The position numbers were made by a program, and so were the translations under genes. Shown piece after piece: positions 1-64,000 of a stretch of 64,000 nucleotides of DNA (position 1 is its first letter; the number at the start of each line of letters is the position of its first letter). The DNA lies in contig JAHEBZ010000001.1 in the NCBI GenBank assembly GCA_024641985.1, forward strand, positions 1 to 64,000, in the 5' to 3' direction. The DNA is from Rhodoluna sp. (lineage in GTDB: Bacteria; Actinomycetota; Actinomycetes; Actinomycetales; Microbacteriaceae). The notes under the pieces were generated by a model, which had not been told where the DNA came from, searched no databases, and worked only from the letters and a program-made list of their open reading frames with translations.

Positions 1-263
1 ACGTCTACATCCTTTCAAAGGATGAGGGTGGCCGTCACAACCCGTTCTACGCAAACTACCGCCCACAGTTCTACTTCCGTACCACTGACGTGACTGGTGT
101 TATCACCCTTCCTGCAGGTACCGAAATGGTTATGCCTGGCGACACCACCGAAATGTCGGTTGAGCTAATCCAGCCAATCGCCATGGAAGAGGGTCTACGT
201 TTCGCTATCCGTGAGGGTGGCCGTACCGTAGGTGCAGGAACCGTTACCAAGATCACCAAGTAA
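1..263 (+). CDS. tuf: Elongation factor Tu, C-terminal part (5' truncated by window)
   Basis: The last 86 codons are present in the frame starting at base 3 and end with TAA at 261-263. The translation contains the EF-Tu domain 3 signature [19 protein letters not shown] followed by the FRTTDVTG block, so the assignment is certain although the GTPase domain lies outside the window. EF-Tu delivers aminoacyl-tRNA to the ribosome as a GTP complex. It is the last gene of the str operon (rpsL-rpsG-fusA-tuf) in most bacteria and is closed here by a strong terminator. Codon choice (CTA for Leu, TCA for Ser) matches the ribosomal genes further on. Confidence 0.98.
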
Positions 264-285
264 TTTCGATTACTTTTGATTTCAG

Positions 286-315
286 AAATCCCCCAGCCTT
301 TTGGCTGGGGGATTT
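286..315 (+). terminator. Intrinsic terminator after tuf
   Basis: AAATCCCCCAGCC pairs perfectly with GGCTGGGGGATTT around a TTTT loop, followed by CGCTTTAA. It ends the str operon and separates it from the sugar island. The same layout, a G/C-rich stem flanked by A and T runs then CGCTTT, recurs at other terminators in the window. Confidence 0.93.
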
Positions 316-362
316 CGCTTTAACCTATGCTTGACTAATTCGACTCGACGAGGAGTTCAAAG

Positions 363-1808
363 ATGACCAAGCCGAAGTACGCAAGCGCGCTCGACATCAA
401 GCGCCCCATCATGCCGGGCTTCTACCCCGACCCCTCGATTGTGCGCGTTGGCGAAACTTTTTATCTTGCAAACTCAACCTTTGAATATGGGCCAGGTGTG
501 CCTATCCATTCATCCGCGGATTTAGTGAACTGGAAGTTCGAGGGGCACTCATTGCCGACCGCGCGGCACATGAACATTGCCGGCATGGAAAACTCGATGG
601 GTATTTTTGCGCCAACGCTGCGCCACCACAACGGCAAGTTTTATATGATCACCACATTGACCGACGGAAAGTGGCAGCTTTTGGTAACGGCCGATACCCC
701 CGCCGGCCCATGGAGTGACCCGGTTCGGATCGATCTGTTTGGCATCGACCCAGACCTCTTCTGGGATGACAACGGTGACTGCTACATGACCTACGCTTCG
801 GTGCCGCTGGACGGCATTGGTCAGGTCAAAATTGACACCGAAACCGGACACGTTCTTGGTGAGCCTTACTTGATTACGCAGGGCACGGGCGGCAAATTTC
901 CAGAGGGTGCCCACATTTACAAGGTGGGCGACTGGTTCTATTTGCTAATCGCCGAAGGTGGCACTGAGCGCGGCCACGCAGTAACCGTGGCTCGCTCGAA
1001 AAGTGTTTCTGGGCCCTTTGAGTTCGATCTTAAATCTCCACTACTCACCAATCGCGGCACAAATTTCAAGATTCAGAGCACTGGTCACGCCGATTTAGTT
1101 CAACGGGTCGATGGCCATTGGGCGATGGTGTTTCACGGCACTCGGCCAAAAGGCTCTAGTCCCGAGTGGCACATCATGGGCCGAGAAACCTGTGCTGTTG
1201 AAATTGAATGGTGCGATGGCTGGCCGGTGCTTGGCCCACCGATTGAACCGGCTTCAGACCCTAGCGTTGTCGAAGTTCTAGATTCCAACAGCGAGCTGCC
1301 CGCCGACTGGATCTCGGTTGGTTCGTTTCCGGTCGACAACTGCAAAAAGACACCGAACGGCTTGCTTTTCAACGGTTTTGTGGCACGTCGCCAAACCACT
1401 CAACATTTTGAGTTGGTTGCCAACTTTGAGTCATCAACACCACACGGCATTGGAGTTGGCATCGACGGCCGTCACCACCTGGGGCTCATGAAGTGGGGTA
1501 ACGAGGTCAAAGCCACCTGGACAATCGGGGATCACCGAACCGACATAGGTGCGGTTGAAGTTGGCGACAGAGAATTTGAATTTGTGATTCGAAGCGTTGC
1601 CATGGAAGGGGGTTTTCACGCGCCGGTTGGCCCAGACAAGTTGCACTGCTCGGTGCGTTTCAGCGATGGTTCCGAGTTAGAAGTTGCGGCGCTTGATGGG
1701 CGGTACATCAGCACCGAAGTTGCCGGCGGCATGACCGGACGCGTGATTGGTGTGCTTGCTTTCGAGTCTGCACTGCTAACAAAGTGGAGTTACAAGAGCG
1801 CTTCGTAA
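363..1808 (+). CDS. Glycoside hydrolase family 43 (beta-xylosidase / alpha-L-arabinofuranosidase type)
   Basis: This 481-residue protein begins with the GH43 motif PGFYPDPS. The three expected acidic residues are visible: D23 (base) in YPDPS, D129 in FGIDPDLF and E181 (acid) in KFPEGAHIY. Residues 1 to about 300 form the five-bladed propeller and the rest is a beta-sandwich of the kind found at the C-terminus of this family. There is no signal peptide, so it should act in the cytoplasm on imported glycosides, removing xylosyl or arabinosyl groups; the exact sugar cannot be read from sequence. A GAGGAG ribosome site lies just before ATG 363. Its 3' end overlaps the convergent alpha-like gene by 19 bp. 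Confidence 0.88.
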   Translation: MTKPKYASALDIKRPIMPGFYPDPSIVRVGETFYLANSTFEYGPGVPIHSSADLVNWKFEGHSLPTARHMNIAGMENSMGIFAPTLRHHNGKFYMITTLTDGKWQLLVTADTPAGPWSDPVRIDLFGIDPDLFWDDNGDCYMTYASVPLDGIGQVKIDTETGHVLGEPYLITQGTGGKFPEGAHIYKVGDWFYLLIAEGGTERGHAVTVARSKSVSGPFEFDLKSPLLTNRGTNFKIQSTGHADLVQRVDGHWAMVFHGTRPKGSSPEWHIMGRETCAVEIEWCDGWPVLGPPIEPASDPSVVEVLDSNSELPADWISVGSFPVDNCKKTPNGLLFNGFVARRQTTQHFELVANFESSTPHGIGVGIDGRHHLGLMKWGNEVKATWTIGDHRTDIGAVEVGDREFEFVIRSVAMEGGFHAPVGPDKLHCSVRFSDGSELEVAALDGRYISTEVAGGMTGRVIGVLAFESALLTKWSYKSAS

Positions 1809-2797
1809 AGCAGTTTGTGCTCGGCAACAACATCAAACGACGAAAACTCGGCAAGTTCGTGCCATTCGTGGCCGCCCCACTCGCTCGTGACAAAGCCTTC
1901 GAAGCCCTGCTCTGTAAGCGCTTTGATGAGTTCAGCGGTTGGGTCGCTGATTGCACCAGCTTGGTCATCGGTATCCCAAAACTTTAGGTGCACACCCCTC
2001 ACTAGGGGCATTGCCTCGGCCCAGTCGCTAACCTTTGCCTTGCCCATGCGAGTGACAAGCGAGAGCAAAAGCGATGTTGCGGCAGTTGAGGGGGATGACG
2101 GCAGCCATTTGCCAAAAATCACTGGTCGAAGTTCGCTCAGGCTCAGGTTTGTCCAGGCACCAACCAACTCGCCTACCTGCTGCTGGCTAAACCCCGAATG
2201 CCCAAGTGCATCAACAAAACTTGGTGGCAATGATCTCATGCAAAGACTCGAATCGAAAAGCAGGCCAAAGTTGGGCGAATTTAGTTCGCGCATTAGGTCT
2301 AGGTTTTCTTTTACCGGCGATGAGCCCACCTCTTGGGTTCCCTGAACTTCGAGCACCAAAGTGACTCCAAGCCTCTCGGCTATCGGCACAATCTCGCGAA
2401 GCTCATCCAGGCTGGCAAACCCCAGCCCAAGCCGAGCAAACCCAGCACCCAACTCTGCCGCTAGCTCAAGTTGCACTCGCACCTGTGCCACCACTTGGTC
2501 GTGATCTAGAAACTTTGCTTGGGCCACAGTGCGATCGATGTAGATGCCCAACTGCCCAACCTTGGCACCGTATTTTGCCAGCACGGCTTTGGTGTCTTCA
2601 ACCTGCTTTGCCGGCGGGCGGGGGTAGTTTCTGAAGTGCTGGGGGCCATCAAGTTCGACAATCTTTGACAGCCCTGAGGCAAGAACGTCGTCAAGTAGTT
2701 CGCATGCGCTGCGCTCGGCAGCCATTAGTTCATTCGAAAAAGAAAATAGGGTTACGGCCCACTGGCCTTGCCACGCTGTCTGATTCATGCACACCAA
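1790..2797 (-). CDS. C-glycoside deglycosidase alpha-subunit-like TIM barrel (copy 1, divergent)
   Basis: The 335-residue protein belongs to the xylose-isomerase-like TIM barrel superfamily and resembles the two alpha subunits at 18324 and 19781. All share the N-terminal TL(Y/F)S block, a C-terminal (S/T)SE(W/Y) block and four metal ligands, here E150, D182, H270 and E306. In the family these hold Mn2+ or a similar ion, and with a beta subunit the enzyme cleaves the C-C bond of 3-oxo-C-glycosides. It lacks the FVPDF wording of the other two (LLFDSS instead) and is the most diverged copy, so it could also be an isomerase of the released sugar. The beta-like partner starts 100 bp away on the opposite strand, which differs from the tandem beta-alpha order elsewhere. 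ATG at 2788 is an alternative start. Confidence 0.72.
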   Translation of the reverse strand: MVCMNQTAWQGQWAVTLFSFSNELMAAERSACELLDDVLASGLSKIVELDGPQHFRNYPRPPAKQVEDTKAVLAKYGAKVGQLGIYIDRTVAQAKFLDHDQVVAQVRVQLELAAELGAGFARLGLGFASLDELREIVPIAERLGVTLVLEVQGTQEVGSSPVKENLDLMRELNSPNFGLLFDSSLCMRSLPPSFVDALGHSGFSQQQVGELVGAWTNLSLSELRPVIFGKWLPSSPSTAATSLLLSLVTRMGKAKVSDWAEAMPLVRGVHLKFWDTDDQAGAISDPTAELIKALTEQGFEGFVTSEWGGHEWHELAEFSSFDVVAEHKLLYEALL

Positions 2798-2802
2798 CTT
2801 AC

Positions 2803-2815
2803 TTAGGTAGACTAA
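2803..2815. promoter_or_regulatory. Palindromic operator candidate TTAGGTAGACTAA
   Basis: This is the core of an inverted repeat, ACTTAG-GTAGA-CTAAGT at 2801-2817, directly upstream of the minus-strand alpha-like gene. A 12-of-13 match (TTAGGTAAACTAA) lies at 6580, upstream of the isomerase gene. The two are best read as sites for one unidentified regulator. Confidence 0.5.
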
Positions 2816-2821
2816 GTCAAA

Positions 2822-2835
2822 ACTTTTGTTGAAAA
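2822..2835. promoter_or_regulatory. Diverged copy of the ROK-type operator
   Basis: ACTTTTGTTGAAAA differs by one base from the first 14 bases of the 19-bp repeat found at 10562 and 15223. It sits in the 100-bp divergent promoter region between the alpha-like and beta-like genes, suggesting shared control with the rest of the island. Confidence 0.45.
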
Positions 2836-2897
2836 AGAGTCTAAGTATCTAGGCTAAGGCAATCGTTGTTCGAAGATCACGAAGAAGTGGAATCGTT

Positions 2898-3278
2898 ATG
2901 ACGCTCACCAGTCAAGTAATTGTGGCCGATGAAATTGACCGCAGAGGTGACTTCATCGAGATGAGCATTGGGCTGCCCTGGTTTCGGTCGCTTCGCATGT
3001 CGCACATCATTGGCCTCACCGCTTCGGCAGATCAAGGGCCAGCTTCGCCGATCGAGATGTTGATCAACGGCAACTGGCACAACGTTGCCGCGCTCGGCCA
3101 GTTAACTGACCTTGAATGGTATCCGCAAGACCGCCAAACCATCAGATTTGTCGAACCCCGGCAACAATTCGAACTCTATTTATCTTTCGAACTTTTGATG
3201 CCAAACCTATTTATGGGCCCGCAACACCCGGTGGTAATAACCACTTCGGCCAAGCAGGCGGTGGCTGTTGCCAGCTGA
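2898..3278 (+). CDS. C-glycoside deglycosidase beta-subunit-like protein (copy 1)
   Basis: The 126-residue protein matches the other two small proteins at 17908 and 19376 in length and layout. The shared hallmark is a P-W-(F/Y)-R-(S/A)-L motif near residue 30, here GLPWFRSL, then an (I/L)NG segment and a C-terminal PYM/PNL-type strand. The family is the beta-sandwich partner that completes the active site of C-deglycosylation enzymes. Here it heads a transcript with the GH106-like gene, which overlaps its stop by 11 bp, and its alpha-like partner is divergent. The copy is clearly more diverged than the other two, so the family call is good but the substrate is unknown. Confidence 0.68.
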   Translation: MTLTSQVIVADEIDRRGDFIEMSIGLPWFRSLRMSHIIGLTASADQGPASPIEMLINGNWHNVAALGQLTDLEWYPQDRQTIRFVEPRQQFELYLSFELLMPNLFMGPQHPVVITTSAKQAVAVAS

Positions 3279-6200
3279 TTTTTGGCACCAGATATTTACG
3301 CCAACCTCAGCATCGAGGCCTCGGGTGTGGTGGCACTGGATGAACGGCAACATAGACACCGAAGGTTTGATAGCAGACCTCGATTGGATGCAACGTGTTG
3401 GCATCGGTGGGGCTCAAATTTTTGAAGGCGGCATGGGCTCACCCCAGGTGGTGCAGAACAGGTTGGTCTATGGATCGCCTGAGTGGTACGACGCATTCAC
3501 GGCCGCGCTTACTGCGGCTAGTGAAAAAGGGATCGAAATCTCGGTTGCCTCTAGCGGTGGGTGGAGTGTTTTGGGGGCGCCCTGGGTGAAACCAGAGAAC
3601 GCGATGAAAAAGTTTGTGTGGTCTGAAACGCTTGTGAGGGGCGGTCAGTCGGCCCACCCGCTCAACCCGCTGCCTAATTGCGAGGGGCCGTTTCAAGATC
3701 TGACCAAGTGGGCGCGCGATCAAAGGTTTAGTTTTGGCGGCGATGTGGCTTGTTTCGCCATACCTCACAACGATAATTTCACCCGGCTTCTGCCCGCATC
3801 GATCGAAGTTAGTCGCGATTTCACCGGTGATCTAGCTGCGTTGAACGACTCAAAATTTGGCTCCTGGATTTCGATGCAGCGGGACGTTACTAAAACCGAT
3901 GAAGTTTTTGTAACTTACAGGTTCGAGAGTCTAACCACGATTGGTTCGGCCCAGATCGGTGTTGCCGGGCCAATAGGTTTCGGTGCACCCGAGCTGGCCA
4001 ACGCATACCTGCAGGTGAGTGCCGATGGGGTGGAATTCACCGAAATCGCATCATTTGAGATGAGCGAAACTATGGGCCAAATGGGTGAAACCGCGAGTCG
4101 AACATTGTCTTTTGACCCTGTGCAGGCCAAAGCCGTGCGGCTTAGGCTATGCGGTAAACCTCTTGGCGAAAGTTTGCCAGCCATGATGCCTGGGGTTAGC
4201 CCACTTGGTTTCAAGCCAAAAGATTTCGATAAATTCATGCTTGCCGAATTTGCCTTGCACTCGGGTGGCAGGGTTCACGCGGCCGAATACAAGTCAGCCT
4301 TTTCAATTTCGGCCGACTATTTCTCGCTGAACAAGCGTGTCGAGCACAAACAAGTCATTGACCCCTCGACCATAATCGATGTCACACAATTCATTGATGA
4401 GAATGACGTGCTGAACTGGGTTGCGCCCGAGGGGGAATGGCAGATCATCAGAATCGGCTACTCGCTCACCGGTCACGAAAACGGCCCGGCTCCGGCAGAG
4501 GCCACCGGTCTCGAAGTCGACAAGCTTGACCCGGTGCGCATCAGCAGTTATCTCGAAACCTTTTTCACCCCACTGTTTGCAGAACTTGAAAGTCGTGGGT
4601 TGAGCGCTTCGAGCATCCAAGCAATTTTGACCGACAGCATTGAATCGCGTTCGCAAAACTTTACCGAAGGCATTTTTGACGAGTTCGAAAAACGCAGAGG
4701 TTATTCGATGCGTCAGTGGCTTCCCGCAATAGCCGGTTGGGTAGTCGGTTCGACCGGGGCTACCGATAAATTCTTGTATGACTTTAGGCTCACCCTCAGC
4801 GATTTGGTAAGCGACTGCATGTATCGCCTCATAAAAGAGTTTGCGCATTCAAATGGTGCCCGCTATTACAGCGAGGCGCTCGAAGACAGCAGGCCTCAGC
4901 TGGGCGATGACCTTGAAATGCGCTCTCACGCCGATGTGCCAATGGGTGCGATGTGGTCTTGGCTCGAGGGTGAGTTGCCAAAGCAAACCTATTTGGCCGA
5001 CCTAAAAGGCGCATCATCGGTGGCCCACGTTTATGGCAAGTCACACACCGGCTGTGAATCATTTAGCACCTTCGGCAGGCCATTCGTGTGGTCTCCGCAA
5101 GAGCTCAAGAGAGTCGCCGACCTCGAGCTAGCCTTGGGCGTCACGCTCTTCAACATTCACTCGTCGCCGCATCAGCCTTCGGTTATAACCGGTCCAGGCG
5201 TAACCCTGACCCCAACGCTTGGGCAGGTTTTCACTCGAAACGAAACCTGGGCCGAAATGGCCGGGCCATGGGTCGAATACATCGCCCGTGCCAGTCACGT
5301 TCTTAATCAGGGCAAGCCGGTCGCCGAAATTCTTTATTTCACCGGATGCGAGGCACCCGTGACAGGCATTTGGGGCTCGGCAGAGTTCGACGTGCCTTCG
5401 GGCTATGACTTTGACTTTGTTTCGGCCGATGGCTTGTTGAACAACATTTCGGCTGATGGCGGGAGGCTAGTATCTGCCCAGACGAGCTATTCGATTCTTT
5501 ATCTGGGCGGACACTCGGAGTTGTTGACCTGTGAAATCTTGCGAAAGGTGCTCTCGCTCGCCGAATCTGGCGTGAAAATTTTTGGGGCAAAGCCAACTTA
5601 TTCGCCATCGCTTGCCGATTCGCCAGAAGAATTTGATCGCCTGGCTGCTTCAATTTGGGGCAGTGCCAATGTTGCGGTGGTTGGCTCAATAGCCCAGGCC
5701 GTTGAAATCGCCAAGGCGCAAGGTTTGGTTGCTATCGACTGGCGGTTCAGTCAAAATGGCAAGCCTCTCGACTCGCGACTGATTGGGAATGCCGACTTGC
5801 GCTGCATTCGACGCGCACTTGATGGCAGCGACATCTACTTTGTTGCCAATGCCAAAAACCAACCCATCAAGTTTTTCGCCCGGTTCGCCGCATCTGGCGC
5901 ACACGCGTTCGTGTTTGATGCGGTTGACCCTACAAACAAACCGAAGCGAATCGCTGCCGACTCAATCGAACTCGATTTGACAGCATATGGGTCTTGTTTT
6001 GTCGTTATTTCAGATGATGAATCGGCTGCGCTCGCGTTTGATTTCGAATCAGGCACATCCACTGGTCTGACCGAAATTGATGAGTGGCAACTCGAAGTTT
6101 GTGGCGAGAAGTTAGTCACCGGTTCTACTTTTGACTTGGCGGCCAACGCCGATGAGCGAATTCGATACTTCTCGGGCGTCTTCGCGGCCAAGGCATCGTT

Positions 6201-6555
6201 CGAATTGACCGCCGAACAGGTTGGCGCGAGCGTAGGTGCGGTTGCCCTCACGCTTCCAGGCCTCACTGGCATTGCCGAGGTCTCAGTCAATGGAGCCTTT
6301 GTCGGCGTCGTTTGGGCAAAGGGTCAAACCATCGGTATCTCGGTAGCAACTAAAGCCGGCACAAACGAAATCTCGCTCAAGGTCGCAAACGGCTGGCGAA
6401 ACCGACTCATCGGCGATCAGCTGGGCAAGGCCGCATTCGAAGGCCAGTCAAAGACTTATCTGGCTTATCCAATCTTTGAACAAAATGCCGAACCTGCATC
6501 AAGTGGTCTGTTGTTGCCTGCGCAGCTCACATTTGCCATAGTGGAATCGTTATAA
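3268..6555 (+). CDS. GH106-like glycoside hydrolase (alpha-L-rhamnosidase family)
   Basis: The 1095-residue protein opens with RVWWHWMNGNID followed by a GIGGAQIFEGG segment, the N-terminal hallmark of GH106 rhamnosidases. Further family-like blocks are SHTGCESFSTFGRPFVWSP and NIHSSPHQPS in the middle and a galactose-binding-like beta-sandwich with ANGWRNRLIGD near the end. No signal peptide is present, so it should work inside the cell, probably removing rhamnose (or a related deoxysugar) from an imported glycoside before C-deglycosylation. Start is TTG 3268, overlapping the beta-like gene by 11 bp, which implies translational coupling; the next in-frame ATG (3341) would delete the conserved WWHWM block. 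No rhamnose catabolic genes are in the window. Confidence 0.83.
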   Translation: MPADFWHQIFTPTSASRPRVWWHWMNGNIDTEGLIADLDWMQRVGIGGAQIFEGGMGSPQVVQNRLVYGSPEWYDAFTAALTAASEKGIEISVASSGGWSVLGAPWVKPENAMKKFVWSETLVRGGQSAHPLNPLPNCEGPFQDLTKWARDQRFSFGGDVACFAIPHNDNFTRLLPASIEVSRDFTGDLAALNDSKFGSWISMQRDVTKTDEVFVTYRFESLTTIGSAQIGVAGPIGFGAPELANAYLQVSADGVEFTEIASFEMSETMGQMGETASRTLSFDPVQAKAVRLRLCGKPLGESLPAMMPGVSPLGFKPKDFDKFMLAEFALHSGGRVHAAEYKSAFSISADYFSLNKRVEHKQVIDPSTIIDVTQFIDENDVLNWVAPEGEWQIIRIGYSLTGHENGPAPAEATGLEVDKLDPVRISSYLETFFTPLFAELESRGLSASSIQAILTDSIESRSQNFTEGIFDEFEKRRGYSMRQWLPAIAGWVVGSTGATDKFLYDFRLTLSDLVSDCMYRLIKEFAHSNGARYYSEALEDSRPQLGDDLEMRSHADVPMGAMWSWLEGELPKQTYLADLKGASSVAHVYGKSHTGCESFSTFGRPFVWSPQELKRVADLELALGVTLFNIHSSPHQPSVITGPGVTLTPTLGQVFTRNETWAEMAGPWVEYIARASHVLNQGKPVAEILYFTGCEAPVTGIWGSAEFDVPSGYDFDFVSADGLLNNISADGGRLVSAQTSYSILYLGGHSELLTCEILRKVLSLAESGVKIFGAKPTYSPSLADSPEEFDRLAASIWGSANVAVVGSIAQAVEIAKAQGLVAIDWRFSQNGKPLDSRLIGNADLRCIRRALDGSDIYFVANAKNQPIKFFARFAASGAHAFVFDAVDPTNKPKRIAADSIELDLTAYGSCFVVISDDESAALAFDFESGTSTGLTEIDEWQLEVCGEKLVTGSTFDLAANADERIRYFSGVFAAKASFELTAEQVGASVGAVALTLPGLTGIAEVSVNGAFVGVVWAKGQTIGISVATKAGTNEISLKVANGWRNRLIGDQLGKAAFEGQSKTYLAYPIFEQNAEPASSGLLLPAQLTFAIVESL

Positions 6556-6579
6556 ACTTTCGCTGATTTACAGCAGAAG

Positions 6580-6592
6580 TTAGGTAAACTAA
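6580..6592. promoter_or_regulatory. Palindromic operator candidate TTAGGTAAACTAA
   Basis: Inverted repeat TTAG-GTAAA-CTAA in the 91-bp gap before the TTG-started isomerase gene, 12 of 13 bases identical to the site at 2803. It suggests that the 6647-10500 operon is controlled together with the divergent alpha/beta pair. Confidence 0.5.
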
Positions 6593-6646
6593 ATCCAATC
6601 AACGTGATTCCCGTTTTGGCAGGGTGCTGGTTCAGAGAGGAACCCC

Positions 6647-7408
6647 TTGACCACATTTGCCGCCAATATAGAACTGCTCTACACCGAACACGAAAAGTTC
6701 GAAGACCGAATCGCTGCCGCCGCTGCCGACGGTTTCAAATTTGTAGAAATGTGGATGTCTAGCCTTCAAGACGTGCATTCACTAGCCGCCGCCGCCAAAG
6801 ATCACGGCATTCAGTTCTCATCCGTGCTTGCCGAACCGCGCTTCAGCTTCACCATGCCAGGCGTAGACCTAAATGTATTTTTCGAGGGCCTCAAGAGCTC
6901 AATCGAAAATGCAAAAATCCTAGGTTCACCCCGTCTGGTGCTTGGTTCAGGAATGGGCTTTCCGGGCAAAAAGCGCCCTGCTCAGCTAGACACTCTGGCC
7001 GAGATCTTTAGCGATGCTGCCAAGGTTGCCGAAGAGGCCGGCATCGAGCTAGTGCTTGAGCCAGTGAACACTCGCCACGATCACCCGGGTGCATTGCTAG
7101 ACCGCACCGACGAGGCAATTTACATTGCACAAAAAGTGGCCTCACCAAACTTCAAGATTCTTTATGACATCTATCACTCGAGTGTCGAAGGCGAAAACGT
7201 CGTCGAGATGCTTGCCAAGCACAAGAACCTAATTGGTTATGTGCAGTTGGCCGATGCTCCGGGTCGTGGCGAGCCAGGCTCTGGCAACATCGACTGGAAC
7301 CCAATCATGGCCGCTGTTGCAGCCAACTATCAGGGTGTGGTCGGTCTCGAATTCTATCCAACCCAGGCAACATCTAAGTCGATCGAGTTCATCAATTCGT
7401 TCGCTTAA
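6647..7408 (+). CDS. Hydroxypyruvate-isomerase-like TIM barrel sugar isomerase
   Basis: The 253-residue protein is a compact xylose-isomerase-like TIM barrel closest in layout to hydroxypyruvate isomerase (Hyi). Features include the EPVNTRHDHPG segment with the first metal-binding Glu, ILYDIYH with the Asp, and GLEFYPT with the C-terminal Glu. It probably isomerises or epimerises an oxo-sugar released by the deglycosidases; hydroxypyruvate isomerase activity itself is not implied. Translation starts at TTG 6647, six bases after a GAGAGG ribosome site, and no better ATG exists upstream. It heads an operon with a 3-oxidase-like flavoprotein and an MFS carrier. Confidence 0.75.
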   Translation: MTTFAANIELLYTEHEKFEDRIAAAAADGFKFVEMWMSSLQDVHSLAAAAKDHGIQFSSVLAEPRFSFTMPGVDLNVFFEGLKSSIENAKILGSPRLVLGSGMGFPGKKRPAQLDTLAEIFSDAAKVAEEAGIELVLEPVNTRHDHPGALLDRTDEAIYIAQKVASPNFKILYDIYHSSVEGENVVEMLAKHKNLIGYVQLADAPGRGEPGSGNIDWNPIMAAVAANYQGVVGLEFYPTQATSKSIEFINSFA

Positions 7409-7447
7409 ATCTCGCTAACTCTCTGAACCACAAGGCAAGGAACTCAA

Positions 7448-9019
7448 ATGTTAAACCCACACATAGTAATCGTAGGTAGTGGTCCAATCGGCGCTACCTA
7501 TGCTCGTGAAATTCTCGAGAACCACAAGACCGCAACTGTCACCATGCTCGAGATGGGTCCGCAACTAACCGAGATTCCTGGCCAATCTGTAAAAAACATC
7601 GCCAACGATGACGCCCGCGCTAAGGCTCGCGCCATGTCGCAGGGCCCTCAGGCCGATGAAGAAACTCGCGCAAAACTGGGTCTTCCATATCTACAAGAGG
7701 GCACTTTGACAGCACGTCAGGGTACTCACTTAATTGACTTTGGTGGCACAGGCAGTGGGCACTCTAAAAGCTTCCCGATGGCAGCCGTTGCAACGAATGT
7801 TGGCGGTCAGGGTGCCCACTGGACCTGTGCGGTTCCGCGCCCAGAGTTCAGCGAAAAAATTGACTTCATTGCCGAGGGCGAGTGGGAAACCATGATTTCT
7901 CGCGCTGAGGTTTTGCTGCGCGCAAACAAGACCCCATTTAGCAAGTCGCCAATCGGTGCCGCTATTCGCGCTGCACTCAAAGAAGAGTTCAAAGACATTT
8001 CTACCGACAAATACGAGCCATACTTCTTGCCGGTGTCAGCCGAAGAGCTTCCGGATGGCCGCATGCACTGGGGTGGCACCGACTTTGTTTTTGGCCCGCT
8101 TATCGAAAAGGGCAACCCGCTTGCCTCGCGCTTCACGCTCAAGCCGCTCACAATGGCCCGCAAAATATTGCTCGAGGGCAACAAAGCGGTTGGTGTTCTA
8201 ATCGAAGATGCGGTTACTGGCGAGCAGTCTGAATTGTTAGCCGACCGAGTTGTGGTTGCGGCCGATGCCATGCGCACCCCGCAGTTGCTTTGGGCTTCTG
8301 GCGTTCGCCCGCCCGCCCTTGGCCACTACCTAACCGAGCACCCGGTTTGTTTCAGTTCAATCGCACTCGACCCTAAAAAGCTGGCTACCTATGCAAGCGA
8401 GGCAGATTACGAGGCCGAGAAGGCGCTCGCTGCCCTTAGCCCAGGCGACCCGGTTAGCGGCGTCACGCGCGTCCCATTCGTCGAACCACTGCACCCATTC
8501 TCGGCGCAAATTATGTATGTCACCAAGCCGCCGTTCCCAATGGCCGACGACAACCCTTTGAAAAACCACTCATACGGATTTGCCATGGCTGGTTGGGGTG
8601 GCCGCAAGTTCCCTCGATTCGAGGACGCCGTGACTTTCGATGACAACGAGCTCGACTATCGCGGGTTTCCAAACATCAACGTCGAATATTCGCTCACCGA
8701 ACGTGAAGAGAAAGAAATGGAAGACGTCAAGGTGTTCATGCACCGCGCCGCCGATGCGCTTGGCGCTTTCGTGCCCGGCATGGGGGAGCCTCGCCTGATG
8801 ACCCCGGGCACCAGCCTGCACTACATGGGCACGCACCGAATTGGTCCTAATGATGACGGCACGAGCGTGTGCGACACCTATTCAAGAGTGTGGAACTACC
8901 AGAATCTCTACACCGGTGGCAATGGCACAATTCCTACGGCGAATGCGGTGAACCCAACCCTCACCAGCGTTGCAATTGCAGTGCGTGGGGCGCAAAAGCT
9001 CGTGTCTGAGCTTAACTAG
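7448..9019 (+). CDS. Pyranose-oxidase-like FAD oxidoreductase, C-glycoside 3-oxidase type (copy 1)
   Basis: The 523-residue GMC-superfamily flavoprotein has the dinucleotide motif IVGSGPIGATYA at the N-terminus. Around residue 120 is GGQGAHWTCAVPRP, which aligns with the pyranose 2-oxidase segment whose His carries covalent FAD. The C-terminal catalytic pair is visible as His in SLHYMGTHRIG and Asn in NAVNPTLTS. Related actinobacterial enzymes oxidise the C3 hydroxyl of C- and O-glycosides or free glucose, which prepares the substrate for deglycosylation. It is a paralogue of the protein at 16427. A GCAAGGAA ribosome site precedes ATG. Its stop TAG shares a base with the GTG start of the MFS gene. 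Confidence 0.8.
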   Translation: MLNPHIVIVGSGPIGATYAREILENHKTATVTMLEMGPQLTEIPGQSVKNIANDDARAKARAMSQGPQADEETRAKLGLPYLQEGTLTARQGTHLIDFGGTGSGHSKSFPMAAVATNVGGQGAHWTCAVPRPEFSEKIDFIAEGEWETMISRAEVLLRANKTPFSKSPIGAAIRAALKEEFKDISTDKYEPYFLPVSAEELPDGRMHWGGTDFVFGPLIEKGNPLASRFTLKPLTMARKILLEGNKAVGVLIEDAVTGEQSELLADRVVVAADAMRTPQLLWASGVRPPALGHYLTEHPVCFSSIALDPKKLATYASEADYEAEKALAALSPGDPVSGVTRVPFVEPLHPFSAQIMYVTKPPFPMADDNPLKNHSYGFAMAGWGGRKFPRFEDAVTFDDNELDYRGFPNINVEYSLTEREEKEMEDVKVFMHRAADALGAFVPGMGEPRLMTPGTSLHYMGTHRIGPNDDGTSVCDTYSRVWNYQNLYTGGNGTIPTANAVNPTLTSVAIAVRGAQKLVSELN

Positions 9020-10500
9020 TGCAGAAATTCACGCCGCCGGCGAATTTCAATCGGCTTTATTACTCCCTGGCAATTTTGATGCTGCTGGGTGCGCTTGATG
9101 TTTCGATAATTGCCACAGCTCTGCCAAACGTAGTTGCCGATTTTGGGGTTACCCAAAATATCTCTTGGATCTTGGTTGGTTATTCACTAGCCACGGCCGC
9201 GGCGCTGCCGGTGTATGGAAAATTGATCGACAAATACGGGTCGGCGAAATTATTCGGCTGGTCAGTCGGAATCTTTTTGAGCGCCTCGCTTTTGTGCGGC
9301 CTGGCACCAAATCTAGAAGTGTTGACTGTCGCTCGAGTGATTCAAGGGTTTGGCGGCGCGGGCCTAAGCATGTTGCCTATGACCATCATCACCTCGAGCC
9401 TTCCCGAGCGTCAACGCCCAAAATACATGGCTCGCCTTGGCGGGGTATGGGCGATTGCCACGATCGCCGGCCCAATTCTGGGTGGCTTTTTAACCGAGGT
9501 GCTTGGTTGGCGTTGGGTTTTCTTTATTAACCTACCTATCGGCTTAATTGCGATTCTGCTGGTTGCCAAGGTGCTTCCAAAGAACGAAGAATTGAAACCG
9601 GGCAAGCTGTTCGATATTTCAACCCTGATTTTGTTTGTTCTGGCCGCAAGTTCGCTCATTTTTGCCTTGAATGGTTTCACGGCATCGATTGGAACAAATT
9701 CAACGCCCGCGTATGCCTTCATCGCGCTCGCAGTTCTGGCGTTGGTAGCGTTTTTCTGGCGCACTTTGAGGGCGCCAAACCCGATTATCCCAATCCGCAG
9801 TTTTGCTAGCCGCGGCGCCATCACGGCGCTCATAATTTCGGCCCTCAGCGGCGCTAACCTTTTTGCCGTTTCCAGCTATGTGCCTTCGCTGCTGCAAATG
9901 TCTTACGGTGTTCCGGGTTGGCTTGCCGGCTTGGCTCTTGGGCCGATGATTCTAGCTATGCTCGGCGTCTCGCTCATTACTACAAGGCGAGTTGGCAAAA
10001 CAGGCAACTACACAAAATTGCCGGTGGTCGGCAGCGCTATCGCTGGCTTCGGAATGCTGGCTGCCTTCTTATTCAGCTCTCAGCTGGGCCCTTGGTTCTT
10101 GGTTGCCTGCCTCGTAGTGTGCGGCGCAGGTCTTGGAACCTACGTTCAGTTAAACCTCACCTTGACTCAGGCATACAGCAAAGAAAAATTCTTGGGCGCC
10201 ATCACTTCGACATTCTCCGTTGTTCGCGACATGTCGGGTGCAATTGTGTCCACGATCTCAGGTGGCATTTTTGGCTACGGCGCGGTGGCCCTGCTCAATC
10301 GGCTGCCATTGCCTCAGGGCCTAAATGGTTCAAACTTATCGCCCGAAGCGATTGCTCAATTTGATCCAACGCTAAAGGCGCAGGTTCAACAGGCTTACTT
10401 CGATGCTTTCCATCCAATTTTCTTGAATTCCGTGATGGCTTACATCGTGATCCTTGTTTTGGCTTTGACGCTGCCCAAGATACATTTAAAAAATAGCTAG
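9019..10500 (+). CDS. MFS transporter, DHA2-like (14 TM) family
   Basis: The 493-residue, very hydrophobic protein starts LDVSIIATALPNVVADFG, typical of DHA2 carriers. It carries the motif-A-like GKLIDKYG loop between TM2 and TM3 and a motif C in TM5 (GPILGGFLTE), followed by GWRWVFFINLP. The family is mostly drug/proton antiporters, but its place directly after the FAD oxidase, with a one-base overlap and GTG start, suggests uptake of the glycoside or export of the aglycone. Direction and substrate cannot be told from sequence. Confidence 0.82.
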   Translation: MQKFTPPANFNRLYYSLAILMLLGALDVSIIATALPNVVADFGVTQNISWILVGYSLATAAALPVYGKLIDKYGSAKLFGWSVGIFLSASLLCGLAPNLEVLTVARVIQGFGGAGLSMLPMTIITSSLPERQRPKYMARLGGVWAIATIAGPILGGFLTEVLGWRWVFFINLPIGLIAILLVAKVLPKNEELKPGKLFDISTLILFVLAASSLIFALNGFTASIGTNSTPAYAFIALAVLALVAFFWRTLRAPNPIIPIRSFASRGAITALIISALSGANLFAVSSYVPSLLQMSYGVPGWLAGLALGPMILAMLGVSLITTRRVGKTGNYTKLPVVGSAIAGFGMLAAFLFSSQLGPWFLVACLVVCGAGLGTYVQLNLTLTQAYSKEKFLGAITSTFSVVRDMSGAIVSTISGGIFGYGAVALLNRLPLPQGLNGSNLSPEAIAQFDPTLKAQVQQAYFDAFHPIFLNSVMAYIVILVLALTLPKIHLKNS

Positions 10501-10561
10501 GTTTCAAGCGCGCCAAAAAGTTATATCTAACAGAAACATAACACTTGGTCTTTTTGACACA

Positions 10562-10580
10562 ACTTTTGTCGAAAATCAAC
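10562..10580. promoter_or_regulatory. 19-bp operator repeat upstream of the sugar ABC operon
   Basis: ACTTTTGTCGAAAATCAAC is identical over 19 bp to 15223-15241, in the promoter between the ROK gene and the oxidase operon. A -35-like TTGACA lies at 10554 just before it, but I see no well-spaced -10. It is the likely binding site of the ROK repressor encoded at 13896. Confidence 0.65.
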
Positions 10581-10678
10581 GCAAGTATGAGTAGAGTTCA
10601 AATTGAGTCCTACACGTAAGTAGATTCGGCCGCTAAAACTTTTAGTGGCATGACAAAGAAGTCACGAAAGGTTCTTCG

Positions 10679-11947
10679 ATGAGAAATGCAACAAAGCGCA
10701 CGGTCGCAAGCCTCGCTGTTTCTCTGCTAACCGCATCTGCGTTGGTAGGGTTCGGCGCTTCAGCTCAGGCTGCAACAGAAGCAAACACAATCACCGTTGC
10801 AGCGCCAGTTGCTGGCGGCGGCACCGCTTCACCCTATAAGGCGCTCGTTGAGGCGTTCAACGCAAAATACCCAAACTACCAGGCAAAGTTGGTTGAAGCT
10901 CCGACTGAAACCTTTCCAAGCGATTTGGTCACCAAGCTTCGTGCCGGCAATGCATCAGACATCTTTATGGTGCAGCCGGGCAACGGCGTTCTAAACGCGC
11001 TCATCCCTTTTATCAAGGCAAAATATGTTGCCGACCTGAGTGCGACCAATGCCTCAAAGTCAAACCCAAAGGGTGCAGCTAACGTTCTTGGTGCCGCTGG
11101 CAAAACCTATGCCGTTGCTCTAGACCAGACCGCTGGTTCAATGATCTTTAACAAGACCGTGCTAGAGACCGATGGCCTAACCTGGCCAACCTCATTTGCT
11201 GGCCTACTATCGGCCTGTAAGGTTGCCCGCGAAAAGGGCAAGACCTTCTTTGGTCTAGCTGGCTCAATGTATGCCAACAACGGTCTTATGATCATGGGCA
11301 TGTCAGGCGCAAACGTTTATGCAAAGGGCGATGGCTGGAACGTGCTTCGTGCTGCGGGTAAGGTTTCATTCACTCAATCAAAGGAATGGCGTGCAGTCAT
11401 GACTCAGATTCAGCAGATGACTGCAGCTGGTTGTTTCCAGGATGGTGCTGCGGCGGGTGGATTCAAGGATGCAATTGACGACCGCTTCTTCGCTGGCAAG
11501 ACCTACTCGGTATTCGTTCCAGGTGGTACCTCGGTTGCCTTCAGCAACATCCCGTTCATGAAGAAGTGGACTCTAAAGACCGGTATCTTCCCAGGTTCAA
11601 AGCGCGTGCCAGTTTCGAGCAACTACGCACTTGCTGTGAGCGCAAAGACCAAGAAGTTGGCAGCGGCTAAAGTTTTCATCAACTTTGCTTCAACTGTCGA
11701 AGGCCAGAGCGCTTACCAGAAGGTTTCAGGAACCCTACCGGTTCAGGGAATCGACCCAGCTAAGCTTCCTGTCCAATACTCAGAGATCATTCCTTTCCTT
11801 CAGTCAGGCATGACCTATGCGTTCCCTAACCAGGCTTGGGCTGCACCTGAGGTTTACATTCGCCTCGGCACCGGAATCCAGGGCCTACTAACCGGACGCG
11901 CAATCATCGACCAGGTTCTGCTTGGCGTAGACCGCGCCTGGAAGTAA
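10679..11947 (+). CDS. ABC sugar transporter substrate-binding protein (CUT1 type)
   Basis: The 422-residue protein has a clear type I signal peptide: basic MRNATKR, a hydrophobic stretch, then ASAQA before the mature N-terminus near residue 32. There is no lipobox Cys. The mature part resembles family 1 solute-binding proteins (ITVAAPVAGGG, LVTKLRAGNASDIFMVQPG). As the first gene of an operon with two permeases it should capture a sugar or glycoside outside the membrane. A GAAAGG ribosome site precedes ATG 10679. How it stays at the surface of a monoderm cell without a lipid anchor is unclear. Confidence 0.87.
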   Translation: MRNATKRTVASLAVSLLTASALVGFGASAQAATEANTITVAAPVAGGGTASPYKALVEAFNAKYPNYQAKLVEAPTETFPSDLVTKLRAGNASDIFMVQPGNGVLNALIPFIKAKYVADLSATNASKSNPKGAANVLGAAGKTYAVALDQTAGSMIFNKTVLETDGLTWPTSFAGLLSACKVAREKGKTFFGLAGSMYANNGLMIMGMSGANVYAKGDGWNVLRAAGKVSFTQSKEWRAVMTQIQQMTAAGCFQDGAAAGGFKDAIDDRFFAGKTYSVFVPGGTSVAFSNIPFMKKWTLKTGIFPGSKRVPVSSNYALAVSAKTKKLAAAKVFINFASTVEGQSAYQKVSGTLPVQGIDPAKLPVQYSEIIPFLQSGMTYAFPNQAWAAPEVYIRLGTGIQGLLTGRAIIDQVLLGVDRAWK

Positions 11948-11984
11948 CCAACGTTTCAAAATCGCAACAACTAGCAATTAGGAA

Positions 11985-12956
11985 ATGATGTCAGATTCTC
12001 TGGAAAAGACAGCTACCACTTCTCCAAAGAGATCTGGCCTCAACAGAGGCCCTGAGCGTAAGCTCGGGGCCTCTGCCCTTAAGCACAAAAACATGGTGGT
12101 TCACGGTTCATGGTGGTGGGCGCTTCCGGGTTTAGCCGCGGTGTTGGCAGTGCACTATGTAGCCACATTTTTAGGCGCATCGTATGCGTTCACCGACTTC
12201 AACGGCATCGGTTCGTTTGAGTGGGTCGGCATCGACAACTTCGTTAGAATTCTCGACGACTACGAAGTGATGGCATCGCTCGGCAACACAGCGTTCATAG
12301 CCATCGGGTTTTTGGTGATCACAAATATTGTCGGCTTGCTGTTGGCTCTGGCTCTAAACCGCGGCTTAAAAACCCGCTACCTTTTGCGCACAATTTTGTT
12401 CTTGCCGGTAGTGCTCAGTGCCATCTCGGTTTCATATATCTTCAAATACATCTTTGCCTTTGATGGCCCGCTAAACGCAATTCTTGCGGCTATTGGGTTG
12501 GGCGATCTTCAGCGCATTTGGTTGGCCGAGCCCGATTCGGCTTTGGTTGCGGTGCTGATTGTTGCAGTTTGGCAAAACATCGGCATGGCCATGGTCATCT
12601 ATCTGGCTGGTTTGGCATTGGTGCCTCAAGAACTAGAAGAGGCTGCGGCCCTCGACGGCGCTGGGCTTTGGGGTCGATTTAGGCACATAACCTTGCCAAT
12701 GATTCAGCCAGCCATTGCCATCAACACAACGCTTGCGCTTACCGGCGGCCTCAAAATCTTTGACCAGGTCAAGGCAATGACAAACGGAGGGCCTTTCGGT
12801 GCAACCGATACCCTCTCGACGGTGATTTATAGAAACACCTACGAGTTCATGAACTACGGTTATGGCGCCGCTATCTCGTTGGTTTTCTCTGTAGTGATTC
12901 TTGCTGCTGCCGCCATTCAGCTTTATCTAACCCGTGACCGTGGAGTGAATAACTAA
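11985..12956 (+). CDS. ABC sugar transporter permease, MalF/UgpA-like
   Basis: The 323-residue protein has six predicted membrane segments after a basic N-terminal stretch of about 40 residues. The EAA loop that contacts the ATPase is seen as ELEEAAALDGAGLWGRFRHI followed by TLP. It pairs with the permease at 12959 to form the membrane channel. Two adjacent ATG codons are possible; 11988 sits better behind the TTAGGAA ribosome site than 11985. No ATPase gene is in the operon, so a shared MsiK-type ATPase elsewhere is presumed, as is common for actinobacterial CUT1 systems. Confidence 0.88.
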   Translation: MMSDSLEKTATTSPKRSGLNRGPERKLGASALKHKNMVVHGSWWWALPGLAAVLAVHYVATFLGASYAFTDFNGIGSFEWVGIDNFVRILDDYEVMASLGNTAFIAIGFLVITNIVGLLLALALNRGLKTRYLLRTILFLPVVLSAISVSYIFKYIFAFDGPLNAILAAIGLGDLQRIWLAEPDSALVAVLIVAVWQNIGMAMVIYLAGLALVPQELEEAAALDGAGLWGRFRHITLPMIQPAIAINTTLALTGGLKIFDQVKAMTNGGPFGATDTLSTVIYRNTYEFMNYGYGAAISLVFSVVILAAAAIQLYLTRDRGVNN

Positions 12957-12958
12957 TC

Positions 12959-13795
12959 ATGAACAGATATACAAAACTCACTCTGCTTCGCGAGATTATC
13001 GTGTGGATCGCCGCCCTGTTGCTGCTATCACCTTTCTACTTTTTGGTAAACATCGCCCTCAAGACCCGCGAAGACAGCATTGCAACACCTGCTTTTGAAC
13101 CAGCGTTGAAACCTACCTTCGACAACTTCGTCAACGTTCTAGCCTCTGATACTTCTTCAACCCTTTACCTTGGCCTTTTCAACAGCATGCTGATTGTCGT
13201 AGTCGCCGTATTTGGGTTGATTGTTTTAGGTTCGACAGCCGCCTATGTATTGGCTCGTCGAACTTCAAGGCTCAGCAAATTTGCCTTCTATATGGTTCTG
13301 ATCGGCATCGTGGTGCCGGCCCAGCTGGGTCTAGTTCCTTTGTATATTGGTGCTCAGAAACTTGGTTTGCTCGGCAGTCCGCTTGGTATGGGCGTGGTTT
13401 ACATAGCAATGCTTATGCCGCTATCCGTATTCCTATATGCCGGCTTTGTCAGAGCACTACCAACCGAATATGAAGAGGCCGCAAACATCGACGGGGCATC
13501 CAAGCTCCGCACCTATATTCAGGTTGTTTTCCCGCTACTTGCACCAGCCACCGGAACCGTTGCAACCATGGCCGGAATCATCGTGTGGAATGACTTCAAC
13601 ACGCCACTCATCTTCTTGGGTGGTTCTGAGAACCCAACCCTTCCGGTTGTTATCTATTCGTATGTTGGCGAGTTCAACATCGAGTGGAACAACATCTTCT
13701 CGGTTCTGATTATTGCGATGATCCCGATCACCGTCGTCTACTTAATTTTCCAAAAGAAATTCATCCAGGGATTCTCGGGCGGCATCAAGAGCTAA
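12959..13795 (+). CDS. ABC sugar transporter permease, MalG/UgpE-like
   Basis: The 278-residue six-TM protein carries the EAA loop EYEEAANIDGASKLRTYIQV in the position expected for the second permease of a CUT1 importer. It follows the first permease after only two bases, so the two are co-translated, and the operon ends in the terminator at 13822. Confidence 0.9.
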   Translation: MNRYTKLTLLREIIVWIAALLLLSPFYFLVNIALKTREDSIATPAFEPALKPTFDNFVNVLASDTSSTLYLGLFNSMLIVVVAVFGLIVLGSTAAYVLARRTSRLSKFAFYMVLIGIVVPAQLGLVPLYIGAQKLGLLGSPLGMGVVYIAMLMPLSVFLYAGFVRALPTEYEEAANIDGASKLRTYIQVVFPLLAPATGTVATMAGIIVWNDFNTPLIFLGGSENPTLPVVIYSYVGEFNIEWNNIFSVLIIAMIPITVVYLIFQKKFIQGFSGGIKS

Positions 13796-13821
13796 AAACT
13801 AGCTCTGCGCTTGAGCGGATG

Positions 13822-13851
13822 AAAAAGGGCACCCAATGGGTGCCCTTTTTT
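13822..13851 (+). terminator. Bidirectional intrinsic terminator between the ABC operon and the ROK gene
   Basis: AAAAAGGGCACCC pairs perfectly with GGGTGCCCTTTTT across an AAT loop. The A run on one side and T run on the other allow termination from both strands, fitting the convergent genes on each side. Confidence 0.93.
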
Positions 13852-13895
13852 CTCGCCCGTGATGCAGGCTAAGAACAGTAACTTTGAGAGGTTTG

Positions 13896-15182
13896 CTAGT
13901 GACCGAGAATTGCTCGGGGCGAGCTTTCGGTTATCCACTTTGTCATGTGAGACCGGCTGAAAATCTCGGTCTGGGCTAATGCTGCACCGCCAATCAATCC
14001 CTCCTCGTGATTCGGGTTTGCCGGCACAATCCGAAGGTCGCGAGTTGCCAGTGGCAGTGAGCGGCGATAAACGGTCTGGCGAACAGCAGCTAAGAATAGG
14101 TCGCCGGTCGAAGCAATGGTACCGCCAACCACCAGCATGCCTGGGTTGAAAAAATTCACCAAGGTGGCCAGGGTCTCGCCAACCATGCGCCCGGCGCGTG
14201 CAACCACCTCGATGCAATATGCATCGCCGCTGTTGGCCCCTTCTGAAATATCAATCGGCGACAAAAAGCCTCGCGTCTTCAAGCGTTCGGCCAGGAAAGG
14301 AGATTTGCTTTCTTTCGCCGCAATTTCACCATCGCGCGCAAGAGCCCAGCCGCCGGCGATCGCCTCGAGGCAACCAATCTGCCCACAGCGGCAAACAACC
14401 TTGCTTTCTTCTGCAATAGCAACGTGGCCAATGTCTCCAGCCGATCCGTTGGCTCCGCGGTGAACCTTACCGCCCGAAATAATGCCGGCACCAATTCCCG
14501 AACCAACCTTTACAAACAGCAGGTTGTCGGCAGCAGTGCCGTGCTGGTTGGTTGCTTTCAAAACAGCTTGCTCGCCAAGTGCCATCAGGTTCACGTCGTT
14601 GTCGACCCAACACGGTGCACCAAAGGCATTCAACATAAATCCACGGATGTCGAACCCGTTCCAGCCAGGCATGATCGGCGGAGCGACTGGCTTACCTGTT
14701 TCAAACTCGACAGGGCCAGGCACGCCAATGATGACAGCCCAGACATCTGGAAGATTGTGTTGCTTGATTAGGGAGCTTGCCATCTTGACAACTCGGTCGA
14801 GCGACTTCTCTGGGCCTTCGGTGATGTCCCAGTTTTCGTGCACGCTCTCGACAATTTTGCCTGCGAGGTCTGTCACGGCAACGCCAAGGTTTCGTGCGCC
14901 AAATTCGACCACAACAAACGTGCCGATTTCATACTTGAATCGCAGGGTTCGCGGAACCCGACCGCCGGTTGAAACACCAAAGTCGGCTTCTTCAAGCAGG
15001 CCAAGGTTTAGAGCCTCTTCAACTCGCTGGGTGACAATGCTTCGGCCTAGGCCCGAGAGTCGGCCAAGGTCTGAGCGGGTTTGAGCTCTGCCGGTGCGCA
15101 CAAGCTCGGTCAAAACAAAGAGAGCGTCGTGCTCTTCGATGGTCATCTCGTCGACCGAGACAACCGTTTCTAGAGAATTCAA
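13896..15182 (-). CDS. ROK-family transcriptional repressor
   Basis: The 428-residue protein has a winged helix-turn-helix in the first 80 residues (RSDLGRLSGLGRSIVTQRV) followed by a ROK sugar-kinase-like domain. The ROK zinc site is present as CRCGQIGCLEAIAGG, with GHVAIAE just before it, and the phosphate-binding-like segment FVKVGSGIGAGI is seen. Proteins with this architecture (XylR, NagC, Mlc types) bind operators until a sugar ligand releases them. It lies convergent to the ABC operon and divergent from the oxidase/deglycosidase operon, both preceded by the same 19-bp repeat, so it is the probable local regulator. The inducer is unknown. Confidence 0.9.
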   Translation of the reverse strand: MNSLETVVSVDEMTIEEHDALFVLTELVRTGRAQTRSDLGRLSGLGRSIVTQRVEEALNLGLLEEADFGVSTGGRVPRTLRFKYEIGTFVVVEFGARNLGVAVTDLAGKIVESVHENWDITEGPEKSLDRVVKMASSLIKQHNLPDVWAVIIGVPGPVEFETGKPVAPPIMPGWNGFDIRGFMLNAFGAPCWVDNDVNLMALGEQAVLKATNQHGTAADNLLFVKVGSGIGAGIISGGKVHRGANGSAGDIGHVAIAEESKVVCRCGQIGCLEAIAGGWALARDGEIAAKESKSPFLAERLKTRGFLSPIDISEGANSGDAYCIEVVARAGRMVGETLATLVNFFNPGMLVVGGTIASTGDLFLAAVRQTVYRRSLPLATRDLRIVPANPNHEEGLIGGAALAQTEIFSRSHMTKWITESSPRAILGH

Positions 15183-15219
15183 ACTAGCCCCACCCTTACC
15201 AAATCGTTATCGACTCAGA

Positions 15220-15249
15220 TTGACTTTTGTCGAAAATCAACAATAGACT
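15220..15249 (+). promoter_or_regulatory. Promoter of the oxidase/deglycosidase operon with embedded operator
   Basis: A -35 TTGACT (15220-15225) and -10 TAGACT (15244-15249) are separated by 18 bp. The 19-bp repeat (15223-15241) covers the -35 and spacer. The site is an imperfect 21-bp palindrome, TTGACTTTTG and CGAAAATCAA around a central T, matching at 8 of 10 positions, as expected for a dimeric repressor that blocks polymerase. Divergent ROK transcription could be autoregulated from the same site. Confidence 0.62.
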
Positions 15250-15356
15250 GAATGTATCCATCAGAAGATGGTCGATTAGAACTTAAGTGTAGCGGTTTGC
15301 TACCGAAGTATCAGCGTGGATACATCGGTAAGCATCCCGGTAAAGGCGGAGCGGCT

Positions 15357-16430
15357 ATGAAAGCAGCGGTTATTGGAACAGGCTTTATGGGAGCCGTTCA
15401 TGGCCAGGCCATTCAGAGCAATGGCATAGAGCTTTTGGGCTTTGCGGGCAGTTCGCTGCAGAAGGCCGACAGCTTGGCTTCGACCTTCAGGGGAGCGAAA
15501 GGCTTCACTTCGATCGATGCATTGCTTGACGCGCAACCAGATGTGCTTCACGTATGCACCCCAAACTCAACCCACCTTCAATTTGCCAAGGCAGCCATCG
15601 ATCGCGGCATCAGTGTGATTGTTGAAAAGCCTTTGGCAACCAACGTCGAAGATGCGCAAGCATTGCTCGAAATGTCGGCCTCGGCAAAAGTCACCGCGGT
15701 GCCTTTTGTTTATCGCTATCACGCCATGGTGCTCGAACTGCGCAAGCGCATCGCCGAGAACACCGAAAACAATCTCTGGTTGCTGCACGGTTCATACCTG
15801 CAAGACTGGCTAGCCGCATCGATGACCACTAACTGGCGCAGCAACTCTGCTGCGGGTGGCCCAACCCGCGCGTTTGGCGACATCGGTGTTCACTGGTTCG
15901 ACTTGATGGAGTTTGTGACAGGGCACCGTGTTACCAAGCTAAACGCGTTGATGGCCAAGGTTCACAAAACGGATACCGAAGACGGCGCCCTGGTGACGTT
16001 TGAAACCGATAAGGGCGCTGTTGGTTCTGCCGTAATCAGCCAGGCAAGTGCCGGTCGCTCTAACCGACTCTGGTTCTCGTTCGATGGCACGCAAGAGTCA
16101 TATTCGTTTGATCAAGAAAACCCCGAAACGGGCTGGGTTGGCACGCTTGGCGACAACAAGATTGTTCGTCGCGATCCAAATGCACAAACCGGTTTGGCCG
16201 TGCGTTCAAACTCTTTGCCGGCAGGCCACCCCCAGGGCTATCAGACCTGCTTCAATGACTTTGTGTCTGATGTTTACTCAACCCACGCTGGTGCGCCAAA
16301 ATCAGAGGTAATGCCAACTTTTGCCGACGGCCTTCGAGGCGCTCAACTGGCCGATGCCGTTCTTCAATCTGTTAAGTCAAAAGGTTGGGTAGAAGTGGGA
16401 AACATGCCCGCTATGGTCAATGGCAAATGA
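15357..16430 (+). CDS. Gfo/Idh/MocA-family NAD(P)-dependent oxidoreductase
   Basis: A Rossmann motif (AAVIGTGFMGAVHG) begins right after ATG 15357, giving a 357-residue protein; the ORF-track start at 15252 adds 35 residues with no family features and would overlap the promoter leader. The family EKP segment (VIVEKPLATNVEDA) and a GDIGVHWFDL helix with the substrate-binding His are visible. Members reversibly oxidise sugar hydroxyls, and a Gfo/Idh enzyme does the C3 oxidation in the gut puerarin pathway. Here it may instead reduce the released 3-oxo-sugar, since flavoprotein oxidases are also present. It is the first gene of the long operon and overlaps the next by 4 bp (ATGA). Confidence 0.85.
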   Translation: MKAAVIGTGFMGAVHGQAIQSNGIELLGFAGSSLQKADSLASTFRGAKGFTSIDALLDAQPDVLHVCTPNSTHLQFAKAAIDRGISVIVEKPLATNVEDAQALLEMSASAKVTAVPFVYRYHAMVLELRKRIAENTENNLWLLHGSYLQDWLAASMTTNWRSNSAAGGPTRAFGDIGVHWFDLMEFVTGHRVTKLNALMAKVHKTDTEDGALVTFETDKGAVGSAVISQASAGRSNRLWFSFDGTQESYSFDQENPETGWVGTLGDNKIVRRDPNAQTGLAVRSNSLPAGHPQGYQTCFNDFVSDVYSTHAGAPKSEVMPTFADGLRGAQLADAVLQSVKSKGWVEVGNMPAMVNGK

Positions 16431-17911
16431 GTCATGTAGTTGTCGTTGGATCGGGTCCAATTGGTTCGGCCTTTGCCAAAAAGCTTCATGACCTAAACCC
16501 GAGCGTAACCATCACCATGTTCGAGGTGGGCCCAGCTGCCACCAAGCCCCTGGGTCGCCATGTGCGCACGCTCGATAGCGATGCAGAAATGGTCGAGGCT
16601 CAGCAAAAGTGCCAAGGCCCGCACGCAGGCAGAGCTCACGATGCTTCCAAGATGCACACCGGCGTAGTCACCGCTCGCCCAGGCACTTTTCTAGTAGAGG
16701 AAAAGCCGGATTCTGAGATGCCAGCAACGGCTATGTCGGCAAACGTCGGTGGAATGGGTGCTCACTGGACTTGTGCTTGCCCACGCTTTGGTGCCGGCGA
16801 GGTGCCAGAATTCATTGACCGCGCCGAATACGACAGCGATCTGAGCGAGGCTTGGGCCATGCTCAAGGTCACGCAGACCGCCTTCGAAAACTTTCCAATG
16901 GGCAAGCAACTTCGCGAGATTCTTGGTGCAAAGTACAACGTGGGCCGCACGCCAGATCGGTTTGTGCAACCAATGCCGCTTGCAGTTGAAGTGCGAGATG
17001 ACCGCGCCTGGTGGACAGGCACCGATGTGATCGTTTCATCGATGGCGAATTCTTCTCGCTTCGAAATCGTCTCAGAAACACTTGTCACCGAGGTAATTCA
17101 CGATGGTTCAAAGGCAACGGGAGTTGTTGTCAAGGATGTCAAAACCGGTGAGACCCGCGAGGTTCAGGCCGATGCGGTTTTCGTGGCAGGCGACTCGATT
17201 CGCACGCCACAACTGCTGTTTAAATCGGGCATTCGCCCTAGGGCGCTCGGTCACTACCTAAACGACCACGGTCAGGTGCTTGGTTTGGCCGAATTACCGG
17301 ATTCGGTTACCGATACCTCAGGCAACTCAGCAAAACGCGGATCCCTCTCGTCATACAGCGGCGTCAGCTGGATTCCGTACGACCGAGAAAGCTTCCCGGT
17401 TCACGCGCAGATTATGCAGATGGATGCCTCGCCGATTCCACTTCAAGACTTGAAGGAGCCGCGACCAGGTGCCTACGTAGGCGTTGGCCTTTTTGTGCCT
17501 AAGCAGGTCACTTTCGAAGATTCCGTTGAGTTCTCTGAAACCGAGACAGATTTCTTCGGCATGCCAAAGCCAGCTCTTCACTACAAATGGAACGATGAAG
17601 ACAACCGCCGATTCGCTGAAGCCAAAGTGCTTCTAGCAGAGGTCTTAGACACCATCGGAACGCCGTTAGGAAATGGCCCAATCACCATGCCTCCGGGCAG
17701 TTCACTGCACTATCTAGGTACCGTTCGCATGGGTCAGTCAAATGACGGCACGAGCGTTTGCGACCAAGATTCCAAAATCTGGGGTTTCGAAAACCTCTAT
17801 GTCGGCGGCAACGGTGTCATCCCCACCGAAACTGCCGGCAACCCAACCCCAACATCCATGGCGTTCGCTATAAAGGCCGCCAGGGCCGTAAACAAAGGAG
17901 TTTCAAAATGA
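16427..17911 (+). CDS. Pyranose-oxidase-like FAD oxidoreductase, C-glycoside 3-oxidase type (copy 2)
   Basis: This 494-residue paralogue of the protein at 7448 has VVVGSGPIGSAFA at its N-terminus, GGMGAHWTCACPRF at the pyranose-oxidase FAD-histidine position, and the catalytic His/Asn pair in SLHYLGTVRMG and GNPTPTS. The start at ATG 16427 overlaps the upstream stop (ATGA); the track start at 16385 adds 14 residues inside the upstream gene. Its stop overlaps the beta subunit gene at 17908 by 4 bp. Direct coupling to two beta-alpha pairs makes C3 oxidation of a C-glycoside the best guess for its role. Confidence 0.84.
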   Translation: MSHVVVVGSGPIGSAFAKKLHDLNPSVTITMFEVGPAATKPLGRHVRTLDSDAEMVEAQQKCQGPHAGRAHDASKMHTGVVTARPGTFLVEEKPDSEMPATAMSANVGGMGAHWTCACPRFGAGEVPEFIDRAEYDSDLSEAWAMLKVTQTAFENFPMGKQLREILGAKYNVGRTPDRFVQPMPLAVEVRDDRAWWTGTDVIVSSMANSSRFEIVSETLVTEVIHDGSKATGVVVKDVKTGETREVQADAVFVAGDSIRTPQLLFKSGIRPRALGHYLNDHGQVLGLAELPDSVTDTSGNSAKRGSLSSYSGVSWIPYDRESFPVHAQIMQMDASPIPLQDLKEPRPGAYVGVGLFVPKQVTFEDSVEFSETETDFFGMPKPALHYKWNDEDNRRFAEAKVLLAEVLDTIGTPLGNGPITMPPGSSLHYLGTVRMGQSNDGTSVCDQDSKIWGFENLYVGGNGVIPTETAGNPTPTSMAFAIKAARAVNKGVSK

Positions 17912-18324
17912 TGAGAGACGCCATCATCGAGCCGGGTTCGCTCAAGCTCGAAGGCAACACGCTGTCGGTGGGTGTTCGCATGCCTTGGTATCGCGCCCTG
18001 CCACTGTCTTCGGTTTGCGACCTGGTGCTAGACATCGATGGTCAGGCAATCGATAAGGCCTCAACCCGCTGGCTCATCAACGGCGTGAACTACCGCGAAG
18101 ACGAATTGCCGCCTCTTTATCAAGACTGGTGGTTCGTTGCTGATACCGCGATCCTTTCGGGCACGCTTAGCGACGAAGTAGTCGCACAGCTTGACCCAAC
18201 TGCCGACCACGCGGTTCACGTTGGCTTGGGCATCTACATCCCCTACATCGATGCCGGAAACGGAACCCTTTTGGTTCACGAGGGCAACCGAGAGACCATG
18301 AAGCTAGAAAAGAAGGCTGCGTAA
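17908..18324 (+). CDS. C-glycoside deglycosidase beta subunit (copy 2)
   Basis: The 138-residue protein contains the family motif MPWYRALPLSSVCDL, then LINGVNYREDELPPLY and a C-terminal GLGIYIPYID strand. It should form the beta-sandwich subunit that assembles with the alpha subunit encoded immediately downstream (one-base overlap). A strong AAAGGAG ribosome site ends seven bases before ATG 17908; the track start at 17758 lies inside the flavoprotein gene and is not used. In characterised enzymes the beta subunit completes the active-site pocket of the C-C cleaving complex. Confidence 0.85.
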   Translation: MMRDAIIEPGSLKLEGNTLSVGVRMPWYRALPLSSVCDLVLDIDGQAIDKASTRWLINGVNYREDELPPLYQDWWFVADTAILSGTLSDEVVAQLDPTADHAVHVGLGIYIPYIDAGNGTLLVHEGNRETMKLEKKAA

Positions 18325-19376
18325 TGTCTGCACTGAAGCAAGGCCACCTACAGGGCACAACCCTCTACAGCTATACCCGCATGTTCCACCAGCGCGAAAT
18401 GACAATGGAAGAACTCATCCGTGAAGTCGCTCGCCGAGGCCAAGGCCCGGGCCTAGAGGTCATCGGCTTTCAGAGCATTCGCAATTTTCCGAACCCTGGT
18501 GACGAGTTCATTGGCAAGTTCAAAGATCTAATCGCAGAACTTGGCCTGATTCCAACCTCGCTGGCCGTCAACGCCGACTTGGGTTTGCGTCGCGACCGCT
18601 TGCTTACCCACGACGAAATGATCGACTACATGGCCGCGCAGATCAACCTTGCCTCAAAGCTCGGGTTCCCTCTGGCCCGCGTGCAGATCTCAATGACCCC
18701 AGATGTGATGGAGGCGTTGCTTCCGGTTGCTCAAAAGGCAAATGTGAAGTTGGGCCTCGAAGTTCACTCGCACCACTCGCCTCGCCACCAAGAAATGGTC
18801 GCTCACATCGAGCGCTACGAAAAGTTGAACTCGGGTTTCTTGGGCTTCGTGCCAGACTTCGGTGCCACCACCGTTGGCATGCCACCGAGCCTGATCAAAA
18901 AGTATCGCGAAACCGGTGTGCCAGAAGAGATGATTACCGAGCTTCTCGACCTTTGGCAGGTTCACCACGCTGAAGGCGCACCGAAGGATGGCCGCACTCA
19001 GGGCATGCGCATGGGCCAGGTTGCTGGCATCGCCGCTAAGTATGGCTTCGGCGAAACCGCTATCGATTATGCAATCAACCACTGCGGTCTTTTCGGCCAC
19101 GCTGATCCAAGCGAGTGGGCCGACATCATGCACCTGGTCTGGCACACCCACGGCAAGTTCTTTGGCATGGATGAAAACGGCGACGAGCCAACCACTCCGT
19201 TGGTCGACATCCTCAAGGTCTACGCCGACCACGGCTACACCGGCTCTATCTCAAGCGAATACGAAGGTTTTCACTGGGATAAATTCAGCAACCCATTCGA
19301 GCAGGTCGACGGTCACCAGAAGCGCATTCGCGAAATCATGCAAGGCTATGGCTACGAAGTAAGGACAAAGGCATAA
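18324..19376 (+). CDS. C-glycoside deglycosidase alpha subunit (copy 2)
   Basis: The 350-residue TIM barrel of the xylose-isomerase-like superfamily has a complete set of candidate metal ligands: E146 in GLEVHSHH, D178 in FVPDFG, H276 in HTHGKFF and E312 in SSEYEGFH. Characterised relatives (CarB/DfgA/DgpC type) use a divalent metal to cleave the C-C bond between a 3-oxo-sugar and an aromatic aglycone, giving 1,5-anhydro- or lactone-type sugar products. The gene is translationally coupled to beta copies on both sides (one-base overlaps), so a fixed subunit ratio is likely. Deglycosidase assignment rests on the beta partner and the 3-oxidase neighbour. Confidence 0.83.
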   Translation: MSALKQGHLQGTTLYSYTRMFHQREMTMEELIREVARRGQGPGLEVIGFQSIRNFPNPGDEFIGKFKDLIAELGLIPTSLAVNADLGLRRDRLLTHDEMIDYMAAQINLASKLGFPLARVQISMTPDVMEALLPVAQKANVKLGLEVHSHHSPRHQEMVAHIERYEKLNSGFLGFVPDFGATTVGMPPSLIKKYRETGVPEEMITELLDLWQVHHAEGAPKDGRTQGMRMGQVAGIAAKYGFGETAIDYAINHCGLFGHADPSEWADIMHLVWHTHGKFFGMDENGDEPTTPLVDILKVYADHGYTGSISSEYEGFHWDKFSNPFEQVDGHQKRIREIMQGYGYEVRTKA

Positions 19377-19777
19377 TGGCAACTCACGACACACTCCTCA
19401 ATACAAAGAGCCTGGCTGCAACACCAACCGGTTTGTCGCTGGCACTGACAGTTCCTTGGTATCGCAGTCTCTGGGTCTCATCGGTTACCTCAATCACAGT
19501 TTCGATCGATGGGCAAGAAGTTCCCCAAGACAACTTGTCATTTCGCCTGAACGGGCAGTCTTGGCCAATGAGCGAAGTTCCGAACCAATGGGAAACCCTT
19601 TGGTTCATGCAGGATCGTGCCTATTTAGATATGGATTTAGGTGCGGCCGGCGTAACTGGTGAAGATCACGAGATCACTATTCACGTAGAAATGCGCTTGC
19701 CCTACATGCAGATCAAGCCTGGCTTGTATCTTCCGAATATCGTTCACCAAGTAGTCACTTTGAAAGTGCAGGCATAA
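19376..19777 (+). CDS. C-glycoside deglycosidase beta subunit (copy 3)
   Basis: The 133-residue protein has the motif VPWYRSLWVSSVTSI, a FRLNGQSW segment and a C-terminal MRLPYMQIKPGLYLPN strand, matching the beta subunit at 17908. ATG 19376 overlaps the alpha copy 2 stop by one base, and the next alpha gene starts four bases after its own stop. The second beta-alpha unit in the same operon suggests a different substrate range or linkage position (for example 6-C versus 8-C glucosides), which is speculation. Confidence 0.84.
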   Translation: MATHDTLLNTKSLAATPTGLSLALTVPWYRSLWVSSVTSITVSIDGQEVPQDNLSFRLNGQSWPMSEVPNQWETLWFMQDRAYLDMDLGAAGVTGEDHEITIHVEMRLPYMQIKPGLYLPNIVHQVVTLKVQA

Positions 19778-19780
19778 AAA

Positions 19781-20785
19781 ATGACCGAAGTAGCAACTAA
19801 AGCTAAATTCAAGCTCGGCGTCACCCTCTATTCATTCGCATCTGAGTGGGCTGCGGGTGAATACAACCTCGACTCGATGCTAAAGCGAGTTGTTGACATG
19901 GGCATCGGCCCCGGTGTCGAAATCATGGCCTCCCAGACCGTGCGCACCTATCCAGAAACTCCAGACGAATTCGTCAAGGAATGGTTGGGCTACGTAGATA
20001 AGTACGGATTCGTTCCTTCGATGTATGGCACCAACTTGGACATGGGGCGTAACCGCGCTAAGGAAATGACTCTGGACGAAGAATATGAATTCGTGCTGAA
20101 GCAGATCGAAGCTGGAGCAAAGATGGGGTTCCCGACCATCAAGATCCAGAGTGCAACCGGTGAATTGCTTACCAAACTTCTGCCGCATGCTGAGCGCTTG
20201 AATGTAAAGCTCGGCTACGAGATTCACGCTCCTGAAGGCCCAAACACCGACAAGATCATGAAGATCCGCGATACCTATGCCAAGTTAGACAGCCCGCTAC
20301 TCGGGTTCGTGCCTGACTTCTCGTCGACCATGCACACCATGGGTCGCTCGATGCTGCAGACCTTCCGTGACCGCGGCTTGGATGAGGCAGCGATTCAGAA
20401 GGCGCTTGAGTTCTGGGCATCAGATGCACCAAACCCTGAGCGAATTGCAGGTTTCGTTGACTACCTAGCTAGCCGCGGAATCGATGCCAATACCCTCGGT
20501 CCATTCGGCCGCATGGCGTTCAACATGAATGGCCACATTGCTCCTGAAGAGTGGAAAGACATCATGCACCAGGTGGTTCACATTCACGCCAAGTTCTTCG
20601 ACATGAACGAAGACGGTTCGGTTGAGGCAATCGACTACGAAAAGCACACTCGCATTTTTGCTGAAGGCGGCTTCGACGGGTACATCTCATCTGAATGGGA
20701 AGGTCACGCCTTTGCCGACATCGGCCAGGTTGACCCGTTCGTGGTGGTGAAGCAGCAGCAAGACTTCATGAAGAAATTCATGTAA
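19781..20785 (+). CDS. C-glycoside deglycosidase alpha subunit (copy 3)
   Basis: The 334-residue TIM barrel resembles copy 2 throughout (GVTLYSFASEW, GPGVEIM, GFVPDFSSTMH, HIHAKFFDMNEDG, YISSEWEGHA). Candidate metal ligands are E147, D179, H269 and E305. It is the partner of the beta subunit at 19376. The conserved HxH-KFF block and SSE(W/Y)EG block distinguish copies 2 and 3 from the more diverged copy 1. A short gap of 37 bp with GAAGGGA before the next gene keeps it in the same transcript. Confidence 0.83.
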   Translation: MTEVATKAKFKLGVTLYSFASEWAAGEYNLDSMLKRVVDMGIGPGVEIMASQTVRTYPETPDEFVKEWLGYVDKYGFVPSMYGTNLDMGRNRAKEMTLDEEYEFVLKQIEAGAKMGFPTIKIQSATGELLTKLLPHAERLNVKLGYEIHAPEGPNTDKIMKIRDTYAKLDSPLLGFVPDFSSTMHTMGRSMLQTFRDRGLDEAAIQKALEFWASDAPNPERIAGFVDYLASRGIDANTLGPFGRMAFNMNGHIAPEEWKDIMHQVVHIHAKFFDMNEDGSVEAIDYEKHTRIFAEGGFDGYISSEWEGHAFADIGQVDPFVVVKQQQDFMKKFM

Positions 20786-20822
20786 ATATTCGAATTAGAA
20801 CTTTTTCCGAAGGGATTATCAA

Positions 20823-21833
20823 ATGTCGCAATCAACCCGCCCTGTAACGCTATTTACTGGTCAATGGGCCGACCTGCCTTTCGAAGAAGTTGCCCGTCTC
20901 GCGTCTTCTTGGGGCTACGACGGATTAGAAATTTGCACCTGGGGCGATCACCTCGATCTCAAACGTGCAGAGGAAGATCCGACGTATCTCCAAGGGCGTC
21001 GAGACATTCTCGACAAATACAACTTGAATGTCTACGCGATTTCTACCCACCTCAGTGGTCAGGCAGTCTGCGACAACCCGATCGACTTTCGTCACCAAGC
21101 AATTCTTCGCGATTACATGTGGGGCGATGGCGAAGCCGAGGGTGTTCGCCAACGTGCCGCCGAAGAGCAGAAGCGCGCGGCCCGAGTGGCTCGCAAGCTT
21201 GGCGTTGACACAGTTGTGGGGTTCACCGGTTCTAGCATCTGGCAGTACGTTGCTATGTTCCCACCGGTGCCCGAGTCGGTCATCGACGCCGGTTACCAAG
21301 ACTTTGCAGACCGCTGGAACCCGATTCTCGATGTCTTCGATGCCGAAGGAGTTCGCTTTGCACACGAGGTGCACCCTAGCGAAATCGCCTACGACTATTA
21401 CACGACGATAAAGACGCTTGAGGCAATAGACAACCGGCCAGCCTTCGGTTTGAACTGGGATCCATCTCACATGATGTGGCAAAACCTTGACCCGGTGGCA
21501 TTCATCCTTGATTTTGCCGATCGTATCTATCACGTTGACTGCAAAGACACACGCATGCGTCTAGGAAACGGCCGCAGGGGAGTGATGGGTTCACACCTGC
21601 CTTGGTCGCACATGCAGCGCGGCTGGGATTTCGTGTCTACCGGTCACGGCGATGTGCCGTGGGAAGACAGCTTCCGGGCCCTAGAATTCATCGGCTATAA
21701 AGGCCCGATCTCGATCGAATGGGAAGATGCCGGCATGGACCGCCTGCTGGGCGCCAAAGAGGCGGTGGGCTTTGTTCGTTCTTTGCTCTGGGAAAAGCCA
21801 GCGGGCGCGTTCGACGCAGCCTTCTCAAAGTAG
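20823..21833 (+). CDS. Xylose-isomerase-like TIM barrel sugar isomerase/epimerase
   Basis: The 336-residue protein belongs to the same superfamily as the alpha subunits but to a different branch. Its metal-binding blocks are FAHEVHPSEI, LNWDPSHMMW, IYHVDCKDT and SIEWEDAGMDR. It has no beta partner beside it. In 3-oxo-sugar pathways such proteins are thought to isomerise or epimerise the keto-sugar after the aglycone is released; the exact reaction is not readable here. It starts at ATG 20823 with a GAAGGGA ribosome site. Confidence 0.8.
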   Translation: MSQSTRPVTLFTGQWADLPFEEVARLASSWGYDGLEICTWGDHLDLKRAEEDPTYLQGRRDILDKYNLNVYAISTHLSGQAVCDNPIDFRHQAILRDYMWGDGEAEGVRQRAAEEQKRAARVARKLGVDTVVGFTGSSIWQYVAMFPPVPESVIDAGYQDFADRWNPILDVFDAEGVRFAHEVHPSEIAYDYYTTIKTLEAIDNRPAFGLNWDPSHMMWQNLDPVAFILDFADRIYHVDCKDTRMRLGNGRRGVMGSHLPWSHMQRGWDFVSTGHGDVPWEDSFRALEFIGYKGPISIEWEDAGMDRLLGAKEAVGFVRSLLWEKPAGAFDAAFSK

Positions 21834-21842
21834 AGAACTCAA

Positions 21843-22217
21843 ATGTCACACGACAACCGAGCAATCATCACTGAGTTTGCCGAGATTTTCTATCACCAGC
21901 GCGATGTGAAGCGGGCTTTCGACAAGTTTGTCGCAGGTGCCGCCTACATTCAGCACAACCCAACCATTGGCGATGGCGCTCAGGCAGCAATTGAAGCGCT
22001 CGCCGAAAAGTTCGGCCACCCCAATGCCAACTTTGAAATCAAAAAAATCCTGGTCGATGGTGATTTGGCAGTGGTGCACGTGCGTGCTTTCCCGAAGGGT
22101 GGCGCAGAGGCAGCCGTCGCCGACTTTTATCGCCTCCAAAATGGCAAAATTGTCGAGCACTGGGATGTCTTGCAGGTTGTGCCCGGTAGCGCCGTTAATA
22201 ACAACACAATGTTCTAA
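21843..22217 (+). CDS. SnoaL-like / NTF2-fold small protein
   Basis: The 124-residue protein has the layout of SnoaL-like polyketide-cyclase relatives: an N-terminal helix with IITEFAEIFYHQRDV, YIQHNPTIGDG, and C-terminal DFYRLQNGKIVEHWDVLQ. Members bind small hydrophobic or carbonyl compounds in a cone-shaped pocket. As the last gene of the operon, nine bases after the isomerase gene, it might act on the released aglycone or on an unstable sugar product, but no function is established. Confidence 0.78.
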   Translation: MSHDNRAIITEFAEIFYHQRDVKRAFDKFVAGAAYIQHNPTIGDGAQAAIEALAEKFGHPNANFEIKKILVDGDLAVVHVRAFPKGGAEAAVADFYRLQNGKIVEHWDVLQVVPGSAVNNNTMF

Positions 22218-22539
22218 ATATTCACCCAAGATTTAATTTGCTTTGCAGGCCAGAACTGTGGCAAGATAGACAAGTTCGTGAGTAGTCGCGCTTTCTTGCG
22301 TGAACCACTGCAGGCATGTGAATCACCGCAAGGTTGGTTCCCCCGGCAGCTGAACAAAAATGTATTCGACCAAGAGTTTTAGGGTTTGCGTTCATAAAAA
22401 TGCGCGACACGCCCGACAGCGTGGGTCGGACAAGCAGTACCCCAGGCAACTGGGTTTTGACAGAAGAACAGTGGTGCAACAGAAGTAGTGCTACTAAGCG
22501 TCCCGTGAGAAATCACGGGTAGAACGAGAGCGAGTCAAG
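22218..22539 (+). promoter_or_regulatory. S10 operon leader and promoter region
   Basis: This 322-bp gap has no credible gene. It ends the sugar island and must hold the S10 operon promoter; a weak TTGCAG (22243) with a poor -10 near 22265 is the best candidate and is uncertain. The 3' half could fold into several hairpins: CACGC/GCGTG at 22408-22423, the competing CCGAC/GTCGG at 22413-22429, CCCAG-GCAA-CTGGG-TTTT at 22441-22458, and CCCGTGA-GAAA-TCACGGG at 22502-22519. Two hairpins have GNRA tetraloops and one resembles an attenuator. Autoregulation by L4, as in enterobacteria, is possible but not shown. Confidence 0.5.
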
Positions 22540-22848
22540 ATGGCCGGACAGAAAATCCGCATTCGACTTAAGTCTTATGACCACGAGGTCATTGACACTT
22601 CGGCACGCAAGATCGTCGACACGGTTACCCGTGCCGGTGCGACCGTTGTGGGCCCAGTGCCTTTGCCGACCGAAAAGAACGTTGTGTGTGTGATCCGCTC
22701 ACCGCACAAATACAAAGACAGCCGCGAGCACTTCGAGATGCGCACCCACAAGCGCGTTATCGACATCATTGACCCAACTCCAAAGGCAGTTGACTCTCTG
22801 ATGCGTCTCGACCTTCCGGCAGACGTCAACATCGAGATCAAGCTCTAA
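22540..22848 (+). CDS. rpsJ: 30S ribosomal protein S10
   Basis: The 102-residue product has the S10 signature [14 protein letters not shown] and the RTHKRVIDI loop. First gene of the S10 operon; in the cell it also serves in transcription antitermination through NusB binding. It follows the structured leader and precedes rplC by eight bases. Confidence 0.98.
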
Positions 22849-22856
22849 GGAAAATC

Positions 22857-23507
22857 ATGTCTACCAACAGAACCGTCAAGGGACTTCTGGGCAAGAAGCT
22901 CGGCATGACTCAGGTATGGGATGAGAACAACAAGCTTGTTCCTGTCACCGTCGTTGAGGCTGGCTCGAACGTTGTCACCCAGATCAAGAACATCGAGATC
23001 GATGGCTACACCGCCATTCAGATCGCATACGGCGCCATCGACCCACGCAAGACCACCCAGCCTCTAGCTGGTCACTTTGCAAAGGCTGGCGTTACTCCTC
23101 GTCGTCACATCGCCGAGATCCGCACCGCAGACGCAGCTGACTACTCAGTAGGCCAGGAGCTCGGTGTTGAGGTACTAGAGGTTGGCCAGCTGGTCGACGT
23201 AGTTGGAACCTCAAAGGGTAAGGGCTTCGCCGGTCACATGAAGCGCCACGGCTTCTCGGGTGTAGGTGCATCTCACGGTGCTCACCGCAACCACCGCAAG
23301 CCTGGTTCGATCGGTGCCTCATCAACCCCGTCACGCGTGTTCAAAGGAACCCGCATGGCTGGTCGCATGGGTGGCGAGCGCACTACCGCTATGAACCTAA
23401 CCTTGCACGCAATCGACGCCGAAAAGGGTCTATTGCTAATCAAGGGTGCCGTACCTGGTCCTAAGGGTCAGCTCGTATTCGTCCGCAACGCAGTGAAGGG
23501 AGCGTAA
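22857..23507 (+). CDS. rplC: 50S ribosomal protein L3
   Basis: The 216-residue product starts [15 protein letters not shown] and contains the [19 protein letters not shown] loop that reaches the peptidyl transferase centre. It is of usual length and lies in the S10 operon between rpsJ and rplD. Confidence 0.98.
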
Positions 23508-23512
23508 CTCTA

Positions 23513-24202
23513 ATGACCGAAGTCACCAAGATTGACGTTCTCGACGTCGCAGGTAAGAAGGCAGGCTCAGCAGAGCTTCCTGCAGACCTTTTCGATGTCC
23601 AGACAAACGTTCCACTAATCCACCAGGTTGTTGTTGCTCAGCTAGCAGCAGCTCGCCAGGGCACCAGCTCAACCAAGCGTCACAACGAGGTTTCTGGTAC
23701 CGGTAAGAAGCCTTTTAAGCAGAAGGGAACCGGTCGCGCTCGTCAGGGCTCGATGCGTGCTCCTCAGATGCGCGGTGGTTACATTGCTCACGGTCCAAAG
23801 CCTCGCGATTACGACCAGCGCACTCCTAAAAAGATGAAGGCAGCGGCTATCCGCGGCGCAGTTTCTGACCGCGCACGCAACGGCCGTCTACACGTCATCG
23901 CAGAGTTCGCAATTGGCACCGCTCCTTCAACCAAGGCAGCAGCCGCAATTCTTGCTCAGCTAACTCAGCGTCGCAATGTTCTAGTTGTTCTAGACCGCAC
24001 CGATGACACCAGCTACAAGAGCTTGCGCAACCTACAGAACGTTCACGTTCTGCCTGTTGACCAGCTAAACGCTTACGACATCTTGTTGAGCGACGACTTG
24101 GTGTTCACCAAGTCAGCGCTTGACGCATACATCGCAGGTCCTGCCAAGGGCGCATCGGCTAAGGCTGTTGCAACTTCGGCTGAGGCCGCCAAGGAGGCAT
24201 AA
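23513..24202 (+). CDS. rplD: 50S ribosomal protein L4
   Basis: The 229-residue product has the L4 tunnel loop ([19 protein letters not shown]) around residues 65-85. L4 lines the exit tunnel and in some bacteria represses its own operon by binding the leader. A short Ala-rich C-terminal tail ([16 protein letters not shown]) is added to the usual core. Confidence 0.98.
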
Positions 24203-24204
24203 GC

Positions 24205-24504
24205 ATGACTGCGATCAACAAAGACCCACGCGAGGTCATCATCAAGCCAATCGTCTCTGAAAAGAGCTACGCATTGATCGACAACGGAAAGTACACCTTT
24301 GAGGTGGACCCACGTTCGAACAAGACCGAAATCAAGCAGGCCATCGAAGTTATCTTCGGCGTCAAGGTTGCTTCGGTTAACACTCTGAACCGTGTTGGCA
24401 AAACCCGCCGCACCAAGTTCGGTCTAGGCAAGCGCAAAGACACCAAGCGCGCCATCGTCACCCTAAAGTCCGGCACCATCGACATCTTCACCAACGTCGG
24501 TTAA
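24205..24504 (+). CDS. rplW: 50S ribosomal protein L23
   Basis: The 99-residue product has the L23 features [12 protein letters not shown] and [17 protein letters not shown]. It sits at the tunnel exit, where trigger factor and SRP dock. It begins two bases after rplD. Confidence 0.97.
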
Positions 24505-24527
24505 GCGGAAGTAGAGGAACATACAAA

Positions 24528-25364
24528 ATGGGTATCCGTAAGTACAAGCCAACGACTCCTGGTCGTCGCGGTTCGTCGGTTTCAGATTTTGCTGAAATCA
24601 CCCGCTCAACCCCAGAGAAGTCGCTGCTCCGTCCACTAACCAAAACCGGTGGCCGCAACTCAGCTGGTCGCATCACCACTCGTCACATCGGTGGTGGCCA
24701 CAAGCGTCAATACCGCGTGATCGACTTCCGTCGTCACGACAAAGATGGCGTTCCAGCTACCGTTGCTCACATCGAGTACGACCCGAACCGTACCGCTAAC
24801 ATCGCTCTTCTGCACTATGCAGATGGCGAAAAGCGTTACATCATTGCGCCGAACAAGCTAAAGCAGGGCGACCGCATTGAGCAGGGTGCTGGTGCAGACA
24901 TCAAGCCGGGCAACGCTCTTCCATTGAAGAACATCCCGGTTGGTACCGTAATCCACGCAATCGAGCTAAAGCCAGGCGGCGGTGCCAAGATGGCCCGTTC
25001 AGCTGGTGCCTCAGTTCGCTTGGTTGCTAAGGATGGACCATACGCACAGCTTCGTCTACCATCTGGTGAAATCCGTAACGTAGACGCACGCTGCCGTGCA
25101 ACCGTTGGCGAAGTCGGCAACGCCGAGCAGTCAAACATCAACTGGGGTAAGGCTGGCCGCATGCGCTGGAAGGGCGTTCGCCCAACCGTTCGTGGTGTTG
25201 CTATGAACCCTGTTGATCACCCACACGGTGGTGGTGAAGGTAAGACCTCTGGTGGTCGTCACCCAGTAACCCCTTGGGGCCAGGCCGAAGGCCGCACCCG
25301 CAAGCAAAACCTTCCAAGCGACAAGCTCATTGTTCGTCGTCGTACCGTCGGCAAGAAGCGTTAG
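24528..25364 (+). CDS. rplB: 50S ribosomal protein L2
   Basis: The 278-residue product begins [14 protein letters not shown] and contains GGGHKRQYR and the C-terminal [17 protein letters not shown] loop needed for subunit association and peptidyl transfer. It has the normal length and a typical place in the S10 operon. Confidence 0.98.
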
Positions 25365-25379
25365 TAGGAGTCTGAACAT

Positions 25380-25661
25380 ATGCCACGCAGTCTAAAGAAG
25401 GGTCCTTTCGTTGATGACCACCTTTTCAAGAAGGTAGCCAAGCAAAACGAAGCCGGAACCCAGAATGTGATCAAGACCTGGTCACGCCGCTCGATGATCG
25501 TTCCAGCAATGTTGGGTCACACCATCGCTGTTCACGACGGTCGCAAGCACATCCCTGTTTTCGTCACTGAGTCCATGATTGGGCACAAGCTAGGCGAATT
25601 CTCACCAACCCGCACCTTCCGTGGACACGTGAAGGACGACAAGAAGGGTCGCCGCAAGTAA
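25380..25661 (+). CDS. rpsS: 30S ribosomal protein S19
   Basis: The 93-residue product starts [15 protein letters not shown] and ends with the [16 protein letters not shown] region, both S19 hallmarks. It contacts S13 in the head of the small subunit. Confidence 0.98.
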
Positions 25662-25690
25662 GCGGCGCCTGAAAGACGAGAGGAAAGACA

Positions 25691-26080
25691 ATGGAAGCAG
25701 TCGCACGTGTGCGCCACATCCGCGTCACCCCAATGAAGGCTCGCCGCGTCGTTAACCTGATCCGCGGAAAGCAGGCCTCAGAGGCCATGGCCATCCTGAA
25801 GTTCGCACCTCAGGCAGCCAGCGAGCCAATCTTCAAGCTAGTACAGGCAGCAGTTGCTAACGCTAAGGTCAAGGCCGACGCAAGCAACACCTTCCTCAAC
25901 GAGGACGACCTGTTCGTATCAGCAGCGTTTGTAGACGAGGGCACCACCCTGAAGAGGTTCCAGCCTCGTGCTCAGGGTCGCGCATTCCAGATCTTGAAGC
26001 GCACCAGCCACATCACTGTTGTGGTTGCAACTCCAGACGAGGTTGCTAACAAGGCAGCTGCTAAGAAAGGTGGCAACTAA
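25691..26080 (+). CDS. rplV: 50S ribosomal protein L22
   Basis: The 129-residue product has the L22 motif [11 protein letters not shown]-like ([18 protein letters not shown]) and the tunnel hairpin [20 protein letters not shown]. Its stop overlaps the rpsC start by one base. Confidence 0.98.
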
Positions 26081-26853
26081 TGGGTCAAAAAGTTAACCCA
26101 TACGGTTTCCGTCTAGGAATCACCACCGATCACGTATCGCGTTGGTTCTCTGACTCAACCAAAAAGGGTCAGCGTTACCAGGATTACGTAACCGAGGACA
26201 TCAAGGTTCGTGCACTTCTAACCAGCCGCCTAGACCGCGCTGGTGTCTCACGTGTTGAGATCGAGCGCACCCGTGACCGTGTTCGCGTTGACATCCACAC
26301 CGCTCGCCCAGGCCTAGTAATTGGCCGTCGTGGTGCAGAGGCTGAGGCAATCCGCGCAGACCTAGAGAAGCTAACCGGCAAGCAGATCCAGCTGAACATC
26401 CTTGAGGTTAAGAACCCAGAGATCGACGCACAGCTTGTTGCACAGGGTGTAGCAGAGCAGCTTGCAAGCCGCGTTGCTTTCCGTCGTGCAATGCGCAAGG
26501 GAATGCAGGGCGCAATGCGTCAGGGTGCAAAGGGTATCCGTATCCAGTGTGCCGGTCGTCTTGGCGGCGCTGAAATGTCTCGCTCAGAGTTCTACCGTGA
26601 AGGCCGTGTGCCTCTACACACCCTCCGTGCCAACATCGACTACGGTTTCTACGAAGCCAAGACCACCTTTGGTCGCATCGGTGTAAAGGTCTGGATCTAC
26701 AAGGGTGACATCACCAACAAGGAACTTGCTGTTCAGCAGGCAAACGCACCTAAGCGCCCAGAGCGCTCAGACCGCCCACGCCGCAACAACGATGCTCCTT
26801 CAGCAGCAGCTCCAGTGGCAGCAGCCCCTGCAGCAGAAAAGGTTGAGGCCTAA
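26080..26853 (+). CDS. rpsC: 30S ribosomal protein S3
   Basis: The 257-residue product begins [15 protein letters not shown], followed by a KH domain with [13 protein letters not shown] and the conserved C-terminal [10 protein letters not shown]. The last 35 or so residues form a Pro/Ala/Arg-rich tail ([13 protein letters not shown], then Ala runs), longer than the core family but common in actinobacteria. Confidence 0.98.
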
Positions 26854-26855
26854 TC

Positions 26856-27275
26856 ATGTTGATTCCACGTCGCGTAAAGCACCGCAAGCAGCACCACCCG
26901 AAGCGTTCGGGTATTGCTTCTGGCGGAACCACCGTAGCTTTCGGTGAATACGGTATCCAGGCTCTAACTCCTGCATACGTAACCAACCGTCAGATCGAGT
27001 CTGCTCGTATCGCAATGACCCGTCACATCAAGCGTGGTGGAAAGGTATGGATCAACATCTATCCAGACCGTCCACTAACCAAGAAGCCAGCCGAAACCCG
27101 CATGGGTTCAGGTAAGGGTTCACCGGAGTGGTGGGTAGCAAACGTCAAGCCTGGCCGCGTGCTTTTCGAAGTAGCCGGTGTTAGCGAGCAGCTTGCTCGT
27201 GAGGCAATGACCCGCGCAATCCACAAGCTGCCTCTAAAGGCACGCATCATCAAGCGTGAAGAAGGTGACGCATAA
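26856..27275 (+). CDS. rplP: 50S ribosomal protein L16
   Basis: The 139-residue product begins [15 protein letters not shown] and contains [16 protein letters not shown], the L16 loop near the A site. It overlaps rpmC by one base. Confidence 0.98.
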
Positions 27276-27577
27276 TGGCGATCGGTTCAAAGAACCTACA
27301 GTCAACTGACCTCGACAAGATCGAAGATTCAGTATTGGTAGAAGAGCTAAAGAAGGCTCGTGAAGAGCTATTCAACCTACGTTTTCAGTCGGCCACCGGC
27401 CAGCTCGAAAGCCACGGTCGTCTACGTGCCGTAAAGCGCGACATTGCTCGTATCTACACCATCATCCGTGAGCGTGAGCTCGGCATTCGTGCAGTTCCAA
27501 CTGCTGCGGCCGCCAAGCCAGCTACCAAGGCTAAGAAGGCAGAGTCAACTGACGCTGCTGCCACCGAGGAGGCATAA
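27275..27577 (+). CDS. rpmC: 50S ribosomal protein L29 with C-terminal extension
   Basis: The core with [23 protein letters not shown] and [16 protein letters not shown] ends near residue 70. The remaining 30 residues are an Ala/Lys/Thr-rich then acidic tail ([21 protein letters not shown]), making 100 residues against roughly 65-80 for the usual family. The core sits near the tunnel exit. Confidence 0.95.
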
Positions 27578-27579
27578 CA

Positions 27580-27876
27580 ATGGCTGAGAAGAAGACTAAC
27601 GTCGAGGCTCCAGCAGTTGCAGACGAGCGCGGTCACCGCAAGACTCGTCGCGGCTATGTTGTCAGCGACAAGATGGACAAGACCATCGTTGTAGAGGTTG
27701 AAGACCGCGTAAAGCACCCGCTTTACGGCAAGGTTATTCGCCGCTCAACCAAGGTCAAGGCTCACGATGAGCTAAACGCTGCAGGCATCGGAGACCTCGT
27801 TGTTATCAACGAGACCCGTCCACTTTCAGCAACCAAGAACTGGCGCCTAGTCGAAATCGTCGAAAAGGCCAAGTAA
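27580..27876 (+). CDS. rpsQ: 30S ribosomal protein S17
   Basis: The 98-residue product has the S17 core [27 protein letters not shown] after a short N-terminal extension. It is the last gene of the S10 operon, two bases after rpmC. Confidence 0.97.
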
Positions 27877-27888
27877 TCACCCCTCGAT

Positions 27889-27907
27889 CACCCGTCGGTA
27901 ATGGGTG
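27889..27907 (+). other. Small hairpin between S10 and spc operons
   Basis: CACCC and GGGTG can pair around a nine-base loop in the 53-bp gap between rpsQ and rplN. It is weak and lacks a T run, so it is not a convincing terminator; the two operons may be read through. Confidence 0.3.
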
Positions 27908-27929
27908 TTCGTATAACAAGGAGTAAAAA

Positions 27930-28298
27930 ATGCTTCAACAGGAATCCAGATGTAAGGTTGCCGACAACACCGGCGCCAAAGAAATCTTGGTTATCCGTGT
28001 TCTTGGCGGCTCAAAGCGCCGCTACGCGGGCCTAGGCGACCTAGTCGTTGCCACCGTCAAAGACGCAATTCCTGGCGGCAACGTCAAGAAGGGTGATGTC
28101 GTTAAGGCTGTCATCGTGCGCACCAAGAAAGAGACCCGTCGTCCAGATGGCTCTTACATCAAGTTCGACGAGAACGCTGCTGTGATCATCAAGAAGGATG
28201 GCGAGCCTCAGGGTACCCGCATCTTCGGTCCAGTTGGCCGCGAGCTTCGTGACAAGAAGTTCATGAAGATCATCTCGCTAGCACCGGAGGTTATTTAA
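27930..28298 (+). CDS. rplN: 50S ribosomal protein L14
   Basis: The 122-residue product starts [18 protein letters not shown] and ends with [15 protein letters not shown], typical of L14. First gene of the spc operon, with an AAGGAG ribosome site. Confidence 0.98.
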
Positions 28299-28300
28299 TC

Positions 28301-28660
28301 ATGGCGACCATCAAAAAGGGCGACACCGTAGTAGTCATCACTGGCCGCAAGCAGGCTAAGGGCGGCGACCGCGGAAAGACCGGTACCGTTCTTGCCGTAA
28401 ACAAGGAAACCAACCGCGTTCTAGTCGAGGGCATCAACCTAATCACCAAGCACACCAAGGTTGGCCAGACCGACCGCGGCACCAAGACTGGTGGCATTGA
28501 GGTTGTTGAAGCTTCGATTCACATTTCAAACGTTGCTCTGGTTGACCCATCAACCAAGAAGCCAACCCGTATCGGTGCTCGTCTAGAGACCAAAACCGTA
28601 AACGGCGTTAAGAAGACTGTTCGCGTTCGCATCGCGAAGCGCTCAGGTAAGGACATCTAA
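28301..28660 (+). CDS. rplX: 50S ribosomal protein L24
   Basis: The 119-residue product has the KOW motif at the N-terminus ([21 protein letters not shown]) and the EASIHISNV strand. It starts two bases after rplN and overlaps rplE by one base. Confidence 0.97.
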
Positions 28661-29238
28661 TGGCTGACAAGAAGACTGCTCCAGCAGCTAAGGCGCTTCC
28701 ACGCCTAAAGGCTCAGTACCGCGCCGAAATCGCCGCGGAACTTGCTAAGGAATTCGGTTTCACCAACCCTCACCAGGTTCCAAACCTGACCAAGATCGTT
28801 GTGAACATGGGTGTCGGAGACGCCGCTAAAGATGGCAAGCTCATCGATGGTGCCGTAAAGGACCTAACCGCAATCACCGGTCAGAAGCCACAGGTTAACT
28901 TGGCTCGCAAGTCAATCGCGCAGTTCAAGCTTCGCGAAGGCCAGGCCATCGGTGCTCACGTAACTCTTCGTGGCGACCGCATGTGGGAGTTCCTAGACCG
29001 TCTACTATCACTTGCTCTTCCTCGCATCCGCGACTTCCGCGGCTTGAGCGACCAGCAGTTCGATGGCAACGGTAACTACACCTTTGGTCTCTCAGAGCAG
29101 AACGTGTTCCACGAGATCAACCAAGACAACATCGACCGCTCACGTGGTATGGACATCACTGTCGTTACCACCGCAAGCAACAACGATGAGGGCCGTGCGC
29201 TTCTAAAGGCACTTGGCTTCCCGTTCAAGACCAACTAA
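28660..29238 (+). CDS. rplE: 50S ribosomal protein L5
   Basis: The 192-residue product contains [37 protein letters not shown] in two blocks, and the [11 protein letters not shown] segment. It binds 5S rRNA. The next gene is rpsH; no S14 gene lies between, unlike in many bacteria. The 67-bp gap holds an imperfect CCAG-CCG/CGG-CTGG hairpin. Confidence 0.98.
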
Positions 29239-29305
29239 TAAAAGAAATCGGTAAGGTCCAGCCGCTTGTAAACGGCCTGGATACCTCCGAGGAAGGTGCA
29301 ACACC

Positions 29306-29704
29306 ATGACAATGACAGATCCGGTAGCAGATTTTCTGACCCGGCTTCGCAACGCAAACTCTGCGTACCACGAGTCGGTTAGCCTGCCTTACAGCAAGCT
29401 AAAGGCCAACATCGCAGAGATCCTCAAGTCTGAGGGTTACGTAGCAAGCATCAAGATTGAAGACGCAGAGGTCGGCAAGACCCTAAGCGTTGAGCTAAAG
29501 TACGGCCCAAACCGCGAGCGTTCAATCGCTGGCATCAAGCGTGTTTCAAAGCCTGGTCTTCGCGTTTACGCAAAGTCAACCGAGCTTCCACGCGTATTGG
29601 GCGGCCTTGGCATCGCAATCCTGTCCACCTCATCCGGTCTACTAACTGACCGTCAGGCTGCCAAGAAGGGAGTAGGCGGAGAAGTCCTCGCCTACGTTTG
29701 GTAA
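29306..29704 (+). CDS. rpsH: 30S ribosomal protein S8
   Basis: The 132-residue product begins [19 protein letters not shown] and ends with [22 protein letters not shown], in the S8 pattern. S8 represses the spc operon in E. coli; no such site was identified here. ATG 29312 is an alternative start two codons in. Confidence 0.98.
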
Positions 29705-29710
29705 TCATAG

Positions 29711-30247
29711 ATGTCACGTATTGGTAGATTGCCGATTCCGGTTCCAGCCGGCGTCGAAGTAAAGATTGACGGAAACGTTGTAACAGTCACGGGCTCAAAG
29801 GGCACCCTGACCCACACCGTTCCAGCACCGATCACCGCTGCAGTAGAGGGCGACAGCATTGTCGTTACTCGCCCTGACGACGAGCGTGTTTCACGTTCAC
29901 TTCACGGTCTAACTCGCACCTTGATCGCAAACAACATCCAGGGTGTTACAAACGGCTTCACCAAGGGTCTCGAGATCGTTGGAACCGGTTACCGCGTAAC
30001 TGCAAAGGGCTCAGACATTGAGTTCGCGCTTGGTTACTCGCACCCAATCTTGGTGCAGGCTCCTGCCGGCATCACTTTCACCGTTGAGGGCAACACCAAG
30101 GTCAGCGTGTCGGGTATCGACAAGCAGGCTGTTGGTGAGGTTGCCGCAAACCTACGCAAGCTACGCAAGCCAGAGCCTTACAAGGGCAAGGGCGTTCGCT
30201 ATGCAGGCGAGGTAGTTCGCCGCAAGGCCGGAAAGAGTGGTAAGTAA
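29711..30247 (+). CDS. rplF: 50S ribosomal protein L6
   Basis: The 178-residue product starts [15 protein letters not shown] and ends with [24 protein letters not shown], diagnostic of L6. It is located next to the sarcin-ricin loop in the ribosome. Confidence 0.98.
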
Positions 30248-30249
30248 TC

Positions 30250-30627
30250 ATGGGTCTAACTACTAGAACCCGCGGCAAGAGCAAGGCTGCTGCACGTACC
30301 CGTCGTCACCTACGTCTTCGCAAGAAGATCTCAGGCACCGGCCTACGTCCACGCTTGGTCGTAACCCGCTCGGCACGCCACGTATTCGTTCAGGTTGTCG
30401 ATGACACCAAGGGCATTACCCTTGCGTCAGCATCAACCATGGAAGCGAACTTCCGTTCATCAAAGGACGACAAGTCGGCTAAGTCGAAGGCTGTTGGTCT
30501 GCTTGTTGCAGAGCGCGCTAAGGCTGCTGGCATCTCAGAGGTTATCTTCGACCGTGGCGGTAACAAGTACGCCGGTCGTGTTGCAGCTATCGCAGATGGC
30601 GCACGCGAGGGTGGGTTGGTCCTCTAA
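30250..30627 (+). CDS. rplR: 50S ribosomal protein L18
   Basis: The 125-residue product has an Arg-rich N-terminus ([15 protein letters not shown]) and the [22 protein letters not shown]-terminus of L18, a 5S rRNA binder. It overlaps rpsE by one base. Confidence 0.97.
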
Positions 30628-31292
30628 TGACTGAGAACAAGGAGCAAAAGTTGTCAACTGAGTCAACTGAGGCAGCAACCACTGTTGTTGCAGAAGCGAC
30701 AGGCACCGACGAGCGCGAAGCACGCCGTGGTTCACGTGAGCGTGGCCCACGCAACGAGCGTCGCGACCGCGAAGAGAAGAAGAGCGAGTTCCTAGAGCGC
30801 GTTGTCACCATCAACCGTGTTTCAAAGGTTGTTAAGGGTGGTCGCCGCTTTAGCTTCACCGCTCTAGTAGTTGTCGGTGACGGCAACGGTCTAGTGGGCG
30901 TCGGCTACGGCAAGTCAAAAGAAGTACCTTCAGCTATTGCTAAGGGTGTCGAAGAGGCAAAGAAGAACTTCTTCCGCGTTCCTCGCATCGCAAGCACCAT
31001 TCCTCACCCAGTTCAGGGCGAGGCAGCTGCTGGTGTAGTTCTTCTTCGCCCAGCTGCAGCTGGTACCGGTGTTATCGCCGGTGGTCCAGTTCGTGCAGTT
31101 CTTGAGTGTGCAGGCATCCACGACGTTCTTTCGAAGTCGTTGGGTTCTTCAAACACCATCAACATCGTTCACGCCACCATTGAGGCACTGCGCATGCTCG
31201 AAGAGCCAGCAGCAGTTGCAGCACGTCGTGGCCTAAGCATCGAAGAAGTTGCTCCGGCAGGTCTTCTTCGCCAGCAGAAGGCAGGTGCCTAA
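30627..31292 (+). CDS. rpsE: 30S ribosomal protein S5 with charged N-terminal extension
   Basis: The S5 core ([48 protein letters not shown]) occupies residues from about 55 onward. The first 50 residues are acidic then Arg-rich ([18 protein letters not shown]), giving 221 residues in all. It overlaps rpmD by one base. Confidence 0.98.
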
Positions 31293-31477
31293 TGGCTACT
31301 AGTCTCAAAGTAACTCAGATCAAGAGTGCTATCGGCAACAAGCCAAACCAGCGCGAGACTCTTCGCACCCTGGGCCTAAAGCGCATCGGCGACATCATTG
31401 TTAAAGATGACAGCCTTTCGGTTCGTGGCATGGTTCGCACCGTTGCACACCTAGTAAAGGTTGAGGAGATCAACTAA
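31292..31477 (+). CDS. rpmD: 50S ribosomal protein L30
   Basis: The 61-residue product has the L30 pattern [20 protein letters not shown] and LGLKRIGD. Overlaps of one base with both rpsE and rplO show tight coupling. Confidence 0.97.
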
Positions 31478-32121
31478 TGGCTGAAGAGAAGAAGGCCCCT
31501 GCAAAGGCTGCCGCTCCTAAGACTGCTGCCCCAAAGGCAGCCGCAAAAACTACCGCTGCAAAGGCTGCGCCAGCTAAGGCTGCTGCTCCTAAGGCTGCTG
31601 CCGAAGAGAAAGAAGCCAAGGCGCCAGCTAAGGCTGCTGCTCCAAAGGCTGCTGCTAAGGCTGCCGCTCCTGCAGAAAAGGTAAACGTACTCAAGCTGCA
31701 CCACCTACGTCCAGCTCCTGGATCAAAGAAAGACCGCACTCGTGTTGGTCGTGGTGAAGCATCTAAGGGTAAGACCGCTGGTCGTGGTACCAAGGGTACT
31801 AAGGCTCGTTACCAGGTTCGCCCTGGCTTCGAAGGTGGTGGCGTGCGTCTAGTTATGCGCACTCCAAAGCTTCGTGGTTTCAAGAACCCATTCCGCGTTG
31901 AATACCAGGTTGTAAACGTTGAGAAGCTAGCCGAGCTTTACCCTATGGGTGGAGACGTGACCGTAGCCGATCTAGTGCTAAAGGGTGCAGTTCGCAAGAA
32001 CGAGCCTGTAAAGGTGCTTGGCGATGGCGACATCTCGGTTAAACTCAATGTCAGCGTTGACAAGATCTCTGAGTCTGCAAAGACCAAGATCGTCGCCGCT
32101 GGTGGCTCGGTTAACGACTAG
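31477..32121 (+). CDS. rplO: 50S ribosomal protein L15 with long Ala/Lys/Pro N-terminal tail
   Basis: The L15 core begins near residue 68 ([17 protein letters not shown], then [20 protein letters not shown]) and is normal. Before it lie about 67 residues built from repeats of the form (P)[10 protein letters not shown] with a few acidic breaks, giving 214 residues against about 150 usual. The composition resembles the basic tails of actinobacterial HU and of histone H1. The tail is in frame, follows directly on rpmD by one overlapping base, and has no alternative start near the core, so it appears genuine. Confidence 0.96.
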
Positions 32122-32156
32122 TCACCGACTAGTCCTTAAAAGCCAGGAGGCTTAAG

Positions 32157-33470
32157 TTGCTTAGCGCTATTGTTCGTGCATTCCGCACCCCGGACCTGCG
32201 TAACAAGCTTGCTTTCACGCTTGCGATCGTTGCCATCTTCCGTTTGGGCTCGTTTATACCTGCCCCATTCGTTGACTATGGCAACGTTCAAAAGTGTCTA
32301 GCACAGACCCAGAACACCAGCGGGCTCTATGAGCTCGTCAACCTGTTCTCTGGTGGCGCTTTGCTTCAGCTCTCCATCTTCGCGCTGGGAATCATGCCAT
32401 ACATCACGGCATCGATCATTACCCAGCTGCTTCGCGTGGTTATTCCGCGCTTCGAAGCTCTTTATAAAGAGGGCGCATCGGGCCAGGCAACTCTGACCCA
32501 GTACACCCGCTACCTAACCATTGCGCTAGGTCTGCTTCAGTCAACAACCCTCATCGCTGTTGCCCGCCAGGGTGCACTATTTGGCGCCGACTGTGTGCTT
32601 CCAATCCTCACCGATTCATCACCACTTGCCGTGGCGTTGATGGTTATCACCATGACAGCCGGCACCGGCCTAATCATGTGGATGGGTGAGCTCATCACCG
32701 AGCGCGGTGTTGGTAACGGCATGTCGCTACTTATCTTCACCTCAATCGCAGCCAAGTTCCCAGCATCTTTGTTTGGCATTGCAAACACCAAGAGCATTGA
32801 AACCTTGCTTCTGGTTCTAGCCGTTGGCGTGCTTGTGGTTGGCCTTGTTATTTTGGTCGAGCAGTCACAGCGCCGCATCCCGGTTCAATATGCCAAGCGC
32901 ATGGTTGGCCGTCGCACCTACGGTGGTCAAAACACCTACATCCCAATCAAGGTCAACATGGCCGGCGTTGTGCCAGTCATCTTTGCATCTTCATTGCTTT
33001 ACTTGCCAGCGCTGATTGCGCAGTTCAACCAGCCAGATGCAAATGGCAAGGTTGCCGACTGGGTTACCTGGGTTTCGAACTACCTAACCAAGGGCGATCA
33101 CCCGTTCTACATGGCGTTGTATTTCTTCCTAATCCTGGGCTTCACCTACTTCTACGTAGCTATCACCTTCAACCCAGAAGAGGTTAGCGAAAACATGAAG
33201 AAATACGGTGGCTTCATTCCGGGCATCCGCGCCGGTCGCCCAACCACCGAATTCCTTGAGTTCGTGCTCAGCCGCATCACCTTCCCGGGTGCAATCTACT
33301 TGGGTCTAATCGCCTTGATTCCGCTAGTGGCGTTCTCGCTAATCGGTGCCAACCAAGATTTCCCATTCGGTGGAACCTCGATCCTCATCATCGTTGGTGT
33401 TGGTCTTGAAACCGTCAAGCAGATCAACGCACAGATGCAGCAGCGCAACTACGAAGGCCTACTGAAGTGA
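32157..33470 (+). CDS. secY: Preprotein translocase subunit SecY
   Basis: The 437-residue, ten-TM protein starts MLSAIVRAFRTPDLRNKLAFTLAI and includes GIMPYITASIITQLL and the GGFIPGIRAGRPT loop. It is the channel of the Sec translocon. Start is TTG 32157 preceded by the strong ribosome site AGGAGG seven bases upstream. The stop overlaps adk (GTGA). Confidence 0.98.
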   Translation: MLSAIVRAFRTPDLRNKLAFTLAIVAIFRLGSFIPAPFVDYGNVQKCLAQTQNTSGLYELVNLFSGGALLQLSIFALGIMPYITASIITQLLRVVIPRFEALYKEGASGQATLTQYTRYLTIALGLLQSTTLIAVARQGALFGADCVLPILTDSSPLAVALMVITMTAGTGLIMWMGELITERGVGNGMSLLIFTSIAAKFPASLFGIANTKSIETLLLVLAVGVLVVGLVILVEQSQRRIPVQYAKRMVGRRTYGGQNTYIPIKVNMAGVVPVIFASSLLYLPALIAQFNQPDANGKVADWVTWVSNYLTKGDHPFYMALYFFLILGFTYFYVAITFNPEEVSENMKKYGGFIPGIRAGRPTTEFLEFVLSRITFPGAIYLGLIALIPLVAFSLIGANQDFPFGGTSILIIVGVGLETVKQINAQMQQRNYEGLLK

Positions 33471-34054
33471 CCCGCCTGCTCTTGATTGGCGCCCCTGGCG
33501 CTGGCAAGGGAACCCAGGCTGAAAAGCTTTCTGAGGCATTCGGAATCCCTGCAATTTCAACCGGAGACATCTTTCGCCACAACGTAAAGAATGAAACCGA
33601 CCTTGGCAAGCAGGCGAAGGCGTTCATGGATCGCGGCGAGTATGTTCCTGACTCACTCACCAACGCCCTGGTTCGCGACCGCCTTTCACACCAAGATGCA
33701 GAAACTGGCTTTTTGCTAGATGGCTACCCTCGCACCGCAGATCAGGTTGTTGAACTCGACGACATTCTTGCAGCGCAGGGCACCAAAATGGATGTGGTTG
33801 TTCAGCTAACCGCCGACACCGATGAGGTTGTGCGCCGCTTGCTAAACCGTGCACTCGAGCAGGGCCGCGCAGACGACACCGAAGATGTTATTCGCCGCCG
33901 CCTAGAGGTTTATGAAGAGCAAACTGCCCCACTAACGAGTGTTTACGCGCAGCGCGGCTTGGTTGTAATGATCGACGGTCTTGGCGAGGTTGCCGAGGTT
34001 ACCGGCCGCATTCTTGAGGCGCTCGACGCTCGCGGCTTGACCCCGGGTCTCTAA
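33467..34054 (+). CDS. adk: Adenylate kinase
   Basis: The 195-residue protein has the P-loop GAPGAGKGTQAEKL, the AMP-binding ISTGDIFRHNV and LDGYPRTADQV segments, and a short lid without zinc cysteines. It interconverts AMP, ADP and ATP. Start is GTG 33467 inside the secY stop. It lies before map as in most actinobacteria. Confidence 0.97.
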   Translation: MTRLLLIGAPGAGKGTQAEKLSEAFGIPAISTGDIFRHNVKNETDLGKQAKAFMDRGEYVPDSLTNALVRDRLSHQDAETGFLLDGYPRTADQVVELDDILAAQGTKMDVVVQLTADTDEVVRRLLNRALEQGRADDTEDVIRRRLEVYEEQTAPLTSVYAQRGLVVMIDGLGEVAEVTGRILEALDARGLTPGL

Positions 34055-34066
34055 CAACTCGCCTCC

Positions 34067-34909
34067 ATGTCACGTCACGGCTTTGAGCTCAAAACCAATG
34101 AGCAAATAATTTTGATGCGCCAGGCCGGTTTGGCAACCGCCGCAGGCCTAGATGCAATTCGCAAGCTAATTGCGCCAGGCATAACAACTCTCGAATTAGA
34201 TAAAGCCGCCGATGATGCCATTCGTGCGCATGGCGGCCACTCAAACTTTCAGCTTGTCGAGGGCTATAAGCACACCATTTGCGCATCGGTAAACGATGAG
34301 GTTGTGCACGGAATTCCTGGTTCACGAGTTTTGCAGCCCGGCGATATTGTTTCGGTCGACTGCGGCGCCGAAATTGGCGAGTGGAACGGCGACTCGGCGG
34401 TTACCTTTATTGTTGCCGGGGGAGACCCCGAGGTTGTCGCGAAGCGTCAGTTGCTAAGCGACATCACCGAACAATCGCTTTGGGTTGGCATTGCCGCCTT
34501 GGCTAAGGCCGAGCATTTGAACGAGGTTGGCCGAGCGATCGAAGCCTATGTTGAAAGCCAAGAAATTGAGCACCGAAGCAAATTTGGCATTCTCGAAGAC
34601 TATGTTGGCCACGGCATTGGCAGATCGATGCACGAAGACCCGCCGGTTTATAACTATGGCATTCGCGACAAGGGCCCCAAGGTTGTGCCCGGCCTATGCG
34701 TTGCCATCGAACCAATGATCACCAATGGCTCTGCTAAGACCAAGATTTTGGCTGATGGCTGGACAGTCTCGGCAAAAGACGGCTCAGATGCCTCGCACTG
34801 GGAGCACTCGGTTGCTGTGCACCACAAAGGAATTTGGGTGCTCACCGAACCAGATGGTGGGCTCGCAAAGTTAGCTCAATTCGGTGTGACTCCGGTCGCA
34901 CTTAGTTAG
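34067..34909 (+). CDS. map: Methionine aminopeptidase, type I
   Basis: The 280-residue protein contains all metal ligand blocks: the two Asp in SVDCGAEIGEWNGDSAVTF, His in GHGIGRSMHE, Glu in AIEPMI and Glu in HWEHSVAVH. It removes initiator Met from nascent chains in the cytoplasm. It follows adk by 12 bases. Confidence 0.96.
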   Translation: MSRHGFELKTNEQIILMRQAGLATAAGLDAIRKLIAPGITTLELDKAADDAIRAHGGHSNFQLVEGYKHTICASVNDEVVHGIPGSRVLQPGDIVSVDCGAEIGEWNGDSAVTFIVAGGDPEVVAKRQLLSDITEQSLWVGIAALAKAEHLNEVGRAIEAYVESQEIEHRSKFGILEDYVGHGIGRSMHEDPPVYNYGIRDKGPKVVPGLCVAIEPMITNGSAKTKILADGWTVSAKDGSDASHWEHSVAVHHKGIWVLTEPDGGLAKLAQFGVTPVALS

Positions 34910-35003
34910 AGGGCGGCAGCCAGCCCGGTTCGGTTGGTTGTGGCAAAATCTTGGACTACCAATATTTCGGTATTTCGTCTAGGATTGGAACTCGGTGTTT
35001 CTA

Positions 35004-35041
35004 CACGCATTCCCTAATCGCAAGATTGGTTTTTTTGCGTG
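35004..35041 (+). other. Stem-loop with T run before infA
   Basis: CACGCA (35004-35009) can pair with TGCGTG (35036-35041), enclosing a smaller CTAATC-GCAA-GATTGG hairpin followed by a run of seven T. It could act as a weak terminator or leader attenuator between map and infA. Confidence 0.45.
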
Positions 35042-35081
35042 CGCTCGTAATGCCGAATTAGTTGAAGCAGATAAGTGAGTT

Positions 35082-35303
35082 ATGGCCAGTAAAGACGGTG
35101 TCATCGAGATCGAGGGTTCGGTCGTCGAGGCTCTCCCAAACGCAATGTTTAGGGTCGAGTTGACTAACGGTCACAAGGTTCTTGCACACATTTCAGGCAA
35201 AATGCGTCAGCACTACATCCGCATCCTCCCAGAGGACCGCGTGATTGTTGAGCTAAGCACCTACGACCTGACTCGTGGCCGCATCATCTACCGATACAAA
35301 TAA
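35082..35303 (+). CDS. infA: Translation initiation factor IF-1
   Basis: The 73-residue OB-fold protein reads [20 protein letters not shown] and ends RGRIIYRYK, the IF-1 signature. It blocks the A site during initiation. It precedes rpmJ as usual for the alpha operon of Gram-positives. Confidence 0.98.
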
Positions 35304-35379
35304 AGACTTTCTGGCTGGGTCAAAAGACCTGGGCAGTTTGAAAAACGGTTAGCAATAACCCCAAACAGAAGCAAGAGAC

Positions 35380-35493
35380 ATGAAGGTAAACCCAAGCGTC
35401 AAGAAGATTTGCGACAAGTGCAAGGTCATCCGTCGCCACGGTCGCGTCATGGTTATCTGCGAAAACCCACGCCACAAACAGCGTCAGGGCTAA
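35380..35493 (+). CDS. rpmJ: 50S ribosomal protein L36 (zinc-binding form)
   Basis: This gene is too short for the ORF track. It encodes 37 residues starting [15 protein letters not shown] and ending RHKQRQG, with the four zinc ligands C11, C14, C27 and H32 all present. It lies 76 bp after infA, its usual neighbour. Confidence 0.97.
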
Positions 35494-35525
35494 CAGCAGA
35501 TTGATTGTCCGCTAACCCGGGCAGC

Positions 35526-35573
35526 ATGAAGCAGAACCAAAGCAAAGACCCAAGCACCAAGAAGCAAAACTAA
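35526..35573 (+). other. 15-codon mini-ORF resembling a duplicated rpmJ start
   Basis: ATG at 35526 opens MKQNQSKDPSTKKQN and stops with TAA at 35571. Its 3' half ACCCAAGCACCAAGAAG matches 15 of 17 bases of rpmJ codons 4-9, and both begin ATGAAG. No good ribosome site precedes it. It may be a decayed partial duplication or a leader peptide. Confidence 0.3.
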
Positions 35574-35623
35574 AAATAAAAAAGTAGCGCAACGGCAAAG
35601 TTTCCTCGAAACCGAGTTGTCAC

Positions 35624-35641
35624 CCCCGGAGAAGGCCGGGG
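35624..35641 (+). other. Hairpin in the rpsM leader
   Basis: CCCCGG and CCGGGG form a six-base G/C stem around AGAAGG, about 58 bases upstream of rpsM, in the 205-bp gap after rpmJ. The loop contains an AGAAGG ribosome-site-like sequence. A regulatory role is possible but unproven. Confidence 0.4.
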
Positions 35642-35698
35642 CCCAATCGTGAGATTCGGATGCGTTACTTCAGACCTTCTAAAACAAGGAGAACTCCT

Positions 35699-36076
35699 AT
35701 GGCACGTGTTGCCGGAGCCGATATTCCAGACGCGAAGCGCGTCGAAATCGCACTTACCTACATCTACGGCATTGGCCGTACCCGTTCAGTACAGATCTTG
35801 GCCGAGACCAAGATCGACAAGAACACCCGTGTTAAAGACCTAACCGACGACCAGCTGGTTGCAATCCGTGACTTCATCGATGGCACTTTCAAGGTTGAGG
35901 GTGACCTACGTCGCGACGTAGCAGCAGACATCCGTCGCAAGGTTGAAATCGGTTCATACGAAGGTATTCGCCACCGCAAGGGCCTACCAGTGCGCGGTCA
36001 GCGCACCAAGACCAACGCTCGCACTCGCAAGGGTCCAAAGCGCACCGTAGCCGGCAAGAAGAAGGCAACCCGCTAG
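35699..36076 (+). CDS. rpsM: 30S ribosomal protein S13
   Basis: The 125-residue product starts [26 protein letters not shown], the S13 signature, after an AAGGAG ribosome site. The track start at 35660 adds 13 unrelated residues and is rejected. It ends with the basic [14 protein letters not shown] tail. Confidence 0.97.
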
Positions 36077-36119
36077 TAGCGGGCCTTCCCACAAACCTTA
36101 AGAATTTAGGAGAACAACC

Positions 36120-36530
36120 ATGGCAGCACCGAAGGCAAAGGCCGGCTCAGCCGCCCGCAAGCCACGCCGCAAAGAAAAGAAGAACATTGCTGTGGGTCAG
36201 GCTCACATCAAGTCGACCTTCAACAACACCATCGTTTCGATCACTGACCCAACGGGTGCAGTTATCTCATGGTCATCTTCAGGTGACGTAGGTTTCAAGG
36301 GTTCACGCAAGTCAACCCCATTCGCAGCGCAGCTTGCAGCCGAGTCGGCAGCACGCAAGGCTCAAGAGCACGGCCTAAAGAAGGTTGACGTTTTCGTCAA
36401 GGGTCCTGGTTCTGGTCGCGAGACTGCAATCCGTTCGCTACAGGCTGCTGGTCTAGAGGTTGGTTCAATCTCAGACGTAACTCCTCAGGCACACAACGGT
36501 TGCCGCCCTCCAAAGCGTCGCCGCGTCTAA
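36120..36530 (+). CDS. rpsK: 30S ribosomal protein S11
   Basis: The 136-residue product has the S11 motifs [19 protein letters not shown] and [10 protein letters not shown] at the end. It follows rpsM by 43 bases. The next gene is rpoA, not rpsD. Confidence 0.98.
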
Positions 36531-36564
36531 CCTTCGCCTTCATCCACCTTTATTTCGCAACAAA

Positions 36565-36622
36565 GCTTTGCAGTGGCCACTGCGAAGCCCCCAACAAATA
36601 GATATCAAATAGTGGATATCTA
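36565..36622 (+). other. Two hairpins between rpsK and rpoA
   Basis: GCTTTGCAGT-GGCC-ACTGCGAAGC (36565-36588) is a near-perfect 24-bp palindrome, with one G-U pair. TAGATATC (36599-36606) and GATATCTA (36615-36622) form a second eight-base stem around an eight-base loop, just before the rpoA ribosome site GAAAGGA. They occupy the place where many bacteria have rpsD. Confidence 0.5.
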
Positions 36623-36639
36623 GCTGAAAGGAACCAAAC

Positions 36640-37632
36640 GTGCTAATTGCACAGCGTCCAACTCTTCACGAAGAAGTCCTATCTCCAAACCGCTCACGCT
36701 TTGCGCTTGAGCCACTAGAGCCTGGCTTCGGTTACACCCTAGGCAACTCACTACGTCGCACCCTTCTTTCATCGATTCCTGGTGCAGCTGTTACCAGCAT
36801 CCGCATCGAAGGTGTTCCTCACGAGTTCTCAACCATCGAAGGCGTTAAAGAAGACGTCACCGAGATCATCCTTAACATCAAGGACCTCGTTGTTTCTTCT
36901 GAGCACGACGCCCCGGTTGTTGCACACCTTCGCAAGGCAACCGCTGGTCCGGTTACCGCTGCCGACATCCAGGCACCTGCCGGTGTTGAGATTCACAACC
37001 CTGAGCTAGTTATTGCAACCATCAACGCAAAGGCAAAGTTCGAAGTTGAGCTAACCATCGAGCGTGGCCGCGGCTATGTTCAGGCATCTCAGAACCGCAA
37101 CCCAGATGCAGATGCTGGCGTTATCCCAATCGACTCGATCTACTCGCCAGTTCTCAAGGTTTCATACCGCGTTGAGGCAACCCGTGCGGGAGAGTTCACC
37201 AACTTCGACAAGCTAATTGTTGACGTTGAGTCAAAGCCTTCGATCACCCCTCGCGATGCAGTTGCATCAGCAGGTTCAACCCTTGTTGAGCTATTCGGCT
37301 TGGCACGTGAATTGAACGTTGCAGCAGAAGGCATCGAGATTGGCCCAGCACCGGTTGAGGCCGGCCTGTCGCCAGAGCTCGCAATGCCTATCGAAGACCT
37401 GGACCTAACCGTCCGTTCATACAACTGCCTAAAGCGTGAAGGCATCAACACCGTTTCAGAGCTAATCGCTTTGTCAGAAGACCAGTTGATGAACATCCGT
37501 AACTTCGGTAGCAAGTCGGTAGACGAGGTTCGCGACAAGCTAACCTCAATGGGACTCAAGTTCAAGGATGCCGTCCCAGGCTTCGATGCAGCATACTTCA
37601 GCTCGGCCTACGACGAGGATGACCAGGCGTAA
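36640..37632 (+). CDS. rpoA: RNA polymerase alpha subunit
   Basis: The 330-residue protein has the N-terminal assembly domain ([31 protein letters not shown] in two blocks) and the C-terminal DNA-binding domain with [20 protein letters not shown] and [11 protein letters not shown]. Start is GTG 36640. It lies between rpsK and rplQ in the alpha operon. Confidence 0.98.
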
Positions 37633-37671
37633 GCCGGTCTCTGGATCACAGAAATCTAAGAGGAGAAAACA

Positions 37672-38199
37672 ATGCCTACCCCAAGTAAGGGTCCACGTCT
37701 AGGTGGCAGCTCATCACACGAGCGTCTAATGCTTCGCAACATGGCAACTTCGTTGTTCATGCACGGCAAGATCACCACCACCGAGACCAAGGCCAAGCGC
37801 CTTCGTCCGGTGGCTGAGCGTCTAGTAACCTTCGCAAAGCGCGGAGACCTTCACGCACGCCGTCGCGTTATGCAGCAGATCACCGACAAGTCGGTTGTTC
37901 ACGAGCTATTCGCAAACATCGCACCACAGGTTGCCGAGCGCCAGGGTGGCTACACCCGCATCACCAAGCTTGGTTACCGCAAGGGTGACAACGCGCCAAT
38001 GGCACTGATCGAGCTAGTTCTTGAGCCAGTGAACCCAAAGGCAGTTACCAAGAAGCCAAAGCTTGAGAACTCAGTAAAGGCAACCGCAGTTGCTGCACCA
38101 GTTGTTGAAGAAGTCGTAGAGACCGAAGCAGCAGTTGAGGCTTCAGCTGAAGCCGTTGCAGAGGCGCCAGCCGCCGACGAGACTGCAGCTGCAGAATAA
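37672..38199 (+). CDS. rplQ: 50S ribosomal protein L17 with acidic C-terminal tail
   Basis: The core ([25 protein letters not shown], then [15 protein letters not shown]) ends near residue 120 with [15 protein letters not shown]. The last 50 residues are Val/Ala/Glu-rich and strongly acidic. It is the last gene of the alpha operon, followed by a terminator-like hairpin. Confidence 0.97.
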
Positions 38200-38218
38200 T
38201 CTGACCGCTAACAAGCTC

Positions 38219-39085
38219 ATGAATCAGCCCGTTGACCACAAGGTCGACGGGCTGATTCGCTTTAGGCTCGATTTTGGCTACGACGGAACTGATTATTGGG
38301 GTTATGCCCAACAAAAGAAGTTCAAAACCGTTCAAGGCGAGTTGCTTGCCGCTCTGACCACTATTTTTGGTGAGAGCAAAAACGATTTTGAAATGCGCGT
38401 TGCCGGCCGAACCGATGCCGGTGTGCACGCATCCGCGCAGGTTGCCCACATCGATCTTTCTAGGCAGCAGCTCAAACGGCTTGGTCGCTCAAATGGTTTT
38501 GTGGGCAAACTAAACGATTTGCTGCCCGACGACATCCATGTGCATTCAATAACCGAGCCACCCGCCGGTTTTGATGCTCGCTATTCGGCCACCTGGCGCC
38601 GCTATCGATATCGCATCGCTGATGGTGCCGCACTTAAAGACCCGCAAAAGGGGCGCTTTACGCTGTGGGTTAAGCATGAACTCGACGATTTGGCCATGAA
38701 GGCCGCTGCTCTAGAACTTTGTGGCCTGCACGACTACGCGTCTTTTTGCCGCCCCAAACCAAACTCAACCACGATTCGCCAAATTAGATCGATCGAAATT
38801 AGCCGCAACAAACTCGAGGGAAACGTTATCGAGGTTGAGCTGTTGGCCGATGCCTTTTGCTACAACATGGTTCGATCTATAGTTGGCGCACTGATTGCCG
38901 CAGGTGAAGGCAAAGCCGGCCCGGCCGATATTGCGGCAGCTCTGGCTCGGCGCACACGAGTTGGCTCATACAAGGTTCAACTGCCTCGCGGCCTAACTTT
39001 GATTGGCGTTGGTTACCCAAGCGACGATCAGCTGGCTGCCCAAGCAGAGATTGCCAAAAATCGACGCTCATTGGATGAAAACTAG
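38219..39085 (+). CDS. truA: tRNA pseudouridine(38-40) synthase TruA
   Basis: The 288-residue protein has the family opening LDFGYDGTDYWGYAQQ, the catalytic Asp in VAGRTDAGVHA and the FCYNMVRSIVGALI motif. It isomerises uridines 38-40 in the anticodon arm. ATG 38219 is the first usable start but has no ribosome site and lies at the foot of a 16-bp hairpin; the family core begins about 13 codons later, so CTG 38252 is a possible real start. The track start at 38135 is inside rplQ. Confidence 0.93.
   Translation: MNQPVDHKVDGLIRFRLDFGYDGTDYWGYAQQKKFKTVQGELLAALTTIFGESKNDFEMRVAGRTDAGVHASAQVAHIDLSRQQLKRLGRSNGFVGKLNDLLPDDIHVHSITEPPAGFDARYSATWRRYRYRIADGAALKDPQKGRFTLWVKHELDDLAMKAAALELCGLHDYASFCRPKPNSTTIRQIRSIEISRNKLEGNVIEVELLADAFCYNMVRSIVGALIAAGEGKAGPADIAAALARRTRVGSYKVQLPRGLTLIGVGYPSDDQLAAQAEIAKNRRSLDEN
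38221..38258 (+). terminator. Terminator-like hairpin overlapping the truA start
   Basis: GAATCAGCCCGTTGAC pairs with GTCGACGGGCTGATTC (15 Watson-Crick pairs and one G-U) around CACAAG, followed by GCTTTAG. The tail resembles the tuf terminator tail (CGCTTTAA). Its first base is the G of the proposed truA ATG, so the hairpin lies inside the coding sequence. Confidence 0.75.
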
Positions 39086-39117
39086 GGTTTGACCCGCAGG
39101 GCATCTACGGTCTAGAC

Positions 39118-39146
39118 TTGACCTTTGGTATTGGCAAACGTTAAAT
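39118..39146 (+). promoter_or_regulatory. Promoter of rplM-rpsI
   Basis: -35 TTGACC (39118-39123) and -10 TTAAAT (39141-39146) are separated by exactly 17 bp, in the 148-bp gap after truA. This is the best-spaced promoter in the window. Confidence 0.75.
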
Positions 39147-39170
39147 GCCAATGTGAAAACTTGGATCCCG

Positions 39171-39208
39171 AGAAGTTAGAACTTCTAGCGCGGATTCATT
39201 TCAATCCG
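39171..39208 (+). other. Two hairpins in the rplM leader
   Basis: AGAAGTT/AACTTCT (39171-39186) and CGGATT/AATCCG (39191-39208) are adjacent inverted repeats between promoter and GTG start. A feedback site for L13 is possible, as leaders of this operon are regulated in other bacteria. Confidence 0.4.
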
Positions 39209-39233
39209 ATATAGAAATAGAAGGCAATTTACC

Positions 39234-39677
39234 GTGCGTACTTATTCTCCAAAGGCTCACGAGCTGAGCAACGAGTGGCTAGTCATCGACGCCACCGACG
39301 TAGTTCTCGGCCGTCTTGCAACTCACGCTGCTACCTTGCTTCGCGGCAAGCACAAGCCAACCTTTGCACCTCACATGGACAACGGTGACTTCGTAATCAT
39401 CATCAACGCTGAGAAGGTAGCCCTAACCGGTTCGAAGCTCAAGCAGAAGAAGGCTTACCGTCACTCTGGTTACCCAGGTGGTCTAACCGCAACTACCTAT
39501 GCTGAGCTTCTAGAGAAGAGCCCAGAGAAGGCAGTCGAGAAGGCTATCAAGGGCATGTTGCCTCACAACAAGCTAGGTGCAGACCAGCTTTCAAAGCTTA
39601 AGGTTTACCGCGGCGCAGAGCACCCACACGCAGCTCAGCAGCCAAAGCCTTTCATCATCGACCAGGTAGCTCAGTAA
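39234..39677 (+). CDS. rplM: 50S ribosomal protein L13
   Basis: The 147-residue product begins [20 protein letters not shown] and contains [20 protein letters not shown] and [10 protein letters not shown], all L13 features. Start is GTG 39234. It forms a two-gene operon with rpsI. Confidence 0.98.
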
Positions 39678-39687
39678 GGATCTCCCA

Positions 39688-40179
39688 ATGGCTAAGAACG
39701 AAATCGTAGAAGACGTAGTAGCTCCAGAGAGCTACACCACCGAGACTCCAGCTGCCAAGGCAGCACCGGCTAAGTCACGTGGCCCACTAACCACTCCAGG
39801 CGCTGGCCTTGGTCGCCGCAAGCAGGCAATTGCTCGCGTGCGCATCGTTCCAGGCACCGGAGTCATCAAGGTTAACGGCCGTGCGCTTGAAGACTACTTC
39901 CCAAACAAGTTGCACCAGCAGCTAATCACCGACCCATTCACCGTTCTTGACCTAAAGGGTGCTTACGACGTAATCGCTCGCATCTCAGGCGGCGGCTCGG
40001 CTGGTCAGGCTGGCGCACTTCGTCTAGGCATTGCTCGTTCATTGAACGAGATCGACCGCGACAACAACCGCCCAACCCTTAAGAAGGCTGGCTTCCTAAA
40101 GCGCGACCCACGTGTCATCGAGCGCAAGAAGGCCGGTCTCAAGAAGGCACGTAAGGCTTCTCAGTTCTCGAAGCGTTAA
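39688..40179 (+). CDS. rpsI: 30S ribosomal protein S9
   Basis: The 163-residue product has an N-terminal extension of about 38 residues, then the core [19 protein letters not shown]. It ends with [12 protein letters not shown], whose Ser-Lys-Arg tail touches the P-site tRNA. Confidence 0.98.
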
Positions 40180-40217
40180 TCCTTCGCTTCACGCGCTGGC
40201 TTCGCTAGTCTTCACTT

Positions 40218-41564
40218 ATGGCTCGACTATTTGGCACCGATGGTGTTCGTGGTTTAGCCAACCGTGACTTGACTGTCGAGATGGCATTGCAGATCGCTCA
40301 GGCGGCCGCAATCGTTCTCGGTTCAGAGGCCCGCAGCCGTGGCATCAAACCTAAAGCCGTTATCGGCCGCGACCCCCGAATCTCTGGGGAGTTCCTTGCA
40401 GCAGCAGTTGCAGCGGGGCTCTCGAGTTCGGGGGTTGACGTTTTTGATGCCGGTGTTCTGCCCACCCCGGCCACCGCCTTTCTAACTGCCGACCTCGATG
40501 CCGATTTTGGTGTCATGATTTCGGCTTCGCACAATGCGGCCCCCGATAACGGCATCAAAATCTTTGCCCGCGGCGGCCACAAGCTTGATGATTCGATCGA
40601 AGAGGCCATCGAAGCGGCAATGGCCGGCGAAAAGCTGGCCCCGATTGGCGCAGGCGTTGGCCACGTTAGTCGGTTTGCCGATGCCGAAGATCGCTACATC
40701 GTGCACCTGCTCAAGTCTTTGCCTAATCGCCTCGATGGCCTAAAGATTGTGCTCGATTGCGCACACGGCGCCGCTGCCGGGGTTTCGCCCGAAGTGTTTG
40801 TTGATGCCGGCGCAAAGGTAATTGTGATTGGCGCCGAACCCGATGGCCTCAACATCAACGATGGCTATGGCTCGACCCACCTGAGTGCCCTGCAAACGGC
40901 TGTGCTTGAAAACGGCGCAGACCTTGGCATTGCGCACGATGGCGATGCCGACCGCTGCCTGGCGGTTGACCACACCGGTGCCATTGTTGATGGCGATCAA
41001 ATTATGGCAATTTTGGCGTTGTCGCTAAAAGAGCGCGGGCAGCTTGCTCGCAACACGTTGGTTGCCACCGTGATGAGCAACCTGGGCCTCAAGATTGCCA
41101 TGCAAGAAAATGGCATCAACATGATCGAAACCAAGGTTGGCGATCGCTATGTGCTCGAAGAGATTCGCGCCGGCGGCTACACCCTTGGCGGCGAGCAATC
41201 GGGTCACGTTATTTTTAGCCAATATGCCACCACCGGCGATGGCATTTTGACCGGCCTAAAAATTGGTGCCGAGGTGGCTCGAACCAAAAAGACTTTGGCC
41301 GAGCTTGCTTCTGCCATGAAGGTTTACCCCCAGGTTCTAATCAACGTAAAGGGTGTTGACAAGACTCGGGTTGATTCGAACCAAGCGGTGCAGGCGGTTG
41401 TGGCCGAGGCCGAGGCCGATCTGCATGGCAGTGGCCGTGTGCTGCTGCGAGCATCGGGCACCGAGGCTCTTGTTCGAGTGATGGTTGAAGCCGCCGATGA
41501 AGGCACCGCGCAAAGCTGGGCCGAGCGCATTTCCCGCGTGGTTGAAGTCGAACTAAAACCCTAA
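40218..41564 (+). CDS. glmM: Phosphoglucosamine mutase
   Basis: The 448-residue protein starts [19 protein letters not shown] and has the phosphoserine loop [16 protein letters not shown], the metal loop DGDADR and the sugar-binding GGEQSGH. It converts glucosamine 6-phosphate to the 1-phosphate for peptidoglycan precursors. Together with glmS two genes away it forms the usual actinobacterial cluster after rpsI. Its 3' end overlaps coaA by 4 bp. Confidence 0.97.
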
Positions 41565-42523
41565 AGTTTGCGCAGCAAAACCGATTCGACGGTGTGGTTG
41601 GTGCCCTTGCGAAGCACCAGGGTGGCACGGTTTCGGGTTGGCAATATGTTTTGAATCAGGTTTGGCAAGTTGATGGTTTGCCAAATCTCGTTTGCACGAG
41701 CCAGGGCCTTATCAAAGGGCATTTCGGCATAACGGTGAAAATATGATGCTGGGTTAGTAAAGGCCGAATCGCGCAATTTTTCGAATCTCTTGATAAACCA
41801 AGAGTTCAAATTATGGGCTTCGGCATCGACATAAATTTTGAAGTCGAAATAATCGCTTAGTGCCAGCTCTTGACCCGCGCCAGGTGCCTGCAACACATTC
41901 AAACCCTCAACGATCAAAACATCGGGCGCGTGCACCACGATGGTTTCGCCTTCAACGATGTCGTAGCTGAGGTGCGAATAAACCGGAGCCTCAACCTCTG
42001 CCGCACCCGACTTCACATCGGCAACGAACTTCAAGAGGGCAAGCCGATCATAGGATTCTGGAAACCCCTTGCGAGCCATGAGGCCGCGCTTCTCTAGCTC
42101 GGCGTTCGCAAACAGAAAACCATCGGTGGTGATGAGTTCAACCCGAGGGGTGCCCTCCCAACGGCTTAGAAGTTCTTTGAGCAAGCGCGACACGGTTGAT
42201 TTGCCAACGGCCACCGAACCGGCAACGCCAATGATGAACGGTGTGCGGCCGGCGCGCTCACCCATGAAATCGCTTGTTGCGCTGTGCAGCTTTTGGGTTT
42301 CGGCAACATACAGGTTTAGCAGGCGGCTGAGCGGCAAGTAGACATCGGTGACTTCTTTGATGTCGAGAAAGTCGCCGAGGCCACGAATCTGCTGAATTTC
42401 GGCTTCGGTTAGCGGCAATTCGGTGGCGTGACCTAGCTCGGCCCAATCGGCGCGCGAAATTTCTACGAAGGGGCTTAGTTGATTGCCCGAATCGATGTTG
42501 TTGCCCGCCTGTGCTGCGCTCAC
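41561..42523 (-). CDS. coaA: Pantothenate kinase, type I
   Basis: The 320-residue protein has the P-loop [15 protein letters not shown], the [18 protein letters not shown] segment and SYDIVEGE. It phosphorylates pantothenate, the first step of coenzyme A synthesis. It lies on the opposite strand between glmM and glmS, its start only 29 bp from glmS, so the two promoters must overlap. Confidence 0.95.
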
Positions 42524-42552
42524 AAGTAGCCATTCTGCCGTAAATTAGAAGC

Positions 42553-44409
42553 ATGTGTGGAATCGTTGGTTATGTAGGCCCGAAGTCAACCCTTGATGTT
42601 CTTCTCGGCGGCTTGCGCCGCCTCGAATACCGCGGCTATGACTCGGCCGGTGTTTCGGTTATCGCCAACGGCGGCGGCCTCGAAACCCGCAAAAAAGCTG
42701 GCAAACTTGACAACCTAATTGCCGAAATCACCAGCCACCCGTTGCCGGCCGCCAACATTGGCATTGGCCACACCCGCTGGGCAACCCACGGTGCGCCAAC
42801 CGACGGCAACGCGCACCCGCACCTTGGTGGCCCAACCAGCAAACTTTCGCTAATTCACAACGGCATAATCGAAAACTTTGCCGAGCTGAAGGCCGAGCTT
42901 GTGGCCGAAGGCACCCGGTTTGCATCAGAGACCGACTCAGAGGTTGCCGCGCACCTTATTGCGCGCGAATTTGAAGCCACCAACGACCTGCCAACCGCGT
43001 TTGCCAACGTGGTTCAGCGCTTGCACGGCGCGTTCACCATTTTGGTAATTCACGAAGACCAGCCCGATGTGGTTTTGGCGGCCCGACGCAACGCACCTTT
43101 GGTGATTGGTTTGGGCGATGGCGAAAACTTTTTGGGCTCAGATGTGGCCGCGTTTGTGGAGCACACCAAGCGCGCTATCTCGGTTGGCCAAGACGAAATT
43201 GTTAGCTTGCGAGCCGGCGAGGTTAGCATTCGCAAGTTCTCGGGCGAGCCTGTGACCCCGGTCGAATTCACCATTGACTGGGATGCCTCGGCGGCCAGCA
43301 AGGGCGGCTGGTCGAGCTTTATGGCCAAAGAAATCGCCGATCAGCCTCAGGCTGTTGCCGACACCCTGATGGGCCGCTTGGCCTCAGACGGTTCGGTTCG
43401 CCTAAGCGAAATCGATGGCCTCAGCGAGCAAGACATCTTGAACATCGATCGCATCGTCATGGTTGCCTGTGGCACCGCCGCCTATGCCTGTGATGTTGCC
43501 AAGTATGCAATCGAAAAGTTCTCGCGCATTCCGGTGCAGGTAGAGCTTTCGCACGAGTTTCGCTATCGCGACCCGATCGTAACGCCAAACACATTGATTG
43601 TGGCCGTAAGCCAATCGGGTGAAACCATGGACACCCTGATGGCTACTAGATACGCCAAAGAGGCGGGCGCCAAGGTGCTTGCTATCTGCAACACCCAGGG
43701 TGCAACTCTGGCTCGCGAATCAGACGCCGTGATCTACACCCACGCCGGCCCAGAGGTTGCGGTTGCATCGACCAAGGCCCTGGTTGCGCAAATCACAGCC
43801 GGCTACCTGCTGGCTTTGTTTTTGGCTGCCGGCCGCGGCGCAATGCCAAAGGCCGAGCTAGCGCGACTTGGCCAAGAGCTGTTGCAAATGCCCGCGAGCG
43901 TGGCCGAGGTGCTCGAGCGCCTCGAACCTATTCGCCAACTTGGCAAAGATATGGCTGACGCCAAGTCGGTCTTGTTTCTCGGCCGCAACGTTGGTTTTCC
44001 GGTTGCCATGGAGGGTGCGCTCAAGCTCAAAGAACTCGCCTACATTCATGCCGAAGGGTTTGCAGCCGGTGAGCTAAAGCACGGCCCGATTGCGCTCATC
44101 GAAGAGGGGCAGCCGGTTATTGTGATTGTGCCTAGCCAGCGCGATGTTGACAGCCTGCACCCAAAGGTGATTTCTAACATCCAAGAAATTCGCGCCCGCG
44201 GCGCCAGAGTGATTGCCATCGCCGAAGAGGGCGACAACCAGGTTGCCGATTATGCCGAGCACGTGGTGTTTGTGCCAAAGGCCGAGTCAATATTTGCCGC
44301 GATTTTGACAGTGGTTCCGCTGCAGATTTTTGCTCTCGAGCTATCAACTGCCAAGGGCCTCGATGTTGACCAACCGCGTAACCTTGCAAAGTCTGTAACC
44401 GTCGAATAG
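42553..44409 (+). CDS. glmS: Glutamine-fructose-6-phosphate aminotransferase
   Basis: The 618-residue protein begins MCGIVGYVG with the catalytic Cys2 of the class II glutaminase domain. Two SIS domains follow (VACGTAAYACDVAKY, VAVSQSGETMDTLMA) and it ends DQPRNLAKSVTVE. It makes glucosamine 6-phosphate, the substrate of GlmM. No glmS ribozyme is seen; the upstream gap is only 29 bp. Confidence 0.98.
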   Translation: MCGIVGYVGPKSTLDVLLGGLRRLEYRGYDSAGVSVIANGGGLETRKKAGKLDNLIAEITSHPLPAANIGIGHTRWATHGAPTDGNAHPHLGGPTSKLSLIHNGIIENFAELKAELVAEGTRFASETDSEVAAHLIAREFEATNDLPTAFANVVQRLHGAFTILVIHEDQPDVVLAARRNAPLVIGLGDGENFLGSDVAAFVEHTKRAISVGQDEIVSLRAGEVSIRKFSGEPVTPVEFTIDWDASAASKGGWSSFMAKEIADQPQAVADTLMGRLASDGSVRLSEIDGLSEQDILNIDRIVMVACGTAAYACDVAKYAIEKFSRIPVQVELSHEFRYRDPIVTPNTLIVAVSQSGETMDTLMATRYAKEAGAKVLAICNTQGATLARESDAVIYTHAGPEVAVASTKALVAQITAGYLLALFLAAGRGAMPKAELARLGQELLQMPASVAEVLERLEPIRQLGKDMADAKSVLFLGRNVGFPVAMEGALKLKELAYIHAEGFAAGELKHGPIALIEEGQPVIVIVPSQRDVDSLHPKVISNIQEIRARGARVIAIAEEGDNQVADYAEHVVFVPKAESIFAAILTVVPLQIFALELSTAKGLDVDQPRNLAKSVTVE

Positions 44410-44413
44410 CCAA

Positions 44414-44809
44414 ATGATTATCGGCGTTGGCATAGACACCGTTCAGCTGAGCCGATTTGAGGCCAAGCTGGCCGAGACGCCACGCCTAAAAGACCGATTG
44501 TTTCTCGACATCGAAACCGTTGATGCCAGCCTGCAAACACTGGCCGGCCGCTTTGCCGCCAAAGAAGCGGTTATCAAGGCACTTGCCGGTGACCCGGGCA
44601 TTGAGTGGCACGGCATCGAAGTTGGCAAAGAATCAACCGGAAAACCGGTTATTTGGCTGCACGGCTCGACGGCTAAAGTTGCACTTAGGGCCGGCATTCG
44701 CAAGCTTCATGTTTCGATCAGCCACGATGGCAACCACGCGGTAGCCTTTGTGGTTGCCGAGGGCGCCGCAGAACATTCGACAGAGTCAAACCAGGGAGGT
44801 GCGCTTTGA
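44414..44809 (+). CDS. acpS: Holo-[acyl-carrier-protein] synthase
   Basis: The 131-residue protein has the AcpS motif IIGVGIDTVQLSRFE with the metal-binding Asp and FAAKEAVIKAL, plus VSISHDGNHAVAFVV. It attaches 4'-phosphopantetheine from CoA to acyl carrier protein. It overlaps alr by 4 bp. Confidence 0.95.
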   Translation: MIIGVGIDTVQLSRFEAKLAETPRLKDRLFLDIETVDASLQTLAGRFAAKEAVIKALAGDPGIEWHGIEVGKESTGKPVIWLHGSTAKVALRAGIRKLHVSISHDGNHAVAFVVAEGAAEHSTESNQGGAL

Positions 44810-45918
44810 GAGAGCTAATTATTGATCTCGATGCAGTGGCCGCCAACCTGGCCACCATGCGTGCCCGCGTGGGCAAGGCTTTGGTGCTTGGCGTGGTGAA
44901 GGCAAACGCATATGGCCACGGCATGATTCAGGTGGCGCGCAAACTCGAGGCAGCCGGCGTTGACTATCTTGGTGTCGCCGACATCGATGAGGCCCTTGAG
45001 CTTCGCGAAGCCTCGATCGATCTGCCTATTTTGGCTTGGCTGCACGACCCTCAGCAAAATTTTGTTCGCGCGGTCGATGCCGGAATCGAACTCGGTGTAG
45101 CCAACATTGCTCAGGTCGAGGCAATCGCCAAGGCGGCCGAACACCTTGGTCGCGTGGCCCGCATCCATTTAAAAATAGACACCGGGCTTGGCCGAAACGG
45201 CGCAAGCGAGCAGCAGTGGCCGCAACTTTTGCAAACCGTGCACGGCTTGGTTGCCGAGGGCTTTGTTCAGGTAGTCGGAATTTTTAGCCACCTTTCGTGC
45301 ACCACAGAGGCCGATGATTTAGCCCAAATTGTGCGGTTCGATAAGGCTGTTGAGCAGGCTCGAGCCGCGGGTGTTGAATTTGAGCTTCGCCACCTCACCG
45401 CCAGCGACGGTTCGATCAAATACCCGCAGGCTCACTATGAGATGGTTCGCATCGGGGTTGCGCTCTATGGTCTTTCGCCGTTCGAAGAGAACAGCGCGGC
45501 CGACTTTAATTTGCGCCCGGCAATGACTGCAACCGCCAAGGTTTCGCTAGTGAAGCGGGTTGAGGCCGGCGAGGGGGTTAGCTATGGCTACCTGCACCGA
45601 ACCGTTTCGCAGAGCACTTTGGCGCTGATTGCGGTTGGCTATGCCGAGGGGTTGCCTCGCGCCGCGAGCGGCAAGGCCAAGGTGAGCATCAAGGGCAAAA
45701 CCTACGATGTGAACAGCCGTGTGGCCATGGATCAGTTTGTGCTCGATGTTGGCAACGACAGCGTGAAGGCCGGCGATCTTGTGACAATTTTTGGCGACCC
45801 AGCCTCGGGCGTGCCATCAGCCGACGATTTGGCGGCAGCTTGCGGCACCATCAACTATGAAATTGTGACCCGCATGGGCGGCCGTTTTAAGCGCAGCTAT
45901 TTGGGCGAAGAGGTCTGA
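44806..45918 (+). CDS. alr: Alanine racemase
   Basis: The 370-residue fold III PLP enzyme has the Lys motif GVVKANAYGHG near residue 35, the KIDTGLGRNG strand and SYGYLHRT with the C-terminal catalytic Tyr region. It supplies D-alanine for peptidoglycan. Start is TTG 44806 behind a strong GGAGGT ribosome site, inside the acpS stop. Confidence 0.96.
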   Translation: MRELIIDLDAVAANLATMRARVGKALVLGVVKANAYGHGMIQVARKLEAAGVDYLGVADIDEALELREASIDLPILAWLHDPQQNFVRAVDAGIELGVANIAQVEAIAKAAEHLGRVARIHLKIDTGLGRNGASEQQWPQLLQTVHGLVAEGFVQVVGIFSHLSCTTEADDLAQIVRFDKAVEQARAAGVEFELRHLTASDGSIKYPQAHYEMVRIGVALYGLSPFEENSAADFNLRPAMTATAKVSLVKRVEAGEGVSYGYLHRTVSQSTLALIAVGYAEGLPRAASGKAKVSIKGKTYDVNSRVAMDQFVLDVGNDSVKAGDLVTIFGDPASGVPSADDLAAACGTINYEIVTRMGGRFKRSYLGEEV

Positions 45919-46385
45919 TGAGCTCGCGCGTGATTGCCAAGCTCAACATCGAAACCCCCGAAGAAATGCACGCTTTGGGCGAGCGATTGGCTCAAATTTT
46001 TAGAGCCGGTGACCTGATTTTGTTGACCGGCCCGTTGGGTGCCGGCAAGACCACCATGACCCGCGGGGTTGGCGAAGCACTAGGCGCCATTGGCAATGTT
46101 TCGAGCCCCACTTTTGTGTTGGCTCGCACCCACAAGTGCGTTGGCGGCCCAGATTTGGTGCACGTTGATGCCTATCGGCTCACCAGCGCAGCCGAACTCG
46201 ACGACCTAGACATCGATTTTGCTAACTCAATAACTCTGGTCGAGTGGGGCAAAGGCCTCACAGATGGCATCACCGAAGATTGGCTCGACATCGAAATCGA
46301 ACGCGATCACACCGGCGATTCTGAAACGAGAGCGGTCTTGATTAGCGCATACGGAGACCGATGGGCAGGGGTGAGCTTCGAATGA
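45918..46385 (+). CDS. tsaE: tRNA threonylcarbamoyladenosine biosynthesis ATPase TsaE
   Basis: The 155-residue protein has the P-loop GPLGAGKTTMTRGVGEALG, then NVSSPTFVL and HVDAYRL, all TsaE hallmarks. It drives turnover of the TsaB-TsaD complex that makes t6A37 in tRNA. One-base overlap with alr and 4-bp overlap with tsaB. Confidence 0.96.
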   Translation: MSSRVIAKLNIETPEEMHALGERLAQIFRAGDLILLTGPLGAGKTTMTRGVGEALGAIGNVSSPTFVLARTHKCVGGPDLVHVDAYRLTSAAELDDLDIDFANSITLVEWGKGLTDGITEDWLDIEIERDHTGDSETRAVLISAYGDRWAGVSFE

Positions 46386-47077
46386 GTTACACGCTCGCAA
46401 TCGACACCTCGGCCGGCACCAGTGTTTCGCTGCACCAAGGCGGCAAACTGATTGCCGAAGTTGAATATCTAGAAAACATGAAGCACGCCGAACGCATCGG
46501 CTCGTCGATAGCCGAGGTTCTAAAAGTGGCCGGGGTTGAGGCAAATCGGGTTGGAGCGGTTGTGGTTGGCCGTGGGCCCGCGCCCTTCACGGGGCTGCGC
46601 ATTGGCATTGCAGCCGGCATGATGTTTGCCGAGGGTAGTGGCGCAAAACTCTTTGGCGTGGTTAGCCTCGATGCAATTGCTAAGGCCGCACTCGAGGGCA
46701 CAGCCGCCGATGGCTCATCGGGCCAGCCGCTTGCCGCATTGGTTTCGGCCGAAACCCCGCTTTTGGTTACCGCCGATGCCCGCCGCAGCGAGGTTTATTG
46801 GGCGCTCTATTCGGGGCTCACATCAAACGGTGTTGCCATTTGCATCGAAGGCCCCGGGGTGATCAAGCCGGCTGCGCTTGAGGCAATGCTGCAAGAGCGC
46901 AATATTCAGGTTCAACGAACCAGTTTGCCCATCGCTGCTCGTCAGCTAACAGCCTTGTTCGAAGCGCAACTTGGTGATGGTTCTGCAAACACCGATGTAA
47001 CCGCGCTCTATTTGCGCGAAGCCGATGCAACCGTGCCGCGCGATCTTCGCGAAGCCGGCAAGAAGGTTAGCGGATGA
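46382..47077 (+). CDS. tsaB: tRNA threonylcarbamoyladenosine biosynthesis protein TsaB
   Basis: The 231-residue protein starts [17 protein letters not shown], with [19 protein letters not shown] and [15 protein letters not shown], typical of TsaB. It is the scaffold partner of TsaD. ATG 46382 overlaps the tsaE stop; the track start at 46361 adds seven unrelated residues. Confidence 0.95.
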
Positions 47078-48585
47078 GTGCAGCGGCCATCAGGCTTGCC
47101 CAAGAGGCAGACCTCGACAACATCATGACGCTCGAGCACGAGTGTTTTGCCACCGACGCATGGTCACGCGGCAACATGCACCTCGAGCTCATGGCTCACC
47201 ACACCACCTATGCGGTCATCTATGAGGGTGAGCGGCTCATTGCCTATGCTGGGCTGAGCAAGGTGCCCGGCAGTGACCAAAGCGATATTCAAACCATCGC
47301 AGTTGCGCCGGCCGCAAGAGGGCGAGGGCTTGGCAAGGCGCTAATGTTGCACCTCATCGCCGAGGCTCGCAAACAGCATGCCAACGACATGTTTCTTGAG
47401 GTTCGCGCCGATAACCCGGTTGCTCAGGCCCTCTATTTGGGCTTGGGTTTCGAGCACATCGACACCCGCAAAAACTATTACCAACCCGATGGCATCGATG
47501 CCTGGGTGATGCGCCTTCAATTTGCCAAGGCCAGCGTTGGCCGCGAGCCGATTGTGCTTGGCATCGAATCTTCGTGCGATGAAACAGGGGTTGGCATTGT
47601 GCGTGGCAACACCCTGTTGGCCAACGTTATTTCAAGCAGCATGGATGAGCACGCGCGCTTTGGCGGAGTGGTTCCCGAGATCGCTGCGCGGGCACACCTC
47701 GAAGCCTTGCAACCGACTTTGCGCGAGGCGTTGCGACAGGCAAATTTGAGCCTGCAAGACATCGATGCGATTGCCGTAACCAATGGCCCAGGCCTTGGCG
47801 GTGCCCTAATGGTTGGCATCGGTGCGGCCAAGGCGCTCGCCGTTTCGCTCAACAAGCCCATCTATGCCGTGAACCACCTGGTTGGCCACGTTGGTGTAGA
47901 TATTCTCGAGCGCGGCAAGCTAGAAACCCCGACCATCGCGCTGCTGGTGAGCGGCGGGCACACATCGTTGCTGTTGGTGCGCGACCTGCTGACCGATGTT
48001 GAACTGCTTGGTGAAACCATCGATGATGCCGCTGGCGAGGCCTTCGACAAAGTTGCTCGAGTGCTTGGGCTCAAATATCCGGGTGGCCCCGAAATCGATC
48101 GTGCCGCCGCCTCGGGTAACCCAAAGGCCATTAGGTTCCCAAGGGGTTTGACCCAGCCAAAAGATATGCAGAAGCATCGCTATGACTTCAGTTTTTCGGG
48201 TCTAAAGACCGCGGTGGCACGATGGGTAGAGGTTGCCGAGGCCAAGGGTGAACCGTTTAGCGTTGCCAATGTTGCCGCCAGCTTTAGAGAGGCCGTAGTA
48301 GACGTTTTGGTGACCAAGGCGGTTAACGCCTGCGTTGCCCACGGTGTTCCTCGGTTGTTGCTTGGCGGCGGCGTGGTTGCCAACGCCCGGCTTCGCGAGG
48401 TTGCCGAACAGCGCTGTGCCGAGCACGGCATCGAACTGCGAATTCCGGCGTTTAACCTTTGCACCGATAACGGCGCCATGATCGCCACGCTTGGCGCTCA
48501 ACTAATCATGGCCGGTCGCCAGCCATCATCATTGAACTTTGGTTCAGAATCGACCCTGCCGGTCACCACGGTTCAAAGTTTGTAG
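47074..48585 (+). CDS. rimI-tsaD: RimI-TsaD fusion: N-acetyltransferase plus t6A synthase
   Basis: The 503-residue protein joins two enzymes that are usually separate. Residues 1-150 are a GNAT acetyltransferase of the RimI type with the acetyl-CoA loop [14 protein letters not shown] and C-terminal LYLGLGFE. Residues from about 158 are a full TsaD ([22 protein letters not shown] with metal-binding His, [21 protein letters not shown]). RimI acetylates the N-terminus of S18 and TsaD transfers threonylcarbamoyl to A37 of tRNA. No stop or frameshift separates them, and the linker is only a few residues. It overlaps tsaB by 4 bp. Confidence 0.93.
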
Positions 48586-48702
48586 TCGCCGCTGCGGCGC
48601 AAATCTCCTAGCCCGCTCGCAGGTTAGATTCAGCAATCTCTCAGACACCGCTGGTCAACTTGTCTCGAGCCCAATAAAGGGCGAAACCCAAGGAGATTCA
48701 AA

Positions 48703-49176
48703 ATGGCAGAAAAGAACGAAGCCCCAGAGGTAGTTGCCGACGAGGTTATCGAGGCACCAAAGGCAAAGTTTGACTTTGCCAAACTCAACACTCTTTCGGT
48801 TGTCTCGCTGGCAACCGCAGTCACCGGTTTCGGTGCTGTTGCCGGTGTGATCACCGGTCACATTTCGCTTGCCCAAATCAAAAAGACCGCCGAGTCTGGC
48901 CGTGGCATGGCAATCGCCGGCATCGCGGTTGGTTATGCGGTCATCGGCTTCTGGATTCTCTCGACCGTGTTCTGGGCAGCTGCCGGAATCTGGGGTCTAA
49001 ACCACCTCGGTGAGGGCATGCAAAACGGCTACGGTTTTGGTGGCGGCTTTGGCGATCGCGATGGCGGCATGGGTGGCCAAATGAATGGCGGCCAGGTCAA
49101 CGGCGGTCAGGGTTTTCAGATGCCTGAGATGCCTGGCAACATGATGACCGACGGCACCACCACTCAAAACAACTAG
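48703..49176 (+). CDS. DUF4190-type small membrane protein
   Basis: The 157-residue protein has a charged N-terminus, two membrane helices (around residues 28-50 and 64-90) separated by the GHISLAQIKKTAESGRGMAIAGI loop typical of DUF4190, then a Gly/Asn/Met/Gln-rich tail. Function is unknown. It has its own AAGGAG ribosome site and probably its own promoter in the 117-bp gap after rimI-tsaD. Confidence 0.8.
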   Translation: MAEKNEAPEVVADEVIEAPKAKFDFAKLNTLSVVSLATAVTGFGAVAGVITGHISLAQIKKTAESGRGMAIAGIAVGYAVIGFWILSTVFWAAAGIWGLNHLGEGMQNGYGFGGGFGDRDGGMGGQMNGGQVNGGQGFQMPEMPGNMMTDGTTTQNN

Positions 49177-49198
49177 GTTCGGTTTTGCCAGAGCCCGG

Positions 49199-50401
49199 TT
49201 AGTTTAGGTTCTCGCAAATCAGCACTCGATGGGCGTCGCCCACCCTGGTAACAATCAGGGTGGCGGCGCCCTTTCCTTTGGGCGCCAACTCTTTGCGCAG
49301 TTGCTCAGGAACAATATCTGAGCCGCGCTTTTTGATCTCGAGGGTTCCGATTGAACGTTCTTTGAGATAGGCCTTTAGTTTTTTGCGATCGAAGGCCATT
49401 TCGTCGAGCAACCGGTAGCCCTTGAGCCAGGGCGAATCGATTTGTTTGGCCGAGGTTAGATAGGCGATCTGGGGAGCAAAAATGTGAGCCCCAATTTGCT
49501 CGGCCAGTTGCCCGATCAGGTGCGAACGCACCACCGAGTTATCGGGTTCGTAAACAAATTCTTGCAGTGCGCCGAGTTCGGCATCTTGGCGGGCAATCGA
49601 ATCACTGGTTATTTCGTGCTTGCCATCGGCTGCAAGCAGCAGGGCGGCGCGCTTCACGCCGGGGCGGGCCACAGCACCAAACCATAGGCCCAGTTCAACC
49701 AGGTCGCCACCAACCGAAACCCACTGGGCTTCGGCTTCGTCGGCAATTGCCTCGTGCGGGTGGCCGGGGCCAAACTTGACGCCGGTCGGTTTTTTGGCTG
49801 CGGCCTGCATCACAAAATCGAAGCTCGGCGAAAAAGCCATCGGGTCAAACTTGCGAGCTGCTCGTTCGCGAGCGGGGCCGCCTAGTTCGCGCCTGGCCGG
49901 GTCAAAAAATAGGCCACCAAATGCATCCAGGTTTAGTTCGGTCACATCGGCCTGCTGCACCTCGGCGTTGTCAAAAGGGGCCAGGTTATAGGTGGCCACT
50001 GCAGCGGTTACCTCATCTATCTCGCGGGCGTGAACCTGAATATCGAGGCTGGCAAGGGCAAGCGATTCGGCGCCGATGCCGCAGCCAAGATCGGCAACAT
50101 CGGTGATGCCAGCGTTTCGAAAACGGCCGGCGTGCAGTGCGGCAACGCTTAGGCGCGATGCCTGTTCGAGCCCTGGTTCGGTGAACAGCATGCGCGATGC
50201 GAATTCGCCAAATTTTGCCTGTGCTCGGCGGCGCAACTTGGCCTGGGTTAGCACCGCAGCCACCAGCATTGGGTTGTGCCCCTCGGCTCTCAGTTTCGAG
50301 ACCAGGCTAACCACATCGGCCTTGGCGTCAACATCTGCCACTTTGCTTAAGAGCGCTTGGCCCTCTGGCGAAAGCAGGGCAATAAAGTCTTCGCGTTCCA
50401 T
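49199..50401 (-). CDS. Class I SAM-dependent methyltransferase with THUMP-like domain
   Basis: The 400-residue protein has the SAM motif [18 protein letters not shown] around residue 100, an acidic second strand (VHAREIDE) and FFDPARRE. The last 120 residues match the THUMP-like end found in this actinobacterial family ([31 protein letters not shown]). An RNA substrate is plausible but unproven. It is convergent with the DUF4190 gene and divergent from groES, and the CIRCE element starts only 24 bp from its start codon. Confidence 0.82.
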
Positions 50402-50424
50402 GCCTCAACGATACTTTGTTGCAA

Positions 50425-50451
50425 CTAGCACTCTCGGGTTTAGAGTGCTAA
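50425..50451. promoter_or_regulatory. CIRCE element (HrcA operator) over the groES promoter
   Basis: CTAGCACTC-N9-GAGTGCTAA matches the CIRCE consensus TTAGCACTC-N9-GAGTGCTAA at all but the first base. A -35 TTGCAA (50419) and -10 TAGAGT (50441) with 16-bp spacing overlap it. HrcA repression relieved by heat stress is expected. Confidence 0.92.
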
Positions 50452-50489
50452 TCTTGAAGCACCATCCGTTAGAAACAGAAGAGGGAATC

Positions 50490-50786
50490 ATGTCGGTTTC
50501 AATTAAGCCACTTGAAGATCGCATCGTTGTTCTGCCCGTAGAGGCCGAGCAGGTAACCGCTTCGGGTCTGGTTATTCCAGACACCGCAAAAGAGAAGCCA
50601 CAAGAGGCCGAGGTTATTGCCGTTGGCCCGGGTCGCGTAGACGACAAGGGTGTTCGCATTCCTGTAGACGTAAACGTAGGCGACAAGGTCATCTTCTCGA
50701 AGTATGGCGGCACCGAGCTAAAGTTCAACGGCAAAGAGTATTTGGTGCTTTCGGCACGCGATGTGCTTGCGGTAGTCGTACGCTAA
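50490..50786 (+). CDS. groES: Co-chaperonin GroES
   Basis: The 98-residue protein starts [20 protein letters not shown] with the mobile loop [20 protein letters not shown]. It caps the GroEL ring. ATG 50490 follows a GAGGGAA ribosome site; the track start at 50076 lies in the divergent methyltransferase. No groEL follows: the gene ends at its own terminator, so the GroEL partner must be elsewhere. Confidence 0.97.
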
Positions 50787-50791
50787 GAGGT

Positions 50792-51706
50792 ATGAATTCT
50801 TCGAAAACCCCTGACCTAGGTCGGGGGTTTTCTTTTGGCATCGGCGCCTACCTAATTTGGGGCAGTTTTCCGATCGCAATTTCAGTTCTGGGCAGCTACG
50901 CATCTGCCGATGAAATTGTGGGCTGGCGCATATTATTTGGCTTTGTTATGGCCGTTGTGCTGCTCACCGCCACCCGCAGCTGGGGCAGCATTTTGCCGGT
51001 CATCCGCGACAAAAAATCACTAGCCTGGATGCTGCTCTCGACCGCAATGATCATGGTGAACTGGTGGGTCTATGTGATCGGCGTTGCATCGGGGCGCATC
51101 ATCGAATCTTCGCTCGGTTATTTCATCAACCCGCTAGTAACCATCGCCCTGGCCGTGATCTTCTTGAAAGAAAAGCTGCGCCCGCTGCAGTGGGTTGCCG
51201 TGAGCCTGGGGGCCGTAGCGGTTACCCTACTCACCTTCGATTATGGCCACCTGCCCTGGATCGCGCTGAGCCTGGCGTTCTCTTTCGGCATCTACGGGCT
51301 CGCAAAAAACAAGATGGGCGCCAAGATTGCCCCACTTACTGGCTATGCAATCGAGTCAGGCCTGCTTACCCCAATCGCAATAATTCAATTGTCGTTCGTG
51401 GCGGCAAGCGCACCCGGTTTGCAGTTCGATCAGCACGGCCCATGGGGTGCGATTGGTTTGGCGCTGTTTGGCTTTATGACGGCAATTCCGCTGATCATGT
51501 TTGGCTCGGCTGCCAAGCTACTGCCGCTTTCTTATGTTGGGCTCTTGCAATACATGACCCCGGTGCTTCAGTTCATCACCGGCCTGGCGGTTTTTCACGA
51601 GCCCATGCCGCCGGCCCGTTGGGTAGGTTTTGGTCTGGTGTGGGTGGGCCTCGCCGCACTCACCTTCGATATGTTGCAGCGCTCAAAGCGCCTAAGCAAG
51701 CCATAG
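50792..51706 (+). CDS. EamA/RarD-type ten-TM transporter
   Basis: The 304-residue protein has ten hydrophobic segments and the RarD-like opening GIGAYLIWGSFPIAISVLG, INWWVYVI-like NWWVYVIGVASGRIIESSLGYFI and a C-terminal second EamA repeat. RarD proteins are drug/metabolite family carriers linked to chloramphenicol sensitivity, with unknown substrate. The proposed ATG 50792 has a poorly spaced AAGAGG, and the groES terminator covers codons 4-15. No other in-frame ATG, GTG or TTG lies before the first helix. Confidence 0.85.
   Translation: MNSSKTPDLGRGFSFGIGAYLIWGSFPIAISVLGSYASADEIVGWRILFGFVMAVVLLTATRSWGSILPVIRDKKSLAWMLLSTAMIMVNWWVYVIGVASGRIIESSLGYFINPLVTIALAVIFLKEKLRPLQWVAVSLGAVAVTLLTFDYGHLPWIALSLAFSFGIYGLAKNKMGAKIAPLTGYAIESGLLTPIAIIQLSFVAASAPGLQFDQHGPWGAIGLALFGFMTAIPLIMFGSAAKLLPLSYVGLLQYMTPVLQFITGLAVFHEPMPPARWVGFGLVWVGLAALTFDMLQRSKRLSKP
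50803..50836 (+). terminator. groES terminator, inside the start of the next gene
   Basis: GAAAACCCCTGACC pairs with GGTCGGGGGTTTTC (13 pairs plus one G-U) across a TA loop, then TTTT. It begins 17 bp after groES stops but 11 bp after the ATG of the downstream transporter gene. Confidence 0.88.
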
Positions 51707-52008
51707 GTTTGTGCTCAAACTAGGCGTTGTTCTTGCGGTTGCCTAGTATTCACGAAGATGAAACAAGATTGTTACATCCGTTGCCAAAGACTCTTTTTGC
51801 TGCTGATTTCGCATGATTTCACGATGTTCGCAACCGATTTCGCAATTTGAGTGGAGATTTTTACTTATCCCGAAGTGGGTCAACTGCCGAACGTTTCAAT
51901 CTGTTTCACTGCCACGACTGCAAGCCCTTACAACTGGCTAGAATCGTCATTGTGCAGCGACCCGCAATGACGCCGCTGCCGACTTACCCAAAATTAGGAG
52001 CTATACAT
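51707..52008 (+). promoter_or_regulatory. 302-bp intergenic region before the amino-acid-binding lipoprotein
   Basis: No credible gene. It holds an inverted repeat ACTAGGC/GCCTAGT (51719-51747, 15-base loop), a good -10 TAGAAT at 51939 with only a weak -35, and the ribosome site AGGAG at 51996. The long upstream stretch suggests regulated expression of the binding protein. Confidence 0.4.
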
Positions 52009-53271
52009 ATGAGCGCATTTTCAACCTCGCGCAAGTACTCTGGCGCGGTTGCACTAGTTGCAGCAGCTGCCCTAGCACTTTCAGGTTGCGCATCGACCCC
52101 AGCATCTGAGTATGCAGCGGGCGATGGCGTACTAAAGCTTGGTGGAGTTATTCCACTAACCGGTGCACTGTCATTCCTTTCACCACCAGAAATCGCTGGT
52201 GCAGAGCTTGCAGTTGCAGACATCAACGCAGCCGGCGGCGTTCTAGGCAAGCCAGTCGAATGGTCTGTAGAAGACTCATCAGACGGCGACCACCCAGAAA
52301 TCGCTCCAGCATCAGCAACCAAGTTGCTTTCAGAGGGCGTTGACGCAGTAGTTGGTGCAGCAGCATCAGGCGTTACCCGTTTGATCATCGACCAGATCAC
52401 CAAGAACAAGACCGTTCAGATCTCGATGTCAAACACCGCACCAGACCTAACTGACTGGAAAGACGGCGGCTACTACTTCCGCACCGCTCCTTCAGACCTT
52501 CTTCAGGGTGCAATCGTAGGTAACCAGATCGTGGCAGATGGCAACGAAAACGTTGCAATCATCTACCAGCAGACCGCTTACGGTGAGGGCCTAGAGGCTA
52601 AGGCCAAGGCAGTTATCGAAGCAGCTGGCGCAACCGTTGTTTCGTCACTTCCTTTCCCAGAGGCAGAGACCAACTTCGACACCATCGTTGACCAGACCAT
52701 CGCTGCTGGCGCTGACTCTGTTCTAGTTGTTTCATACGACGAGATCAAGAAGATCGTTCCAGCTCTTCAGAAGAAGAACTTCGACGGTTCAAAGATCTAC
52801 TTCGTAGACGGCAACCTAGCTAACTTCTCTGACCAGTCATGGAAGGGCTACATCGAGGGCGCTAAGGGAACTCTTCCTGGTGGCGACACCGACGCAGCAT
52901 TCAAGCAGCGTGCGGCAGACCTATACCAGACCAACCACGGCGAAGAGCTAACGGAATTTGCTTACCTTGCAGAGACCTACGACGCCGTTGTATTGCTAGC
53001 TCTTGCAGCTCAGCAGGCTGGCAACGACTCTGGTGAGGCTATCGCTGCAAACATGCAGTCAGTTTCAACCGGTGGCGAGAAGGTTACCGACTTCGCAGCA
53101 GGTCTTGCAGCTCTAGAAGCTGGCAAAGACATTGACTACGACGGTTTCTCTGGCCCAATCGAGTTCGACGACAATGGTGACCCAACCGGTGCTTCAATCG
53201 GTATCCACCAGTATGGCAAGGAAGGTACTTACACCCTTCTTGAGGTCGTAGCAGGTAACTCGGTTAAGTAA
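52009..53271 (+). CDS. Branched-chain-amino-acid-type ABC substrate-binding lipoprotein
   Basis: The 420-residue protein has a lipoprotein signal ending LALSGC near residue 27, so it is membrane anchored. The mature part is a periplasmic-binding-protein type I fold of the LivJ family (LKLGGVIPLTGALSF, ELAVADINAAGGVLG, AIIYQQ-like VAIIYQQTAYGEG). It probably binds a branched-chain amino acid or related amide. ATG 52009 follows AGGAG by eight bases; the track start at 51847 adds 54 residues without a signal. High-expression codons (CTA, GCA, TCA) suggest abundance. Its permease and ATPase genes are convergent. Confidence 0.9.
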   Translation: MSAFSTSRKYSGAVALVAAAALALSGCASTPASEYAAGDGVLKLGGVIPLTGALSFLSPPEIAGAELAVADINAAGGVLGKPVEWSVEDSSDGDHPEIAPASATKLLSEGVDAVVGAAASGVTRLIIDQITKNKTVQISMSNTAPDLTDWKDGGYYFRTAPSDLLQGAIVGNQIVADGNENVAIIYQQTAYGEGLEAKAKAVIEAAGATVVSSLPFPEAETNFDTIVDQTIAAGADSVLVVSYDEIKKIVPALQKKNFDGSKIYFVDGNLANFSDQSWKGYIEGAKGTLPGGDTDAAFKQRAADLYQTNHGEELTEFAYLAETYDAVVLLALAAQQAGNDSGEAIAANMQSVSTGGEKVTDFAAGLAALEAGKDIDYDGFSGPIEFDDNGDPTGASIGIHQYGKEGTYTLLEVVAGNSVK

Positions 53272-53286
53272 TCACTTAACAAACAC

Positions 53287-53318
53287 AAAATCCCCCGAGC
53301 GAAAGCTCGGGGGATTTT
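53287..53318 (+). terminator. Bidirectional terminator between the binding protein and livF
   Basis: AAAATCCCCCGAGC pairs perfectly with GCTCGGGGGATTTT around a GAAA tetraloop: 14 base pairs with A and T runs on both sides, then GCTTTG. Confidence 0.95.
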
Positions 53319-53369
53319 GCTTTGCCATGACCAGAGAGAGCGGTCACGGACAGCTAAAAGTTTAGCGGT

Positions 53370-54101
53370 CTATAGGTCGGCTAGATTGCCCAGGTAAAGC
53401 TCGATCATTTTAGGGTCGTTGAGAAGCTCGCGGCCGGTTCCCGTGTGGGCATCGTGGCCCTGATCAAGCACATAGGCGCGGTCGCAAATCTGAAGGCAGC
53501 GTCGGGCGTTCTGCTCGACCATGATTACGGTTACACCCGCCTGGTTCACTTCGCGAACGCGCAAGAAGGTTTCGTCTTGGCGAACCGGTGACAAGCCGGC
53601 CGATGGTTCATCGAGCAACAACACCGAAGGGTCGATCATCAAAGCGCGGCCCATGGCCACCATTTGGCGCTCGCCACCCGATAGTGAGCCGGCCTTCTGG
53701 CTGCGGCGCTTGCCAAGATCTGGGAACAGGCTGGTAACAAATTCAAACCGCTCATCGAAGCGCTTGGGGGTCTGAAACACGCCCATCTGCAAGTTTTCTT
53801 CGATGGTGAGGCTGGGGAACACGTTGTTGGTTTGTGGCACGAATGCCACGCCCTTAGAAACCAGCTTGTTGGCCTTGAGGCCCGTGATGTCTTCGCCGTT
53901 TAGCCAAATTTTGCCAGAACGAACATTGACCTGACCAAAGATTGATTTGAGCAGGGTTGATTTGCCGGCGCCGTTTGGGCCGATGATGCCAATCAGCTCA
54001 CCCTTATTGGCAACCAACGAGCAGTCGTTCAAAATGTTGATGCCAGGCAGATAGCCGGCGTCGAGGTGTTCTGCATAAACAACCGGAGTTTGGGTAGTCA
54101 T
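53370..54101 (-). CDS. livF: Branched-chain-amino-acid-type ABC transporter ATPase LivF
   Basis: The 243-residue ATPase has Walker A GPNGAGKSTLLKSIFG, signature LSGGERQMVAMGRAL and Walker B VLLLDEPSAGLSP. The FVPQTNNVFPSLTIEENL segment is typical of LivF. It overlaps livG by one base and is the last gene of the minus-strand operon. Confidence 0.93.
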   Translation of the reverse strand: MTTQTPVVYAEHLDAGYLPGINILNDCSLVANKGELIGIIGPNGAGKSTLLKSIFGQVNVRSGKIWLNGEDITGLKANKLVSKGVAFVPQTNNVFPSLTIEENLQMGVFQTPKRFDERFEFVTSLFPDLGKRRSQKAGSLSGGERQMVAMGRALMIDPSVLLLDEPSAGLSPVRQDETFLRVREVNQAGVTVIMVEQNARRCLQICDRAYVLDQGHDAHTGTGRELLNDPKMIELYLGNLADL

Positions 54102-54961
54102 TAGTTGCCTGCCTTGCCTGGAACGTTGATTGCTACTGTGCCAAGGTCGGTGTCGGCGTGAGCACCGAGGTAGGCATCGATAACGGCTGGGTCTTTCATG
54201 ACCTGTGCCGGTGGGCCCTCGGCGACAACCTTGCCCTCGGCCATCACGATTACCCAGTCAGAGATGTGGCGAACCATGTGCATGTCGTGCTCGACAAACA
54301 AAACGGTTGTGCCATTTTTCTTTAGGTCTTTGATGTGATCTAGCAGGCTCTGGGTTAGCGCCGGGTTCACGCCAGCCATTGGCTCGTCAAGCATCACAAG
54401 CTTTGGTTCGCTCATAAGAGCGCGAGCCATCTCGAGAAGCTTGCGCTGGCCGCCCGAAAGCCCAGCGGCATAGTCTTCGCGCTTGGCGTCAAGCTTGAAG
54501 CGCTTTAGCAGGTCGTCGGCCTTCACAGTGATTGCTGCCTCGTGCTTAGACCAAAGCGGGCGAATGAGTGCCCGCAAGAAGTTTTCGCCAGGTTGGTTTT
54601 GGGCGCCAAGGCGCATGTTCTCGAGCACGGTTAGCAGGCTGAGAGCTTTGGTCAACTGGAAGGTTCGAATCATGCCAAGGCGTGCAACCTTATAAGAAGC
54701 AACGCCGGCAAGGTTTTTGCCCTCGAATGTCCAGCTGCCGGTGTTTGGTTTATCGAAACCGGTTAGCAGGTTGAAGAAGGTGGTCTTGCCGGCGCCGTTT
54801 GGGCCGATAAGAGCGGTGATCTGCCCGCGCGGAATCTCGACGTGCTCAACGTTGACTGCTGTAAGGCCGCCAAACTGGCGCATAACGTTGTCGGCAACCA
54901 GAATGGGGTCAACCTTTTTGCAGCCCGGAGCGGCCGCACCAATTGAAATTTCGTTAGCCAT
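54101..54961 (-). CDS. livG: Branched-chain-amino-acid-type ABC transporter ATPase LivG
   Basis: The 286-residue ATPase has Walker A GPNGAGKTTFFNLLTG, signature LSGGQRKLLEMARAL and Walker B LVMLDEPMAGVNP, followed by FVEHDMHMVRHISD. It forms the nucleotide-binding pair with LivF. A C-terminal tail after DAYLG is about 17 residues long. It overlaps livM by 8 bp. Confidence 0.93.
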   Translation of the reverse strand: MANEISIGAAAPGCKKVDPILVADNVMRQFGGLTAVNVEHVEIPRGQITALIGPNGAGKTTFFNLLTGFDKPNTGSWTFEGKNLAGVASYKVARLGMIRTFQLTKALSLLTVLENMRLGAQNQPGENFLRALIRPLWSKHEAAITVKADDLLKRFKLDAKREDYAAGLSGGQRKLLEMARALMSEPKLVMLDEPMAGVNPALTQSLLDHIKDLKKNGTTVLFVEHDMHMVRHISDWVIVMAEGKVVAEGPPAQVMKDPAVIDAYLGAHADTDLGTVAINVPGKAGN

Positions 54962-55937
54962 TGAACTGCAGCTCCTTTTTGTTGCCGAAGATGCCCTGTG
55001 GTCTGAAAATAACCAAGAGCATTAGTGCAAGACCAATCAACAGGAATCGAATCTGACCGACCTGAGGAAGAGTTAGGAACGGCAGCGCCCCGATTTCTAC
55101 CAAGCCGCTCATGATGCCCTGAGTCACGCTTAGAAGAACAAAGAACACCATTCCGCCAACAATTGGGCCAAGGATGGTGGCTGCGCCGCCGAGCAAAAGC
55201 ACTGTCCAGATCATGAATGTAAAGGTGGTTCCCCATGACTGTGGTTGCACGTTTGAAAGGTTGACCACAAACACCATGCCACCAAGAGCCGCCAAGGCTC
55301 CACCGATGATTAGCGCCTGCAGTTTGTAGGCAAACACGTTTTTGCCAAGGCTGCGAACGGCATCTTCGTCTTCACGAATTCCCTTTAGCACGCGCCCCCA
55401 AGGTGAACGCATCAAGAGCCAAACAAACACGGCGCCGAGTGCGATTATCGAAAATGCCACCAGGCGAATCCAGAGCTCGTCAGCGCGATACATGAACGGG
55501 CCGAAACCGTAGGTGCCTTCGGCGAACGGGTTTGCCGCCCAAAAGTCTTCGCCAAATTGGCTCAGGCCGTTCGAGCCGCCGGTGACCTTTGCAAAACCAA
55601 TGGTGGTCATAAAGTAGCGGAACACCTCAGATGCTGCGATTGTCACGATAGCCAGGTAGTCGGCACGTAGTCGCAAAGTTGGGATTCCGAGGATCACCGC
55701 GAACACGGCCGAAGCCAAGAGACCGATAAGAACACCTAGCCCCAAAGGCAGGCCAAAAGTGAGCACCGAAATTGCCATGCCGTAGGCGCCAACCGCAGCG
55801 AAGGCTGCCTGGCCAAAGTTAAGCAAACCGGTGTAACCGAAGTGCACCGATAGGCCTAGCGCGCAAAGAATGAAAGTCGCGGTAAATGGGCTGAATAGCT
55901 CGCCGAGAGCCAGGCTTCCGATGTTTAGCCAATCCAT
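54954..55937 (-). CDS. livM: Branched-chain-amino-acid-type ABC permease LivM
   Basis: The 327-residue, multi-TM protein has LGLSVHFGYTGLLNFGQAAFAAVGAY and the cytoplasmic RSPWGRVLKGIREDEDAVRSLGKN coupling loop, both typical of LivM. It pairs with LivH. A GAGAAAAAC context precedes ATG 55937, 12 bp after livH ends. Confidence 0.93.
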   Translation of the reverse strand: MDWLNIGSLALGELFSPFTATFILCALGLSVHFGYTGLLNFGQAAFAAVGAYGMAISVLTFGLPLGLGVLIGLLASAVFAVILGIPTLRLRADYLAIVTIAASEVFRYFMTTIGFAKVTGGSNGLSQFGEDFWAANPFAEGTYGFGPFMYRADELWIRLVAFSIIALGAVFVWLLMRSPWGRVLKGIREDEDAVRSLGKNVFAYKLQALIIGGALAALGGMVFVVNLSNVQPQSWGTTFTFMIWTVLLLGGAATILGPIVGGMVFFVLLSVTQGIMSGLVEIGALPFLTLPQVGQIRFLLIGLALMLLVIFRPQGIFGNKKELQFNG

Positions 55938-55949
55938 GGTTTTTCTCCC

Positions 55950-57254
55950 TTAGCCGATTCTCTGCTTCTTGCCAAGCACGCCCTGTGGGCGAACCAGAAG
56001 AACCAAGATCAAGATGATGAGCGAAGCGGCATACTTTAGGTCGGTTGGAATGATTAGCGATGAAACCTCGACAACCATTCCGATGATGAGTGCACCAACA
56101 GTTGCGCCAAGAGCGGTTCCGAGACCACCAAGGGTTACGGCTGCGAACAACAGCAACAGAATCTGGAATCCGGTCATCCAGTTGGCCTGGAATTGAAGGC
56201 CGTAAAGGATGCCGGCTAGGCCGGTTAGGGCGCCGGCTACAACCCAAACAATGCGGATGATGCGCTCGACATCGATGCCGGTTGAAGCGGCAAGCGAGGT
56301 GTTGTCGCTAACTGCGCGAGTTGCCTTGCCGATGCGGGTGCGAGTAAGGAACAGGGCAACCGCAGCCAGGGTTATCACGCTGATGCCCATCGAGCCAAGT
56401 GAGTTGACGGTGGTGTTAATTGGGCCAATCACAACGGCTTCAAATTCGCCCGAAATAACCTTTGTTTCGCCACCAAAGACCAACAGCAAAATGTAGCGAA
56501 TCACGATGGAGAAACCGATCGACACGATCATCATTTGGTTTAAGCCCAGGCGGCGCTTGCGCAAGGGGCGCCAGAGTGCGGCATCTTGGCTCCAGCCAAA
56601 CAAAGCGCTCAGTGCAATGGTTGCGGTTGCCGCAATGAGCAGCGGCCACTCGAAAACCACATAAAAGAGGTAGGTGAACAGTGCGCCGAAGGTGAGCATG
56701 TCGCCGTGGGCAAAGTTGTTGAGGCCGGTGGTGCCAAAAATAAGTGAGATGCCAATGGCCGCAACCGCGAGCAGCAGGCCAAGATTTAGACCTGAGAAAA
56801 CGCGAACAATTATTTGATCGCCAATTGGTTGAACCACGCGCAGGTCTTTGCCAAGCGGAAACAACACAGCCGCGGTGTTTGTGGCGGTTAGGTTTGCCTC
56901 GCGAACGGTGGTTTCAGGGTCGCGAAGACCAACGCCCTCGGGCAGGCTGTCGAGCAAAATTTCGACCTTGTAAACGCCCTTGGTGGCAACCTCGAGAACC
57001 CACTTGCCGTCGGCACCAGATGTTGCTTTGGCGTCAACACCATTTCCGGTTATCTGAACCGAAACTCCGGCAACCGGTTCGCCTTCGTTCTTGATGGTGC
57101 CCTTAATAAGCAGCTGTTCTGTGCTGGTTGAAGGCGATGGGCTAGGGCTTGCTGCCAGTGATGGAGTTGCCGAAAACAGCATTCCAAACACGATTGATAG
57201 CGCACCGAGCCAAAGCGAAAATGCGCGCTTTTTGCCGAGTGTTAGGTGGTTCAA
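55950..57254 (-). CDS. livH: Branched-chain-amino-acid-type ABC permease LivH fused to signal peptide and Ig-like domain
   Basis: The 434-residue protein is about 140 residues longer than usual LivH. Residues 1-34 form a signal peptide (hydrophobic run ending SLAA), a Pro/Ser linker follows, then residues of about 47-145 form a carboxypeptidase-regulatory-like beta-sandwich (GTIKNEGEPVAGVSVQITG, SGADGKWVLEV, YKVEILLDSLPEG). The permease begins near residue 155 (GLNLGLLLAVAAIGISLIFG) and ends VRPQGVLGKKQRIG. The added domain should lie outside the membrane, where it could help dock the binding protein. First gene of the operon. Confidence 0.9.
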   Translation of the reverse strand: MNHLTLGKKRAFSLWLGALSIVFGMLFSATPSLAASPSPSPSTSTEQLLIKGTIKNEGEPVAGVSVQITGNGVDAKATSGADGKWVLEVATKGVYKVEILLDSLPEGVGLRDPETTVREANLTATNTAAVLFPLGKDLRVVQPIGDQIIVRVFSGLNLGLLLAVAAIGISLIFGTTGLNNFAHGDMLTFGALFTYLFYVVFEWPLLIAATATIALSALFGWSQDAALWRPLRKRRLGLNQMMIVSIGFSIVIRYILLLVFGGETKVISGEFEAVVIGPINTTVNSLGSMGISVITLAAVALFLTRTRIGKATRAVSDNTSLAASTGIDVERIIRIVWVVAGALTGLAGILYGLQFQANWMTGFQILLLLFAAVTLGGLGTALGATVGALIIGMVVEVSSLIIPTDLKYAASLIILILVLLVRPQGVLGKKQRIG

Positions 57255-57402
57255 ACCAGCCTCCGTATAACTTTTACGCGAACCTCGCGTCGTTGCAGTT
57301 CCGTTGATTGAGATTACTCTAAAACGCTTGTGTTTCAGGGCACTTTTATAAACCTACTTGGCTTGTATTACGACCCGATTACGAAAGCCAATAAGAAGGT
57401 AG

Positions 57403-58917
<1,515 letters not shown>

Positions 58918-58938
58918 AGCGAACTAGGGGATACCTTC

Positions 58939-60057
58939 ATGAGCGAAATTGAAATTGGCCGCGGCAAACGCGGCAACCGCGCCTGGGCGTTCGACGACAT
59001 TGCCATCGTGCCAAGCCGTCGCACCCGCGACCCAAAAGATGTATCGACCACCTGGAAGATTGACGCATACGAGTTTGGCTTGCCAGTTCTTGGTGCACCA
59101 ATGGACTCTGTGGTTTCGCCTGAAACTGCTGTTGCAATTGGCAGGCTTGGCGGGTTGGGCGTGCTCGACCTCGAAGGCCTCTGGACTCGCTATGAAGACC
59201 CAACCAAACAGCTAGCCCAGATTGCCGGCCTATCGGGCGCCGAGGCAACCTTGCGAATGCAGCAAATTTATTCAGAGCCAATCAAGGCCGAGCTAATTCG
59301 TGACCGCATCGCTCAAATTCGCGCAGCTGGCGTAACCGTTGCCGGAGCACTTTCACCGCAGCGCGCCGCCGAGTTCAGCGACACCGTTATCAAGGCGGGC
59401 GTTGACCTATTTGTGATTCGCGGAACCACCGTTTCGGCCGAACACGTTTCTAAAGACCACGAACCGTTGAACCTCAAAAAGTTCATTTACGAACTCGATG
59501 TTCCGGTGATCGTTGGTGGCGCGGCAACATACACGGCCGCATTGCACCTGATGCGCACCGGTGCTGCCGGCGTGCTGGTTGGTTTTGGTGGCGGCGCTGC
59601 CTCAACAACTCGCAAGGTTTTGGGCATTCACGCACCAATGGCAACCGCCGTTGCCGATGTGGCTGGCGCTCGCCGCGACTACATGGATGAGTCTGGCGGC
59701 CGCTATGTTCACGTGATCGCCGATGGTGGTCTTGGCACCTCGGGCGACATCGTCAAGGCAATTTCGGTTGGTGCCGATGCCGTGATGCTTGGTTCGGTTT
59801 TGGCTCGTGCCGAAGAAGCGCCTGGCAAGGGTTCGCACTGGGGCCAAGAGGCCTTCCACGCCGAACTGCCTCGCGGGCACAAAGTTGACGTTGGCACCTC
59901 AGGCAGCCTCGAGCAAATTTTGCTTGGCCCATCTTCGTCGGCCGACGGCACCACAAACCTCATGGGGGCCTTGCGTCGCGCAATGGCAACCACCGGCTAT
60001 TCAGACGTCAAAGAGTTTCAGCGCGTTGACGTTGTGGTTGCTCCCTATCACGCATAA
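58939..60057 (+). CDS. guaB3: GuaB3-family IMP dehydrogenase-related protein
   Basis: The 372-residue protein has the family opening EIEIGRGKRGNRAWAFDDIA and IVPSRRTRDPKDVS, a TIM barrel, no CBS domains, and GTSGDIVKAISVGADAVMLGS near the end. The usual catalytic Cys loop is not recognisable. GuaB3 proteins occur beside guaB in actinobacteria; some have GMP reductase activity, so recycling GMP to IMP is possible here. Confidence 0.95.
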   Translation: MSEIEIGRGKRGNRAWAFDDIAIVPSRRTRDPKDVSTTWKIDAYEFGLPVLGAPMDSVVSPETAVAIGRLGGLGVLDLEGLWTRYEDPTKQLAQIAGLSGAEATLRMQQIYSEPIKAELIRDRIAQIRAAGVTVAGALSPQRAAEFSDTVIKAGVDLFVIRGTTVSAEHVSKDHEPLNLKKFIYELDVPVIVGGAATYTAALHLMRTGAAGVLVGFGGGAASTTRKVLGIHAPMATAVADVAGARRDYMDESGGRYVHVIADGGLGTSGDIVKAISVGADAVMLGSVLARAEEAPGKGSHWGQEAFHAELPRGHKVDVGTSGSLEQILLGPSSSADGTTNLMGALRRAMATTGYSDVKEFQRVDVVVAPYHA

Positions 60058-60061
60058 ATAA

Positions 60062-60784
60062 ATGTCAAACAAAGCCCCAACCTGGTTTGCCGTTGCAACA
60101 CGGCCAAAGTGGATCGGGGCTTTGTTGCTTTCGCTGCTTGTGGCCGCCATTTTTGGCGGGCTTGGCCAGTGGCAACTCGATCGAGCATTCACCAAGGATG
60201 CAGCCGTGCAGTTCAAATCGACCGGCTATACGCTTGCGATTGGCCTCGAGTTGATGCTTGACCCCAAGCACACATACCTGGTTGAAAACCGCCTGCAACA
60301 GGGGGTTGGCGGTTATTGGGTAACTTTGGCCGCGCACGACAAAGACATGGTGAACCACACATTGGTGCTCGGTTGGACAAAAGATTTGCAGAGCGCCGAA
60401 AAGATTCGCGAAGACCTGATGAGCTCGGTTCAGGCTCAGGCATTTTTGAGATATAGCGGGGCACCGTTGCCCGATGAGGCACCGCAAAAGACCGACCCGG
60501 CGAAGCCATACCTATTGAAGTCGATTTCGGTGGCGCAGTTGATAAACCTCTATTCGCCCGATGTGCCAATTGCCACTCAAAGCCAGTATTACGCGGTGAT
60601 GATGCCAAAATTTGATGGACTCGAACCGGTTTGGGTCGACTATGGCGAGGCATCTGAAAACATCAACTGGCTAAGCGCTTTCTACTTTTTAGAGTGGATG
60701 CTGTTTGCCGGCTTTGCAGTCTTTTTGTGGTGGCGCTTGGTTAAAGATGCCCAACTTTTGGAACAAAACGAAACGATAAACTAG
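60062..60784 (+). CDS. SURF1-family protein
   Basis: The 240-residue protein has an N-terminal TM (GALLLSLLVAAIFGGLGQWQLDRAF, holding the SURF1 GxWQLxR-like motif), an outer domain with LVENRLQQGVGGYWV, and a C-terminal TM (MLFAGFAVFLWWRLV). SURF1 proteins help insert haem a into cytochrome oxidase. It starts four bases after guaB3, far from oxidase genes. Confidence 0.85.
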   Translation: MSNKAPTWFAVATRPKWIGALLLSLLVAAIFGGLGQWQLDRAFTKDAAVQFKSTGYTLAIGLELMLDPKHTYLVENRLQQGVGGYWVTLAAHDKDMVNHTLVLGWTKDLQSAEKIREDLMSSVQAQAFLRYSGAPLPDEAPQKTDPAKPYLLKSISVAQLINLYSPDVPIATQSQYYAVMMPKFDGLEPVWVDYGEASENINWLSAFYFLEWMLFAGFAVFLWWRLVKDAQLLEQNETIN

Positions 60785-60788
60785 AGCC

Positions 60789-61226
60789 ATGACCCAAACC
60801 CCATCAAAGCCCGCGTTGCCCGCTATCGGTGGCGTTTTGAAGTATTTCAAGGTCACCAGCTACATCACCGGAATCTTTTTGATTCTGATCATGATTTTGT
60901 GGGGCATTCGCCTTAGCATTCAGGCAGATCTGTGGCTTGCCGGCCCCGATGGGTTTCTTTACCTGGCGTTCTATTCACTAGACGCAGCAGGCGAAAAGGT
61001 TGGGCTGCCAACCAGTGGCCTCGACATCACCGTTATTTCGCTGATTGTTCACGGCTGGCTTTATGTTGCCTATCTGTTTGGCGATTTCAGACTCTGGACT
61101 CTGATGCGCTGGAGCTTCTTGCGTTTCTTGATCATCGCACTCGGTGGCATTGTGCCGCTGCTGTCATTCTTTACCGAGCGCCACTTCACCAAGGTGGCCG
61201 AAGCCGAACTGAAGAAGGTTTCTTAA
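60789..61226 (+). CDS. DUF3817 membrane protein
   Basis: The 145-residue protein has three or four membrane segments and the family pattern [29 protein letters not shown] and [15 protein letters not shown]. Function is unknown; it is often found beside guaA and SURF1 genes in actinobacteria. It overlaps guaA by one base. Confidence 0.85.
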
Positions 61227-62797
61227 TGACCCAATCAACCAATGCCCGACCGGTTCTTGTAGTCGACTTCGGCGCTCAATACGCGCAGTTGATTGCGCGC
61301 CGCGTTCGCGAGGCTTCGGTTTATTCCGAGATAGTGCACCACAACGTAACCGCGGCCGAGGTGGCTGCTAAGAACCCGCTTGCCATCATTCTTTCGGGTG
61401 GCCCATCATCGGTTTATGAGGCTGGCTCGCCGCAACTCGACCCGGCAATTCTTGAACTTGGGGTGCCGGTGCTTGGCATTTGCTATGGGTTTCAAACGTT
61501 GGCTAACGCTCTTGGTGGCACTGTTGAACCAACCGGAATTCGCGAGTATGGCGCGACTCAGCTGAATGTTACGGCAGGCGGCGAGATTCTTGAAGGCCAG
61601 CCTGCCTCGCAAACATGCTGGATGTCGCACGGTGACCAGGTGACCAAGGCGCCGGCCGGGTTTGAGGTTCTTGCGAACACCGAAATCACCCCGGTGGCAG
61701 CCTTTGCCAACCACGAAAAGAAGATTTATGGCGTGCAGTGGCACCCAGAAGTTAAGCATTCAGAGTTTGGTCAGAATGTTTTGACCAACTTCTTGCACAA
61801 CGCAGCCGGCATTGCCGCCGACTGGAACTCGGGCAATGTTATTGCCGAGCAGGTTGAGAAGATTCGCGCCCAGGTTGGCGATGCTCGCGTTATTTGTGGC
61901 CTCTCTGGCGGTGTTGATTCGGCGGTTGCAGCGGCCATCGTGCACAAGGCGGTTGGCGATCAGCTGGTTTGCGTGTTTGTGAACCACGGTTTGCTGCGCC
62001 AAGACGAAGCCGAGCAGGTTGAGCGCGACTATGTTGCGGCAACGGGTATTCGTTTGGTAACCGTGAACGTTGAAGATAAGTTCTTGAACGCACTTGCCGG
62101 CGTGAGCGACCCCGAGACCAAACGCAAGATCATTGGCCGCGAGTTTATTCGCACCTTCGAAGAAGCCCAGGCTGCGCTGTATGAAGAGTCGAAGGCCGAC
62201 GACCGCCCAATCAAGTTCTTGGTTCAAGGCACGCTCTACCCCGATGTTGTTGAATCTGGTGGCGGCGCAACCGCGGGCATCAAGAGTCACCACAACGTTG
62301 GTGGGTTGCCAGACGACATCGAATTCGAATTGGTCGAACCACTTCGCACTCTTTTCAAGGATGAAGTTCGCGCAATCGGCGCCGAGCTTGGCTTGCCTGC
62401 CGAGATTGTTCAGCGACAGCCCTTCCCTGGCCCAGGCCTTGGCATTCGCATCGTTGGCGAAATAACCAAAGAGCGCCTAGATCTGCTGCGCAAAGCCGAC
62501 GCAATTGTGCGAGCAGAGCTAACCGCCGCCGGCCTTGACGCCGAAATTTGGCAGTGCCCAGTTGTGTTGTTGGCCGATGTGCGGTCGGTTGGCGTGCAGG
62601 GCGATGGCCGCACCTATGGCCACCCAATTGTGCTTCGCCCGGTTTCATCAGAGGATGCCATGACCGCCGACTGGACCCGTGTGCCCTATGACGTGCTTGC
62701 CAAGATTTCGAACCGAATCACCAACGAGGTTGACGGCGTGAACCGCGTGGTTCTTGACGTAACCTCAAAGCCACCTGGCACCATCGAGTGGGAATAG
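61226..62797 (+). CDS. guaA: GMP synthase (glutamine-hydrolysing)
   Basis: The 523-residue protein has the class I glutaminase domain ([18 protein letters not shown], Cys in LGICYGFQ, His/Glu in QWHPEVKHS) and the ATP pyrophosphatase domain with [13 protein letters not shown], ending [13 protein letters not shown]. It converts XMP to GMP. ATG 61226 overlaps the DUF3817 stop; the track start at 60932 belongs to another reading of that gene. Confidence 0.98.
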
Positions 62798-63675
62798 CCG
62801 TATTTGGGCATCGGGGGGCTTCGGGTTATCGCCCAGAAAACACCCTCGAGGCCTTTGAACTTGCCTTTGCGCAAGGTGCAGATGCCATTGAGTGCGATCT
62901 GGTGCCAACCAAAGACGGCGAGCTGGTTATTCGTCATGACAACTTTTTAGCTGGCACCACCGACATTGCCTCGCGACCCGAGTTGGCCAGCAAGGCCAGA
63001 GTTGGCAAAACCGGCTGGCGAACCACCAGCACCGATTGGTTCACCGAAGATCTCACGCTTACGCAAATTAAGACCTTGCGTGCCAACGAACGGCTTGCCG
63101 ATTTGCGCCCCGGCAGCGCCAAATTTGATGGTCAGTTTGAAGTGCCAACCCTGGATGAGTTGCTTGCCGCACCTTTTGCAGATGGCAAAACCCTGATTCT
63201 CGAAGTCAAGCGTGCCGCCGATTTTGCAGCAGTCGGAATTCCGGTTGCGGCAATATTGGCTCGCAAACTTCGTGAGAGCAATTGGCAACAGCGGGGCATA
63301 AAGATCATCATCGAAAGCTTTGAGGCCAAGGCGCTCGAGCAGCTGAAGCGCACCTGCGGCGAGTTTGCCGAGTATGTATTGTTGGTCGAACACCACGAAT
63401 TTCCTAAAGACCAGGCCGACCAGTTAGCGGTTCTAACCGAGGTGGCCGAGCGCTTCGATGGCATCAGCCCAAATTCGAAAGTGATTTTTGATCACCCCGA
63501 GGTTGTTGAAATGGCTCATTATCTGGGCCTCAAAATTTTCACCTGGACAGCCAGGGCGGAAGATGCCGAAAACGGCATCGAGGAATACTATGCGAAGTTC
63601 ATTTTGAGCGGGGTTGATGGCATCTTTGCCGACCAACCAGATCTGCTCGTCGAAGTTGTCGCAGGCCTGACCTAG
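62788..63675 (+). CDS. Glycerophosphodiester phosphodiesterase
   Basis: The 295-residue protein has the GDPD signature [22 protein letters not shown], then GADAIECDL with metal-binding Glu and Asp, and VIRHDNFL. It hydrolyses glycerophosphodiesters to glycerol 3-phosphate and alcohol. No signal peptide, so it is likely cytoplasmic. GTG 62788 overlaps guaA by 10 bp. Confidence 0.92.
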
Positions 63676-63687
63676 GATTACGGAATT

Positions 63688-64000
63688 ATGTCTGAACTTG
63701 ATATTTTTGGTGGCGCCTTTGGAGCAAGCGAAAAGCTTGTCGAGGGGCTAAACCCGCAGCAACGCGCGGCCGTCGAATATCGCGGCCCCGCGCTTCTGAT
63801 TGTGGCCGGCGCCGGTTCTGGCAAAACCCGAGTGCTCACGCACCGCATCGCTCACTTGCTGGCCAACCGCGAGGCCTGGCCCTCGCAAATTTTGGCAATT
63901 ACATTCACCAACAAGGCCGCCGCCGAAATGCGCGAGCGCGTCAAAGAGTTGCTTGGTCAGGCCGCCGATGGCATGTGGCTAAAAACTTTTCACTCAGCCT
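63688..64000 (+). CDS. pcrA: UvrD/PcrA-type DNA helicase, N-terminal part (cut by window end)
   Basis: The 104 visible codons have the Q motif ([11 protein letters not shown]), Walker [21 protein letters not shown] and motif Ia [15 protein letters not shown], ending in the motif Ic region (KTFHS). It is a superfamily 1 3'-5' helicase; the opening [18 protein letters not shown] is typical of actinobacterial PcrA. It is not in the ORF track because no stop lies in the window. Confidence 0.93.

What the first reader, a model, noticed from the sequence alone, without database searches (positions are those of the whole stretch)
1790..3278. A third, diverged alpha/beta pair arranged head to head
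The alpha-like gene (minus) and beta-like gene (plus) are split by a 100-bp divergent promoter instead of being in tandem. Both are the most diverged copies but keep the metal ligands (E150, D182, H270, E306) and the PWFR motif. They are linked to GH43 and GH106 genes, so this pair may act on differently decorated substrates or even on O-glycosides.
Basis: partly seen in the sequence, partly recalled or inferred. Interest (0 to 1): 0.65.

Follow-up and report, generated by a model that had tools for sequence, protein, structure and literature searches.

The report
C-glycoside lyase-like pair lacking catalytic residues
Beside two normal-looking pairs for cutting sugar-carbon bonds in plant compounds lies a third pair from a conserved, unstudied branch that keeps the metal site but has swapped the cutting residues, so it probably does another step of the same pathway.

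Summary
A C-glycoside deglycosidase (CGD) alpha-like gene (1790-2788, minus) and a beta-like gene (2898-3278, plus) diverge from a 109-bp gap, and the metal ligands are intact. In AgCGD2 numbering the catalytic base His149 is Gln and its helper Glu307 is Gly. In the beta subunit, Tyr39 (needed for C-C cleavage in PuCGE) is Phe.

This is not decay. All 79 full-length relatives in a survey of 80 named loci, and 18 of 18 from an independent search, read E-Q-D-H-K-E-G. Every canonical alpha covering the site (96 of 96) has His and Glu. The clade is separate in trees built without these columns, evolves under purifying selection, and in the family sample occurs only in genomes that also have canonical CGDs. 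It exists, apparently unstudied, in Arthrobacter globiformis NBRC 12137, source of the solved AgCGD2. Head-to-head layout recurs (19 loci). In 24 others the two genes are fused, so association is very likely.

Best mechanism, inferred: a Mn-dependent proton-transfer enzyme (keto-isomerase or epimerase) on keto-glycosides that supports the canonical lyases. The GH43/GH106 link is local to this genome. A C-glycoside lyase by the known mechanism is unlikely. Activity is untested.

The parts
1790..2788 (-). alpha3: CGD-alpha-like TIM barrel (ATG at 2788; ORF extends to TTG 2797). From the ATG: metal ligands E147, D179, H267, K269, E303; Q149 and G305 in place of catalytic His and helper Glu
2342..2344 (-). 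codon of Gln149 (AgCGD2 His149, catalytic base)
1874..1876 (-). codon of Gly305 (AgCGD2 Glu307, positions the water / activates His149)
2898..3278 (+). beta3: CGD-beta-like protein, 126 aa
2982..2984 (+). codon of Phe29 in PWFR (PuCGE Tyr39beta, required for C-C cleavage)
2789..2897 (.). 109-bp divergent intergenic region; operator-like palindrome ACTTAG-GTAGA-CTAAGT at 2801-2817 (not better than chance); no consensus sigma-70 promoter found
3268..6555 (+). GH106 alpha-L-rhamnosidase, start overlaps the beta3 stop by 11 bp (possible translational coupling)
363..1808 (+). GH43 glycosidase, convergent with alpha3 (19-bp overlap)
17914..20785 (+). the two canonical pairs beta1-alpha1-beta2-alpha2 (His149/Glu307 and PWYR intact)
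20823..21833 (+). IolE-like TIM barrel with an E-V-H and an E-W-E motif; candidate hydratase or eliminase
7448..9019 (+). GMC oxidoreductase of the pyranose/C-glycoside oxidase type
13896..15182 (-). ROK-family regulator; relatives lie next to alpha3/beta3 in most related clusters

Best explanation
Shown by sequence: the pair belongs to a conserved actinobacterial side branch of the C-glycoside deglycosidase family. The alpha subunit keeps the whole Mn site (E-D-H-K-E), but the lyase dyad (His149 base, Glu307 helper) is replaced by Gln and Gly, and the beta subunit lost the Tyr that activates the aglycone. Strongly supported: alpha and beta form one enzyme. Inferred: with the lyase base gone, the remaining metal/Glu site works as in sugar epimerases of the same fold, moving a proton next to the keto group through a metal-bound enediolate. 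The most useful such step would be turning the spontaneously formed, uncleavable 2-keto-C-glycosides back to the 3-keto form (or epimerising C2 or C4), so that the canonical CGDs encoded nearby can cleave them.
For: Signature E-Q-D-H-K-E-G in 19/19 and 79/79 full-length relatives, against His and Glu in 96/96 canonical alphas covering the site. One joint change, no mixed states, on a tree built without these columns. Other substrate-contact positions also changed: Y17F in 77/80, S124Q in 70/80, M249R in 80/80, while the metal ligands are invariant. Tyr39beta is Ile 68, Tyr 7, Phe 1, Met 1, against Tyr in 101/101 canonical betas. 24 beta-alpha fusions. Purifying selection, dN/dS 0.13-0.24 for alpha3. 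In 400 family genomes alpha3 occurs only where canonical CGD occurs. Alpha model pLDDT 94.5; after CGDs, the named enzymes among its nearest solved structures are epimerases, first YcjR, a 3-keto-glucoside 4-epimerase. 3-keto-C-glycosides isomerise spontaneously to 2-keto forms (PMC11239390); the 2-keto product tested was not cleaved by PuCGE (PMC13273386).
Against: No activity data. The site does not carry the E-P-x-N motif of YcjR or Hyi-type enzymes, and a profile comparison with YcjR is not convincing. The epimerase match in fold is weak (TM about 0.5-0.6) and is expected for canonical CGDs too. The invariant new Arg (position 249) could mean a quite different, perhaps anionic, substrate. 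Canonical CGDs elsewhere work without this partner (3 of 25 CGD-bearing family genomes lack it and one has a broken copy).
Confidence: 0.38

Rival explanations
1. A lyase with altered specificity: it still beta-eliminates a 3-keto-glycoside (for instance an O-glycoside or a C-glycoside with an anionic group) using another base, with Gln149 and the new Arg positioning the substrate.
For: Metal site including Lys271 fully kept. Tyr39betaPhe in PuCGE loses C- but keeps O-glycoside activity (2.4-fold loss; PMC10628242). Some O-glycosides eliminate almost spontaneously after 3-oxidation (PMC11239390).
Against: His-to-Ala at this position leaves 10% (PuCGD) or 1.8% (MiCGD) activity (PMC8563793) and none in AtOGE. 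The extra Glu next to E147 that could replace it in relatives is missing in the window copy.
Confidence: 0.3
2. A substrate-binding or regulatory pseudoenzyme that senses keto-glycosides, perhaps together with the adjacent ROK regulator.
For: Catalytic dyad lost, faster evolution than the canonical pairs, next to ROK and often divergently transcribed in relatives.
Against: All five metal ligands invariant in 80/80, unusual for a pure sensor; no DNA-binding part.
Confidence: 0.15
3. [quoted passage not shown]
For: The step is needed, and TIM-barrel isomerase-like proteins probably do it (AtHYD, preliminary, PMC10628242).
Against: A His mutant of a Bacteroides lyase is deficient in hydration (PMC13273386), which makes a His-less site a less likely hydratase; the IolE-like gene with E-V-H and E-W-E motifs is a better candidate. 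A small product would not need the aglycone-binding beta subunit.
Confidence: 0.12
4. A decaying duplicate of a CGD pair without function.
For: Loss of catalytic residues; broken copies in L111 and G227.
Against: Signature and metal site invariant across families, dN/dS 0.13-0.34 for alpha3 and beta3 in relatives, alpha-beta fusion in 24 loci.
Confidence: 0.04

Closest known systems
AgCGD2 (AgCarB2-C2) of Arthrobacter globiformis NBRC 12137, PDB 7dnm/7dnn
   Same: Fold of alpha (TM 0.86), metal ligands E147, D179, H269, K271, E305, small beta partner; that strain also carries a member of the window pair's clade in the same gene cluster
   Different: His149 to Gln, Glu307 to Gly, Tyr17 to Phe, Ser124 to Gln in most of the clade (Phe in the window copy), Met249 to Arg; beta PWYR to PWFR (PWIR in most relatives); about 25% identity
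PuCGD/PuCGE (DgpB-DgpC), PDB 7bvr/7exz
   Same: Alpha/beta architecture, Mn site
   Different: Catalytic His143 and Tyr39beta both missing in the window pair
Microbacterium testaceum CGD, PDB 8qrz/8un2
   Same: Natural beta-alpha fusion, as in 24 relatives of the window pair
   Different: Keeps the catalytic His and Glu
YcjR, 3-keto-D-glucoside 4-epimerase of E. coli, PDB 6wn6; D-tagatose/allulose 3-epimerases
   Same: TIM barrel of the same superfamily, no lyase His; from general knowledge also an E-D-H-E metal site
   Different: No beta subunit, E-P-x-N motif, only weak fold match
AtOGE, O-glycoside beta-eliminase of Agrobacterium
   Same: TIM barrel, Mn site, 3-keto-glycoside chemistry
   Different: Has the catalytic His134 that the window pair lacks; no beta subunit

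Membership tests
C-glycoside deglycosidase (CGD/CGE) | Alpha subunit with CGD TIM-barrel fold | tested here: met
   AlphaFold2 pLDDT 94.5, Foldseek best 7dnm_A E=4e-22, TM 0.86
C-glycoside deglycosidase (CGD/CGE) | Mn ligands E147, D179, H269, K271, E305 | tested here: met
   all present in the window and 80/80 of the clade
C-glycoside deglycosidase (CGD/CGE) | Catalytic base His149 and helper Glu307 | tested here: not met
   Gln and Gly in the window and in all clade members covering the site
C-glycoside deglycosidase (CGD/CGE) | Beta subunit with Tyr39 (PWYR/YYR) | tested here: not met
   Phe in the window; Ile in 68 of 77 clade betas, Tyr in 7
C-glycoside deglycosidase (CGD/CGE) | Beta recognised as CGDB (PF19906) | tested here: not met
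   11.6 bits against a cut-off of 27.6; beta1 39.0, beta2 60.8
C-glycoside deglycosidase (CGD/CGE) | Alpha and beta encoded side by side | tested here: met
   adjacent in nearly all loci, fused in 24; physical association itself not tested
C-glycoside deglycosidase (CGD/CGE) | Cleavage of 3-keto-C-glycosides | not testable with these tools
   needs purified protein
Sugar 3-/4-epimerases of the AP_endonuc_2 superfamily (YcjR, DTE) | E-D-H-E metal site without a lyase His | tested here: met
   the epimerase side of the comparison is from general knowledge
Sugar 3-/4-epimerases of the AP_endonuc_2 superfamily (YcjR, DTE) | E-P-x-N motif and sequence kinship | tested here: not met
   E-V-Q-G instead; hhalign with YcjR aligns only 61 columns, probability 23
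Sugar 3-/4-epimerases of the AP_endonuc_2 superfamily (YcjR, DTE) | Isomerase/epimerase activity | not testable with these tools
   needs purified protein

The most novel reading that the evidence does not exclude
The pair is an undescribed two-subunit keto-C-glycoside isomerase or epimerase, related to the C-C lyases but with the catalytic dyad exchanged, and it supplies or repairs substrate for the canonical C-glycoside lyases, a hidden step of C-glycoside catabolism in Actinobacteria.
Probability: 0.33. Interest if true: 0.75.

Novelty: new variant of a known kind. Interest (0 to 1): 0.57.

Why it matters
The published CGD work characterises canonical pairs from species (A. globiformis NBRC 12137, Microbacterium trichothecenolyticum) whose genomes also encode a pair of the kind described here, but I found no mention of it in the papers I could search. 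A conserved enzyme that keeps the metal but lacks the lyase dyad asks which chemistry the pathway still needs. A candidate need is documented: 3-keto-C-glycosides drift to 2-keto forms, and the one tested was not cleaved by the lyase PuCGE. It also warns against annotating every alpha/beta pair in such clusters as a C-C lyase.

Tried and rejected
Genome scan with the single window protein found no relatives; the clade alignment did. That scan used a pattern containing EWGGH, which selects for the Gly, so the 18/18 from the unbiased search is the cleaner test for position 307; Gln149 was not selected. GH43/GH106 linkage tested and found only in the window among 80 loci (single-sequence profiles, so a remote GH43 could be missed). 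Operator palindrome in the gap: about 0.3 such palindromes expected by chance in 109 bp (my estimate), so not claimed. Profile comparison with YcjR uninformative. Beta tree: beta3 set compatible with one origin but weakly supported (57). Decay rejected on selection and conservation. Literature on the M. testaceum and Deinococcus CGDs and on YcjR is not held as open text.

Full report
WHAT IS THERE. The alpha-like ORF lies at 1790-2797 on the minus strand (first ATG at 2788), the beta-like ORF at 2898-3278 on the plus strand, with 109 bp between them. Alpha is an AP_endonuc_2 TIM barrel whose best solved relative is the alpha subunit of AgCGD2, a C-glycoside deglycosidase (CGD). Beta is a remote relative of AgCGD2 beta and falls below the Pfam CGDB cut-off, unlike beta1 and beta2. 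The genome (1.38 Mb held, 91% complete) shows exactly three alphas and three betas, all in this window. GH43 converges on alpha3. GH106 starts 11 bp inside the end of beta3.

THE ACTIVE SITE. Mori et al. 2021 (PMC8563793) define in AgCGD2: Mn ligands E147, D179, H269, K271, E305; base H149; E307 holding a water on H149. Bitter et al. 2023 (PMC10628242) add Tyr39 of beta, whose change to Phe costs about 12,000-fold in C-glycoside cleavage but only 2.4-fold in O-glycoside cleavage. In the window pair the metal ligands are all kept, but the base is Gln, the helper is Gly and the beta Tyr is Phe.

NOT AN ACCIDENT. An unbiased search of 400 genomes of the family gave further clusters with a relative of alpha3; the 18 read in full all have E-Q-D-H-K-E-G, while every alpha1/alpha2-type protein had His and Glu. 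A named-genome scan gave 80 loci: all 79 full-length relatives have the same signature, and 96 of 96 canonical alphas covering the positions have His and Glu. A distant homologue in another family (G625, L159) has Q and G too. On a tree made without the diagnostic columns the two residues change once and together, with no mixed states; the clade has SH-aLRT 99 and 93 with the distant homologue added. Position 249 is Arg in 80/80, position 17 Phe in 77/80, position 124 Gln in 70/80 (Phe in the window). In AgCGD2 these positions touch the aglycone or sugar or shape the cavity. Beta partners carry Ile in 68, Tyr in 7, Phe in 1 (the window) and Met in 1. In relatives dN/dS is 0.13-0.24 for alpha3 and 0.18-0.34 for beta3, higher than in alpha1/alpha2 (0.03-0.10) but clearly purifying.

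DO THE TWO SUBUNITS BELONG TOGETHER? Alpha3 and its beta are tandem in 34 loci, fused in one frame in 24 and head to head in 19. A fused relative (M. trichothecenolyticum) models as a beta-sandwich joined by a disordered linker to the barrel (pLDDT 87, pTM 0.87); its best fold matches are the natural fusion CGD of M. testaceum and the separate alpha and beta chains of other CGDs. Association of the window proteins is therefore very likely, though not shown experimentally. The head-to-head layout is a recurring state (Arthrobacter, Naasia, Amnibacterium, Pseudolysinimonas, Kribbella), not a peculiarity of this genome.

CONTEXT. Related clusters carry ROK, IolE-like, Gfo/Idh, beta2/alpha2, alpha1/beta1 and GMC oxidase genes. 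In 400 family genomes alpha3 is found only in genomes with canonical CGD; three of 25 CGD genomes lack it and one has a broken copy. AgCGD2 itself is encoded a few kilobases from such a pair in A. globiformis NBRC 12137 (L124). No GH43 or GH106 relative lies near alpha3 in any of the 80 loci. Neither GH protein of the window shows an obvious signal peptide on inspection, so trimming of imported glycosides inside the cell is the simplest reading (inference).

WHAT IT PROBABLY DOES. Shown: metal site kept; lyase base, helper and aglycone-activating Tyr replaced in a fixed way. Follows from published mutants: C-C cleavage by the known mechanism should be severely impaired. Inferred: within the same superfamily, enzymes with the E-D-H-E site and no His two residues after the first Glu are isomerases and epimerases that shuttle a proton by metal-bound Glu (general knowledge); the named enzymes nearest in fold after CGDs are of that kind, YcjR (3-keto-glucoside 4-epimerase) first. 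A need exists: 3-keto-C-glycosides, carminic acid included, isomerise without enzyme to 2-keto forms (PMC11239390), and the 2-keto form of nothofagin is not cleaved by PuCGE (PMC13273386). A keto-isomerase or epimerase feeding the canonical CGDs fits best, at about 0.38. An altered lyase (0.3), a sensor (0.15) and a hydratase (0.12) remain open.

VERDICT. Observation confirmed. Interpretation partly supported: own clade yes, pairing very likely, O-glycoside or decoration specificity not supported as stated. New variant of a known kind.

Noticed in passing
window 363-22217: The whole C-glycoside cluster sits as a roughly 22-kb island between tuf (ends 262) and the leader of the S10 operon (rpsJ at 22540). 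In two complete genomes of the same genus (L140, L143) the tuf-rpsJ distance is only 923 bp, and of 59 other genus members sampled only one (G411) has the GMC oxidase.
   Followed up: partly
L139 and L146 (G411:C297): A same-genus genome carries ROK-GMC2-beta1-alpha1-beta2-alpha2 at 62-84% identity to the window; alpha3 is not on that short contig.
   Followed up: partly
L115, L119, L120, L124-L126, L128 (alpha3/beta3 gap): The divergent gap in Arthrobacter holds a shared palindrome TGACATAAGTTTGTCA, with related forms in L066, L073, L087 and L089, next to a ROK regulator: candidate operator. The window gap has a different palindrome.
   Followed up: no
L111 7800-9023; L155 2302-3614 (G227): Two relatives of alpha3 are broken into two ORFs, so the gene can be lost.
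   Followed up: partly
L075, L109: Records titled Planococcus sp. and Stenotrophomonas maltophilia carry typical Microbacterium-like clusters on small contigs, probably contaminated assemblies.
   Followed up: no
window 20823-21833: The IolE-like protein of the cluster shows E-V-H and E-W-E motifs like the CGD lyase dyad, so it is a candidate hydratase or O-glycoside eliminase (motifs read by eye).
   Followed up: no
L056, L058, L069, L118, L064, L077 (beta3): A minority of clade betas keep PWYR although their alphas lack the dyad; these may be a separate functional subgroup.
   Followed up: no
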